Virus record (IMG/VR): IMGVR_UViG_3300025687_000084
Location: 1-44,476 of that record
Reading direction: 5' to 3' (one strand)
DNA from: a virus
DNA: 44,476 bases
Made by a program: the position numbers and the translations under genes. Of the stretch, positions 1 through 44,476 are shown in pieces. Under the pieces are notes generated by a model that was given only the letters and a program-made list of their open reading frames with translations, had not been told where the DNA came from and searched no databases. Each line of letters begins with the position of its first letter. Positions within the stretch are counted from its first letter, which is position 1.

Positions 1-1
1 C

Positions 2-229
2 GAAACAGAACTAGGCATTAACGGATTCCGTGCTTATAGATCATACTGGAGAGATCATCCAGACAGAGATGACAAGTGGGCAGCAGAAGAACGCGGACGC
101 ATCGGCGAAGAACGTTTCCGCCGTGAAATGGATTGTATTACCGGCGATTCTAAGATTACAATTAAAATGCCAAACGGAGATATAAGAGAAGTATCTATGC
201 TTGAATTAGAAAAAATGTTAAGTTTGTAA
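2..229 (+). CDS. Terminase large subunit, upstream part fused to split-intein N-fragment (5' partial)
   Basis: The 3' end of a gene whose start lies left of the window. The first 44 visible codons encode the end of the ATPase half of a T4 gp17-like packaging terminase (residues such as FRAYRSYWRDHPDRDD and EERFRREMD). The reading frame then enters an intein at Cys (134-136): CITGDSKITI is a typical block A. The frame stops 31 codons later at 227-229. The remaining intein and the terminase nuclease half are encoded separately at 862-1938, so mature terminase should need protein trans-splicing. The insertion point follows an RREMD tail and precedes CEF, between the ATPase and nuclease domains. 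A short N-fragment ending before block B is the layout of the atypically split AceL-TerL-type terminase inteins. The family call is from memory of that group; the split itself is seen directly. Confidence 0.88.
   Translation, partial: ETELGINGFRAYRSYWRDHPDRDDKWAAEERGRIGEERFRREMDCITGDSKITIKMPNGDIREVSMLELEKMLSL
134..226 (+). other. Split intein N-fragment (31 aa)
   Basis: Begins at catalytic Cys1 and contains block A (CITGDSKITI), followed by a helix-like tail (MLELEKML) and a stop codon. Block B and everything after it are absent here and appear in the downstream gene, so the break falls between blocks A and B rather than at the usual endonuclease-insertion site. Confidence 0.85.
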
Positions 230-241
230 TCTACGATGAAA

Positions 242-249
242 CATAAATA
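242..249 (+). promoter_or_regulatory. T4-type late promoter box CATAAATA, 5 nt before the HNH start codon
   Basis: CATAAATA is one base from the T4 late consensus TATAAATA. Exactly five bases separate it from the ATG at 255. In T4 the box spans about -13 to -6, which would place +1 on the A of the start codon. No Shine-Dalgarno sequence is visible upstream. Confidence 0.5.
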
Positions 250-254
250 ATAGT

Positions 255-884
255 ATGAAAACACATAAACATCATATTATTCCAAAGCATATGGGAGGAT
301 CTGATGATCCTACTAATATAGTTGAACTTACTATAGAAGAACACGCAGAAGCACATCGTAAACTATACGAAGAATACGGACACTGGCAAGATAAAGTTGC
401 GTGGCAAGGATTAGCAAAATTAATTACAAAAGCAGAATTAATTTATACGGTGTTAAGTGAATCAATGAAAGGCGAAAACAATCCTATGTATGGTAAACCA
501 GCACCTAATAGAGGAAAAAAGCGACCGGGTGTTGGCGGCCGCAAAAAAGGAACTAAATGGTCAGCTGCTGAACGTGAAACACATCAACAAATCCGAGAAA
601 AAGAAGGATTTTATGATTTTACACAGGACCCAGAACGCAACAAGAAAATTAGCGCAGCCCACAAAGGTAAAATTGGTGCCGCAGCAGGAAAGTCCTGGTT
701 TAATAATGGTGAAACCGAAACTTATGCGTTTGAGTGTCCAGATGGATTTGTTAAAGGAAGAAAACCAAGAAAACAGATTGGAAAGCGTGGAATGAAATGG
801 TATAACAACGGTGTTGTATCAAAACAATTTAGGGACGGCAAAGTCCCAGAAGGATTTGTCCGTGGCAGAATTATTAAAAAATAA
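255..884 (+). CDS. Free-standing HNH homing endonuclease inside the split terminase locus
   Basis: A 209-residue DNA endonuclease of the phage HNH type. The N-terminus has HHIIPKHMGG, then N21 and EHAEAH (H30, H34), the metal-binding and catalytic pattern. After it comes a basic, glycine-rich linker (GKKRPGVGGRKKGTKW) and two copies of a DNA-binding-like tail motif, W[FY]NNG...F....[PD]GFV[KR]GR, at about residues 153-171 and 181-205. It sits between the two halves of the terminase gene and overlaps the downstream half by 23 nt, the arrangement expected of a homing element that exploits a split intein. It has no recognisable ribosome binding site; a late promoter box lies 5 nt upstream. Its target is probably an uninterrupted terminase gene, which is inference. 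Confidence 0.85.
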   Translation: MKTHKHHIIPKHMGGSDDPTNIVELTIEEHAEAHRKLYEEYGHWQDKVAWQGLAKLITKAELIYTVLSESMKGENNPMYGKPAPNRGKKRPGVGGRKKGTKWSAAERETHQQIREKEGFYDFTQDPERNKKISAAHKGKIGAAAGKSWFNNGETETYAFECPDGFVKGRKPRKQIGKRGMKWYNNGVVSKQFRDGKVPEGFVRGRIIKK

Positions 885-1938
885 TAAAGGAATTCAGGTT
901 TTAACTGATACAGGGTGGAGCAATTTCGCTGGCATTATTAATAAAGGTTCTAAAGAAGTAATTAATATAATAACGTCATGTGGAGAAATTAAGTCTACAC
1001 CCGACCATAACTTTTTTGATTCTCACCTTAATAAGGTTGCTGCTAAAAATTTATCAATTGGTGATAAAATTATAGCTAACAACGACGTTGCGACTATAAT
1101 TAGCATAAACGTTTGTCCAGACGAACCTGTTTACGATCTTGTAGAAGTTGAGAATAATCATAGATTTTATGCTAACAATCTTTTAGTTTCAAATTGCGAA
1201 TTCATCATCAACGACGAGACTCTTATTAATGCTACAACACTGGTAGATATGGAAGGAGTCGAACCATTGTACAAAACAGGACAAGTACGCTGGTACAAAG
1301 AACCGCAAGCAAATAAATTTTATGTAGTAGCACTTGATCCTAGTTTAGGTACAGGTGGTGACCCTGCTGCTATCCAGGTGTTTGAAGCAAACACAACAAT
1401 ACAAGTAGCAGAGTGGAAACACAATAAAACCCCTATTCCTACACAAATACGTATTCTAAACGATATTGTAAAAACAATTTACGACAAAACACAAGATGCT
1501 ACAAGCATTTATTACTCAATTGAAAACAACACCATTGGTGAAGCAGCACTCATTAGTTTAGCAGAGTTTGGTGAGGATAACTTTCCAGGAATGATGCTGT
1601 CAGAACCTAAAATGAATCGTTCTGCTGGTATGCGCATACGTAAAGGATTTAATACAACAAATAAATCTAAGTTAAGTGCTTGTGCTAAACTTAAAAACTT
1701 AGTTGAAACTAAGAAAATGACTGTGAACTCTAAAAGTTTAATATCTGAATTTAAAACGTTTGTAGCGCACGGAACGAGTTATGCTGCTAAGATCGGAGAA
1801 ACTGATGACTTAGTAATGGCTACAGTTCTTGCTGTGCGTATGATGCAGGTGCTACAAAACTATCATGCTGATCTAAACGATCAAATCAAAGACTTTGGTG
1901 ACGAAGTAATTGAGCCAATGCCATTTATAATGTTTTGA
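862..1938 (+). CDS. Split-intein C-fragment fused to terminase large subunit nuclease domain
   Basis: I place the start at GTG 862 because AGAAGGA (848-854) lies seven bases upstream. An in-frame GTG at 811 is possible but has no such site. Residues 1-111 form the intein C-part: block B with STPDH (H49), SIGDKI (65-70), and C-terminal blocks DLVEVENNHRFYANNLLVSN ending at N111. The penultimate residue is Ser, not the usual His. Cys112 (1195-1197) begins the extein CEFIINDETLINATT. The extein (247 aa) is the RNase H-like nuclease half of gp17: VVALDPSLGTGGDPAA (first Asp), YYSIENNTIGEA (Glu) and GETDDLVMATVLA (last Asp). It should join the upstream half by trans-splicing and cut concatemeric DNA during head packaging. 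The gene overlaps the endonuclease gene's 3' end. Confidence 0.87.
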   Translation: MAELLKNNKGIQVLTDTGWSNFAGIINKGSKEVINIITSCGEIKSTPDHNFFDSHLNKVAAKNLSIGDKIIANNDVATIISINVCPDEPVYDLVEVENNHRFYANNLLVSNCEFIINDETLINATTLVDMEGVEPLYKTGQVRWYKEPQANKFYVVALDPSLGTGGDPAAIQVFEANTTIQVAEWKHNKTPIPTQIRILNDIVKTIYDKTQDATSIYYSIENNTIGEAALISLAEFGEDNFPGMMLSEPKMNRSAGMRIRKGFNTTNKSKLSACAKLKNLVETKKMTVNSKSLISEFKTFVAHGTSYAAKIGETDDLVMATVLAVRMMQVLQNYHADLNDQIKDFGDEVIEPMPFIMF

Positions 1939-1939
1939 A

Positions 1940-1947
1940 CATAAATA
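1940..1947 (+). promoter_or_regulatory. T4-type late promoter box CATAAATA
   Basis: The box lies just after the terminase stop codon and 21 nt before the ATG at 1969, giving a conventional short leader for the large modular gene. Confidence 0.55.
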
Positions 1948-1968
1948 CAACATTAACGCAGAAGAATT

Positions 1969-4900
1969 ATGGATAGCACAGCAAACGATCTCTTTAATTT
2001 ATTAGTCAGCAGAGACTACACAGTTAAAACATTAGACAGTCAAGGTAAGCCTGTGGTTAGCCCAGGCGAAGCTCAAATGTTTAGTTTTGACTTTGAAACT
2101 AAAAACAACAATTACGGAACCGTAGTTATTCTACTCGACGATGAAAGTAACTTTGAGTGCTATTATGGTGATAATGTTGGCAAAAATATGGAAGGCGATG
2201 ACAAGGATGCTTGGTATGACTTCCTAGCACAGTTGAAAAATTTCGCCACACGTAATCTGTTAACATTCTCATTAAAGAACTTAAACAAGTTAAAATACAG
2301 CATGCAAGGTATGGCTGCTATCAATGAAGGGTTATTTGAGGGGTGGAATGGCACTAAGCACACCAGTTATAATAACAAACCAGGTACTACACGTTTAAAG
2401 ATTGTTCATAGCAAGGCAATTGAAGAAGGCGAACAACGCTTCCGCAACATTGAAAAGTTATATGTTGAAAACGCTGAGGGCGAACGCTTTAAGTTGCCAT
2501 TCACATCGTTAGTTGCCGGACGTGCTATGGCTAGACATGTAGCGGAAGGCGGCACACCATATGACGTATTTGGTCAACATATTACCGATATTGTACGTGA
2601 AGCAAATGTACTATCTAAATTTACACGTGCTACACAACGAATTAACGAAGATGATGATCAATTTGAAGTAGTTGAAGCTGGTCGCGAACGTTACAAAACT
2701 CTACGTCATCGTTTAAAAAGTTTAGCAGGTAAGCGTGGATATCACGCTTATAAAGAAGAGTGGAATCCTGCAGAAATTGAAGAGGATGCAGAAGCGTTAA
2801 ACACCCTACGTGGACAATTTACACGCGAAACTATTGATCAACGTATTGAAGAAGCATTACCATACATTATGAAACAAATAAACGAAGCTGGATTCGCAAA
2901 TAAATTATCACCAAGCGGCAAAGTGCCAGTTGGGTTATATACATTTGTTTATAGTGTAGTTGACCCAAGCAGAGTACAATTTATTGCTAATTCTGCTGAA
3001 AAGCGTGGCATGGCAGTAATTGCTAAAGGTAAAAACAAATTGCGTATTGACGGCGATGCAATGCAACATAGCAGCCTAATTTATTCATTACAGCAATTAG
3101 GTGTCGAAGGCGAAGTAAAAGAAAAGCATACTGCGCAAATGGACGAGGGCGTATACAAGAAAGGCAAGATTGCCTTTAAAATCGCTAAAGGTGTATTAAA
3201 GTATCTACCACCAGTACTAATTGGAACATACCTAGCAGTACAAGATGCTGAACAACAAGAAAAGCGCGATGCTGAACAAAAAGCAGGATATGCACAACAA
3301 TTACAGCAACCAGAACAAACCAAGGAATCACAAATGAAAGAGTTTAACCAATTCAGCCAATGGGCAGAACAAGTAACAGAAGGCACCTGGGCTATCCCAG
3401 ATGATGAAGCTAAAATTAAACAGTTAAAAAATATTTTAGCAGAACCACTTCCAGTTGGCACAGACGCTATGAACGCTACTGGTGTTTTATACGATATCAT
3501 TGGTGATGACGAATTGTTTGACAGTCTAGCAGAATTGGCAAATGACGACCCAGAAGCAGATGCTCGCCCAGTAATTCAACATTGGATTGAAGAATATAGT
3601 GATTCCTATCCAGGTTTAGAAGATTTAGCTGCTCGTGTACTTGGCAGTGGCGATGAATTAGAATTTGAAGAAGCACAAGACTTTGGCGCACGTGGCATGA
3701 ACAAATATGGTATGAGTGCTGTTAAAGGCCCAGACGGTTTTTACGCTCTAGTGAATGGCAAGGTGGTTGCCGGCCCATTTGATTCCTTAGAAGAACTAAA
3801 AGCATATCAAGAAGGCGAGCTAAACAAAGAATCGGTCGAAGAGCAGTTAGATATTGATACCGGAGAAGAACAACACAAATTAGAACGTGACGCAATGTTA
3901 GAAATGAACTTGTGGCGTAAACTAGCTGGTATGCAAGAAAAAGTTTACGAAGACTTTTCTGCCTTTCAAGAACCACAACAACAGGTAGAAGAGGGTTTTA
4001 GTGACACTCCTCTAAGAGATAAAGAAGACTATTTGGAAAAAAGCAAGGCATTATATGATTTATTACGCGATCCAAGTTTGTTTGATGACGAAGAAGCACA
4101 ACAAGCAATTCAGCAGCGTATTTTACGTTTAAATGACGAAGCACGCAAAATGGGCTTAATTGAAATGTCCGAGACAGAGTATGCTTCTAAATTAGAACAA
4201 GATATTCTAGAAGATTGGGGTTCAAGTGATGGCACAGTTTTAGTTAAAGGTATCGATGATGCTATTGAGAAATATGGATTGAATCCTGATGTTATTCGTC
4301 AAACAGCCGAAAGTCTAGCAGAAGTTTATGCTGAAGATATGGGTTATGGCGATGACATTGACGCTGCAACAGACGCTGTTATTGATACATGGACACGTCG
4401 TAGCGAACTTGGTAAAAGATTAGCAAAACTATTTTCTGAAGAGGTAGACGAAACAAATGCTAGCGATCTAGGCAAAGAAGGTGTTGACTGGTTTGCACCA
4501 GCAGACACAGAACCATATAATCCAGAACGTGATGATCCTCGTGATGATCCTAATTATGGTTTTGACCGTAAGCCAACTAAGCCACAACCAACAATTGCGC
4601 CAGGTGCGAAAAAGACACAAGAAGCTAACGCTGGTAAGTTTGGTGCAGCAGATGGCAACGATGAAGAAGCAGAACAAATTGTTCCTGGCGCAAGCGACTC
4701 GGAAGCTGAAAAGAAAGGTGATAAAGAACTTGACGAACGCTCACTAACAAAAGGCGAAGAAAAGAAACGTGAAAAGTATGTTAAGGGCATGAAGAAATCA
4801 AAAGAGGATTTCAAAAAGCGTTACGGTAAGCGTGGTGAAGAAGTAATGTATGCAACTGCTACCAAGATGGCAAAAGAAGGCGAAGGCGAAACTACTGGAG

Positions 4901-5220
4901 GAACAAACGTGTTTGGTAAAGGAATTTATGAAAGTTTAACAGAACTTGAAGATGATTTAGATATAGCATTAGGCAATGGCATTACTGCTACTAGTCAATT
5001 AGATAAACCAGAAAATCCGGTTGATATGATCGAACCAGATGAAATTGCCACAACTGATGTTCCGGTTGGCATTCCAACAGATATGGATATCGAAATTGTT
5101 GAACCAGCAGCAGAAGAACGTAATATTGGTGATCAAATCGCCGACAAGGGTGCAGAACTAAGTGCTCAGATTAATTCTGCTATTGCTGACATTAAACGAT
5201 TAGCGGGAATGGGCAACTAA
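1969..5220 (+). CDS. Very large modular, probably virion-associated protein
   Basis: A 1083-residue acidic protein with no enzyme motif that I recognise. Visible modules in order: an N-terminal alpha/beta region (1-400); a hydrophobic segment VLKYLPPVLIGTYLAV (about 409-424), long enough for one membrane helix; a Gln/Glu-rich coil; a helical module EFNQFSQWAEQVTEGTW...ADARPVIQHWIEEY (about 458-545); a short beta module GMNKYGMSAVKGPDGFYALV (from about 575); acidic helical stretches; and a basic KEDFKKRYGKRGEEVMYATA module (about 945-970). The last type recurs, in my recollection, in large proteins of marine T4-like phages. Its place after the terminase, the late box upstream and the terminator at 5248 suggest a late structural or injected protein. 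Function is not established. Confidence 0.6.
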   Translation: MDSTANDLFNLLVSRDYTVKTLDSQGKPVVSPGEAQMFSFDFETKNNNYGTVVILLDDESNFECYYGDNVGKNMEGDDKDAWYDFLAQLKNFATRNLLTFSLKNLNKLKYSMQGMAAINEGLFEGWNGTKHTSYNNKPGTTRLKIVHSKAIEEGEQRFRNIEKLYVENAEGERFKLPFTSLVAGRAMARHVAEGGTPYDVFGQHITDIVREANVLSKFTRATQRINEDDDQFEVVEAGRERYKTLRHRLKSLAGKRGYHAYKEEWNPAEIEEDAEALNTLRGQFTRETIDQRIEEALPYIMKQINEAGFANKLSPSGKVPVGLYTFVYSVVDPSRVQFIANSAEKRGMAVIAKGKNKLRIDGDAMQHSSLIYSLQQLGVEGEVKEKHTAQMDEGVYKKGKIAFKIAKGVLKYLPPVLIGTYLAVQDAEQQEKRDAEQKAGYAQQLQQPEQTKESQMKEFNQFSQWAEQVTEGTWAIPDDEAKIKQLKNILAEPLPVGTDAMNATGVLYDIIGDDELFDSLAELANDDPEADARPVIQHWIEEYSDSYPGLEDLAARVLGSGDELEFEEAQDFGARGMNKYGMSAVKGPDGFYALVNGKVVAGPFDSLEELKAYQEGELNKESVEEQLDIDTGEEQHKLERDAMLEMNLWRKLAGMQEKVYEDFSAFQEPQQQVEEGFSDTPLRDKEDYLEKSKALYDLLRDPSLFDDEEAQQAIQQRILRLNDEARKMGLIEMSETEYASKLEQDILEDWGSSDGTVLVKGIDDAIEKYGLNPDVIRQTAESLAEVYAEDMGYGDDIDAATDAVIDTWTRRSELGKRLAKLFSEEVDETNASDLGKEGVDWFAPADTEPYNPERDDPRDDPNYGFDRKPTKPQPTIAPGAKKTQEANAGKFGAADGNDEEAEQIVPGASDSEAEKKGDKELDERSLTKGEEKKREKYVKGMKKSKEDFKKRYGKRGEEVMYATATKMAKEGEGETTGGTNVFGKGIYESLTELEDDLDIALGNGITATSQLDKPENPVDMIEPDEIATTDVPVGIPTDMDIEIVEPAAEERNIGDQIADKGAELSAQINSAIADIKRLAGMGN

Positions 5221-5247
5221 GCTCAAGCGATATACGCTAAAATACAA

Positions 5248-5270
5248 CGGGCCTAAATGGCCCGTTTTTT
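5248..5270 (+). terminator. Rho-independent terminator
   Basis: Stem CGGGCC/GGCCCG (5248-5253 with 5259-5264), a 5-nt loop and six T residues. It closes the large upstream gene and insulates gp32. Confidence 0.9.
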
Positions 5271-5283
5271 ATTTAAAAAAATG

Positions 5284-5313
5284 TTGACACGCTAAATACT
5301 TTTGTGTTATACT
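5284..5313 (+). promoter_or_regulatory. Sigma70-type promoter for the gp32 gene
   Basis: TTGACA (5284-5289), an 18-nt spacer and TATACT (5308-5313). It lies 14 bp after the terminator and gives a leader of about 100 nt. Confidence 0.75.
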
Positions 5314-5361
5314 TGTTATCAAGTGTAGCAATAGTTTTGTTTGTTTTAGAAAAAACATTCT

Positions 5362-5407
5362 AGGCATACACTTAGGCATAAGGTAAAAAACATAGGCATA
5401 AGGCATA
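5362..5407 (+). repeat. Four AGGCATA repeats in the gp32 mRNA leader
   Basis: AGGCATA occurs at 5362, 5374, 5394 and 5401. The last copy is followed by AAGGAG, the ribosome binding site. T4 gp32 represses its own translation by binding its leader RNA, so these repeats may be the operator; that is inference. Confidence 0.7.
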
Positions 5408-5421
5408 AGGAGAAATATACT

Positions 5422-6417
5422 ATGGCATCTTTAGCAGATATTCGTGCCCGACTAGCAGCACAAGAAAACAAGGCTAGTGGTTCAACTTTCCAAGGCGATA
5501 ACGCCATTTTCCCACACTGGAACATTAATGAAGGCGACACTGCAACTGTCCGCTTCCTTCCAGATGGTGACACTTCCAACCCATTCTTTTGGATCGAACG
5601 CCAAATGATTCGCTTGCCGTTCAACGGCGTGGTAGGTGGAGATAACAAGCAGGTTGTTGTGACAGTACCCTGCGTTGAAATGTGGAATGAAACGTGTCCG
5701 ATTTTGACAGAAGTTCGTACTTGGTTCAAGGATCCATCTCTTGAAGATATGGGCCGTAAATACTGGAAGAAGCGTAGTTACTTGTTCCAGGGTTTTGTAC
5801 ACACTAACCCACTAGAAGATGACAAGACACCTGAGAATCCAATTCGTCGGTTCATTATCAGTCCGCAAATCTTTACCACTATTAAGTCCTCACTAATGGA
5901 CCCAGATATGGAAGAATTGCCAACTGATTACAACAATGGACTTGACTTCCGCATTATTAAGACCACTAAAGGTGGGTATGCTGATTACAGCACTTCATCG
6001 TGGGCTCGTAAGGAAACTGCGCTTTCTGCAGATGAGATGGAAGCGATTGAAAAGTATGGCTTATTTGATCTCAAATCCTTCTTACCTAACAAGCCAGGCG
6101 ACATCGAACTGAAGGTTATGCAGGAGATGTTTGAAGCGTCAGTAGATGGCAAAGCATACGATCCGGACAAGTGGGCGTCTTATTTCAAACCAGCTGGTAT
6201 GAATTTTGGTGATTCAGAAACAAAGGCTCCTGAATCAGCACCAGTAGCACCTAAGGTAGAAGCGGCAGCATCAGTAGCAGAAGATACTACTCCTCCGTTT
6301 GAACCTAATGTTGCTCCAGCACCGGCAGCAGAACCTAAGGTAGAAGCAGCGCCAGCAGCGGGCGCAGACAAGGCCCAAGATATCCTTGCTATGATCCGCG
6401 CACGGCAGTCCTCGTAA
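5422..6417 (+). CDS. 32: Single-stranded DNA binding protein (T4 gp32 homologue)
   Basis: A 331-residue homologue of gp32, the protein that coats ssDNA and organises replication, recombination and repair. The N-terminal basic segment (SLADIRARLAAQENK) would provide cooperative self-contact. The OB-fold core spans about 30-255 (TVRFLPDG, FFWIERQMIRLPF, KKRSYLFQGFV). A low-complexity Ala/Pro/Glu linker (about 270-315) leads to a C-terminal tail DKAQDILAMIRARQSS. Only two close cysteines, PCVEMWNETCP, are seen where T4 has a zinc site, so zinc binding is doubtful. The tail is less acidic than T4's. The start has a strong AAGGAG site. Regulation is by its own promoter and probably by the repeat-bearing leader. 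Confidence 0.93.
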   Translation: MASLADIRARLAAQENKASGSTFQGDNAIFPHWNINEGDTATVRFLPDGDTSNPFFWIERQMIRLPFNGVVGGDNKQVVVTVPCVEMWNETCPILTEVRTWFKDPSLEDMGRKYWKKRSYLFQGFVHTNPLEDDKTPENPIRRFIISPQIFTTIKSSLMDPDMEELPTDYNNGLDFRIIKTTKGGYADYSTSSWARKETALSADEMEAIEKYGLFDLKSFLPNKPGDIELKVMQEMFEASVDGKAYDPDKWASYFKPAGMNFGDSETKAPESAPVAPKVEAAASVAEDTTPPFEPNVAPAPAAEPKVEAAPAAGADKAQDILAMIRARQSS

Positions 6418-6435
6418 TTTAAGGGTACATACTCG

Positions 6436-6475
6436 CGCCCGAGGTCTTTCTCGGGCGTTGAGTCCTTCTTTTTTT
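6436..6475 (+). terminator. Probable terminator after the gp32 gene
   Basis: Perfect 8-bp stem CGCCCGAG/CTCGGGCG (6436-6443 with 6450-6457) and a 6-nt loop. The T-run comes 11 nt after the stem, which is atypical, so termination may be partial and allow read-through to the next genes. Confidence 0.55.
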
Positions 6476-6485
6476 GGAGACTGTT

Positions 6486-6557
6486 ATGGTAGATCTACTA
6501 ATTATAATAGAGTTTGTCCTCATCGGACAGCTTTTTTACTGTTTAAGAAAAGGATAA
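6486..6557 (+). CDS. Membrane microprotein, 23 aa
   Basis: ATG at 6486 preceded by TTGGAG (6474-6479). It encodes a 23-residue peptide with a hydrophobic core LLIIIEFVLIGQLFYC and an RKG tail, fitting one short membrane helix with a cytoplasmic basic end. Its TAA lies 2 nt before the amidinotransferase ATG, so it could act as a coupled leader peptide for that gene or as a small membrane protein in its own right. Function unknown; expression is unproven. Confidence 0.5.
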   Translation: MVDLLIIIEFVLIGQLFYCLRKG

Positions 6558-6559
6558 AA

Positions 6560-7717
6560 ATGTATTCTGTATATCAACATTGGGATCCTCTAAAGGTGTG
6601 TATGGTAGGACGTACATATCCTGCAGAGTTTTATTCGTGGATTAAAAATAAAGAAACACGAAACACCTTTGAAAAATTAGCTGAGGAGACCGAAGAAGAT
6701 TATCAGAAGCTAATTAATTTGTTAGAAAATAAATTTGGAGTTAAAACCTTCCGACCTGAATTTCCTGAGGATATGAATGAATTATGGATTGATGGTAAAT
6801 GGGTGCAACCTCCAACGGCACCTCGTGATTATTTTATCATGATCCATGATAAATTCTGGGTGCCTAAAATTCCAAATGGTAGTCATGCGTGGTCAGTTTT
6901 TTATAGACAGAACAAAAGATCCTGGTGGCCGGATTATGTAAGGCCGAATGATTTTTATGAGGCCTGGCCTGAGTATGCAGACGAAGTTCGAGAAAAATTT
7001 AACGAATTCCGGCAATTTGATCAGAATCATCTAGATGCAAAACTTAAATTCTACACACATATTTTTGATGATATTCAAAAGCAAGGTAACGAAATTATAT
7101 ACACCGATCTAGATTTTGTTAATGGTTGTTTTGTCAGTAGAATTGGATATGACTTATATTTTGCAACGCAAACATTCCACGACGATAAAAAAGCATTATT
7201 GTCGCAAGTTAATGAGTACTTCCCAGATACACGTAATCGTATTGTAAATGCCGGAGGTCACGGTGATGCTGTATATTGTCCGGTTACTCCGGGTTTGATT
7301 ATTAGTCTAAATGATGTTCCTACATATAAAGATACATTCCCTGATTGGGAGGTTGTGTATCTCCCAGATTCAAATTATGCCCACATGCGAGAGTTTGAAT
7401 TTTCAATGAAACGCAATAAGGGGCGTTGGTTTATACCAGGATTTGAAAAGAACCCGGATATGATGAATATGGTTGATCATTATTTTGACGAGTGGGTAGG
7501 CGAAGTACACGAAACTGTATTTGATGTTAATATGCTGGTAGTAGATCAAAAGAATGTGATTGTATCTGCCCACAATGATCAGGTCGAAGAAGCCTGTGCA
7601 AGACATGGTGTTGAAGTTCATGTATCGCCGTTCAGACACAAATATTTTTGGGATGCTGGTATACATTGTATTACAAATGATATATCTAGATCGGGTACTT
7701 GCAATACATTTTTTTAA
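6560..7717 (+). CDS. Amidinotransferase-family protein (divergent, glycine amidinotransferase-like)
   Basis: A 385-residue member of the amidinotransferase/arginine deiminase fold. The start VYQHWDPLKVCMVG matches the family's first strand, as in the second copy at 30682. The likely catalytic His is in NYAHMREF and the nucleophile is C370 in FWDAGIHCITNDISRSG, the position and context of the family's Cys. Family enzymes move an amidino group from arginine to an amine acceptor or hydrolyse guanidines; the substrate here is unknown. The start at 6560 is chosen over an upstream in-frame codon because AAAAGGA lies 5-11 nt upstream and because the family's N-terminal strand begins there. TAATG couples it to the next gene. 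Confidence 0.8.
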   Translation: MYSVYQHWDPLKVCMVGRTYPAEFYSWIKNKETRNTFEKLAEETEEDYQKLINLLENKFGVKTFRPEFPEDMNELWIDGKWVQPPTAPRDYFIMIHDKFWVPKIPNGSHAWSVFYRQNKRSWWPDYVRPNDFYEAWPEYADEVREKFNEFRQFDQNHLDAKLKFYTHIFDDIQKQGNEIIYTDLDFVNGCFVSRIGYDLYFATQTFHDDKKALLSQVNEYFPDTRNRIVNAGGHGDAVYCPVTPGLIISLNDVPTYKDTFPDWEVVYLPDSNYAHMREFEFSMKRNKGRWFIPGFEKNPDMMNMVDHYFDEWVGEVHETVFDVNMLVVDQKNVIVSAHNDQVEEACARHGVEVHVSPFRHKYFWDAGIHCITNDISRSGTCNTFF

Positions 7718-8652
7718 TGGAATACACCACTGACAATTACGAAAATATTTTTTCGGATCAGTTAACAGATAATATTGTTATTCATGACCATCTTGGCGGA
7801 TTTCTCCCTGGATACAAAAATTATATACTAGAGCACATTAACAATAATTATCCAGGATCAACAGTAATAGTGTCAACGTTGTTATTACCGGAAGTTAATG
7901 AAAAATATTCTAATATAAAATTTGAGTACAACCATCCATACTTTCTGTTTAGTTCGCTTGAAACGTATTTTACACATCCAGAAATTAAATTTGAAAATTT
8001 CGTTTGTAGTTTTAATGGCGGTTCTCATGTAAGCCGTCAGATACTTACATCAATGCTGCATAAACAAGGCATGTTTGATTCTAGATATTCAAGCAAGAAT
8101 TTTGTAGTATCACCCGAGTCGGTGTTTGGGCATATTTCTAATTATGTTGATAATCCAGAGTTGTGCTCTAAATTTATCATTGATTTTAACAGTGAGTTTT
8201 ACAATACGAATTATAGCTTTGGTTTCTTAAAAAATAAACATGAAAAAAATATTTACAATCTAGAAGGAAAAATAACCAATAGTTTTCTGCATTTAGTTAG
8301 TGAATCTATGGCAACCAGCGCACATCCTTTTGTTACAGAAAAATTTTTATATAGTATTGTCACTAGAGGATTGTATCTCGCATATGGACAAGTAGGATGG
8401 CATTCATTTGTAGAAAAATATTTTGGATTTCGCAAATTTGAAAAAATTTTTAATTACGAGTTTGACGAAATCCAAAACCCTATACATAGGTTAATTAAAT
8501 TATTAGAAATGATAAACAAATTTAAAACCTTGAGTAAGGACGATTGGAGAGATTTGTATTTAATGGAACAAGAAACCATTGAATTCAACCATCAACACTA
8601 TTTTAGTAAAGGCTATCTAAAACAGTTGAAAAGAGTTGCAGAGTTTAAGTAA
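7717..8652 (+). CDS. Glycosyltransferase-like protein with TEK motif (paralogue 1)
   Basis: A 311-residue protein starting at the ATG that overlaps the preceding stop (TAATG). The middle contains SESMATSAHPFVTEKFLYSI followed by YGQVGWHSFVEKYFGFRKF and YEFDEIQNPIHRLIKL. This ordered pattern, E...F.TEK......(P)...G......GF..F......D......R, recurs at 32209 and 38380 and resembles the C-terminal nucleotide-sugar-binding half of fucosyltransferase-like (GT10-type) enzymes. A glycosyltransferase role is inference. It precedes uvsX, whose promoter starts inside its last codons. Confidence 0.5.
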   Translation: MEYTTDNYENIFSDQLTDNIVIHDHLGGFLPGYKNYILEHINNNYPGSTVIVSTLLLPEVNEKYSNIKFEYNHPYFLFSSLETYFTHPEIKFENFVCSFNGGSHVSRQILTSMLHKQGMFDSRYSSKNFVVSPESVFGHISNYVDNPELCSKFIIDFNSEFYNTNYSFGFLKNKHEKNIYNLEGKITNSFLHLVSESMATSAHPFVTEKFLYSIVTRGLYLAYGQVGWHSFVEKYFGFRKFEKIFNYEFDEIQNPIHRLIKLLEMINKFKTLSKDDWRDLYLMEQETIEFNHQHYFSKGYLKQLKRVAEFK

Positions 8653-8664
8653 CTCGTGTATAAT
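8636..8664 (+). promoter_or_regulatory. Sigma70-type promoter for uvsX
   Basis: TTGCAG (8636-8641), a 17-nt spacer and TATAAT (8659-8664). The -35 box lies inside the end of the upstream coding region. The ATG of uvsX is 27 nt after the -10 box. Confidence 0.75.
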
Positions 8665-8690
8665 ATTAATTTTAAAACAGGTAAATTATT

Positions 8691-9818
8691 ATGGCTAAAC
8701 CATTTGACGTAAGTAAGTTCCGCAAAGATATTACAAAAAGTATCGACGGACTTAGTATTGGATTTAATGATCCTACTGATTGGATCTCAACAGGCAATTA
8801 CGCATTAAATTATCTTATTTCGGGTGACTTTCATAAAGGTGTGCCAATGGGTAAGGTAACTGTGTTTGCTGGCGAATCAGGCGCAGGTAAATCGTACTTT
8901 GTATCTGGCAACATCGCTAAACACGCCCAACAACAGGGTATTTTTGTTGTAATGATTGATTCAGAAAACGCACTTGATGAGCAATGGTTACATGCGCTAG
9001 GTGTTGATACATCTGAAGATAAACTACTAAAACTTAGCATGAGCATGATCGACGACGTTGCTAAGACTATTTCGATGTTTATGAAAGATTACAAATCAAT
9101 GCCGGAAGAAGAACGTCCAAAGGTATTGTTTATTATTGACTCATTGGGTATGTTGTTAACACCCACAGACGTTGATCAATTTGAAAAAGGCGACATGAAG
9201 GGCGACCTGGGTCGTAAGCCTAAGGCACTAACAGCACTTGTTCGTAATACTGTTAATATGATCGGCGCTTATAATGTAGGCTTAGTAGCAACTAACCACA
9301 CATACGCATCGCAAGACATGTTTGATCCGGATGACAAAATTTCAGGTGGTCAAGGCTTTATCTATGCATCTTCTATTGTTGTAGCAATGCGTAAATTGAA
9401 ACTCAAAGAAGACGAAGATGGTAATAAGACTTCTGACGTACACGGCATTCGCGCTGCATGTAAGGTTATGAAGACTCGCTACGCAAAACCATTTGAGGCC
9501 GTTCAAGTTAAAATTCCATATGAAACCGGAATGAATCCATATTCTGGACTAGTCGATTTGGCCGAAAAGAAAGGTTTGCTTACTAAGCAAGGCAACCGTT
9601 TACGTTTTATAGAACGCAGTACAGGTGAAGAAGTACTTGCTTTCCGTAAGGCCTGGGAAAATAATGACGATGGGATTCTTGATAGGCTCATGCAAGATTT
9701 TGCTTTTGCTGAAGAACAGATAAGTAACGAAGAAGCAAACGTAGCAGATGATATCGTTGAAGATGTTGTAGACAACGTTGCTGAATCTGTAGGAGAAGAA
9801 GAAAATTATGAGTCCTGA
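8691..9818 (+). CDS. uvsX: UvsX RecA-like recombinase
   Basis: A 375-residue homologue of T4 UvsX, which forms presynaptic filaments on ssDNA and drives strand exchange and recombination-dependent replication. Walker A is GESGAGKS (61-68). Walker B is VLFIIDSLGML. DNA-binding loop regions lie around KGDLGRKPKALTALVRN, and NHTYASQDMF and DKISGGQGFIYASS match UvsX. The C-terminus is very acidic (EEANVADDIVEDVVDN), as in T4. It is the first gene of an overlapping uvsX-small ORF-uvsY group behind its own promoter. Length and motifs are typical. Confidence 0.96.
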   Translation: MAKPFDVSKFRKDITKSIDGLSIGFNDPTDWISTGNYALNYLISGDFHKGVPMGKVTVFAGESGAGKSYFVSGNIAKHAQQQGIFVVMIDSENALDEQWLHALGVDTSEDKLLKLSMSMIDDVAKTISMFMKDYKSMPEEERPKVLFIIDSLGMLLTPTDVDQFEKGDMKGDLGRKPKALTALVRNTVNMIGAYNVGLVATNHTYASQDMFDPDDKISGGQGFIYASSIVVAMRKLKLKEDEDGNKTSDVHGIRAACKVMKTRYAKPFEAVQVKIPYETGMNPYSGLVDLAEKKGLLTKQGNRLRFIERSTGEEVLAFRKAWENNDDGILDRLMQDFAFAEEQISNEEANVADDIVEDVVDNVAESVGEEENYES

Positions 9819-10065
9819 TTTAGCTATGGAAATTTGGGAGGCATTACGCCCGCATATTAGCGGTAGCTTCCAGCAAGCAGCAGATGATTTTGTTGCAGTT
9901 CTCATTGAAAATGGTATGAACGCAAACGAAATTGCCGAAGTATGCCAAGACACACATTGTATTAAGAGTCTAAAAGAATATGCCGACGAAGAAGTCATTT
10001 CAAATTATGACGATGACGATGACGAAGATTTTGATTTTTACGACGACGACAATGATCAATACTAA
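9808..10065 (+). CDS. Small acidic protein between uvsX and uvsY
   Basis: An 85-residue protein with a helical N-terminal part (SPDLAMEIWEALRPHI...FVAVLIENGMNANEIAEVC) and a C-terminal run of Asp with aromatic residues. AGGAGAAGAAG provides a strong ribosome site inside uvsX; the gene overlaps uvsX by 11 nt and uvsY by one base (TAATG). I do not recognise the family. Its position suggests a role in, or regulation of, recombination. The acidic tail could mimic DNA; that is speculation. Confidence 0.75.
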   Translation: MSPDLAMEIWEALRPHISGSFQQAADDFVAVLIENGMNANEIAEVCQDTHCIKSLKEYADEEVISNYDDDDDEDFDFYDDDNDQY

Positions 10066-10517
10066 TGTGGTACAATAAAGTAACGCAAGATCTTTCAAAA
10101 CTTCCTGAGTTCATTGATTATTATATGGATGAACTACAGGAAGCGAAAAAAGAAGTCCGAATTGGTGGCAATGTAGAGAGTAATATTAAGTTGCTTCCGG
10201 GCGTTACTGAGCAACGCTTTAATCAATTACAAGAAATTGAAGCTGTGTTGAATTATCTCAATATTGAATTACGTAAAACAAGACGTAAGCATTTTCAAAA
10301 ATATTTAGAAGGTTATGCTCGTGCGTTAACTAGTAGAGATGCTGAAAAATATGTTGACGGCGAGCCAGAAGTAATTGATATGGAATACTTAATTAACGAA
10401 ATAGCATTGTTACGTAATCGTTGGTTGGGTATTATGAAAGGACTAGATACAAAACAATGGCAATTGGGACATATTGTCAAGTTACGCACAGCTGGAATGG
10501 AGGACGTTAGTGTTTAA
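10065..10517 (+). CDS. uvsY: UvsY recombination mediator
   Basis: A 150-residue homologue of UvsY, which loads UvsX on gp32-coated ssDNA. Family sequence is visible: KLPEFIDYYMDELQEAKKEV, LPGVTEQRFNQLQEIEAVLN, LRKTRRKHFQKYLEGYARAL, SRDAEKYVDGE and the end GHIVKLRTAGMEDVSV. T4 UvsY is 137 residues. The ATG overlaps the preceding stop, so synthesis is coupled to the uvsX operon. The end of the gene contains the ribosome site of the following methyltransferase. Confidence 0.92.
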   Translation: MWYNKVTQDLSKLPEFIDYYMDELQEAKKEVRIGGNVESNIKLLPGVTEQRFNQLQEIEAVLNYLNIELRKTRRKHFQKYLEGYARALTSRDAEKYVDGEPEVIDMEYLINEIALLRNRWLGIMKGLDTKQWQLGHIVKLRTAGMEDVSV

Positions 10518-11265
10518 AAGCGATCAAGAAGCACACGAACATTCTCTTGAGACATTAAATCTATTATGGCAATATAGTAGTTTTATGGAGAGTATTGATA
10601 CTCTTGTTGATATGGGTTGTGGCACCGGACTTGATTTAGAATGGTGGGCAAATGCTTACATTCTCGACGACGATGATAATAAGATTCCGTTAAACATTAA
10701 TTGTACTGGTGTTGATATTAGACCAGAATTACCAGTAGCAAAAGAATATAAAAACATGACGTATCAGTGTCGTGATTTTGAAGATTATTTGCCTGGCAAA
10801 GATCATAAAGGATATGATGTTGTTTGGTGTAATAATGCGTTCCAATACGCAGTGAATCCGTTAACAACACTTAAAAAATGGTATAATTTAATGACTGACG
10901 GAGCAATGCTGTGTCTGGTTGTACCATCAACAACTGAAATAGTGTTTAATAGGCCAAATATTTCGCAACACGATTATTCATATTATCATTACACTCCTGT
11001 TAGTTTGCTACACATATTATCAATTTCAGGCTTTGATTGTGCATTTATGAAAAAAGAAATCTCAGACCCCTGGATCAAAGCTATCGTATATAAGTCAGAT
11101 ATTAAGCCAATGGATCCAAAAACTACACGTTGGTATGATCTAGCTGATACTGGATTGTTACCCGAGAGTGCAGTTAATAGCATTAATACATATGGATATT
11201 TAAGACAACAAGATCTTGTACTCGAGTGGTTAGATCGCAGTCTACACTGGCTCGGCGAAGATTAA
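10510..11265 (+). CDS. SAM-dependent class I methyltransferase
   Basis: A 251-residue protein starting at GTG 10510, six bases after GGAGG (10499-10503); an upstream in-frame TTG lacks this site. Motif I is LVDMGCGTGLDLEWW, the acidic strand-2 motif is CTGVDIRPE, and the post-II region is GYDVVWCNNAFQYAVNP, followed by LKKWYNLMTDGAMLCLVVP. This is the Rossmann fold of small-molecule or sugar methyltransferases. It overlaps uvsY by 8 nt but functionally belongs with the downstream surface-glycan genes. Its 3' end overlaps the convergent sulfotransferase gene by 4 nt. The acceptor is unknown. Confidence 0.82.
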   Translation: MFKSDQEAHEHSLETLNLLWQYSSFMESIDTLVDMGCGTGLDLEWWANAYILDDDDNKIPLNINCTGVDIRPELPVAKEYKNMTYQCRDFEDYLPGKDHKGYDVVWCNNAFQYAVNPLTTLKKWYNLMTDGAMLCLVVPSTTEIVFNRPNISQHDYSYYHYTPVSLLHILSISGFDCAFMKKEISDPWIKAIVYKSDIKPMDPKTTRWYDLADTGLLPESAVNSINTYGYLRQQDLVLEWLDRSLHWLGED

Positions 11266-11927
11266 TACTTAAAGAAATCAAAGTCTTTTTTATATCTTGC
11301 GTAGATTAGATTTTTAGTCTTTTTGTCTAATATTATTTCATCGCCGGAAGTTTCATGAGCTTTGTTAGTAAGCATTGGAATTTCTTGCTTCCATGTGTTT
11401 GTTATGTCTTCCATATGTACAATGTTAATGGTAGTATTTGCACCATTTAATGTATAAGACGCACAATTGTCGTTTATACTCAATACTGTAGCTACATTTT
11501 TAGGGTTAATAAAGCTATATTGCGAGACGAAATGAATATCAGATTTTTCTTCTGGGGTATTATTTAAGTACACAGCTAGTTCGTACGGACTCCAACCAGG
11601 ATCTATTTTTGCCTTTATTCCTCTTTGTGGGCGTTTAATAGTCATGTCTTTATACATGCTAATAAATCTTGAGAATGGGTCTCTGCACATGAAGAAGTTA
11701 TTTCTTCCGTTATTAACAGCAGCATCTCTGTTAATTAATGTTAATTTTTTTCTAATACCCCAATGGTTGTTACCGAGACTTTCTTTAACAGAATCAAACG
11801 TTAAGTTTTGATCTAATCCATACAGGTGTATTGTCATAGCACTACTGGCATTCTTAGTACAATGCCAGAAATTAACATTAATATTTTCATATGTTGATAT
11901 AGCGTTATGAACCTTTCTAAAACTCAT
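11262..11927 (-). CDS. Sulfotransferase (carbohydrate sulfotransferase-like)
   Basis: A 221-residue protein of the sulfotransferase-2 type, which moves sulfate from PAPS to sugars. The 5'-phosphosulfate-binding loop is WHCTKNASSAMTIHL; the 3'-phosphate motif is FFMCRDPFSRFISMYKD (RDP..R..S.Y); the C-terminal IYARYKKDFDFFKY is typical of the family. It is encoded opposite to its neighbours, converging with the methyltransferase gene. A late box lies 5 nt before its ATG. The likely role is decoration of a surface or virion glycan. Confidence 0.8.
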   Translation of the reverse strand: MSFRKVHNAISTYENINVNFWHCTKNASSAMTIHLYGLDQNLTFDSVKESLGNNHWGIRKKLTLINRDAAVNNGRNNFFMCRDPFSRFISMYKDMTIKRPQRGIKAKIDPGWSPYELAVYLNNTPEEKSDIHFVSQYSFINPKNVATVLSINDNCASYTLNGANTTINIVHMEDITNTWKQEIPMLTNKAHETSGDEIILDKKTKNLIYARYKKDFDFFKY

Positions 11928-11932
11928 AATCT

Positions 11933-11940
11933 TATTTATT
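11933..11940 (-). promoter_or_regulatory. Late promoter box AATAAATA, 5 nt before the sulfotransferase start
   Basis: On the minus strand AATAAATA is followed by five bases and then the ATG at 11927. It is back to back with a plus-strand box at 11953, so the two genes would be transcribed divergently. Confidence 0.5.
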
Positions 11941-11952
11941 ATCTACGCAGTT

Positions 11953-11960
11953 AATAAATA
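11953..11960 (+). promoter_or_regulatory. Late promoter box AATAAATA, 5 nt before the nucleotidyltransferase-cupin start
   Basis: AATAAATA then TTGTA then ATG at 11966. No Shine-Dalgarno sequence is present in the 38 bp between the divergent start codons. Confidence 0.5.
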
Positions 11961-11965
11961 TTGTA

Positions 11966-12739
11966 ATGAAGATTGTAGTAGCCACCGGGGGATTTGACCC
12001 TATCCACAGCGGACATATCCGCTACTTAGAAGCAGCAAAAGCGTTAGGTTCTTACTTGATTGTAGGCATAAATTCTGACGATTGGCTTGTGCGCAAAAAA
12101 GGACGTTATTTTATGCCCTGGGCCGAGCGTGCTGCTATTGTTCGCGCATTAGGATGTGTTGACGAAGTTATTTCCTTTGATGATTCAGATGGATCAGCTT
12201 GTAAAGCAATTGAATATGCTCTCGGTGTTAAAAATGATACAAGTGGCTGGATTCCATTTGATAGTGTAATATTTGCCAATGGCGGAGATAGAACTCAAAA
12301 TAATATTCCTGAAATGGTATTTGAGGAAGTTGAGTTTGTGTTTGGTGTTGGCGGCAACGATAAAGCAAATAGTAGCTCATGGATACTTGAAGAATGGAAG
12401 TCGCCAAAAACAACTCGTCAATGGGGATACTATCGTGTATTACACGAAGTAGAAGGATGCAAAGTAAAAGAGCTTACAGTTGATCCTGGCAAGAGTTTAT
12501 CTATGCAAAAACATGCTCAACGCAACGAATATTGGCTTGTTAGCGAAGGCAAGTGTATCGTTAATAGTAGATTAGATTCTGGATACACAATGCCACCTAA
12601 ACAATTAGAAAAGCATGATGAATTTACTATTATTTGTGGCGAATGGCATCAATTAACAAACCCTTTTGACAAGCCATGCAGAGTTGTAGAAATACAATAC
12701 GGTAATCGCTGCGATGAAGATGATATTGAGAGATTATGA
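11966..12739 (+). CDS. Cytidylyltransferase/RfaE-like nucleotidyltransferase fused to a mannose-6-P isomerase-type cupin
   Basis: A 257-residue two-domain protein. The N-terminal half (1-140) is a nucleotidyltransferase of the HxGH class: VVATGGFDPIHSGHIRYLEAA (H14, H17), then VGINSDDWLVRKKG and WAERAAIVRALGCVDEVI. Such enzymes activate heptose-phosphate, glycerol-phosphate and similar molecules to NDP forms. The C-terminal half (about 150-257) is a cupin like that of type II mannose-6-phosphate isomerases: WGYYRVLHEVEGCKVKEL, MQKHAQRNEYWLVSEG and EWHQLTNPFDKPCRVVEIQ. Together they suggest supply of an activated sugar for the following transferases. The exact sugar cannot be read from sequence. 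The next gene starts in its stop (ATGA). Confidence 0.8.
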   Translation: MKIVVATGGFDPIHSGHIRYLEAAKALGSYLIVGINSDDWLVRKKGRYFMPWAERAAIVRALGCVDEVISFDDSDGSACKAIEYALGVKNDTSGWIPFDSVIFANGGDRTQNNIPEMVFEEVEFVFGVGGNDKANSSSWILEEWKSPKTTRQWGYYRVLHEVEGCKVKELTVDPGKSLSMQKHAQRNEYWLVSEGKCIVNSRLDSGYTMPPKQLEKHDEFTIICGEWHQLTNPFDKPCRVVEIQYGNRCDEDDIERL

Positions 12740-13407
12740 CTCAGAATTTTAAAAATCCCGATGCAAAGATAATCTACGAATATGTTGGTCATACTGCTCC
12801 TGACGATATGATTATGATCGATATTGGAGCAAGAACTGGCAAATGGTTAAGCCCATACGTTAGAACATTTCCAAATGCAAAATTTTTTTGTTTTGAGGGA
12901 TTAGAAGATCATTATAGTAAATTAAGCCAGCGATTTAGAAAAAATACAAATGTAGTTGCTACTCATGCAGTATTATCTGAATCAGACAATGAAGAAGTAA
13001 TATTTTTTAAGGATCTAAAACGAGCTGGCTGGAGTGGCATGAAAAAACACCAGTACATGGAACAATATGAAGAAATTAATTCTGTAACACAAACACTAGA
13101 TTCGTTTAATATAAAAAATGCATATTTTATAAAAATAGATGTTGAAGGTGCAGAGTTGTTAGTATTAAAGGGTGCTAAGAATACATTAAAAGATATAAAG
13201 ATAATTTACTTTGAATGCAACGAAGTACACTTCAAAGAATATAACTATACTGCAAACGATCTATACGATTTCTTAAATCAATATTTTGATATTTGCACAT
13301 TAGATTTAGAACCATTGACCAGAGATCAATTTTCATATATGACAAAAGATGAACGTAGATATGATCCTAACGGTTATCAAGGGAATTTTGTTGGGATTAG
13401 ACGATAA
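12736..13407 (+). CDS. FkbM-family methyltransferase
   Basis: A 223-residue SAM methyltransferase. Motif I is MIMIDIGARTGKWLSP, followed by FFCFEGLEDHY. The FkbM signature SVTQTLDSFNIKNAYFIKIDVEGAE (positions about 117-141) and VLKGAKNTL follow. These enzymes typically O-methylate sugars or polyketides; here a sugar of the surface glycan is the likely acceptor by context. ATGA overlap with the preceding gene. Confidence 0.82.
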   Translation: MTQNFKNPDAKIIYEYVGHTAPDDMIMIDIGARTGKWLSPYVRTFPNAKFFCFEGLEDHYSKLSQRFRKNTNVVATHAVLSESDNEEVIFFKDLKRAGWSGMKKHQYMEQYEEINSVTQTLDSFNIKNAYFIKIDVEGAELLVLKGAKNTLKDIKIIYFECNEVHFKEYNYTANDLYDFLNQYFDICTLDLEPLTRDQFSYMTKDERRYDPNGYQGNFVGIRR

Positions 13408-13408
13408 A

Positions 13409-13855
13409 ATGTCAGAGCCATCTTGGTCTAAGCGAAATGTTCTATTAGATAACTTCAACTTATCTCAATGTTCTGTCTTAGATATTGGATGCGGTGACAA
13501 GTCAATATTAAATTATTATTCACCAAAAGAATATTTAGGAATAGACAAGGATAACAGGGCAGATATTATAGTTGATTTTGATGTTGATTGTTTAGAGTTG
13601 AATAAAACTTATGATATTGGGTTAATACTAGGTGTACTTGAGTATCTTAGTAATCCTGATAAACTTATTAACGATTATAAAGGTAACGTAACACGTTTTG
13701 TTATAATAGTATTAACAAGGCACGCTCCAAAGATTAATCACAAATGGAAACGAGCGTTTAACGAATCTTCGTTTAATTTATTTTTAAGTAAACACTTTAA
13801 CGAGTATACAGTAACAAAGCATAACAGATATTTAATAGCAGAGTGTATAACATGA
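13409..13855 (+). CDS. Small SAM-dependent methyltransferase
   Basis: A 148-residue protein. The first in-frame ATG downstream of the FkbM stop is 13409, and it gives a sensible start to the fold. Motif I is SVLDIGCGDKSILNYY, followed by YLGIDKDNRADIIVDFDVD and YDIGLILGVLEYLSNPDKLI, as in MetW/ubiquinone-type methyltransferases. It is shorter than most class I enzymes, ending after NRYLIAECIT, but the core is complete. ATGA overlap with the next glycosyltransferase. Confidence 0.72.
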   Translation: MSEPSWSKRNVLLDNFNLSQCSVLDIGCGDKSILNYYSPKEYLGIDKDNRADIIVDFDVDCLELNKTYDIGLILGVLEYLSNPDKLINDYKGNVTRFVIIVLTRHAPKINHKWKRAFNESSFNLFLSKHFNEYTVTKHNRYLIAECIT

Positions 13856-14541
13856 AACCAATTCCAGTTTTTATCGGGTACGACCCACGAGAAGCAATAG
13901 CATATCACACGTGCGCTAATTCGATTATCAGACACGCAAGTAAACCAGTATCGATTATTCCATTAGCATTGAACTTGTTCGATGATTATAAGGAAACGCA
14001 CACAGACGGTTCAAATCACTTCATCTACAGTAGATTTCTTGTTCCGCACTTAATGGATTATCTTGGATGGGCTATCTTTATGGATGGTGATATGATTGTG
14101 CGTGATGATATTGTTAAACTGTGGGAATTACGTGAGGTAGACAAAGACGTAATGGTAGTTAAACATGATTACGAAACTAAGATGACTACAAAGTATCTTG
14201 GCGCAAAAAATGAAAACTATCCACGTAAGAATTGGTCAAGCGTTATACTTTGGAATTGTAACAGCCACCCTAATAGAATATTAAAACCAGAATATATTCA
14301 AAAGTCAACTGGTGCTCACTTGCATCGATTCAGCTGGATCAAAGATGAACGTATTGGAGAATTGCCGTTGGAGTGGAATTGGCTCCCAGACGAGTATGGC
14401 GAGAATCCAGATGCTAAATTGTTACATTACACATTAGGTACACCTAGTTTCCATGAGTTTGCTAACACCCCGATGGGTAGTGAATGGCATCGTGAACGTA
14501 TTTTAACTGAATATTGCGAACAGCATGATATTTTTAAGTAA
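13852..14541 (+). CDS. GT-A glycosyltransferase (GT8-like)
   Basis: A 229-residue protein starting at the ATG that overlaps the preceding stop. PVFIGYDPREAIAYHTCANS is the first strand-helix of a GT8-like fold. The metal and nucleotide-sugar DxD site is AIFMDGDMIVRDDIVKLW. LLHYTLGTPSFHEFAN near the end resembles the second metal-binding His region. It would transfer a sugar from an NDP donor to a surface glycan; donor and acceptor are unknown. Confidence 0.75.
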   Translation: MKPIPVFIGYDPREAIAYHTCANSIIRHASKPVSIIPLALNLFDDYKETHTDGSNHFIYSRFLVPHLMDYLGWAIFMDGDMIVRDDIVKLWELREVDKDVMVVKHDYETKMTTKYLGAKNENYPRKNWSSVILWNCNSHPNRILKPEYIQKSTGAHLHRFSWIKDERIGELPLEWNWLPDEYGENPDAKLLHYTLGTPSFHEFANTPMGSEWHRERILTEYCEQHDIFK

Positions 14542-15298
14542 GAATGGCGAAGATAGATATATCAATGACTTTGCTCGTGGGTGTGGAATAGAACCAACTA
14601 GCACTGAAACGTTTGATTACAATGATAGCAACGATACCATTGTACTAAGAGGTATTCTAAAGCATAAAATAATGAAACAATGCTGGAAAGACAACCGCAC
14701 GTTTTATTATATGGATACAGGATATTTTGGAAATGAAGGTACTTGGAAGTTTTGGCATCGCATAGTTAAAAACAATCTACAGCATACTACTATTATTGAA
14801 CGTCCTAACGATAGATTTAAGCAATTTAACAAAACTATTCACCCGTGGCGTTATGGACGCAACATATTAATTGCTATGCCAGACGAGAAGCCTTGTAAAT
14901 TCTATGATACAACACCTGAGCAATGGTTAGCTGATACCGTGAACACAATAAAGAAGTATACAGATAGGCCTATCGTAATACGTGAACGTTCTAAACAACG
15001 TACACAAAGAATTAACGAACCACTTGAAAAAGCATTAAGTAATGATGTGCATGCACTGGTTACATTTAACAGTAATGCAGCAACAGAAAGTGTATTTTAC
15101 GGTGTTCCTGTGTTTACACTTGCTCCTAACGCAGCAGGTCCTGCAGGATTGCAAGATTTAACACAAATTGAAACACCATATTACCCAAGCAATGATAAAC
15201 GCTATGCTTGGGCATGTCATTTAGCGTATGGACAATTCCATATTAAAGAATTAAAAGACGGATCTGCGAAACAAAAATTAGAAGAATGGTATGAGTAA
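14525..15298 (+). CDS. GT-B/capsule-transferase-like protein (YTDRP family, paralogue 1)
   Basis: A 257-residue protein with KKYTDRPIVIRERSKQRTQ and VHALVTFNSNAATESVFYGVPVF, the order seen in the C-terminal nucleotide-binding half of capsule-type transferases. It shares this with proteins at 16205, 17107 and 20119. In this copy the usual RPHP is RERS, so donor binding may differ. ATG at 14525 is inside the preceding gene (17-nt overlap); no other good in-frame start is nearby. Sugar or polyol-phosphate transferase activity is inference. Confidence 0.6.
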   Translation: MIFLSKNGEDRYINDFARGCGIEPTSTETFDYNDSNDTIVLRGILKHKIMKQCWKDNRTFYYMDTGYFGNEGTWKFWHRIVKNNLQHTTIIERPNDRFKQFNKTIHPWRYGRNILIAMPDEKPCKFYDTTPEQWLADTVNTIKKYTDRPIVIRERSKQRTQRINEPLEKALSNDVHALVTFNSNAATESVFYGVPVFTLAPNAAGPAGLQDLTQIETPYYPSNDKRYAWACHLAYGQFHIKELKDGSAKQKLEEWYE

Positions 15299-16208
15299 AC
15301 TAAAATTTGTAGTATTTCATAGAACTGACAAAAATAACGTAGGAGATATGGCATCTAATCCGCTACAATATTTTTTAAGTCCAGACGAATATGTCGCAGT
15401 TGACATTGCACATTACGGAAAGGTAGAGTTTCCAACTGATATTCCTGTTATTGTGGGCGGTGGCGGATTAATTGCCAATGAATTTTTTGGCGATGTATTA
15501 GAAGATATATTGGTGCATCCAGATAAGCAGCGTATTGAGAACTTGTGGAAGGAACGCTGGCAATTATTTGACGTTAACAATCAAAAGTTATATGAAGATT
15601 TTATTAGCAAATATGAAAAATTGCTTAGAGGAACATACGACAAAATCAAAAGTGCAAATGTGTTTAGGGCCATCTGGGGAGCAGGACATAATAGTAAAGA
15701 TCTGAATCCTAAAAAAGGAATAGCATATCCAGAATATCTGCTAAAATACAATGCAATCGGAATCAGAGACTATGGCAATGGATATAATTGGGTTCCGTGT
15801 GCAAGTTGCATGCATGAAGCTTTTGGTAAAGAATATACTGTTAAAAACGACGTTATCTGGTTTGAGCATAAAAAGCAACTGGTTAAAGAATTTGGCAATG
15901 ATCCAATACCAAGATACATAAACTCTGGTGATAATATTGAACATACTATTGAATTATTAGGCAGCGCAAATACTATTTTAACAAATAGCTATCACGGAGC
16001 GTATTGGGGCACATTGCTTGGTAAACGTGTAATTGTTGTTGGCGAATGGAGCACTAAGTTCAAATTCTTAAAGCATCAGCCGTATTTCCTGGATAAAAAG
16101 GAAGACTGGAAAGATATATTAGACGATGTTCCGGTATACACAGATGCACTAGAAGAATGCAGAGAAGCAAACCAACAATACTGGGAAAATATTAAAAGCA
16201 GCGTATGA
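15291..16208 (+). CDS. Polysaccharide pyruvyltransferase-like protein
   Basis: A 305-residue protein. The N-terminus FHRTDKNNVGDMASNPLQYF and PVIVGGGGLIANEFF, then IWGAGHNS and AIGIRDYGNG, and C-terminal SANTILTNSYHGAYWGTLLG with KRVIVVGEWSTKF follow the polysaccharide pyruvyltransferase (CsaB/WcaK-like) order. Family members add ketal pyruvate from PEP to sugars of surface polymers. Overlaps by 8 nt with the upstream gene and ATGA with the downstream one. Confidence 0.75.
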   Translation: MSKLKFVVFHRTDKNNVGDMASNPLQYFLSPDEYVAVDIAHYGKVEFPTDIPVIVGGGGLIANEFFGDVLEDILVHPDKQRIENLWKERWQLFDVNNQKLYEDFISKYEKLLRGTYDKIKSANVFRAIWGAGHNSKDLNPKKGIAYPEYLLKYNAIGIRDYGNGYNWVPCASCMHEAFGKEYTVKNDVIWFEHKKQLVKEFGNDPIPRYINSGDNIEHTIELLGSANTILTNSYHGAYWGTLLGKRVIVVGEWSTKFKFLKHQPYFLDKKEDWKDILDDVPVYTDALEECREANQQYWENIKSSV

Positions 16209-17110
16209 AAGTTGTGGCGTATCTTGGCGGCGTGCCTAATCCTCGCAAAGCACCGCATAAAGTTGAAGTATTGCGTCGCTTTGTAGACGGAGTAAATCGC
16301 TGCGGAGATACTGGTATTGCATGGGGAGAACGCTCACCTGTACAAGCAGATGTTGGTGTAATACAAGGATGGGTACACGAAGGTAGTGCCAGTGTTCCTC
16401 ATCTACAATTAAGAAAGAATGTGGCGAAAAATACATATAACAAGCATACTATTATTGTTGATAGCAACTTGTTTAATTACACAGGTATCATTGAACCGCA
16501 TTATTCACGATACAGCATGGATGGCATTTTCCCGACAACAGGAAACTATTTCTGGGATGATCCTGATCCTGCTCGCTGGAAACAAATACAACGCGATTAT
16601 AATATATCCTTGAAGGATTGGAAACCCCGCGGAGATAACATTTTAATTTGTACTCAACGCAATGGTGGGTGGAGTATGAGTGGGTTTGACGTAGTTGATT
16701 GGTTAAAACAAACTGTGGCTAATATTCGCAAATATACAGACCGTCCTATTGTTGTTAGAGGACACCCAGGTGACAAAGGTGCCCAAGAATACCTATCTAA
16801 AAATCAAGGCCCGTGGGAAATTAGTACTAGCTCAAGCATCGTTGATGACTTCAATCGTGCTTGGTGTGTAGTTAATTACAATTCTAGTCCTGGTGTAGCA
16901 GCAGCAATTGAAGGATTACCTGTGTTTATTACAGATCCTAACCCATCGCGTAGTCAAGCGTATCCAGTGGCAAATACTAAATTAAACACAATAGAAAATC
17001 CTGCGTATTTTGATAGACAACAATGGATTGAACGTATCGCAATGTCGCATTGGCATTTTGATGAGCTAAGTAATGGGAGCGCCTGGGCGCATATGAGGAA
17101 ATATGTATGA
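16205..17110 (+). CDS. GT-B/capsule-transferase-like protein (YTDRP family, paralogue 2)
   Basis: A 301-residue protein with NILICTQRNGGWSMSGFDVV as a central strand-loop, RKYTDRPIVVRGHPGDKG (about 180-196) and RAWCVVNYNSSPGVAAAIEG with LPVFITDPN, the donor-binding half of a GT-B-like fold. The terminal segment DRQQWIERIAMSHWHFDEL is also shared with paralogues. It overlaps both neighbours by ATGA, forming a coupled run with the pyruvyltransferase-like gene. Activity is inferred from fold features only. Confidence 0.6.
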   Translation: MKVVAYLGGVPNPRKAPHKVEVLRRFVDGVNRCGDTGIAWGERSPVQADVGVIQGWVHEGSASVPHLQLRKNVAKNTYNKHTIIVDSNLFNYTGIIEPHYSRYSMDGIFPTTGNYFWDDPDPARWKQIQRDYNISLKDWKPRGDNILICTQRNGGWSMSGFDVVDWLKQTVANIRKYTDRPIVVRGHPGDKGAQEYLSKNQGPWEISTSSSIVDDFNRAWCVVNYNSSPGVAAAIEGLPVFITDPNPSRSQAYPVANTKLNTIENPAYFDRQQWIERIAMSHWHFDELSNGSAWAHMRKYV

Positions 17111-18042
17111 AAGTAAAAGTAGCTGGTATTCGCGGTAGTGTAAAAGCAATTAGACATATCGCTGAAGGTATTAGAAAGCACGGCGACGAATACGAATTAG
17201 CAGATTCAGTTACTGATCCAATTGCTCACAATGCTGATGCTTATCTGCAAACAAATCTATTAAAGCCTAAATTTGCAACCAAAGACGGATCTGGTCCTTA
17301 CGAATATATTCTACAAACTAATAAGCCGTTTTTAGTTCAAGAAAGTCCAAACTTTAGAAAGTACAGAGATGGTGGTTGGCAACGACTAGGCTGGTTTAGT
17401 TATAAATGGACCGAGGGTATTTTTGGTAACGAAAATTCTCCACCTGATAGATGGAATAAATTTGAACAAGAAACAGGGATCACGTTTAAGGACTGGAATA
17501 GCCCAGGTGATAAAATTATTTTCATGGGGCAAAAGGAAGGCGACTCTAGTATTATAGATATCTATAAACAAGGATTTGCAACATATACTGAATGGATGCT
17601 CAAAACTATACAAGATATTAGAACATATACGGACAGAGAAATTATTATTCGTCCGCATCCAAGAAATCTTAGAGGCGGACTTAAAGGAGCTAACTGGGTA
17701 GCTAATCAAATATCTAATGTGCGTGTTAGCGACAATCTTACTAAAGGTGGTGGCCAAGGCGGCGAAGGACTTGCAGCTGATTTGCAACAAGCTCACTGTG
17801 TAGTTACATACAATAGTTTAAGTGGAATTGAAAGTATCGAAGAAGGTATTCCAACTTTTGCATTACACAATGGATCAATGATTTGGCCTATTGCGCATCG
17901 AGACTTGTCTCAACTTGAAAATCTTAGATATGACGTAGATATTACTCAATGGAAATATGATATTGCTTATACTCAATGGACAATTGAAGAACAACAACGC
18001 GGCGAGAGCTGGGCACACTTAAAACCGTTAATGTTTAAATAA
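17107..18042 (+). CDS. GT-B/capsule-transferase-like protein (YTDRP family, paralogue 3)
   Basis: A 311-residue protein with DKIIFMGQKEGDSSIIDIY, RTYTDREIIIRPHPRNLRGG and QAHCVVTYNSLSGIESIEEG with IPTFALHNGSM. It keeps the RPHP motif best among the local copies and ends with an IAYTQWTIEEQQRGESWAHL segment. Adjacent to paralogue 2 with ATGA overlap, suggesting tandem duplication followed by divergence. It converges with the minus-strand FkbM-like gene, overlapping it by 15 nt. Confidence 0.6.
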   Translation: MKVKVAGIRGSVKAIRHIAEGIRKHGDEYELADSVTDPIAHNADAYLQTNLLKPKFATKDGSGPYEYILQTNKPFLVQESPNFRKYRDGGWQRLGWFSYKWTEGIFGNENSPPDRWNKFEQETGITFKDWNSPGDKIIFMGQKEGDSSIIDIYKQGFATYTEWMLKTIQDIRTYTDREIIIRPHPRNLRGGLKGANWVANQISNVRVSDNLTKGGGQGGEGLAADLQQAHCVVTYNSLSGIESIEEGIPTFALHNGSMIWPIAHRDLSQLENLRYDVDITQWKYDIAYTQWTIEEQQRGESWAHLKPLMFK

Positions 18043-18618
18043 TTCTGCCCAATTAGAGTATTCAACAGTATTAAAATCGATATCATTGCGAACAAACCAG
18101 GTTTCAAATAATCTTGCTGGTTTATTCATAGCAAACACATTATTTACAGCAACACGATATCCGTGTTCTGCTAAAAATTCTACAGCAAGTTGATGGTAGT
18201 TAGACTTGTTTTTATAATAATCATGTTCAAAGGTAATACAGTCAAACGTAATACCATCTGTGACGACTTTTTTTAATGCATTTAGTGTATTCTCTGCAGG
18301 TTCAATATCGCAACTTAAATAACCAACACGTGTTGACATTCCGTTATCTAGTACAGCCCGAGCGTAATCAAATGTGATTGCATTGTCCCAATATATTCGA
18401 TTAGTACGTTCTGATTGGCTCTCCCAGTTATTTTTAAATTTTTTTTGGTTGAGTTCGATGCTGAATCCTTTCCAGCCATTGAGAACTTCCAATGGGTATG
18501 TGTTGTTGCTTTTCTTGTAATCGTTGGCACCTATTTCAATGTATGATTGATGCCTGGCAACAGATAATGCAAACTGATCCTGTCCTGCTTGCGAGTAATA
18601 TAATAATTTATTTTTCAT
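18028..18618 (-). CDS. FkbM-like methyltransferase
   Basis: A 196-residue protein. YYSQAGQDQFALSVA and SYIEIGANDYKKSNNTYPLE with GWKGFSIELNQKKF are the start of the FkbM-like fold seen in proteins that methylate surface sugars. IEPAENTLNALKKV and FDCITFEHDYYK give the later acidic strands. It is the last of three minus-strand genes (20106 down to 18028) that overlap each other. The acceptor is unknown. Confidence 0.7.
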   Translation of the reverse strand: MKNKLLYYSQAGQDQFALSVARHQSYIEIGANDYKKSNNTYPLEVLNGWKGFSIELNQKKFKNNWESQSERTNRIYWDNAITFDYARAVLDNGMSTRVGYLSCDIEPAENTLNALKKVVTDGITFDCITFEHDYYKNKSNYHQLAVEFLAEHGYRVAVNNVFAMNKPARLFETWFVRNDIDFNTVEYSNWAELFKH

Positions 18619-19300
18619 TTTTGAATATATTTTTTCTTTTTGCTTTATAGTGCTTCATTCTTCCGTCAAAAATTTTATTGAATGGACTTAATGCTGTATC
18701 TGGATTTGGGTTAAGCTCGCGGTACTTAAATTTTTTATTTGTTCGCAATGTTCGGATCACCTTTCCGAAAATATCCCCATCAAATGGTTTATGCAGATTA
18801 GTAAAATCTCGGTTGTAGTATATTCTACGATATTCATTTAAAAAATCATTTTTATACTTGCTTGATCTGTTAATAATAAAGAATCCGGTTTCAACCGAGT
18901 AATAATTTCCTTGCGGGACACCTATGTGCGCACTAAAGTTGTCATTATTGATTAATGACAATAACCAGGACTCAGTAACAATAGATTCAGTTAATACATC
19001 AGCATCGACCCATATTAAATATCCGTTGTCTGACTCTAAATGTTTCATTATAGGCCATGCTTTTTTAGCGAACCGTTTTATACGATCTCCGAGTTTCATT
19101 TTCTCATTTTGGAGTTTGTGGTATTCTGCATCCATTGTATCTAGATTAATGATATTAATGCGTTTGTGATTAATATCTATGTGATCTTCGGTATAAACAG
19201 ATAAGGTATAAGTATCTGGCCAAAATTCTAACCAGGTTTGAATCATGTGTTTTCCGATACTATCGTAGTATTCTTGCGACATTCCTGTAATGATATCCAT
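18608..19300 (-). CDS. Glycosyltransferase, GT-A type with DAD motif
   Basis: A 230-residue protein starting at the ATG that overlaps the stop of the upstream minus-strand gene (TAATG). HMIQTWLEFWPDTYTLSVYTED and GYLIWVDADVLTES (DxD at about 114-116) match the adjacent paralogue's RMIQTFLQNWPATVNLYVYAE and YLIWMDADMVCHS. SVETGFFIINRSSKY is the strand after the catalytic site. The C-terminus is highly basic. A nucleotide-sugar-dependent transferase is likely; specificity is unknown. Confidence 0.72.
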   Translation of the reverse strand: MDIITGMSQEYYDSIGKHMIQTWLEFWPDTYTLSVYTEDHIDINHKRINIINLDTMDAEYHKLQNEKMKLGDRIKRFAKKAWPIMKHLESDNGYLIWVDADVLTESIVTESWLLSLINNDNFSAHIGVPQGNYYSVETGFFIINRSSKYKNDFLNEYRRIYYNRDFTNLHKPFDGDIFGKVIRTLRTNKKFKYRELNPNPDTALSPFNKIFDGRMKHYKAKRKNIFKNEK

Positions 19301-20106
19301 TATTTCCAATAATCCTCTGACCGATGTATTAATAAATCTTTAGGCTTACTACGTCCAATTTTTTTGCGATTACCTTTTAAATGATCAAGGTATGCGCCCC
19401 AGTCTGAGTTAATGATTGGATGGCCTTCGCCCTTAATTAATCCATCACTCCAATCTTTCTGAGACAACGGCAATTGTTTGCGCACAGCATCAAATACAAA
19501 TGAATCATGCCATTCCTCTAACGTAAAAATGCCATTTTCGGCATTGTCGTAATACTGCTGAAATAACTTTAAAAAATTTTGTATATGTCCAGATCGTAAT
19601 CCCATTGCATATAAACCGCACTCTGAATATTTTCCTCGTCTACCTAAATAATATAAGTCACTACTGCCGTCAATTAAGCGATTGATATCTTCCTGAGCAA
19701 TAGGACTATGACAGACCATATCAGCATCCATCCAAATTAAATAGTCTGCATGCGTATGTTTAGCAGCATGAAAAATAGAATAAACCTTATGAGAGAATCG
19801 AATAGCATCCCATTTAAATCCCTTGCCAGCATCTTTACGTTTGCTGCGCACCGGATCAGTTGATACGTCTCCGTTTGCTTTTGGCACGTTTTGCCATCGT
19901 TGTTTAAATGCAACTAATTCTGGACTGGCTTCTTCTAAGTTAAATACAGTTAGGTTTGGTGCTGATTCTGTAACAGTACAGTTTTCAGCATACACATATA
20001 GATTTACTGTAGCTGGCCAGTTTTGTAAAAAGGTTTGAATCATACGTTTGCCGTATAATTCGTATCCGTTTTTGTGAAATGTAGTAACTACGGTATAGCT
20101 GGTCAT
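19300..20106 (-). CDS. Glycosyltransferase, GT-A type with DAD motif
   Basis: A 268-residue protein. VVTTFHKNGYELYGKRMIQT begins the nucleotide-binding strand; the metal site is DYLIWMDADMVCHSP; ECGLYAMGLRSGHIQNFL and EWHDSFVFDAVRKQ follow in the usual order. It is the first gene of the minus-strand trio and a paralogue of the next gene. Its ATG is 12 bp from the divergent ATG at 20119. TATAAATA on its strand lies 5 nt upstream. Confidence 0.75.
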   Translation of the reverse strand: MTSYTVVTTFHKNGYELYGKRMIQTFLQNWPATVNLYVYAENCTVTESAPNLTVFNLEEASPELVAFKQRWQNVPKANGDVSTDPVRSKRKDAGKGFKWDAIRFSHKVYSIFHAAKHTHADYLIWMDADMVCHSPIAQEDINRLIDGSSDLYYLGRRGKYSECGLYAMGLRSGHIQNFLKLFQQYYDNAENGIFTLEEWHDSFVFDAVRKQLPLSQKDWSDGLIKGEGHPIINSDWGAYLDHLKGNRKKIGRSKPKDLLIHRSEDYWK

Positions 20107-20111
20107 TATGG

Positions 20112-20119
20112 TATTTATA
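20112..20119 (-). promoter_or_regulatory. Consensus late promoter box TATAAATA, 5 nt before a minus-strand start
   Basis: Perfect TATAAATA on the minus strand, followed by five bases and ATG at 20106. Its far base is the A of the plus-strand start codon at 20119, so promoter and divergent coding region share a base. Confidence 0.65.
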
Positions 20120-20958
20120 TGGCAACAATAGGATACTTTCCAAAGTCTGTCGCACTTAACGGTAAGGAAGTTATAGAAGCATTTCTGTCAGGTGCCCGGA
20201 AGCACGGATTAATACCTGTTGAAAATGGAATGGATTGCGATTATGCTGTTATATGGTCTGTGTTGTGGAACGGACGACTAGCAGCAAACCAACGTATATA
20301 TGCGCACTACAAACATCACGGCAAGCCTGTATTTGTAATTGATGTTGGCGCATTAAAGCGAGGAGAAACTTGGAAAATAGCACTTAATAATATTAATGCA
20401 GAAGGTTATTACGGACATTTAGACCACTTAGATATGGATCGTCCACAAAAACTTGGATTAGAGTTAAAGACACAAACAGAAAATAACGGCGCCATTGTGA
20501 TAGCAGCTCAGCATAGACAATCAGAACAAATACGTGGGGTTGATATTGAGCAGTGGGTAGTAAAAACTTTTTACGACCTAAGAGAATATACTGATCGTCC
20601 TATAATAATACGTCCGCATCCGCGGTGCCTGGTTAATATGGATCGATTGCCAATTGAAGCAAATGTTGAAAAACCTACAAAAGTTGCCGGAACTTACGAT
20701 AGTTTTGATTTAACATATAATTGGCACGCATTAATAAATTACAACAGCGGCCCAGGAATACAAGGAGCCATTGCTGGGTGTCCTGTAGTTGTTCACGAGA
20801 CAAGTTTGGCACATCCTATTTCTATAGAATTAAAAAAGGTTGAAACACCAACGCATTTAAATAGAGAATTATGGTTTACGCAAATAGCACATACCGAGTA
20901 TACTGTAGATGAAATACGTACTGGTGTGTGGTATAAAAGACTTGAGGTTAGAATGTGA
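20119..20958 (+). CDS. GT-B/capsule-transferase-like protein (YTDRP family, paralogue 4)
   Basis: A 279-residue protein starting at ATG 20119, 12 bp from the divergent gene; an upstream in-frame ATG would overlap that gene by 33 nt and adds residues not seen in paralogues. MATIGYFPKSVALNGKEVIE resembles the N-terminus of paralogues 2 and 3 (short strand, then a helix). REYTDRPIIIRPHPRCLVN and WHALINYNSGPGIQGAIAG with CPVVVHETS form the donor-binding half. A transferase of sugar or polyol phosphate to a surface polymer is likely but unproven. Confidence 0.6.
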   Translation: MATIGYFPKSVALNGKEVIEAFLSGARKHGLIPVENGMDCDYAVIWSVLWNGRLAANQRIYAHYKHHGKPVFVIDVGALKRGETWKIALNNINAEGYYGHLDHLDMDRPQKLGLELKTQTENNGAIVIAAQHRQSEQIRGVDIEQWVVKTFYDLREYTDRPIIIRPHPRCLVNMDRLPIEANVEKPTKVAGTYDSFDLTYNWHALINYNSGPGIQGAIAGCPVVVHETSLAHPISIELKKVETPTHLNRELWFTQIAHTEYTVDEIRTGVWYKRLEVRM

Positions 20959-21653
20959 TTGATTGTGCATGTGTAATACACGGTGATCTGTATGATTGGG
21001 TATATGTTGATAAATTATACGCAGGATTACAACGAGGATTTAGCCAGCCAGTAACGCTACACGTTTATACAGAAGCTGAACGCGAAGTTCCTGCGCCATA
21101 TATTAAACATTCTTTGTATGATATGCGCAAACATAATTGCCGTAAAGGATGGTGGTACAAAGTACAATTATTTGATCGTAAACAATTTGATAATCAGCTT
21201 ATATATTTTGATTTGGATGTTGCTATTACGGGAAATTTAGACTGGATATTAGATCTAGATACAAAATATTTTTGGGGAATACAAGATTTTAAATACCTAT
21301 TTAATCAGCGGAAATTAGAATTAAATAGTAGTGTAATGTATTTTAATGTTGATAAATATAATTATGTATGGGGCGAATTTATTAAAAGTCCTGAATCATA
21401 CATGAATAAATTACATGGCGATCAGAATTTTATTGATCGGATGATACCAATCGAGCAGAAAAGATTTTTTGATATAACTCGCATCAAAAGTTGGCGCTGG
21501 CAATTGTTTGATGGTGGCTGGAATAATGAAACCAAGAACCATCGAACCCCAGGTACCGGAACAGTAATTGATAAAAATACTAGTATTGCGGTTTTCCATG
21601 GAAAACCAAAGTTACATCAACTAAATGACGCAGTAATTGATAAATATTGGTAA
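20955..21653 (+). CDS. Glycosyltransferase-like protein with DLD motif
   Basis: A 232-residue protein starting at GTG 20955 overlapping the preceding stop (GTGA). DLYDWVYVDKLYAGLQRGF, LHVYTEAEREVPAP and QLIYFDLDVAITGNLDWIL (DxD) followed by LELNSSVMYFNVDKYN fit a GT-A core. The end IAVFHGKPKLHQL resembles the HGxxKP terminal motif of GT8-like enzymes. It ends the plus-strand surface-glycan group. Confidence 0.72.
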   Translation: MIDCACVIHGDLYDWVYVDKLYAGLQRGFSQPVTLHVYTEAEREVPAPYIKHSLYDMRKHNCRKGWWYKVQLFDRKQFDNQLIYFDLDVAITGNLDWILDLDTKYFWGIQDFKYLFNQRKLELNSSVMYFNVDKYNYVWGEFIKSPESYMNKLHGDQNFIDRMIPIEQKRFFDITRIKSWRWQLFDGGWNNETKNHRTPGTGTVIDKNTSIAVFHGKPKLHQLNDAVIDKYW

Positions 21654-21679
21654 CATACTTTTTAAACCCGGAGAGTTCA

Positions 21680-22186
21680 ATGGCAACTAGAATTGTAAAA
21701 TTATATGGCAAAGCCTATAGCGTAGAAGGTGAAGTTTCACTAACAATTAATTATAATGGTTCGGAAGTGTTTTCAGGTCCGGTTGTAACCGAATCGGCAC
21801 AAGCCGCGCCAGATCAAGAAGCTAGCGATGACGAGTTGGTTGTAATTGCTTCTTGGAATACAGATACTGAAACAGTTGGCGATATTCCATTAACAATTAC
21901 ACCTACCGGCGGCGACTTTATTTTTGGAAAAATTTTAATGAATTATACTGGCACCGATGGTGCAGATGGAAATGCAGCTGAATTTTTTGATTTACCAACT
22001 GATCAAGTACTTGGTGAATCAGATGAAAAATTCAACGTCACTCTTAATGGCACAGCAGTAAATCCAGATTTTTCAAACCCAAATGAGGGTATTTGGCATT
22101 ATAAGATTGATGCCTCGCAAGTATTTGGATGCAATATTCGTGTATCGGCTGATAAAGTCGTTATGTCTTATGTAAATAATCCATAA
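21680..22186 (+). CDS. Small beta-rich, probably virion-associated protein
   Basis: A 168-residue protein starting at ATG 21680 behind GGAGAG. The upstream in-frame codon at 21647 lies in the preceding gene and lacks such a site. It is acidic, rich in Thr, Val, Gly and Asn, with alternating strand pattern (SLTINYNGSEVFSGPVV, DIPLTITPTGGDFIFGKIL) and almost no Lys or Arg after the start. These are features of phage head-decoration or fibre proteins, but no family is recognised. A strong terminator follows at 22221. Confidence 0.55.
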   Translation: MATRIVKLYGKAYSVEGEVSLTINYNGSEVFSGPVVTESAQAAPDQEASDDELVVIASWNTDTETVGDIPLTITPTGGDFIFGKILMNYTGTDGADGNAAEFFDLPTDQVLGESDEKFNVTLNGTAVNPDFSNPNEGIWHYKIDASQVFGCNIRVSADKVVMSYVNNP

Positions 22187-22220
22187 ATTAAATTTATAAA
22201 ATATAAAAATCTTTTATTAA

Positions 22221-22248
22221 ATAGGGTCTTGACAGACCCTATTTTTTT
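22221..22248 (+). terminator. Rho-independent terminator containing a -35 box
   Basis: Perfect 9-bp stem ATAGGGTCT/AGACCCTAT, 4-nt loop TGAC, then a T-run (22242-22248). The TTGACA of the next promoter spans the loop. Confidence 0.9.
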
Positions 22249-22257
22249 GGCTATAAT
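22229..22257 (+). promoter_or_regulatory. Consensus sigma70 promoter 1 upstream of the AAA+ gene
   Basis: TTGACA (22229-22234), exactly 17 nt, TATAAT (22252-22257): a full consensus match. Downstream, GTTGTT (22268-22273) and AACAAC (22291-22296) could form an imperfect hairpin in its transcript, before promoter 2. Confidence 0.85.
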
Positions 22258-22302
22258 ATACGCATAAGTTGTTAATTTTTGTGGTAAAAAAACAACAAAA
22301 TT

Positions 22303-22336
22303 AGGGCTTGACAAGCCCTGCAAGATAGAGTATAAT
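22303..22336 (+). promoter_or_regulatory. Consensus sigma70 promoter 2 with dyad over the -35 box
   Basis: TTGACA (22308-22313), 17 nt, TATAAT (22331-22336). The -35 box lies within the perfect dyad AGGGCTT-GAC-AAGCCCT (22303-22319), a possible operator. The ATG is 41 nt downstream of the -10 box, with TAGGAG before it. Confidence 0.88.
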
Positions 22337-22376
22337 AAGCACTCATTCAGCAACATAGCAAATATAGGAGTTTACT

Positions 22377-23369
22377 ATGAATGTGCGTATTTTGAGCGGG
22401 TCCTACCGTGGAGAAGAAATCCGTAACCAAACTTTTGAAGTGGTTAAAGGAATCCAAACTGGTGCTAAAGGCTCGTTTATTACAGTTCGTCCCAACGAAG
22501 CGATTGGTGTAGGTCGCGACAAAATCCGTGTAAACGTCGAAGAACAAGACGTTGAGTTTATCGGTGCTCCGGTACAAAAGTCTACTGTAGAGACCGACGA
22601 ACAAGTAATGGATCGCATCGAAACACGCTTCGGTGTCCTGGAAGAAATGACCCGAGCAACAATCAACAGCGACGTGCGTGCTATGATTGTAGTGGGTCCT
22701 CCAGGCGTGGGCAAGTCTTACGGCGTCCAGCGCGAACTTGAAAAGAGTTCAATGTTTGATCGACTTGCTGGTAGCAAAGTTAAGTACGAAGTAGTTAAGG
22801 GTGCTATGACCCCAATTGGGTTGTATGCTACACTTTACAATCACGCCGACAAAGGTAACGTGCTTGTATTTGACGATTGCGACTCGGTCCTTATGGACGA
22901 CCTTTCACTGAATTTGCTTAAAGCGGCCCTTGATTCTGGGAAGAAGCGCACTATCCACTGGAATGCAGATAGCTCGCTACTGCGCCGCGAGGGTATCCCA
23001 GACCGCTTTGACTTCCGCGGCGCAGTAATTTTTATTACTAACCTTAAGTTTGACCATGTGCGTAGCAAGAAACTACAGGATCATTTGGAAGCACTTCAAT
23101 CGCGTTGCCATTACATTGATTTAACAATGGACACCATGCGTGATAAGTTTTTGCGTATCAAGCAGATCCATCGCAAGGGCGATTTGTTTGAGCATTACTA
23201 TTTCCAGAATAACGAAGGTGACGAAGTAATTGAATTTATGGATGAGAACAAGGACTCATTACGCGAAATGAGCTTGCGTATGGCATTGAAGCTAGCAGAT
23301 TTGATTAAGGTTAGCCCGCAGCGTTGGAAGGATATGGCAGCAGTAACTTGTATGAAGAGCAGTTTTTAA
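22377..23369 (+). CDS. AAA+ ATPase
   Basis: A 330-residue ATPase. The N-terminal beta domain (1-65) has SYRGEEIRNQTFEVV and KGSFITVRPNEAIGV. The AAA core starts after a short helix: Walker A VVGPPGVGKSYGV (107-114 for the loop), Walker B NVLVFDDCDSVL (about 161-172), sensor 1 GAVIFITNLKFD and a basic SKKLQDHLEALQSRCHYIDL element. C-terminal helices end in PQRWKDMAAVTCMKSSF. It is a monocistronic unit with two consensus promoters in front and a terminator behind, so it is probably expressed early and strongly. Its partner and target are unknown; it does not resemble gp44. Confidence 0.85.
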   Translation: MNVRILSGSYRGEEIRNQTFEVVKGIQTGAKGSFITVRPNEAIGVGRDKIRVNVEEQDVEFIGAPVQKSTVETDEQVMDRIETRFGVLEEMTRATINSDVRAMIVVGPPGVGKSYGVQRELEKSSMFDRLAGSKVKYEVVKGAMTPIGLYATLYNHADKGNVLVFDDCDSVLMDDLSLNLLKAALDSGKKRTIHWNADSSLLRREGIPDRFDFRGAVIFITNLKFDHVRSKKLQDHLEALQSRCHYIDLTMDTMRDKFLRIKQIHRKGDLFEHYYFQNNEGDEVIEFMDENKDSLREMSLRMALKLADLIKVSPQRWKDMAAVTCMKSSF

Positions 23370-23372
23370 ACT

Positions 23373-23412
23373 AGAGAACACAATATGCTATGTTGAACTC
23401 CTAAAGTTCTCT
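23373..23412 (+). other. Alternative hairpins downstream of the AAA+ gene
   Basis: AGAGAAC (23373-23379) can pair with GTTCTCT (23406-23412), while the inner GAACT (23395-23399) can pair with AGTTC (23405-23409). The two folds compete for the same bases, just before the terminator. Confidence 0.4.
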
Positions 23413-23420
23413 GGTTTATT

Positions 23421-23452
23421 GGCGCAAGATGAAATACTCTTGCGCCTTTTTT
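23421..23452 (+). terminator. Rho-independent terminator after the AAA+ gene
   Basis: Perfect 9-bp stem GGCGCAAGA/TCTTGCGCC, 8-nt loop and six T residues. Its right arm contains the -35 box of the next promoter. Confidence 0.9.
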
Positions 23453-23468
23453 AATTTTATGTTATAAT
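23440..23468 (+). promoter_or_regulatory. Sigma70-type promoter for the uvsW group
   Basis: TTGCGC (23440-23445) in the terminator's right arm, 17-nt spacer, TATAAT (23463-23468). The start codon at 23476 is only 7 nt after the -10 box, so the transcript would begin at or next to the ATG. The ATG at 23518 or 23560 would allow a leader but shortens the protein. Confidence 0.6.
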
Positions 23469-23475
23469 TGTTAAT

Positions 23476-24594
23476 ATGATACGAAAAGTGATTGACAGAG
23501 AAACAGCACACCTATGGATGCGTGAGAATTTACGATTCAGTCGTTACGACATTAACTTTATGGAAAATGTCGCTCGTTTTATTAACGATAATAGACCATT
23601 AACCATTAAACAAAATGAGTTATGGGAAAAAATTGTTCATAAGTATCGTAAACAGATTTATAACGAAAGTCAAAACACACTCACAGACGAAGATATTCTA
23701 GCCAAGAAGTGGCGCCAAGACCCTGTAGAGTTTGATCCTAGTTACGCTCCGTTGTTGTGGATCGAAGACGATGTTATTAAACTTCAATTTCCATTTAACA
23801 AGGATGCTGTTGCTGACTTGCGTACAGTAATTCAAGATGCCGGTCATGACTATGGTTTAATGTTACACTCGGCACATCACGAATACATTCATTGGAATAG
23901 AGATGAACGAGTATGGCGTGGTACAGCATATCCAACACTAATACGCGACTTGTACTATTATGCTAAAGATCATGAGTTTGCTGTTGACAAGTCAATTCAG
24001 GATATTGTAGATAGCATCCCTGGCGGCAAATTTAACTGGGGTCCATATGCTGAGGTATATGGGGATAGGTATATTGTAAGTAATATAAGCCCAGGACTAT
24101 TAAAGGCATTGCCCACCAATGAGATCACACTCAACACGATTCGCGACTTGGTAGGATTAGGTATTACATTAAGCGTTGAGTTCCAGTCCTATATATTCAG
24201 AAAGTTTGGGAGTGCGCTAGGACACATTGCTGTTAATCGAAATGTAAATATCGAACAGAAAAATATTGATGCAGTTAAAGAATGGTTAAGATCAACTGAC
24301 AACAATATTATTATAGTTCACAAATCTACTGAGCAGCACAGGTTTAACGAAGACGATATTTGGGGTCCATGGAAAGCACCGAAAGTTCTTGTACCAGAAA
24401 AGTTTAAGAGTATCGCAGATATGCGTATGACAGGAACAGGGCTTGCCGATTATCATGTGTTTAGCAAAGACGGCGATAATTATACATTAGATCAGGGCGT
24501 AGACTGCGTAGTATTCATGCCTGGTGCAGCATTTACGTACGAGTCATTGGGACATATTTCGAAGAAAATTATTACAGTAATAGACGATGAATAA
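23476..24594 (+). CDS. Unknown protein upstream of uvsW
   Basis: A 372-residue protein with no recognised family. The N-terminal 70 residues form a helical unit (WMRENLRFSRYDINFMENVA, RPLTIKQNELWEKIVHKYRK). The middle includes LMLHSAHHEYIHWNRDE, a His-rich segment, and the end SLGHISKKIITVIDDE. It overlaps the next gene by 8 nt and heads a run of three ending with uvsW, so it may act in recombination or fork processing; that is only context. The His-rich segment does not form a known metal-enzyme signature. Confidence 0.7.
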   Translation: MIRKVIDRETAHLWMRENLRFSRYDINFMENVARFINDNRPLTIKQNELWEKIVHKYRKQIYNESQNTLTDEDILAKKWRQDPVEFDPSYAPLLWIEDDVIKLQFPFNKDAVADLRTVIQDAGHDYGLMLHSAHHEYIHWNRDERVWRGTAYPTLIRDLYYYAKDHEFAVDKSIQDIVDSIPGGKFNWGPYAEVYGDRYIVSNISPGLLKALPTNEITLNTIRDLVGLGITLSVEFQSYIFRKFGSALGHIAVNRNVNIEQKNIDAVKEWLRSTDNNIIIVHKSTEQHRFNEDDIWGPWKAPKVLVPEKFKSIADMRMTGTGLADYHVFSKDGDNYTLDQGVDCVVFMPGAAFTYESLGHISKKIITVIDDE

Positions 24595-25405
24595 TCTTTT
24601 AATTAAATGGGACCATCTAGATCCAATAACTATTGAGTTATTTGATAACCCAGTCTCTGACAAAATTTATTCAAAATTTAAATACCTTGGACAAATAAAT
24701 CTTAATATTCCTAATCATCCACGCGATAATCCGTATTCAAATACCAATCAAAATATCAATGATGCAACGTCGTACTTATTTAAATGTGCTAGATTATTAA
24801 ATTTAGATCTAGATGAAAACCGTATCTTAACTCAGGATTATTTAAATTATTTGCATGAGGTTTATGAAAAAAATTATAATGGTGACCCATTATGGTTAGA
24901 ATTTCACGAAATGATTCACACTAACGAAGTATTGCAAGCTGGTGGATTACTCCGACCGATTGCATTTGACTATAGAGAAAGAAACGGACCGTTAATAGAA
25001 GATTTTGATCGCATGTATTTACAGTATTCAACGACTAGTGTTAGCGCAGGTTGTTGTTATATCAAATGGCAGGAGCTGTCGAAAGATCCATATGATTATT
25101 ATATTCGTAAAGAGCCTAACAATATTGATAGATTAAAAGAGCTATCAAAACCTTGGCTTAATTTAAAACCAAACATTTTTGTTCAACTTACTGATACAGA
25201 TTTTATTAAAGGAAAGGACATACTTGGCTTTAATAAATGGTTTGAGATATATAAATCAGATTGGACGTCGCATTGGCAGTTAGACAATTGGAGCGTCGAA
25301 GAAATATTTTCTGTGATTCCTGTTGGAAAAGTAACAGATATAAATGAACTAATAAATCGATACAAGCAAAATAATTACCCCACTAGGATAGTACAACAGA
25401 AATGA
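24587..25405 (+). CDS. Unknown protein in the uvsW operon
   Basis: A 272-residue protein with no family I recognise. It is rich in Asn, Asp and aromatic residues; visible segments are LLIKWDHLDPITIELFDNPV, LWLEFHEMIHTNEVLQAGG and TSHWQLDNWSVEEIFSVIPV. It overlaps both neighbours (8 nt upstream, ATGA with uvsW downstream). The composition is more like local metabolic or surface genes than replication genes, so it may be an insertion in the operon. Confidence 0.7.
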   Translation: MNNLLIKWDHLDPITIELFDNPVSDKIYSKFKYLGQINLNIPNHPRDNPYSNTNQNINDATSYLFKCARLLNLDLDENRILTQDYLNYLHEVYEKNYNGDPLWLEFHEMIHTNEVLQAGGLLRPIAFDYRERNGPLIEDFDRMYLQYSTTSVSAGCCYIKWQELSKDPYDYYIRKEPNNIDRLKELSKPWLNLKPNIFVQLTDTDFIKGKDILGFNKWFEIYKSDWTSHWQLDNWSVEEIFSVIPVGKVTDINELINRYKQNNYPTRIVQQK

Positions 25406-26862
25406 AATCAGCACGACTAGTAATCAAAGACGAAGTAAATGTCAAAATTGACGGGTTGGATCTTAACGTTCGCAAAGCACTTGTGAACAAATTTAAGTAT
25501 GTGATTCCGCATGCACGTTACTTGCCCGCAGTTCGTTTAGGTCGCTGGGATGGCAAAGTAGCATTCTTTCAGATGGGCGGCAGTACATATGTAAACTTGC
25601 TTCCTGAGATTGTTCCTGTATTAGCAGAATATAATTACGATGTTGCTGTTGATGACCAACGAGACTATCGTACAGTATTCGAGTTTGAACCTGTGCATAA
25701 AGATAGCTTTGGACATATTACATGGCCCAAAGGACATCCGGCTGCTGGACAACCTATTGAAATGCGTGATTACCAAATCGAAGTAGTTAATAACTTTCTG
25801 GAGAATCCACAGAGCTTACAAGAGATTGCTACCGGTGCCGGTAAAACCATTATGACGGCAGCTCTGAGTCAGCGTGTTGAACAATATGGACGATCAATTG
25901 TTATTGTACCTAACAAAAGTTTGGTAACGCAAACCGAAAAGGATTACATCAACATGCAATTAGACGTTGGTGTATTTTACGGTGATAGAAAAGAGTTTGG
26001 CAAGACACATACTATTTGTACGTGGCAGTCACTTAACTCGCTGTTAAAAGCAACCCGCAATCAACAAGCACCTATTTCCATTGGTGAGTTTTTAGAAGAT
26101 GTTGTTTGTGTTATTGTAGACGAAGTACATCAAGCAAAAGCAGACGCACTCAAAACTCTACTTACAGGACCAATGGCAAAGATTCCACTACGTTGGGGTC
26201 TAACAGGAACCATTCCTAAGGAATTATTCGAGTTTCAAGCATTGCATGTGAGTATTGGTCCAGTTATTAATCGTATTGCTGCTAATACACTACAAGAAAA
26301 AGGTGTACTTGCTAACTGCCATGTTAACATTGTACAGTTGCAGGATCACGCAGAACATCAAAACTATCAATCAGAACTAAAGTTCTTGTTAAGTGACCAA
26401 GATAGATTGAATGTTATCTCGCAAATGATTGAAGGTATCAACGAGTCGGGTAATACACTTGTGCTAGTTGATCGTGTTAGTGCCGGAACTGACTTAGTGG
26501 AACGCTTAGGCGATAACGCAGTATTTGTAAGTGGTGCAACAAAGGCAAAGGATAGACAAGAACACTATGATGAAATTTCTGAATCAGACAATAAAATTAT
26601 CGTTGCAACTTATGGTGTCGCTGCTGTTGGTATTAACATCCCCCGCATTTTTAATCTTGTACTTGTTGAGCCTGGTAAATCTTTTGTACGTGTTATTCAA
26701 TCAATAGGACGTGGTATACGAAAAGCACAAGACAAGGACCATGTTCAGATCTGGGATATAACATCAACCTGTAAGTTTGCCAAACGGCATTTAACAAAGC
26801 GTAAAGCGTTCTATAAAGAAGCAAACTATCCGTTTACAGTTGAAAAATATGATTGGAAATAA
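25402..26862 (+). CDS. uvsW: UvsW recombination helicase
   Basis: A 486-residue superfamily 2 helicase that unwinds branched DNA and R-loops and moves Holliday junctions in T4. The N-terminal small domain holds LVNKFKYVIPHARYLPAVRL. The Q-like site is MRDYQIEVVNNFL (121-133), motif I is ATGAGKT (143-149), the DEVH box is at 240-243 (VIVDEVHQAKA), motif III LTGTIP, motif V ATYGVAAVGINIP and motif VI QSIGRGIRKAQD. Length is near T4 UvsW (about 500). It is translated in overlap with the preceding unknown gene. Confidence 0.95.
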   Translation: MKSARLVIKDEVNVKIDGLDLNVRKALVNKFKYVIPHARYLPAVRLGRWDGKVAFFQMGGSTYVNLLPEIVPVLAEYNYDVAVDDQRDYRTVFEFEPVHKDSFGHITWPKGHPAAGQPIEMRDYQIEVVNNFLENPQSLQEIATGAGKTIMTAALSQRVEQYGRSIVIVPNKSLVTQTEKDYINMQLDVGVFYGDRKEFGKTHTICTWQSLNSLLKATRNQQAPISIGEFLEDVVCVIVDEVHQAKADALKTLLTGPMAKIPLRWGLTGTIPKELFEFQALHVSIGPVINRIAANTLQEKGVLANCHVNIVQLQDHAEHQNYQSELKFLLSDQDRLNVISQMIEGINESGNTLVLVDRVSAGTDLVERLGDNAVFVSGATKAKDRQEHYDEISESDNKIIVATYGVAAVGINIPRIFNLVLVEPGKSFVRVIQSIGRGIRKAQDKDHVQIWDITSTCKFAKRHLTKRKAFYKEANYPFTVEKYDWK

Positions 26863-26866
26863 TAGG

Positions 26867-26895
26867 TTGCAATTAAAGCTAAACTATACTATAAT
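26867..26895 (+). promoter_or_regulatory. Sigma70-type promoter
   Basis: TTGCAA (26867-26872), 17-nt spacer, TATAAT (26890-26895), between the uvsW stop and the ATG at 26902. The start codon is only 6 nt after the -10 box, so this transcript too would be almost leaderless. Confidence 0.65.
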
Positions 26896-26901
26896 AATAC
26901 T

Positions 26902-27405
26902 ATGAGAATCCACACACTAGATAACGAAGCATACAACTTAGATACGCTACCCGAAGAAATTGACGACATGCGTTTTGCTATTCTCGACAATAGCGACCCT
27001 AATAATCCGGACTATTTTTATATTCCGCTTATTTTCCTGGAATCATTTACAAGTCCTGCGTTGGTATTAAAGATCGGAAATAAGCAAATTAAAATGCCTC
27101 TGGATTGGCAAGTCTTAATTGGTGAAGATGACTTAGGAGATTTAGAATCACTTCCGCTTACTAGTCTAAATGATCGCGACTTTAAGGTGTACCAGTATAA
27201 TAGTTTGAGTTCATATGCACCTACATTCCTTCCAATTGAAATTGTAGATGTGTACAATGAAGTAAATTGGTATGCACCTAAACTAAAGAATGGACAATTC
27301 CTTGCTGTTCCACTAAGTGACGGCGAGAATCCTGAATGTGTTTACTTTATTAAAGATGTATCCCGTAACTGCGAAGTGGTAGATTATAATAAAGCGTGGG
27401 GGTAA
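26902..27405 (+). CDS. Conserved-looking unknown protein
   Basis: A 167-residue acidic protein without a recognised domain. Segments: EIDDMRFAILDNSDPNNPDY, MPLDWQVLIGEDDLGDLESL, YAPKLKNGQFLAVPLSDGEN and DVSRNCEVVDYNKAWG. It begins a coupled four-gene group (26902-28947) of which one is gp62-like and one a zinc-finger protein, so a replication or transcription role is possible. Confidence 0.7.
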   Translation: MRIHTLDNEAYNLDTLPEEIDDMRFAILDNSDPNNPDYFYIPLIFLESFTSPALVLKIGNKQIKMPLDWQVLIGEDDLGDLESLPLTSLNDRDFKVYQYNSLSSYAPTFLPIEIVDVYNEVNWYAPKLKNGQFLAVPLSDGENPECVYFIKDVSRNCEVVDYNKAWG

Positions 27406-27406
27406 T

Positions 27407-27844
27407 ATGAAGGACGACAACATTACTGTAACAATGGTGGATATTGATGATGAAAATGGAAACCCAGTAACTATTACTGTTCCGTATAACTACGAGGACT
27501 ATGATGATTACACCATAAACACAGCAGGATTAAATTGGGGTAACATATCTCTTAGCGACGACAAAAATGTTTCCAAGGGTATCCAAGTACATGGCGACAA
27601 AGGTACTTGGGACATAGAAGAACGTATTAAAATTATTGAACGTGTGCTAAACATTCCAGAACGTGATTATGTGATGGAAGAACGCCATCCAGAATTAAAA
27701 GAAATGTTTAACAAACATATGCGCGAAGTTGAACGTGTAATTAATCAACTTCCAGACAGTTCAGAATACGAGCAAGAAGTAGAAAAGCATCGTATGTGGG
27801 ACGTGCTAACAGGACCAGATAGGAATATCGAAGGTGGCGGCTAA
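27407..27844 (+). CDS. Unknown protein
   Basis: A 145-residue acidic protein, one base after the previous stop. The N-terminal half is beta-like (ITVTMVDIDDENGNPVTITV) and the C-terminal half helical (IEERIKIIERVLNIPERDYV, ELKEMFNKHMREVERVINQL). It overlaps the next gene by 11 nt. No family recognised. Confidence 0.7.
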   Translation: MKDDNITVTMVDIDDENGNPVTITVPYNYEDYDDYTINTAGLNWGNISLSDDKNVSKGIQVHGDKGTWDIEERIKIIERVLNIPERDYVMEERHPELKEMFNKHMREVERVINQLPDSSEYEQEVEKHRMWDVLTGPDRNIEGGG

Positions 27845-28274
27845 ATTAGACATTTTTAAAATGCTTGCGGCAATGGATCGAAAGGATTATGACTTTTATG
27901 ATAACCTTTCAGAAGAAGAGCGGAAAGGTTTTTCGGCATTCTTAGCACTTAAATGGGGAGCAAGTGTAGAAGGATCTCGCGAAATACAACATTATTATTT
28001 GGCAGCAACCAACCACTATTGCAATAAGCATTGGTATGACATTACTAAGCATCCTAAGTTACAATGGCTAGAGCTTTGTGCTGCTAGTCCAGGTATTGGT
28101 CCGCAAAAACACAAATGGTTACAAATGAAGAAGAAGGAAGACAAGTCCTCGGAAATTAAAAAGCAGTTATCTGAATTATTTCCGTCAGTTAAACTTAGCG
28201 ATATTGAAATACTATCTAAACTTGTTACTAAAAAAGAAGTAAATGAGTACATTAAACTTCACGGAAACAACTGA
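27834..28274 (+). CDS. Possible clamp-loader small subunit (gp62-like)
   Basis: A 146-residue protein starting at GTG 27834; ATG 27861 is an alternative. The N-terminus AKLDIFKMLAAMDRKDYDF resembles the start of phage gp62 proteins (KLFDVLNAI-type). The centre KLQWLELCAASPGIGPQKHK leads to a basic stretch MKKKEDKSSEIKKQLSELFP and a final KLVTKKEVNEYIKLHG, the layout of the C-terminal part of gp62. T4 gp62 is about 187 residues. With gp44 this subunit loads the gp45 clamp; neither partner gene is in the window. The call rests on weak similarity and is tentative. Confidence 0.45.
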   Translation: MAAKLDIFKMLAAMDRKDYDFYDNLSEEERKGFSAFLALKWGASVEGSREIQHYYLAATNHYCNKHWYDITKHPKLQWLELCAASPGIGPQKHKWLQMKKKEDKSSEIKKQLSELFPSVKLSDIEILSKLVTKKEVNEYIKLHGNN

Positions 28275-28947
28275 TACGTACACTTGTAAATATTGCGAAC
28301 GTGAATTTAAACGCGAAAGCAGCCTTGCGGTACATGTCTGCGAGCAGAAAAAACGGTTTCAAGAAAAAAACGAACGAGGAGTCCAGATTGGCTATCAAGC
28401 ATATCTAAAGTTCTACGAGTACACGCAAGGATCAGCAAAATTAAAAACGTTTGATAACTTTGCAGGTAGTCCTTATTACAAAGCATTTGTTAAGTTTGGT
28501 CGTTTTTGCGTGTCCGTTGGCGCCATTGATATACCAAAATTTATTGAATATGTTATCAACAGTAACAAGAAACTTGACCACTGGGCAAAAGATAGTGTTT
28601 ATACTGAATACTTAACAAATCTTCTTGTAACAGAACGTGCCGATCGTGCATTAGTACGAGCAATGGAATACAGCATCGACTGGGCAGAAGAAAGCAACGC
28701 TAACCCGCAAGATGTTATTCGCTACCAAAACCCGAATAAGGTATGCCAACTAATCACTAAAGGTATTCTTAGCCCTTGGGTAATTTATAATTCAACAAGC
28801 GGTCAAGATTTCTTGAGTAAATTAAATGAAGATCAGCAAAAGGTAATTTGGGATTATATCTATCCAGAAACATGGGAACGTATATTTAAAAAATACGTAG
28901 CTGATCAAGAATATGCAAAAGAAATGTTAAGGAAAGCAGGATGGTAA
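28243..28947 (+). CDS. Zinc-finger protein, marine T4-like type
   Basis: A 234-residue protein with an N-terminal zinc finger YTCKYCEREFKRESSLAVHV followed by C33 (C15, C18, H31, C33; C2HC). After it come conserved-looking segments GYQAYLKFYEYTQGSAKLKT, PYYKAFVKFGRFCVSVGAID, LDHWAKDSVYTEYLTNLLV and a helical C-terminus. ATG 28243 has AAGAAG upstream and overlaps the preceding gene by 32 nt. It probably binds nucleic acid; I recall similar proteins in marine T4-like phages, but no function. Confidence 0.75.
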   Translation: MSTLNFTETTDTYTCKYCEREFKRESSLAVHVCEQKKRFQEKNERGVQIGYQAYLKFYEYTQGSAKLKTFDNFAGSPYYKAFVKFGRFCVSVGAIDIPKFIEYVINSNKKLDHWAKDSVYTEYLTNLLVTERADRALVRAMEYSIDWAEESNANPQDVIRYQNPNKVCQLITKGILSPWVIYNSTSGQDFLSKLNEDQQKVIWDYIYPETWERIFKKYVADQEYAKEMLRKAGW

Positions 28948-29771
28948 AAACAATTAAAGGTGCACGACCAATTCAGTGTTGTGGTGTGGAAGAGCACCTC
29001 CATACACATAAATATCAGAACATAGATCTAAATAATTATGCTGGAATGTGGCGTACCTGGCTAACACAGTCTGACAGTAAGATACTTTCAGGACTCGACG
29101 AGTTCACTTATGCTGATTACACAGCAGGAACAAGTCAGACATTCGACCATTTCTTGTTAAAACATAACAATAGAGAAATTGTGGTACTACCGGGCGAGTT
29201 TCAATATCACAGATGCGCTGGTAGGCACTTAACGTTCAGCGAGAAGATAACAAAAAATTCGGCACTTATTATAAGTGTTCCTTTCTCAGATACAGGTCAA
29301 GTACATCCGCAGTTCAATGACCTAATGCAAAAATGTATAGACTTAAATGTACCGGTGTGTTTAGATTTAGCCTATTGGGGTATAGCACAAAATATATATC
29401 TCCACCTAGAACAGTTCCCGTGTGTTACAGAAGTTACTGCTAGTTTGAGCAAGCCATTTTATACACTTGAGAGACATCGTGTAGGTATACGTTTTACAAA
29501 AGATTACCAAGACGACGGTATTAGTATGATTAACGAAGTGGGTATGTCAAATTCGTATTCAATGAGCCTCGGTGTGCATTATATGCAATCATTTAGCTGT
29601 GATTATATGTGGCAAACATACTGGGAGAAGTATTATAGTGTTTGTAGCGAACTACATTTAACACCAACAAATACCGTTATATTTGGATTAGGTGGAGATG
29701 AATATTTGGAATATAATCGAGGGATTCCAAATAATAATCGTGTATGCATCTCACCATTGTTAGTAGATTAA
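28941..29771 (+). CDS. PLP-dependent enzyme-like protein (aminotransferase fold)
   Basis: A 276-residue protein. The order of segments matches fold-type I PLP enzymes: EIVVLPGEFQYHRC, then SALIISVPFSDTGQVHPQF, then NVPVCLDLAYWGIAQN with Asp142 at the position that contacts the pyridine nitrogen, then TASLSKPFYTLERHRVGIRF with Lys171 as the likely Schiff-base lysine. It is shorter than typical aminotransferases (about 400), so part of the small domain is missing or reduced. It starts the overlapping enzyme run up to 33830 and overlaps the zinc-finger gene by 7 nt. Confidence 0.65.
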   Translation: MVKTIKGARPIQCCGVEEHLHTHKYQNIDLNNYAGMWRTWLTQSDSKILSGLDEFTYADYTAGTSQTFDHFLLKHNNREIVVLPGEFQYHRCAGRHLTFSEKITKNSALIISVPFSDTGQVHPQFNDLMQKCIDLNVPVCLDLAYWGIAQNIYLHLEQFPCVTEVTASLSKPFYTLERHRVGIRFTKDYQDDGISMINEVGMSNSYSMSLGVHYMQSFSCDYMWQTYWEKYYSVCSELHLTPTNTVIFGLGGDEYLEYNRGIPNNNRVCISPLLVD

Positions 29772-30685
29772 TGACCTGCGCAGCATTTTGGAAACATACA
29801 AATATTAGGTCCGGCGATCGCATTTTCCCATGCTGTCGCTTCAAATATCCCATTGCTGTTTTTGATGGTAACCTATCAAACGTATTACATATCCCCGAAT
29901 ATCAGAGATTAAGAGAACAGACAGATCCAGACCCTGGGTGTGCTAAATGTTATCATGAAGAGTCGTGCGGAATTGAAAGCATGCGCCAACGATTTAATAA
30001 TGAATATAATACGGATACTGTTGAGTTAAAGTATCTTGAGATTGGGTTTGACAACATCTGTAATTTATATTGCAATCATTGTTCTGAGGAGTTTAGTAGT
30101 ACGTGGGCGCAAAAGAATTCTAAAGTAAGTAAAAAACAATCTTATATTATTAGTAATCGTCCGGTAATCAACATCCCTCAAACCATTGAGCGTATAGTAT
30201 TTTTAGGCGGCGAGCCTTTAATGACTACAAAGCATAAGAAATTTTTAGAATCTCTAAAGTATTTAGATAGAGTAAGCCTAACATACAACACCAATGGAAC
30301 TTACCTATTAGATGATTCAACAATATCATTATTAAAACAATTTAAAGAAGTTAAATTTATTATTAGTATCGACGGTTATGGAGGCGATAACGAAGCAGTT
30401 AGGCCAGGCAGTAACTGGAATAATATTGAAAAGTTTATTAAACAGGTAAGCGAATGTGGATTTAACTTTTCGGTGCATACAACATTATATAAAGATAACT
30501 ATAAATTCTTACCAAATTTATCTAAGTGGATAATGCACAATAAATATGATTGGTCGCTGAATTTAGTAACCTACCCACCGCATTTAGATATAGTTAATTT
30601 ATCAACGTTGCAAAAACAAGAATTATTGTCGTTACTAACCAACGATATTCCAAATAAACAATACATTATAAACCATTTAAAATGA
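29771..30685 (+). CDS. Radical SAM protein with twitch-like auxiliary cysteines
   Basis: A 304-residue protein starting at the ATG in TAATG. The SAM-cluster motif is CNLYCNHC (C97, C101, C104), preceded by IGFDNI; FLGGEPLM gives the glycine motif and FIISIDGYGGDNEAVRPGS the later strand. The N-terminus holds FPCCRF and CAKCYHEESCG (C21, C22, C57, C60, C66), which could bind a second Fe-S cluster, as in SPASM/twitch proteins. Such enzymes modify peptides, nucleotides or small molecules by radical chemistry. The substrate is unknown; neighbours are an amidinotransferase and a PLP-type enzyme. Confidence 0.82.
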   Translation: MTCAAFWKHTNIRSGDRIFPCCRFKYPIAVFDGNLSNVLHIPEYQRLREQTDPDPGCAKCYHEESCGIESMRQRFNNEYNTDTVELKYLEIGFDNICNLYCNHCSEEFSSTWAQKNSKVSKKQSYIISNRPVINIPQTIERIVFLGGEPLMTTKHKKFLESLKYLDRVSLTYNTNGTYLLDDSTISLLKQFKEVKFIISIDGYGGDNEAVRPGSNWNNIEKFIKQVSECGFNFSVHTTLYKDNYKFLPNLSKWIMHNKYDWSLNLVTYPPHLDIVNLSTLQKQELLSLLTNDIPNKQYIINHLK

Positions 30686-31731
30686 TAGTAAACACACACA
30701 ACGACTGGGATCCTTTAGAAGAAATTATCGTAGGACATGCGCATAATAGCCGTGTGACTATCGATGTCAGTGCTCGGAGTTTTAGCTATGCAAATTATAC
30801 AACAAAACAAATTGAGCATATGGAAGGTCGTTATCCGCAATGGGTAATTGATGAAGCAAACGAAGATGCTGATGGATTAGCAAGCACACTTGAAAAAATG
30901 GGTGTTAAGGTACATCGACCTAAGATCATTAATTGGGATAAAGAATTTGCTACTCCAGACTGGAAATCAAAAGGTTGGTATTCCTGGTGTCCACGAGATC
31001 TGGTATTACCGTTAGCTGATATGTTAATCGAAACACCAACGCCTACACGTGCTCGTTATTTTGAAACGCGGTTATATGAAGATATTTTTTATGAAGCTTT
31101 TGATGATGGAGCATTATGGATGTCGGCACCTAAACCAAGATTACTCGATGATAACTATCAATTTGAAAACATTGATGGTAAGCCTACATTAAAAGATTTA
31201 GAAATTTTGTTTGATGCTCCTAATATTGTACGTGTTGGTCGAGATCTTCTATATCAAGTTTCAAATTCGGGTAATATGAAGGGCTATAAATGGCTTAAAC
31301 GTCTGTTAGAACCAATGGGTTATCGTATGCATTATTCGGAGTTGTATAGTTACGCACATTTTGATAGTACTATCATTCCGCTGCGTCCAGGGCTGGTACT
31401 ACTTAATAGTAGTCGTGTTAATAAAGATAATTGCCCGGAAATGTTTAACTCATGGGATAAAATTTGGTTTGAAGATTGTGTTGTACAAGGTTCTAAATTA
31501 GAAGGGTATTTGGCTCCGTGCTCGCCATACATTGGGATGAATATCTTAAGTGTGGACCCTAATACTATTATTTGTGATTCAACACAAGTTCCATTGATGC
31601 GCGAACTTGAAAAATATAAGATTGATTGTGTGCCTGTACAATTTAGACATGCTATGACGCTATCTGGCGGCATTCATTGCGCTACCCTTGATTTGCGCCG
31701 AAAAGGCACCTTAGAAAATTACTGTGATTAA
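30682..31731 (+). CDS. Glycine amidinotransferase-like enzyme
   Basis: A 349-residue member of the arginine:glycine amidinotransferase family. The start NTHNDWDPLEEIIVGHAHN is typical. WMSAPKPRLLDDNYQ holds the family's PKP segment. The catalytic His is H226 in YAHFDSTIIPLRPG and the nucleophile C333 in GGIHCATLDLRRKG. The fold moves an amidino group from arginine to an amine. It keeps the motifs better than the copy at 6560. Flanked by a radical SAM gene (ATGA overlap) and an oxygenase gene (8-nt overlap), it probably acts in the same pathway. Confidence 0.88.
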   Translation: MIVNTHNDWDPLEEIIVGHAHNSRVTIDVSARSFSYANYTTKQIEHMEGRYPQWVIDEANEDADGLASTLEKMGVKVHRPKIINWDKEFATPDWKSKGWYSWCPRDLVLPLADMLIETPTPTRARYFETRLYEDIFYEAFDDGALWMSAPKPRLLDDNYQFENIDGKPTLKDLEILFDAPNIVRVGRDLLYQVSNSGNMKGYKWLKRLLEPMGYRMHYSELYSYAHFDSTIIPLRPGLVLLNSSRVNKDNCPEMFNSWDKIWFEDCVVQGSKLEGYLAPCSPYIGMNILSVDPNTIICDSTQVPLMRELEKYKIDCVPVQFRHAMTLSGGIHCATLDLRRKGTLENYCD

Positions 31732-32212
31732 AGGGCATATAAATTTAGATATCAATGAAAATGATCTTCAGAACTTGAAGTTTGAGGATCATTTTCAAAC
31801 TTATCAACAGCGTCCGGAAATTTCTCAATATTATACCGCTGAAAATAGCAGTATTTGGCAAATGTTTCACGAAGAATCGCCAGCCTGGGTGCATGCATTA
31901 TCAAAAAAAGTTCCACAAGATTTTGATCATGCTGTTGTTAGTGTAATTCGAGTTGACCCGGGGCAGACTGTTCCCTTACATGTTGATAGGCATTATTGGG
32001 TACAAGAAATTCACGGAAAGGGTCGAACTCATCGATATTTAATAATGCTCGAAGACTGGAAATCAGGACATTATTTTGAATTAGAAGAAGAACCGGTAGT
32101 TAAATGGAAAGCAGGTGATTGGATTCGATTTGATCAGCCCCAATGGCATCTTGGATCAAATTCAGGTATCGAACCGTGGTATTCTGTTCAAGTGACAGGC
32201 GTTGTTCTATGA
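31724..32212 (+). CDS. 2OG/Fe(II)-dioxygenase-like protein
   Basis: A 162-residue protein starting at GTG 31724. VIRVDPGQTVPLHVDRHYW gives the His-x-Asp iron ligands (H86, D88); YLIMLEDWKSGHYFELEEE is the central strand pair; DWIRFDQPQWHLGSNSGIEP gives the distal His (H142). This is the double-stranded beta-helix arrangement of aspartyl/prolyl hydroxylase-like enzymes, of typical size for a minimal member. Likely hydroxylates the product of the neighbouring enzymes or a protein; substrate unknown. Confidence 0.7.
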   Translation: MIKGHINLDINENDLQNLKFEDHFQTYQQRPEISQYYTAENSSIWQMFHEESPAWVHALSKKVPQDFDHAVVSVIRVDPGQTVPLHVDRHYWVQEIHGKGRTHRYLIMLEDWKSGHYFELEEEPVVKWKAGDWIRFDQPQWHLGSNSGIEPWYSVQVTGVVL

Positions 32213-33273
32213 AGTTTTTGGACTCGGATTCGAGTATTTGTAATTTTGTTAATCGACTAAAAACCTGGATTGATTGGAAAAATTACCATAATAATGACAA
32301 ATTAGAATATCCTATAGAATGTAGCAAAACTGGTTATCCAGTTTATAATCGAGATCAGGTTAATGATATTAATCAAGACCCGAGCCCTGTGGTTGTCATT
32401 TCTAATGTTACAGAATCGATAAATTCTCGTATATATTTTCGATTGTACAGAACAGATAAGTTTTATATAATCATATCAAATGGACAGTGGGATGCAGAAT
32501 ATTATAATTTGCCTATAAAATATATTAATCTTCATTCGCATTTTTATTTTTATGAATATGCAGATTATATGTTTAATCCAAATCGTTTTCAGTTCAATTT
32601 TAAGAACGAGTATAATTTTGATTATCCTAAAAAATGTTTATTTGTTAGTACTACAGGTAATACTAAAAAAGAAAGAGATCGGTTCATTGACAGGTTAACG
32701 TCTACTTTATTAACAGAAGATTATATTTTTAGGTATAGTTACAATGATATTGGTCTGCCCTCGACAGAGTTCGATTTAAATAATGGCAAACCAGGATGCT
32801 TTGATGGATATAGTACTATAAAAGGTTTAGAATCATATTATCATACTGTTTCTCTCTCGCTACCGATTGATTTGTATAATCAAGGATATTTTAATCTTCT
32901 ATTAGAGGGAGATATTGATTGTCCTCAACAATTTCACCCAACTGAAAAAATAGTTAAAGTTTTAATTTCTGGAATGCCGTTTGTTCTGGTAGGAAGTCCA
33001 TTTTTTCTAGCCCATATTAGAAACTTAGGATTTAAAACATACAGTGAGCTATGGGACGAATCTTACGATGAGATTACCGACTATGACAATCGTATTGACA
33101 AAATTATAAATTTATGTAATAATTTAATCAAGTTTAATTGGGACGAAAATAAGAATAAACTTATTGAAATAGCACAACACAATAGAAATAATTTTTTAAA
33201 TTTAAATCAGATTTTAGATAACGAACTGAATAAAATTATGATTCAATTATCAAATATAGGTATACAACTATGA
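32209..33273 (+). CDS. Glycosyltransferase-like protein with TEK motif (paralogue 2)
   Basis: A 354-residue protein starting at the ATG of an ATGA overlap (32209). The N-terminal 240 residues are A+T-rich-encoded and unrecognised. The C-terminal part has QQFHPTEKIVKVLISGMPFV followed by VGSPFFLAHIRNLGFKTYSE and LWDESYDEITDYDNRIDKII. This is the best-preserved local copy of the E.F.PTEK......PFv..G......L..LGFkT......DESYD pattern, common in viral and marine glycosyltransferase-like proteins and related in order to GT10 C-termini. It shares an ATGA overlap with the DnaE-like gene. Confidence 0.6.
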   Translation: MKFLDSDSSICNFVNRLKTWIDWKNYHNNDKLEYPIECSKTGYPVYNRDQVNDINQDPSPVVVISNVTESINSRIYFRLYRTDKFYIIISNGQWDAEYYNLPIKYINLHSHFYFYEYADYMFNPNRFQFNFKNEYNFDYPKKCLFVSTTGNTKKERDRFIDRLTSTLLTEDYIFRYSYNDIGLPSTEFDLNNGKPGCFDGYSTIKGLESYYHTVSLSLPIDLYNQGYFNLLLEGDIDCPQQFHPTEKIVKVLISGMPFVLVGSPFFLAHIRNLGFKTYSELWDESYDEITDYDNRIDKIINLCNNLIKFNWDENKNKLIEIAQHNRNNFLNLNQILDNELNKIMIQLSNIGIQL

Positions 33274-33830
33274 GCGCAGATATTGATATCGATTTTGGTG
33301 ATCGAAATTCTGCACTACAGTTAATAAAGCATATTCCAGCAAGACAGCAGGATCGTAAACATAATTCAGGTGTATATGTAACACCTATACCATTGGATCC
33401 TGTATGTAACTGCGCTAGCATTGATTATAAACAAGCAGAAGAATTAGGTTATTTTAAAATTGACTTTCTTAATGTTCATGTTTACGAACATATTAAAGAT
33501 CAAGCACATTATGATCAATTAATGAACATAGAACCACCATGGCACAGACTACACGAACAAGAGTTTGTTGAAAAGATTATACACATTAATAACTATGCTG
33601 ATGTGTTGAAGCAATTAGATGTAAACACCATTCCAAGACTTGCTATGTTTCTCGCTATGATTCGTCCGGGCAAGAAACATCTTATTGGCAAGCCCTGGGC
33701 AGAAGTAGCAGAAACTATTTGGGATAAAACTGATGAAGGCTACACGTTCAAAAAATCGCATGCGGTCAGCTATGCGCATCTTGTAGCATTACATATGAAT
33801 ATTGTTAATCAACACGACGCACAAGAGTAA
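33270..33830 (+). CDS. Miniature DnaE-like (family C polymerase) protein
   Basis: A 186-residue protein with the catalytic landmarks of bacterial DNA polymerase III alpha in order. ADIDIDFGDRNSALQLI (D4, D6, D8) matches PDxDxDF. RKHNSGVYVTPIPLDPVC with ASIDYKQAEELG matches the H..GV.I...P......D segment. YFKIDFLNVHVYEHI (D65) matches K(F/M)DFLGL, which holds the third catalytic Asp. YTFKKSHAVSYAHLVALHMN (161-171) matches F.KSHA..YA. The PHP domain, most of the palm and fingers insertions, beta-binding and OB regions of the 1100-residue family are absent. Polymerase activity is uncertain; it may be a relic, a regulator or a minimal catalytic core. It starts in an ATGA overlap and converges with the next gene by 26 nt. 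Confidence 0.62.
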   Translation: MSADIDIDFGDRNSALQLIKHIPARQQDRKHNSGVYVTPIPLDPVCNCASIDYKQAEELGYFKIDFLNVHVYEHIKDQAHYDQLMNIEPPWHRLHEQEFVEKIIHINNYADVLKQLDVNTIPRLAMFLAMIRPGKKHLIGKPWAEVAETIWDKTDEGYTFKKSHAVSYAHLVALHMNIVNQHDAQE

Positions 33831-34182
33831 TACTCTTACGCTTTTTTCGATTCTTTGTTAAGTCAGATAAACTTGTTACTTGACCAGATATAACTTCTAA
33901 ATTTTTGTTATTGAATGTTTTTAAGTAAGGTTTGAACACTTCCCAATCGCGCTTTAAGAAAATGTTAATAGGGATAGTATGGTTACTTTCCCACCACCAG
34001 ATCTCACCTAAATCCAAAAAGAGTTTCTTAAGTTCTTCTTCAAAAATACTACCAAAATCGTACATGGTAGTTACTTGATTATCTTGATTTAGTATAATTC
34101 CGACGTGCTCATTTTCTGCATACCGAACAATTGATAGGAACGGGTATTTGTCTGTGATCTTTTCGAATAGTTCAATATCCAT
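33805..34182 (-). CDS. Unknown small protein
   Basis: A 125-residue protein. DIELFEKITDKYPFLSIVRY, EHVGIILNQDNQVTTMYDFG and ELKKLFLDLGEIWWWESNHT, then a basic tail TKNRKKRKSITLVRRVD. It is encoded against both neighbours, with its own TATAAATA box at 34231-34224 and its 3' end overlapping the DnaE-like gene. Family not recognised; late expression is suggested by the promoter. Confidence 0.7.
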   Translation of the reverse strand: MDIELFEKITDKYPFLSIVRYAENEHVGIILNQDNQVTTMYDFGSIFEEELKKLFLDLGEIWWWESNHTIPINIFLKRDWEVFKPYLKTFNNKNLEVISGQVTSLSDLTKNRKKRKSITLVRRVD

Positions 34183-34187
34183 AAATA
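34180..34187 (+). promoter_or_regulatory. Late promoter box CATAAATA
   Basis: Lies 18 nt before the ATG at 34206 on the plus strand and overlaps the first codon of the minus-strand gene. Conventional spacing for a short leader. Confidence 0.5.
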
Positions 34188-34205
34188 GTGTAAAGGCTCT
34201 CGGTT

Positions 34206-34943
34206 ATGTATTCAACTTTAGCATATTTATATCAGCAAACCCAGATGGTGTTGTTATTGGACAACGCCGCAGCCTACCACAATGTGAGGTGGAGACCAGT
34301 GTTTAGTAAAAACTTAAAAATATCAAAAGGCGTTGATAACGTCATCCTATTTAGATTTTTAAATCAGGATCAGAAGCCAGTGGACATTACAGGGCTAACG
34401 TTTACATGTCATGTCATGAGCAGAGATGGAACAGAGTTGTTGTTTTCTAAGGATTTAGAAACGGTATCTGCAACAAAAGGTCAGACTAAACTCACTATTG
34501 TTGAATCAGATTTAGACAATGTACAATCTCAATTAGCAAATTACTCTATCACAGTAGACCGCTCAACACTAACAGAACCTGTATATGTCGACGATAATGC
34601 TGGGGCACGTGGCGTAATTTACATTGCTGATAATGCTATGCCAGAGTTTGTAGCAAGTTCAGAAATAACTCTACCAAGTTTTACAGCAGGACAAACAAAC
34701 TACAGTTCAGAATGGCAACCAGAACAATACTTACAAACAGTACAATACACAAACAGTTCATTTGTAGGTACTGTAACTGTACAAGGATCGCCTACTGGAA
34801 CAGAATGGTATGACTTAACTTCTGCTACATTCAGCAGCGCAGATTCAAACACAAAATACATTAATGTAGAAGGCTTACACAGCTATATGCGTTTGAAAAT
34901 TGATAGTACTAGTGGTGCTGTTGGCAGCGTATATGTAAGATAA
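34206..34943 (+). CDS. Virion protein, fibre- or baseplate-like
   Basis: A 245-residue protein. An alternative start at ATG 34245 would begin VLLLDNAAAYHNVRW. The N-terminal domain (KGVDNVILFRFLNQDQKPVD and TGLTFTCHVMSRDG) resembles the BppU-like N-terminal domains of phage baseplate or fibre proteins. The C-terminal beta domain has FVGTVTVQGSPTGTEWYDLT and HSYMRLKIDSTSGAVGSVYV. This last domain is repeated as a separate protein at 34952. Late box upstream; it should be part of the virion. Confidence 0.65.
   Translation: MYSTLAYLYQQTQMVLLLDNAAAYHNVRWRPVFSKNLKISKGVDNVILFRFLNQDQKPVDITGLTFTCHVMSRDGTELLFSKDLETVSATKGQTKLTIVESDLDNVQSQLANYSITVDRSTLTEPVYVDDNAGARGVIYIADNAMPEFVASSEITLPSFTAGQTNYSSEWQPEQYLQTVQYTNSSFVGTVTVQGSPTGTEWYDLTSATFSSADSNTKYINVEGLHSYMRLKIDSTSGAVGSVYVR
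34224..34231 (-). promoter_or_regulatory. Consensus late promoter box TATAAATA
   Basis: Minus-strand TATAAATA inside the 5' part of the plus-strand virion gene, 41 nt before the minus-strand ATG at 34182. Confidence 0.55.
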
Positions 34944-34946
34944 ATA
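34939..34946 (+). promoter_or_regulatory. Late promoter box GATAAATA, 5 nt before a start codon
   Basis: Overlaps the stop codon of the preceding gene (TAA at 34941-34943), then TTGAT, then ATG at 34952. No ribosome binding site between. Confidence 0.5.
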
Positions 34947-34951
34947 TTGAT

Positions 34952-35302
34952 ATGGCGCAAATTACTACACAACTTTTAGTTTCACAACAAACGCATCCTA
35001 GCGATAGTTCTGTTCAAACTGTAACCGGTTCTGCTGTTAAAGGGAACGGTTATTATGGACAAGCCGATGGCCGCCATACTGCGCTATTTTCTGTTACAGG
35101 ATTCACCGGAACTATTACTATCCAGGGTAGTTTAGTTACAAGTCCGGGATCTACAGACTGGGCAAACATTACTGTATTTTCAAACGGTACAACACAAGAA
35201 GACGGCAATACAGCAGTTAACTTTACAGGTAATTTTGTATGGCTACGTGCTGTTGTTGAATATACCGATGGTACCGTAAATTCAGTTCGCGTTAACTACT
35301 AA
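34952..35302 (+). CDS. Small virion-like protein, single beta domain
   Basis: A 116-residue protein rich in Thr, Ser, Gly and Val. FTGTITIQGSLVTSPGSTDW and GNFVWLRAVVEYTDGTVNSV match the C-terminal domain of the upstream protein at 34206 in order (GT.T.QGS..G..W, ..LR......G.V.SV.V). The two are likely paired components of a fibre or decoration. It has a late box 5 nt before the start. Confidence 0.65.
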   Translation: MAQITTQLLVSQQTHPSDSSVQTVTGSAVKGNGYYGQADGRHTALFSVTGFTGTITIQGSLVTSPGSTDWANITVFSNGTTQEDGNTAVNFTGNFVWLRAVVEYTDGTVNSVRVNY

Positions 35303-35316
35303 CCATAATTACACAT

Positions 35317-36042
35317 ATGATTGAAAAACTTGTAGCATTTGGCTGCTCGTGGACCTTTGGTGACGAGCTCGATAATCCCGAATTAGCGGAATTTAAAGAA
35401 GATTCTAAATACTGGGATATGAACGCCGAGTATAGGGTAGCACATAGTTATCCTGGATTAATCGCCAAGCATTATAATTTAGAAGTTGAAAACTTAGCTT
35501 TTCCGGGCGCCAGTCTTAATAGTATACGAGATACCTTAATTTGGTATATTGCAAACAATGATATATCGAATACAATGTTCCTACTAGGTTTAACCGAGGC
35601 ATGGCGGTGTAGCTGGAACAATTCAGCACACGAACGTGATTTCAATGATCCAGAATGGAATACACATATTCATTCGTCATGGTTACTACACAATGATTGC
35701 ATCTATGACGAGTCGTGGAAAGAAACATTCAGAAATTATGTAGATAATCAAGTTGATGATACTTTACGCTGGCGTAATTTAAATGAAACGTTAATGTTAT
35801 TTGATGGAGTTTCTGCTAGATTCCAAATTCCAGTTATACAATTCAATATGCTCGAGGTAATCGAAAATTCAATCCCTGTTCCGACATATGCGTGGCCTTT
35901 GGAAGAAATGAGAAATTATATCCAAACACAAGCCGGAAGAGCAGCATTTGCCCCGGGCCGACATCCAAACGAAAAAGGCCACGAAATTATTTCAAAACGG
36001 TTGATTGATTATATTGATTCTGCTAAACTACTAGAGTGTTAA
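35317..36042 (+). CDS. SGNH-hydrolase-like protein
   Basis: A 241-residue protein. LVAFGCSWTFGDELDN is block I with the nucleophile-position Ser11; AFPGASLNSIRD is block II (G64); FLLGLTEAWR stands at block III, with Thr in place of the usual Asn; GRHPNEKGHEII is block V with H216. The Asp usually three residues before that His is replaced (P213), so esterase activity is doubtful. Likely acts on, or binds, surface sugars. The last bases overlap the primase start. Confidence 0.7.
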   Translation: MIEKLVAFGCSWTFGDELDNPELAEFKEDSKYWDMNAEYRVAHSYPGLIAKHYNLEVENLAFPGASLNSIRDTLIWYIANNDISNTMFLLGLTEAWRCSWNNSAHERDFNDPEWNTHIHSSWLLHNDCIYDESWKETFRNYVDNQVDDTLRWRNLNETLMLFDGVSARFQIPVIQFNMLEVIENSIPVPTYAWPLEEMRNYIQTQAGRAAFAPGRHPNEKGHEIISKRLIDYIDSAKLLEC

Positions 36043-37001
36043 ATGTAGTATCTTACATCAATGGAAAACGCAAAACTAACAGTTCCGGCTGGGTTAGTTT
36101 TGATGCTCCATGTTGCGTGCATAATGGAGAAACTGCTGATCGCAAACAACGTGGCGGCTTTAAGTTTTCAACGGATACAGACTGGAGCTATCACTGTTTT
36201 AACTGCGGCTATACTGCTAGTTTTACTCTTGGATATCCAGTAAGTTATAAAGCACAACGTTTATTGTCTTGGATGGGCGTTCCTGATATTGAGATTCAAC
36301 GTTTAACACTTGATAGTTTAAAACACAAAAACATTACTCAATTAATTCGCGAGCGTCAAGAAGAAGAAATACTGGTCAATTTTCCAGAAGTCTCACTACC
36401 AGAATCTGCACGATTAATAGATGACAACGACATAGAGTTATTAGAATACTTGCGCAATAGAGGTGTTGATCCGTGGGCGTACCCATATATGACAGACACG
36501 GAACAAACACGTCCTAGCATACTAATACCATATACATATAATAACAAGATAGTTGGTTGGACCACACGCTTTCTAGACGATCGCAAACCAAAATACCTAA
36601 ACAACTGTTCAGCAGCAGGATATGTGTTTGGCGTAGACTTGCAGCACGATAACTGGCAGTTTGTGATTGTAGTCGAAGGTCAATTTGACGCATTAAGCAT
36701 TGATGGCGTAGCAGTAACAACAAATAGAATTAGCGACAATCAGGCATCTATATTAAAAAGACTTAATAGAGAAGTTGTTATAGTACCAGATCGCGATCAA
36801 GCAGGTCTAGCATTAATTGACGATGCAGTTAAATATGGATTTTCAGTAAGTATTCCTGACTGGGATGCAGAGGTAAAAGATGTTAACGACGCAGTAAAGC
36901 GTTATGGCAAACTGACTACACTAATAAGTATTATTAAGAACAAAAATTCAAGCAAGATTAAAATTGAGCTGGCACGAAAAGCTCTTGAACGGAAATTATG
37001 A
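36036..37001 (+). CDS. 61: DNA primase (T4 gp61 homologue)
   Basis: A 321-residue homologue of gp61, which makes RNA primers with the gp41 helicase. GTG 36036 gives LNVVSYINGKRKTNSSGWVS, the expected N-terminus. The zinc domain is APCCVHNGETADRK and YHCFNCGYTASF. The TOPRIM core is FVIVVEGQFDALSIDG (E214) with VVIVPDRDQAGL (D252, D254). ARKALERKL ends the protein. It overlaps the SGNH gene by 7 nt and shares an ATGA with the helicase gene, so primase and helicase are coupled. Confidence 0.92.
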   Translation: MLNVVSYINGKRKTNSSGWVSFDAPCCVHNGETADRKQRGGFKFSTDTDWSYHCFNCGYTASFTLGYPVSYKAQRLLSWMGVPDIEIQRLTLDSLKHKNITQLIRERQEEEILVNFPEVSLPESARLIDDNDIELLEYLRNRGVDPWAYPYMTDTEQTRPSILIPYTYNNKIVGWTTRFLDDRKPKYLNNCSAAGYVFGVDLQHDNWQFVIVVEGQFDALSIDGVAVTTNRISDNQASILKRLNREVVIVPDRDQAGLALIDDAVKYGFSVSIPDWDAEVKDVNDAVKRYGKLTTLISIIKNKNSSKIKIELARKALERKL

Positions 37002-38383
37002 AAGAATACACAGTCGAAATTCAGAAATTATTTTTAGAAATGATGCTGGCAGATGCACAGAGTTATGTGCGTGTGCAAAACATTTATAACGTAGATAACT
37101 TTGATCCAAGTTTACGTGAAGCAGCAACATTTATTAAAGAGCATAGCGACAAGTACGGGACTATGCCTGAGGTTAGTCAAGTTAATGCTGCAATTGGGTC
37201 AAAACTTAAACCAGTGCCAGAACTTAACGATGGCCATTATACCTGGTTTATGGATGAGTTTGAAAAGTTTACTAAGCGTCAAGAACTAGAACGTGCTATT
37301 CTTAAATCAGCAGACATGCTTGAAAAAGGCGATTTTGATCCTGTTGAGAAACTTATCAAAGACGCAGTACAGATTTCCTTACACAAAGACATGGGCACAG
37401 ATTACTTCGATGATCCACGCACACGACTAATGAATATTAAGTCCAACAACGGACAAGTAAGCACAGGCTGGCTTAATCTAGATCGTGCATTGTATGGCGG
37501 ATTTAACAGAGGTGAACTACAGATTTTTGCAGGTGGTTCGGGATCGGGTAAATCCTTGTTTATGCAGAATTTAAGTGTAAACTGGGTGCAAGCAGGACTC
37601 AATGGCGTGTACATTTCATTAGAACTTTCCGAAGATTTGTGTTCAATGCGCATTGACTCGATGATGACAAACACATCAAGTAAAGAAGTGTTTAAAGATA
37701 TTGACAATGTTGAAATGAAAGTTAAGATGATGCAGAAGAAGTCCGGCAAGTTCCGCATTAAGTACATGCCAGCGCAGAGTACAGTAAATGATATTCGTAG
37801 TTACATTAAAGAATTACAAATTCAAACTGGTGTGACTGTAGACTTTTTGTGTATTGACTACTTGGATTTGTTAATGCCTGTAAGTGCTAAAGTTAGTCCA
37901 AGCGATTTGTTTGTTAAGGACAAATATGTGTCAGAAGAAATTCGTAACTTAGCAAAAGAATTAAATGTTATTATGGTAACTGCATCGCAGCTAAATCGAT
38001 CTGCGGTAGAAGAAATCGAGTTCGATCACTCACATATTTCGGGTGGTATTTCAAAAATTAACACAGCAGATAACGTGTTTGGTATTTTTACAAGTCGAGC
38101 AATGCGTGAACGCGGCCGCTATCAAATACAGTTAATGAAAACACGTTCAAGCTCAGGAGTAGGTTCAAAAGTAGACTTAGAATTTGATGTGGAAACGTTA
38201 CGTATTTCAGATTGTGATCAGACCGATGATAGTGCTAGTCCAAGTACAGGCGGATTCAATATGAATAATATTAAACCTGTTAGTAAAATGACTAGTACAA
38301 CAGAACAGCCACAAAATGTAAAAGCTGATGTTCAAGGATCTAAGTTAACTAGTCTTCTTAATACTATTAAGGCATCGACGTGA
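36998..38383 (+). CDS. 41: Replicative DNA helicase (T4 gp41 homologue)
   Basis: A 461-residue DnaB-family helicase. The N-terminal part binds primase. Walker A is GGSGSGKS (179-186) following STGWLNLDRALYGGFNRGE. Walker B is TVDFLCIDYLDLL; VIMVTASQLNRSAVEEIEFD is motif III; ISGGISKINTADNVFGIF and YQIQLMKTRSSSGVGSKVDL follow. The C-terminal 60 residues are low-complexity with a final SKLTSLLNTIKA helix. Unlike several marine phage helicases, no intein interrupts it. Coupled to the primase gene by ATGA. Confidence 0.94.
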   Translation: MKEYTVEIQKLFLEMMLADAQSYVRVQNIYNVDNFDPSLREAATFIKEHSDKYGTMPEVSQVNAAIGSKLKPVPELNDGHYTWFMDEFEKFTKRQELERAILKSADMLEKGDFDPVEKLIKDAVQISLHKDMGTDYFDDPRTRLMNIKSNNGQVSTGWLNLDRALYGGFNRGELQIFAGGSGSGKSLFMQNLSVNWVQAGLNGVYISLELSEDLCSMRIDSMMTNTSSKEVFKDIDNVEMKVKMMQKKSGKFRIKYMPAQSTVNDIRSYIKELQIQTGVTVDFLCIDYLDLLMPVSAKVSPSDLFVKDKYVSEEIRNLAKELNVIMVTASQLNRSAVEEIEFDHSHISGGISKINTADNVFGIFTSRAMRERGRYQIQLMKTRSSSGVGSKVDLEFDVETLRISDCDQTDDSASPSTGGFNMNNIKPVSKMTSTTEQPQNVKADVQGSKLTSLLNTIKAST

Positions 38384-39453
38384 GATTAATCTCAAATATA
38401 CCCGAGTTTGGAACATTAGTTAACAATATTGACTGTTTCTACAATGATGATATTTTTTATACGTATGATGTTATTACAGCCAATGAATTAAATGAGCTTT
38501 TTGATCAGAAACAAAAGCCAAAGTATATTTTTAACGATAGCTTAGATTTCAATGAAGACAAATATAGCGTTCCGGTGTATAGTAGCAATCTGTATCTGGA
38601 ACAATTAGTTAAACGTTTTAAATATGGGCTAGATCAAAATTTGATACAAGTTCCAGAAACATTGTTAGTTACGCATCCAGTTAACTTTTCGATTAATAAA
38701 AAATTAATACATCGGTATTTGTTACTCAAACTAGTTGAACTATTTAAAATTGACGCAAGCTATTCGTGGTCAGGTTGCGGGAAAAATTTTGATCTACAAT
38801 ATCTAATAGATGAATACAATTCGTTGTTATCCCCTCCGATGACCAACGATCAATGGTCTTTTTTATTATCTCCTATTAAAAAAATACAACCAAAATGGTA
38901 TTCAGATAATGAACCTGAAGTTATCAATGATGTTGGCATTTCAAATGCAGGTAATATCTGTCTAATGTGGGACGTTGCAATAAAAAATGTTATGCAACAT
39001 ACAGGAATATCTCTTATTACAGAAAGCACCTGGACACAGAAGGCTATACATTTTAGTGAAAAAACATTATATGCTATTGTAGCAAGAACATTCCCAATTT
39101 GGGTTGGTGGTTATAAGCAAGCTGAAACATGGGAAAATTACGGATTTGATACATTTAGTGATATTATTAATCACGACTACCAATATCGAAACACATTATT
39201 AGAGCGTTGTTGGTATGCAATTGCGGATAATATAGATTTGATTACTAACAAAGAAAAAGTACAACGACTTCGAAATAAATTTGAAAAAAGGCTTAACGAA
39301 AATAGAAAAATATTATTATATGAAAATAATATTGAACAAGTTAACACTCAGAAAATTAAATCGTGGCCATTGGATCTACAGCAATCTATAAATCCAATTG
39401 TTAATCAATTTAGAACTTTTAAAAATAAATATAACAATATAACAGAGATTTGA
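38380..39453 (+). CDS. Glycosyltransferase-like protein with SEK motif (paralogue 3)
   Basis: A 357-residue protein starting at GTG 38380 that overlaps the helicase stop (GTGA). The C-terminal half has LITESTWTQKAIHFSEKTLY followed by ARTFPIWVGGYKQAETWENY and GFDTFSDIINHDYQYRNTLL. This matches the E...(x)F.(T/S)EK......P...G......GF.TF...........R pattern of the proteins at 7717 and 32209. The N-terminal half is unrecognised and highly variable. The frame ends before a small gene at 39455. Confidence 0.5.
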   Translation: MRLISNIPEFGTLVNNIDCFYNDDIFYTYDVITANELNELFDQKQKPKYIFNDSLDFNEDKYSVPVYSSNLYLEQLVKRFKYGLDQNLIQVPETLLVTHPVNFSINKKLIHRYLLLKLVELFKIDASYSWSGCGKNFDLQYLIDEYNSLLSPPMTNDQWSFLLSPIKKIQPKWYSDNEPEVINDVGISNAGNICLMWDVAIKNVMQHTGISLITESTWTQKAIHFSEKTLYAIVARTFPIWVGGYKQAETWENYGFDTFSDIINHDYQYRNTLLERCWYAIADNIDLITNKEKVQRLRNKFEKRLNENRKILLYENNIEQVNTQKIKSWPLDLQQSINPIVNQFRTFKNKYNNITEI

Positions 39454-39454
39454 C

Positions 39455-39703
39455 ATGCAAAAACGTACTCGGAGTATTCTCGAAGAATTAGAAAGTATGT
39501 ATGTAGAGCGTGACCGCTCGCATTTAGTTGAAAGCCGGGCAAATAATGTAATTTCTAGCGCCATTAGATTAATGGAATTTATTGATTCTAATTATTCTGA
39601 AGAGGACGCTGAGGTGTTAAATCGTAAATTGTTGAATGCTATTAGATCACGGGATCTGAGAAAATTTAAGAGGAGTTTACAACGCACCGATGAAGATCAA
39701 TGA
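39455..39703 (+). CDS. Small unknown helical protein
   Basis: An 82-residue charged helical protein (SILEELESMYVERDRSHLVE, AIRLMEFIDSNYSEEDAEVL, RSRDLRKFKRSLQRTDED). It begins one base after the preceding stop and overlaps the next gene by 14 nt. Composition suggests a coiled-coil or nucleic-acid-associated protein; no family recognised. Confidence 0.7.
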   Translation: MQKRTRSILEELESMYVERDRSHLVESRANNVISSAIRLMEFIDSNYSEEDAEVLNRKLLNAIRSRDLRKFKRSLQRTDEDQ

Positions 39704-40616
39704 CATAACTACTAATAGCCAATTAACAGAAAGTTTTATTAATTGGCAAGATCTCAAAACAGCAGGATCATCGCTACTAAAACAGTTGCGATTAGGAACC
39801 CCTCTAAAACAAATATCGCAAAATGTTATGCAAGACCGAGCGGTTAATCTGGCAGCAGAAGCATTCATAGACCAATGGCGAAGAATTCGATATTCACTGG
39901 CGCAAGCATATAAAACGCCAAATCAGTCTAGATATGCTGAAGCATTACATGAAATCGTATTTAAAGAGCTTGACTTAAATTCTAATGATACAGTAATTGC
40001 AGCAGTTAAAACAATTCTTGATGCAGGCGATAATCTAAATTCATCGAGCGTAAAACAAGCTGCGCTAACTATTATTTTGCAAGGAATAGTTTCTCAAATT
40101 GAACCTAAAAATGCACGAGAAAAAGTTGATGTTCAATCTAGACGTCTTAAGAATGTGCATTATGGGGAACGGTTTTTGGGTATATCAATTAACGATATTA
40201 CTAAAGGACTCAGAGTACCTGTTATTGTATTAATGGAATCAAATCCTGTGTTCCCCGATCAATATGATCGGTTTGTTAAATTTGACGGTCGTTGGTTTAA
40301 TATGGATATTAGAGAAAAATCTGGACAACAAACCACTGAAGCTAAATCTCGTAGAAGAAGACCACAAAAATCACCAGACACAACTGTACCGCCAAAAAAA
40401 TATCCTGAGTTGGCACCAACTGCATATGTTATTGATGGGAGTACATTAGTTGGTCCTAACACACAATTGGACAAATCTGCTGACAGATTGTTAACATTAA
40501 ATAATCCAGATCGGGCTAGATATACGGTAATTGAATGTATGCAACCTAAATCATTTTTTAGAGAGTTAACACCAATGGAATTTGATCTTTGGAAAATTCA
40601 GTCAGGACACAAGTGA
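39690..40616 (+). CDS. Unknown protein, possibly virion-associated
   Basis: A 308-residue protein. The N-terminal two-thirds are helical (RAVNLAAEAFIDQWRRIRYS, ALTIILQGIVSQIEPKNARE); then a small beta region VPVIVLMESNPVFPDQYDRF; a basic linker EAKSRRRRPQKSP; and a C-terminal segment RARYTVIECMQPKSFFRELT. The ATG overlaps the preceding gene and the stop overlaps the next (TGATG). It is coupled to the nucleotidyltransferase-ligase-like gene, so may be its partner. No known family. Confidence 0.68.
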   Translation: MKINDITTNSQLTESFINWQDLKTAGSSLLKQLRLGTPLKQISQNVMQDRAVNLAAEAFIDQWRRIRYSLAQAYKTPNQSRYAEALHEIVFKELDLNSNDTVIAAVKTILDAGDNLNSSSVKQAALTIILQGIVSQIEPKNAREKVDVQSRRLKNVHYGERFLGISINDITKGLRVPVIVLMESNPVFPDQYDRFVKFDGRWFNMDIREKSGQQTTEAKSRRRRPQKSPDTTVPPKKYPELAPTAYVIDGSTLVGPNTQLDKSADRLLTLNNPDRARYTVIECMQPKSFFRELTPMEFDLWKIQSGHK

Positions 40617-42511
40617 TGAAATCCATTTATACTCTATTAGAAGGTGGAAACGTATTCAAAAATGCCGACGGATCGGCTGCAACAGTTCGTATTGACCGTG
40701 ATTATGTAAAACCAACTGTTAAATGGTTAGAACAAATAACTGCTCTTCCGTTGTTACAAAACATGCTTGGCACAACAGGAAAGAAAGCAACGTCGGGTGA
40801 TTTAGACTTAGGTGTTGACGCTTCTAAATATAATAAAGACGGGTTAGTTAATACGTTAACACAATGGGTAGAAGCAAACAACGGTAATCCAAAAGAATGG
40901 ATTAAAAAATCAGGTATTAATGTGCATTTTAAAACGCCTATTGCTGGCAACCCAGAGTATGGCTTTGTACAAACCGACTTTATGTTTGTACCTGATTTAG
41001 CATACTCGACATATTTCCTACACTCTGCACCAGATTCAAACTTTAAGGGCATGCATCGTAATGTGTTATTAAGTTCTATTGCTAAGGCAGTGGGATATAA
41101 AATCAATCAAACACAAGGATTGATCGCAAGAGATACAAATGAACTTGTAACTAACAATTGGGACGAAATTGCTAAGGTTCTATTAAGTCCAACAGCACGT
41201 AAAGAAGATTTACATTCTGTTGAAACTATTATGAATGCACTAGCACGTGATCCTAATCGCGAAGCAAAGATTAAAGATGCTCGCGAGTATTTTGAGCGTG
41301 AAGGATTACAATTAGAGCAAGGTGTATCAGAAAGTTACTTCCTTGCTAAACTACGTGATAGATTAACTACCCCAGGCATTTACGGTTTATACGAACAAAA
41401 TTTAATGGAAGCTCGTATTGAGCATCCTGAGGATTTGCCGTTTACACACGGCGGCCACGGCATAGAACAAGCTATTAGTATTCTTTCTAATATGGCAGAT
41501 ACTACAGAGCATGTTACAATTAAATGGGATGGCAAACCTGCTGTTATTTTCGGACGCAATCCAAAAGGTCAGTTTGTGTTAACTGATAAATCGGGGTTTG
41601 GTGCTAAAGGGTATGATGGTAGAGCAACATCACCAGAAATGCTAGCAGACATAATGAGTCAACGCAAAGGCGAGCGTGGCGAATTAATCGCTATGTACCA
41701 AAAGCTATTTCCGTTGTTAGAACGAGTAGTACCGCCTAACTTCCGTGGTTATGTCCAAGGCGATTTGTTGTTTGGTACCCCTGAACAACCTAAGCCAGAA
41801 AAGAATAAACACAACCAATATGTGTTTACTCCAAACACCATTACATATGAAGTTGACGCCGATTCGGACATTGGTCATGCTATTAGTAAAGCAGAAGTTG
41901 CTGTTGCTATACACACTCATGTAGATGAAGATGGGACTAGTCAGGCTATTAAGCATGTAGGCAATAGCTTACGTCATTCGCCGGGTGTACTAATATTAGA
42001 TCCTTATTTTGACGAAGATCCACATGTAAACATGCCCAAACGTGATCGCGAAGCACTTGAAGCATTAAAGGATTTGATTCCACTAGTCAATGATTTTATG
42101 CGTCCAGAAGAGTTTAGAAATCGTAAAATTTCTGATCTTCCGCAACAAATTAAAAAGTATGTTAATGCTCGTGTTAGAGAAGGACATTATGATAATCTAG
42201 CAGGTGGATTCATTGGTTGGATCGAAACAGCAGCGCCAAGTCAGCAAAAAGCCGCAAACATTAAGCAATACATAGCCGAACATAAAAAAGGATTTGCTGC
42301 GATCATTAAGGCATTTTTAGTGATTTCACAGGTAAAAAGCGATATCGTGCGCCAACTTGATCAACAAGCAGGGTCAGTGCATGCTCATATTGCTGGCGAA
42401 CCGGGTCACGAAGGCTATGTAGCAGACACAGAACATGGTCCTGTTAAGTTTGTGGATCGCATGCGGTTTAGTCAAGCAAATTTTGCAAAAAACAATCCTG
42501 AACTAGGATAA
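40616..42511 (+). CDS. Pol X-like nucleotidyltransferase fused to a ligase-like (KxDG) nucleotidyltransferase domain
   Basis: A 631-residue protein starting at ATG 40616 in TGATG; the in-frame codon at 40589 lies in the previous gene. Two catalytic folds are visible. The first (about 45-160) has TGKKATSGDLDLGVD (D62, D64) and YGFVQTDFMFVPD (D121), the metal triad of DNA polymerase beta/Pol X-type nucleotidyltransferases. The second (about 270-631) has motif I TIKWDGKPAV (K303, D305, G306), a motif III-like FRGYVQGDLLFG (D383), motif IV GHEGYVAD (E599) and motif V PVKFVDRMRF (K611), the order of DNA/RNA ligases and capping enzymes. The stretch between III and IV, about 215 residues, is long. 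It may process or seal nucleic-acid ends. No family name is certain and activity is inference. A late box follows the gene. Confidence 0.65.
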   Translation: MKSIYTLLEGGNVFKNADGSAATVRIDRDYVKPTVKWLEQITALPLLQNMLGTTGKKATSGDLDLGVDASKYNKDGLVNTLTQWVEANNGNPKEWIKKSGINVHFKTPIAGNPEYGFVQTDFMFVPDLAYSTYFLHSAPDSNFKGMHRNVLLSSIAKAVGYKINQTQGLIARDTNELVTNNWDEIAKVLLSPTARKEDLHSVETIMNALARDPNREAKIKDAREYFEREGLQLEQGVSESYFLAKLRDRLTTPGIYGLYEQNLMEARIEHPEDLPFTHGGHGIEQAISILSNMADTTEHVTIKWDGKPAVIFGRNPKGQFVLTDKSGFGAKGYDGRATSPEMLADIMSQRKGERGELIAMYQKLFPLLERVVPPNFRGYVQGDLLFGTPEQPKPEKNKHNQYVFTPNTITYEVDADSDIGHAISKAEVAVAIHTHVDEDGTSQAIKHVGNSLRHSPGVLILDPYFDEDPHVNMPKRDREALEALKDLIPLVNDFMRPEEFRNRKISDLPQQIKKYVNARVREGHYDNLAGGFIGWIETAAPSQQKAANIKQYIAEHKKGFAAIIKAFLVISQVKSDIVRQLDQQAGSVHAHIAGEPGHEGYVADTEHGPVKFVDRMRFSQANFAKNNPELG

Positions 42512-42527
42512 GTTTTTTTGTCTTTTA

Positions 42528-42535
42528 TATAAATA
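42528..42535 (+). promoter_or_regulatory. Consensus late promoter box TATAAATA
   Basis: Perfect TATAAATA 31 nt before the ATG at 42567, followed by AAGGAG at the usual distance. A conventional late leader. Confidence 0.78.
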
Positions 42536-42566
42536 ATATTAACAAACTAATTTAAGGAGAATTATT

Positions 42567-42857
42567 ATGGCAGGTGTAACTGAAGCACATCGTGACGCAG
42601 CAGATTTTTGCGGTAACGGTCGTAAACTACAACTAATCACTTTAACTAAGAGTGCTGGTATGTCTCAGGATGATATCGACGCTAGCATGACTTTCTTAGC
42701 TCAGACTAACACTATTGTTGGCATGGACGGTTTCTCAGTAGGCGCTACTGGTGCTATCTATGTTTTACTTGAAGGCGAAACTGTTGCTGCTGATGGTACC
42801 GATGCTTGTGGCGTTTCTGGTAACGTTCTAGCACAGGTTGCTGTATTTGACAACTAA
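42567..42857 (+). CDS. Small late, probably virion, protein
   Basis: A 96-residue protein rich in Ala, Gly, Thr and Val. KLQLITLTKSAGMSQDDIDA begins it, then DASMTFLAQTNTIVGMDGFS and SGNVLAQVAVFDN at the end. It is not a recognised family. A perfect late box, strong AAGGAG and a strong terminator make a one-gene unit, fitting an abundant head or tail component. Confidence 0.75.
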   Translation: MAGVTEAHRDAADFCGNGRKLQLITLTKSAGMSQDDIDASMTFLAQTNTIVGMDGFSVGATGAIYVLLEGETVAADGTDACGVSGNVLAQVAVFDN

Positions 42858-42885
42858 TTGATTAGATTATAGTAATCAGATAAAG

Positions 42886-42914
42886 AGCCCAGTTATATAT
42901 AACTGGGCTTTTTT
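42886..42914 (+). terminator. Rho-independent terminator
   Basis: Stem AGCCCAGTTA/TAACTGGGCT, loop TATA, T-run 42909-42914. The last T also starts the next TATAAATA box. Confidence 0.92.
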
Positions 42915-42921
42915 ATAAATA
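42914..42921 (+). promoter_or_regulatory. Consensus late promoter box TATAAATA
   Basis: Perfect box overlapping the end of the preceding terminator's T-run, 25 nt before ATG 42947; AGGAG precedes the start. Confidence 0.75.
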
Positions 42922-42946
42922 TAGTTAACGTATTAGGAGAAAAATT

Positions 42947-43279
42947 ATGCCAACTTTGAGCAAATACAATAGCGATACATATGCTCGTGACACGTTGGTA
43001 TCGAACGGTATTTTAAAGGTATTTAAAATTACCCCAACTACTGCACTAACCGCAGATTCGCAAGCATCTGAAGCAGCAGCAATTACCGAAGGTACTATTC
43101 GCAAGGTCGCCGAAGCATTGAATCCATATTTGATTCAGACAAATAGCGGTGGTACAAATGCACTAGTAATTGTTGATAGCAGCATCGGTGATGCTACTTC
43201 AATTGATACTCGTTTAACAGCAATTTTAAATGAATCAGTAACTGTAGTCGAAGTAACTAACCTGTATGGTGTTAGTTGA
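42947..43279 (+). CDS. Small late, probably virion, protein
   Basis: A 110-residue protein with KYNSDTYARDTLVSNGILKV, ASEAAAITEGTIRKVAEALN and SIDTRLTAILNESVTVVEVT. Low in Cys and aromatics, rich in Ala and Thr. Own late promoter, AGGAG and terminator, like the gene before it. No family recognised; head or tail decoration is plausible. Confidence 0.72.
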   Translation: MPTLSKYNSDTYARDTLVSNGILKVFKITPTTALTADSQASEAAAITEGTIRKVAEALNPYLIQTNSGGTNALVIVDSSIGDATSIDTRLTAILNESVTVVEVTNLYGVS

Positions 43280-43303
43280 TTTTTAGTTAGCAGATACACA
43301 AAG

Positions 43304-43328
43304 GCCCAGTTTTACACTGGGCTTTTTT
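43304..43328 (+). terminator. Rho-independent terminator
   Basis: Stem GCCCAGT/ACTGGGC, 5-nt loop and a T-run (43323-43328). The stem core is the same as in the terminator at 42886. Confidence 0.9.
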
Positions 43329-43334
43329 ATTGAC

Positions 43335-43342
43335 CTTAAATA
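43335..43342 (+). promoter_or_regulatory. Possible late promoter box CTTAAATA, 4 nt before a start codon
   Basis: Two mismatches from TATAAATA; placed just after a terminator and 4 nt before ATG 43347, so it is the only visible candidate for this gene's start. Confidence 0.35.
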
Positions 43343-43346
43343 CGCT

Positions 43347-43571
43347 ATGCAAAAAAGCCCCTTTATTGTTTATGAATCGCCAGACGGCGGAAAAACAGTA
43401 TTTGCTAGACATGCGGGTTCAAACGAACGTAGACTAGTTAAGCAAAACACGTACGAAGAATGGAATGGATTTGCGTTGCGTTATGATTGGGATGGGTTAG
43501 CAGAACGCCATCCTGCAATACTAGAACAATTAGAAAGATTAAAAGTATTGGTGTCTCTATGCAACGAATAA
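43347..43571 (+). CDS. Small unknown protein
   Basis: A 74-residue protein. SPFIVYESPDGGKTVFARHA, RRLVKQNTYEEWNGFALRYD and HPAILEQLERLKVLVSLC show a beta N-terminus and a helical end. It overlaps the next gene by 13 nt. No family recognised. Confidence 0.68.
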   Translation: MQKSPFIVYESPDGGKTVFARHAGSNERRLVKQNTYEEWNGFALRYDWDGLAERHPAILEQLERLKVLVSLCNE

Positions 43572-43975
43572 GAATATGTACATCGTTTGATATTACACAA
43601 ACAGGTGTAACTAGACCATATAAACAACAAACATTACCTGCTAGTATTAATAATAATACAATTAATACTGTTGATGAATGGAACATGCTACGTAGACAAC
43701 AAAGTAATTGGGAAACAATATTACAAGTCTTGCTATTTCGCATACAACCTATTAACATAACAAAACCAGAAAAACAAGGAACTGTTAGTAAATGGTGTTT
43801 TACTTTTGAAAGCGAAGTTAAAGCAGCATTTTCTAAAAATGGTAATTCACTAGGTGCGCTATACGAAGATTTCAATGGGACACCAATGATTTTAGGTCTT
43901 AACGAAAAAAAGGGTTTGTTGCCCTACATTAGTACAACTGGCACGAAACAAAATATATGGTTTGAAGAAATATGA
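43559..43975 (+). CDS. Unknown protein
   Basis: A 138-residue protein starting at ATG 43559 in the 3' end of the preceding gene. RIRICTSFDITQTGVTRPYK, MLRRQQSNWETILQVLLFRI, KWCFTFESEVKAAFSKNGNS and MILGLNEKKGLLPYISTTGT are visible. It looks like a conserved small structural or regulatory protein of T4-like phages, but I cannot name it. ATGA overlap with the next gene. Confidence 0.68.
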   Translation: MQRIRICTSFDITQTGVTRPYKQQTLPASINNNTINTVDEWNMLRRQQSNWETILQVLLFRIQPINITKPEKQGTVSKWCFTFESEVKAAFSKNGNSLGALYEDFNGTPMILGLNEKKGLLPYISTTGTKQNIWFEEI

Positions 43976-44430
43976 TTGATATTAACAGCATTACAGATAA
44001 AGTTAAGCGTTTTTTTGACAAAGAAAGTGTTCCGCCTATAGTACAATCAGGTGAGACATATCATGTATTAGAGCGTTATCGCATTGTTAAACACAATGAT
44101 GTATATGATGTATACAAGTATGATGATTTTGTTAGCACTCTAAGTTCAAGTTCAGCAGCATTAGGATGGTGTATATATGATAGCAAGAATTTATGGTCTA
44201 AAGGTAACGATATTATTCGAGATGACCGTAGAATTCAACAGTATAAGTTTGATATAGAAAATAGAAAACGTATTTTGGATAAGACAAAAAATGAAGATGA
44301 ACGCCAGGTACTTTTAATTAGGATCAACGAAGATGCTAATAAATTGAAACAGGCTAGACGTAACCTTAATAAAACTGTAAAGTTGACTAAATATATTAAA
44401 ATTAAGGGATTTAATGATGAATCTGAATGA
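43972..44430 (+). CDS. Unknown protein with basic coiled C-terminus
   Basis: A 152-residue protein. SGETYHVLERYRIVKHNDVY and VYKYDDFVSTLSSSSAALGW form the first part; the second is a charged helix (IENRKRILDKTKNEDERQVL, RINEDANKLKQARRNLNKTV) likely to be a coiled coil. Overlaps its neighbours. No family recognised. Confidence 0.68.
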   Translation: MIDINSITDKVKRFFDKESVPPIVQSGETYHVLERYRIVKHNDVYDVYKYDDFVSTLSSSSAALGWCIYDSKNLWSKGNDIIRDDRRIQQYKFDIENRKRILDKTKNEDERQVLLIRINEDANKLKQARRNLNKTVKLTKYIKIKGFNDESE

Positions 44431-44476
44431 TCTAGCACCAAAACTCAATTCTAAAAAACTTTCTGAAGCCTATAAC
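44414..44476 (+). CDS. Unknown protein, 3' partial at window end
   Basis: Two adjacent ATGs (44414, 44417) follow AAGGGA (44404-44409). The frame stays open to the window edge: MNLNDLAPKLNSKKLSEAYN. It overlaps the preceding gene by 17 nt, as is usual here. Too short to classify. Confidence 0.5.
   Translation, partial: MMNLNDLAPKLNSKKLSEAYN

Follow-up and report, generated by a model that had tools for sequence, protein, structure and literature searches.

What would a single viral protein that joins a polymerase-like part to a ligase-like part be for, and where would it act? This question is raised by an open reading frame in the window, that is, the whole 44,476-nucleotide stretch of viral DNA analysed here (IMG/VR record IMGVR_UViG_3300025687_000084). 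The frame runs uninterrupted from an ATG at 40616 to 42511, and both a Pol X-like and a ligase-like part lie within its 631 amino acids. A first-pass annotation had read nucleotidyltransferase (NTase) motifs of both kinds in this protein, and each motif that it quoted was located where it had been placed: GTTGKKATSGDLDLGVD at residues 52-68, VQTDFMF at 118-124, KWDG at 303-306, GDLLF at 382-386, HEGYV at 598-602 and VKFVDR at 610-615. The layout of the gene is as follows.

40616 to 42511, plus strand: fusion of a Pol X-like NTase and a DUF6267 ligase-like domain, 631 amino acids
40643 to 41323, plus strand: Pol X-like NTase domain, residues 10-236 (AlphaFold model and Foldseek)
40799 to 40807, plus strand: predicted catalytic D62 and D64 (SGDLD), from conservation
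40976 to 40978, plus strand: predicted third catalytic acidic residue, D121 (VQTD), kept in 58/59 fused homologues
41324 to 41419, plus strand: disordered linker, residues 237-268, with a conserved FLA(R/K)LRDR segment (pLDDT and homologue conservation)
41411 to 42508, plus strand: DUF6267 ligase-superfamily domain, residues 266-631 (Pfam, domain model and PDB fold matches)
41522 to 41533, plus strand: motif I, KWDG, with the predicted adenylated lysine K303 (from invariance)
41759 to 41770, plus strand: motif III-like GDLL, with invariant D383
42038 to 42361, plus strand: all-helical insert between motifs III and IV, residues 475-582 (both models)
42410 to 42421, plus strand: motif IV, EGYV (E599, G600 and V602 invariant in the 59 homologues)
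42446 to 42460, plus strand: motif V-like KFVDR (K611, V613 and R615 invariant in the 59 homologues)

Two AlphaFold models were obtained, both confident (pLDDT 90 and 95), with pLDDT below 50 for linker residues 237-265. Structure models and fold searches agree on a Pol X-like and a ligase-like part, so that both folds are well supported, while catalytic activity is inferred. Unrelated folds or poor conservation of the presumed catalytic residues would have refuted the first-pass annotation, and it withstood both checks: across 59 diverse fused homologues (pairwise identity <88%), the residues D64, K303, D305, G306, D383, E599, G600, K611 and R615 never vary; D62 and D121 are each kept in 58, homologue L119 carrying both D62N and D121N.

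Which polymerases does the N-terminal half resemble? Foldseek matched it to Pol lambda, Pol beta, Pol mu, TdT and ASFV Pol X (probability 0.99-1.00, E 4e-3 to 3e-2). The best 12 PDB matches were all Pol X (E 3.7e-3 to 1.4e-2, probability 1.00), with modest scores, and the only NTase folds among the top 50 PDB matches were Pol X enzymes. As in family X polymerases, a palm and a C-terminal subdomain with three catalytic aspartates are predicted, and the marks of the Pol beta-type NTase superfamily (G52, S/T53, D62, D64 and D121) are conserved, in agreement with the model and the fold search. When 24 far more divergent NTases were compared (identity down to ~24%, Lak and Atu_ph07 phages included), G52, G61, D62, D64, Q119, D121 and G168 were the only invariant residues. 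Unlike family X polymerases, however, the domain has neither HhH fingers nor an 8-kDa lyase domain, only a single helix preceding the palm in the model; it carries GSTGKK in place of GSxRRG, without the arginine pair; and no sequence-profile similarity to Pol X was detected in a Pfam search of the 24 members or a PDB profile search. ASFV Pol X likewise lacks the lyase domain. In these models, then, the nearest fold is a family X DNA polymerase, with modest scores, and template-directed gap filling is inferred only. The NTase family is absent from Pfam.

The C-terminal half is a clear member of Pfam DUF6267 (PF19782; residues 268-625, E=1.2e-48, 166.8 bits against a cut-off of 27), i.e., the DUF6267/phrog_455 family of T4-like cyanophages, with which it has the motifs KWDG, EG and K-x-V-D-R in common; in cyanophages its partner, fused or merely paired, is cytidylyltransferase-like, whereas here the partner is the Pol X-like NTase. 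The family had no function assigned before, and no mention of it was found in the literature searched. In fold searches with the domain model (pLDDT 94.7, pTM 0.91), the top 18 PDB matches were DNA or RNA ligases without exception, and DNA ligases ranked first; tRNA ligase was matched as well. Over the PDB fold matches in general, E-values were 0.004-0.1 and TM-scores low. K303, D305, G306 and D383 are invariant across 70 DUF6267 sequences as well. A KxDG lysine followed in order by motifs III, IV and V on an adenylation-domain fold places the domain in the covalent nucleotidyltransferase superfamily, with two deviations: motif III has D for E, and motif V reads KxVxR for KxK. The unusual spacing of about 215 residues between motifs III and IV, already pointed out in the first pass, corresponds in the model to strands plus the all-helical block 475-582. 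In the models there is no C-terminal OB fold or motif VI, the chain stopping with one helix 16 residues past motif V. The Pfam RNA_ligase profile did not match the window protein, and profile searches of Pfam, NCBIfam and the PDB gave no match to Pol X or to ligases from sequence alone. DUF6267 is inferred to be a covalent nucleotidyltransferase, probably a ligase, with self-adenylation at K303 predicted only.

How widespread is this combination? Fused NTase-DUF6267 reading frames numbered 116, reverse-order fusions occur in three contigs (L143, L145 and L172), and separate adjoining genes for the two parts occur in many other phage contigs. Over 460 phage records contain DUF6267, as do viral contigs from the environment, in the hundreds; the family appears essentially viral, since cellular genomes gave only one match, on a Rickettsiales MAG contig. 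In the Agrobacterium jumbo phage Atu_ph07 (gp065/gp066), a gene for an NTase of this family directly overlaps one for an RNA-ligase-like protein that matches the window protein in structure (E=6.6e-4, probability 1.00). Unlike the window, these genes are separate and in the opposite order (ligase first), the ligase is too diverged to be recognised as DUF6267, and the NTase has no LxE propeptide. As hhalign gave no significant match between the profiles of DUF6267 and the Atu_ph07/Phosso ligase-like pair (probability 0.4, with a two-sequence profile), the link between them rests on modelled structure and motifs. A PF01068 DNA ligase is carried by nine relatives and by DLP6, which encodes its own gp30-like enzyme (PMC5349666), and none was found in S-PM2 or Melnitz; DUF6267 as a general stand-in for a missing DNA ligase is ruled out by those relatives that have one. 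The PolX of Phaeocystis globosa virus (PgVPolX), a virus of a eukaryote, has lyase activity and a ligase of the NAD+-dependent type (PMC5537341). The window protein differs from it in that its ligase half is DUF6267 with KWDG, it has no lyase or HhH domain, and its linker bears a predicted phage head-protease site.

When the protein would be made is suggested by the surrounding genes, in which cut sites are written with a slash.

39425 to 39431, plus strand: ATAAATA, the core of a T4-type late promoter, separated by 23 bases from the start codon of gene 39455
39455 to 39703, plus strand: 82-amino-acid 'virion structural protein', phrog_11854 (head and packaging), which opens the late operon and has an LVE/S site
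39690 to 40616, plus strand: 308-amino-acid unknown protein, lineage-specific second operon gene, N-terminus MKINDITTNSQLTE/S
42529 to 42535, plus strand: core of the following T4-type late promoter, ahead of gene 42567, marking the operon end

The NTase-ligase gene thus comes last in a late operon whose promoter is of the T4 type. In 88 of 140 loci the 39455-type gene is preceded by the sequence NATAAATA, usually at a distance of 25-31 bases, compared to 3% of random windows, and the 82-amino-acid virion gene is the general upstream partner (75 of 77 loci). The coupling to gene 39690 proposed in the first pass is only partly right and is not supported in the form given: as a stable partner this gene was ruled out because it adjoins in only 5/77 loci. 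Its product has no family match. A gp61-like primase and a gp41-like helicase gene also lie just upstream in the window, the helicase being within 3.5 kb of the NTase-ligase gene in 38/77 loci.

The cleavage motif of the T4 prohead protease gp21 is L/I-X-E (PMC9026906). What is new here is a signal of this type, [LI]-x-E(A/G/S), in both disordered segments, the one before the NTase and the one before the ligase, where it is 8- to 12-fold enriched. In the window protein it predicts two cuts.

40616 to 40642, plus strand: putative propeptide MKSIYTLLE, predicted cut after E9 (LLE/GG); from motif conservation, disordered in the model
41402 to 41413, plus strand: predicted prohead-protease site LME/A, residues 263-266, between the two enzymes; from motif conservation

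Among homologues, [LI]xE stood immediately before GG at the N-terminus in 105/111 (shuffles: mean 7, maximum 15) and within the linker in 103 of 106 segments (mean 5, maximum 12 of 2000). These shuffle controls overstate independence since homologues have common ancestry; clustering at 50% identity left the linker result unchanged, with the motif kept in 19/19 clusters. Counted over the 59 fused proteins, [LI]xE(A/G/S/N) was enriched at the N-terminus (52 against 4.4 expected) and in the linker (67 against 8.2), and was depleted in the NTase fold (6 against 24.3) and the ligase fold (18 against 42.6). Control neighbours had no such N-terminal sites (helicase 0/48, primase 0/29), and their total counts equalled those of shuffles. 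A gp21-type protease is encoded in 7/7 complete records and on the two relatives' contigs that also bear a full capsid gene, and gp23 of the gp21-bearing relatives has LLE/G and ILE/N sites within its N-terminus; the window, being a 44-kb fragment, contains neither gp21 nor gp23.

A second kind of head signal, the T4-like targeting N-terminus, was present in 12-16 of 32 unfused DUF6267 proteins compared to 3-8% of other reading frames. It is not clear in the fused NTase N-termini and is not supported for the fused protein. The cyanophage protein T4-GC190, found in purified S-SM1 virions (PMC3037559), has an N-terminus of this type (MKKFSAFLNE/A), and its gene directly adjoins that of DUF6267 in S-SM1; the protein detected in virions is this neighbour, not DUF6267. 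Packaging is not superfamily-wide, as the DUF6267 proteins of S-SM1 and S-PM2 have no LxE site before the core, and the NTases of Atu_ph07, Phosso, Flavobacterium and Lak phages begin at M-GG or M-SG without a propeptide. Among cultured phages, the LxE form of DUF6267 is carried by Methylophilales phage Melnitz (ITE/D) and Stenotrophomonas phage DLP6 (LAE/S). Like the T4 internal head proteins and Alt, the window protein has a short N-terminal peptide ending in L/I-x-E; late expression is inferred from the promoter, and packaging and injection are presumed; Alt is also an enzyme (PMC9026906). Unlike with the T4 internal proteins, the second cut would part two enzymes of one precursor. Judged from its sequence and in the absence of direct virion detection, the NTase-ligase protein is probably head-packaged. 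The first-pass suggestion of an action on packaged DNA or of delivery to the host gains independent support from the prohead-protease-type sites and the late promoter, and the description 'single-chain' may fit only the precursor, because a cut between the halves probably follows assembly.

We give a probability of roughly 0.55 to the following reading, in which the domains, folds, invariant residues, motifs and late operon are computed, and packaging, cleavage, injection and catalytic activity are inferred: the gene would encode a precursor of a minimal Pol X-like NTase and a covalent, lysine-adenylating ligase-type enzyme; made late from a T4-type promoter, the precursor would enter the prohead core, where a gp21-type protease would cut at LLE/GG (after residue 9) and LME/AR (after residue 265), releasing both enzymes within the head for delivery together with the genome; and the NTase would add or fill nucleotides at strand ends or gaps with the ligase closing the joint, mending incoming (or packaged) phage nucleic acid ahead of new phage enzyme synthesis. 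The substrate is the least certain part, DNA versus RNA being undetermined, with DNA gaps and nicks slightly preferred over RNA.

Alternatively, the packaged pair might repair RNA, the ligase sealing, e.g., tRNA that anticodon nucleases of the host have cut, while the NTase would restore or extend RNA 3' ends; injected early, the pair would counter host defence. The absence of an OB fold after motif V is reminiscent of Rnl1/Rnl2-type RNA ligases; the Atu_ph07 partner is named RNA ligase in UniProt and has Pfam RNA_ligase as its closest family, though below the cut-off (E=0.002); of the PDB matches of the DUF6267 domain, a Naegleria RNA ligase had the best target TM-score, with a low rmsd; several viral RNA ligases were among the weaker BFVD matches; and, given the separate PF01068 enzyme in relatives, there is no obvious need for a second DNA ligase. 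However, the NTase fold matches are family X DNA polymerases rather than CCA-adding or poly(A) enzymes, DNA ligases lead the PDB matches of the ligase domain, and healing domains of the kinase or phosphatase type were not seen next to the fused protein, so that we regard RNA repair as possible but unlikely. An unpackaged accessory of replication or recombination, coupling gap filling and nick sealing to the gp41/gp61 replisome, would suit the primase and helicase neighbours, the classical gap-repair combination of Pol X and ligase, and the lack of a PF01068 ligase in S-PM2 and Melnitz; but the operon opens with a late promoter and a virion gene, the true replication neighbours have no cleavage motifs, and nine relatives and DLP6 own a DNA ligase, all of which makes this rather improbable.

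It is also conceivable that the protein is an injected effector for host take-over, in which the NTase would nucleotidylate proteins or RNA of the host and the ligase-like domain would act as a nucleotidyltransferase on another acceptor. Pol-beta superfamily NTases do occur in injected polyvalent phage proteins as predicted protein modifiers (PMC5512222), and in T4 the host RNA polymerase is modified by Alt, an enzyme that is packaged and cut by gp21 (PMC9026906). The pairing of end-extending with end-sealing folds recurs, however, in either order and, in Atu_ph07, with another ligase; a joint nucleic acid substrate accounts for this better, and we consider the effector explanation doubtful. 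Least credible of all is a catalytically dead head protein made from enzyme folds: the late operon with virion genes and the D62N and D121N changes in L119 would fit it, but elsewhere the catalytic residues of either domain show essentially no variation among sequences of ~24-45% identity.

Returning to the packaged, self-separating repair pair, its presence as one chain would bring about co-packaging. It could mark a large unrecognised group of T4-like phages with a head-borne kit, translated as one chain, cut and injected, that either mends the genome or manipulates host RNA ahead of all phage gene expression; for this broader view we would not quite offer even odds. For the families themselves, the analysis provides a testable function for DUF6267 (a covalent nucleotidyltransferase, probably a ligase) and names a Pol X-like NTase family not in Pfam. 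To our knowledge, no T4 internal protein is a polymerase or a ligase, and we know of no earlier polymerase/ligase-type repair pair delivered by a phage head; if packaging is confirmed, this would be the first, as far as we know. If true, it suggests that large incoming phage genomes arrive with strand defects or face immediate attack, and that fusion followed by protease cleavage may be a route to co-package two enzymes at a fixed ratio.

The window phage, whose viral record is 44,476 bases long, is T4-like, and genes for a gp61-like primase and a gp41-like helicase lie a short way upstream of the NTase-DUF6267 ORF. The ORF and the late features around it are as follows:

23 bases 5' of gene 39455: ATAAATA, T4-type late promoter core (sequence match)
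gene 39455: 82-aa 'virion structural protein' (phrog_11854)
40616-42511, plus strand: NTase-DUF6267 ORF, ATG start, 631 aa
42529 and 42915: next late promoters, downstream of gene 40616

The T4 late promoter core ATAAATA comes from the TATAAATA consensus. T4 late promoters consist of an 8-bp TATA box (PMC2988020). ATAAATA precedes the 82-aa gene in 88 of 140 loci, mostly 25-31 bases away (3% in random windows), and just 1 of 161 NTase genes has a core of its own. Counted over the whole window, the motif is no more frequent than expected (15 versus 27), so the evidence lies in its position, not in its number. The 82-aa gene is upstream in 75/77 loci, and genes 39455, 39690 and 40616 are contiguous, without gaps. 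Elsewhere in the window, by eye, an ORF resembling a terminase has an intein-like stretch at its N-terminus and adjoins an HNH-like ORF (811-1938 with 255-884), as if an intein or homing endonuclease had inserted into the gene for the large terminase. Also by eye, 11966-21653 holds a series of sugar-nucleotide, methyltransferase and glycosyltransferase-like genes, and two genes of amidinotransferase type lie at 6458 and 30682; such cargo, for modifying surface or metabolism, seems unusual.

The first-pass annotation had read Pol X-like and ligase-like motifs in a single protein, and every motif it named was found in place in the 631-aa ORF. The C-terminal part belongs to Pfam DUF6267, a family without known function (Pfam search, E=1.2e-48), and to phrog_455, also of unknown function (PHROGs search); the N-terminal part had no sequence match in Pfam, PHROGs, NCBIfam or PDB. 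The Pol beta and ligase folds proposed there were recovered in models, with weak E-values. The full-protein AlphaFold2 model, built with 59 fused homologues, has a pLDDT of 89.9, with disorder limited to residues 1-8 and 237-265. In the PDB fold search it was matched best by Pol lambda, Pol beta, TdT and Pol mu, with probabilities of 0.99-1.00 and E-values from 4e-3 upwards; ASFV Pol X is also among the matches, and the rest of the top 50 are nearly all DNA ligases or ligase-containing complexes. Modelled alone (70 sequences; pLDDT 94.7, pTM 0.91), DUF6267 matched NHEJ ligase IV, archaeal and human DNA ligases, Naegleria RNA ligase and tRNA ligase, the top 18 matches being DNA or RNA ligases without exception. 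With E-values this weak, it is the agreement among the hits, taken with the motifs, that carries the fold case.

Residue conservation is the strongest point of the fold and active-site case. D64, K303, D305, D383, E599, G600, K611 and R615 are invariant in the 59 fused homologues and D62 and D121 are present in 58, as the annotation had expected for D62, D64, K303, E599 and K611; the NTase catalytic triad is retained in 24 members, at identities down to ~24%. Compared with canonical Pol X, the NTase has GSTGKK where GSxRRG is expected and lacks a lyase or HhH domain. Compared with canonical ligases, the DUF6267 part has D for E in motif III and KxVxR rather than KxK in motif V. It also lacks an OB fold and carries, between motifs III and IV, a helical insert of ~110 residues (475-582). 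We regard the fold and catalytic competence as very likely, the activity itself being inferred. Two related fused proteins (L119:5272-7101 and its near relative L121) lack the EGG N-terminus; the L119 protein carries D62N and D121N with the ligase residues retained, and its NTase is, on these substitutions, probably inactive.

A viral-contig scan yielded 17 relatives, mostly fused, several with NTase and DUF6267 as separate genes, and domain-profile scans gave >580 relative-encoding stretches in each. The loci fetched include 116 ORFs with the NTase fused ahead of DUF6267, many other loci carry the two as side-by-side genes, and three contigs have the reversed order, DUF6267 - ~350 aa - NTase. 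These reverse-order fusions (L143:3912-6887, L145 and L172) are ~980-990 aa long, and the central ~350 aa are unknown sequence. A tblastn search with the whole protein matched 482 annotated phage records, nearly all T4-like cyanophages via DUF6267; in these, a cytidylyltransferase-like domain either comes after DUF6267 or is fused to it. The single match in cellular genomes was DUF6267 in a Rickettsiales MAG contig. The NTase is present in Lak, Atu_ph07, Phosso and Flavobacterium immuto phages. Its gene overlaps one with ligase motifs EKLDGS...EGVV in Atu_ph07 and Phosso, and the Atu_ph07 partner, labelled RNA ligase in UniProt, has a predicted structure matching the window protein (E=6.6e-4, prob 1.00). 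Fusion in two orders, adjacency and pairing with a very divergent ligase thus indicate that the end-extending and end-sealing folds are kept together. In immuto, a 907-aa protein adjoining the NTase gene (L180:4908-7631) combines an NMNAT-like domain with a second NTase-like motif, GS..GDLDI, a further NTase/cytidylyltransferase-like association, as in cyanophages. A conserved late gene of no known family (225-313 aa, TDLYxY motif; L014:2843-3715, L017:4961-5902, L179:4806-5594, L178:4824-5501) stands after the NTase/ligase genes, as far as jumbo phages.

In both disordered segments of the fused proteins there is an [LI]-x-E with A, G or S after it; the window protein contains just two of these sites, at residues 7-10 and 263-266. 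T4 prohead protease gp21 cuts after the E of L/I-X-E, with an early Glu-Ala example (PMC9026906). Ahead of the ligase core the motif occurs in 75/76 fused and 21/22 unfused proteins and, in a wider set, in 103/106 segments (mean 5, maximum 12 in 2000 shuffles) and 19/19 clusters at 50% identity. P1 must be E (runner-up N, 22), P3 is L or I, and the E is followed by A in 51 cases, G in 26 and S in 13. The motif lies anywhere between 2 and 13 residues from the core, which argues that it is not simply inherited alignment. Ahead of the NTase, [LI]xE immediately precedes GG in 105/111; two of the exceptions start at M-GG, as do jumbo-phage NTases. Across the 59 fused proteins, motif counts exceed expectation at the N-terminus (52 versus 4.4) and in the linker (67 versus 8.2) but fall below it in the NTase (6 versus 24.3) and ligase (18 versus 42.6) domains. 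As controls, helicase (0/48) and primase (0/29) have no N-terminal sites, and their total counts equal shuffles. The late 'TDLY' neighbour has an N-terminal LxE site in 16/18, and the block's virion proteins are enriched (110 sites versus 41; N-terminal sites in 11/45 versus 2.7). A gp21-type protease was found in 7/7 complete phage records and in both close-relative contigs extending to head genes; the gp23 N-terminus of a close relative reads MSQELLEGRW...ALLEGLQ...VILENTK, others being similar. Despite predicted disorder, a segment resembling FLA(R/K)LRDRIVNQGM is conserved in the linker (41324-41400, residues ~237-262), and unfused NTases end with a similar aromatic-x-R-R peptide, e.g. AWFRRMMEATK; the segment may be a binding peptide for head core, clamp or nucleic acid.

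T4-GC190, a 'citidylyltransferase', was detected in purified S-SM1 virions by mass spectrometry (PMC3037559). Its gene comes immediately after DUF6267 in S-SM1, and its N-terminus, MKKFSAFLNE followed by A, resembles a T4 targeting sequence. In S-PM2, as annotated in the older record, the GC190 cluster takes in half of DUF6267, the C-terminal one; BFVD also contains a 591-aa cytidyltransferase-like protein of S-PM2 that matches over DUF6267. In the older record DUF6267 is divided between two annotated genes, GC71 and GC190 (L018, AJ630128, 4980-6759), and this virion cluster is thus partly DUF6267 in S-PM2; record LN828717, unlike AJ630128, matched in one piece, and the split is probably a frameshift in one record. 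The virion data place a partner of DUF6267, not DUF6267 itself, in the virion, and the LxE site is absent from S-SM1 and S-PM2 DUF6267.

We infer that the NTase-DUF6267 protein is packaged and cleaved (probability about 0.7). The literature searched contained no Pol X-like/ligase combination that occurs in phages and has a cleavable linker. The closest known systems in delivery are T4 Alt and the internal proteins (PMC9026906), and the closest known architecture is the PolX-ligase of Phaeocystis globosa virus, for which gap filling and nick sealing have been demonstrated (PMC5537341). Relatives carry a separate gp30-like DNA ligase, and the NTase-DUF6267 protein is therefore not the replicative ligase there. 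With its substrate undetermined, there is an even chance that its job would be DNA gap and nick repair rather than RNA repair or effector action.
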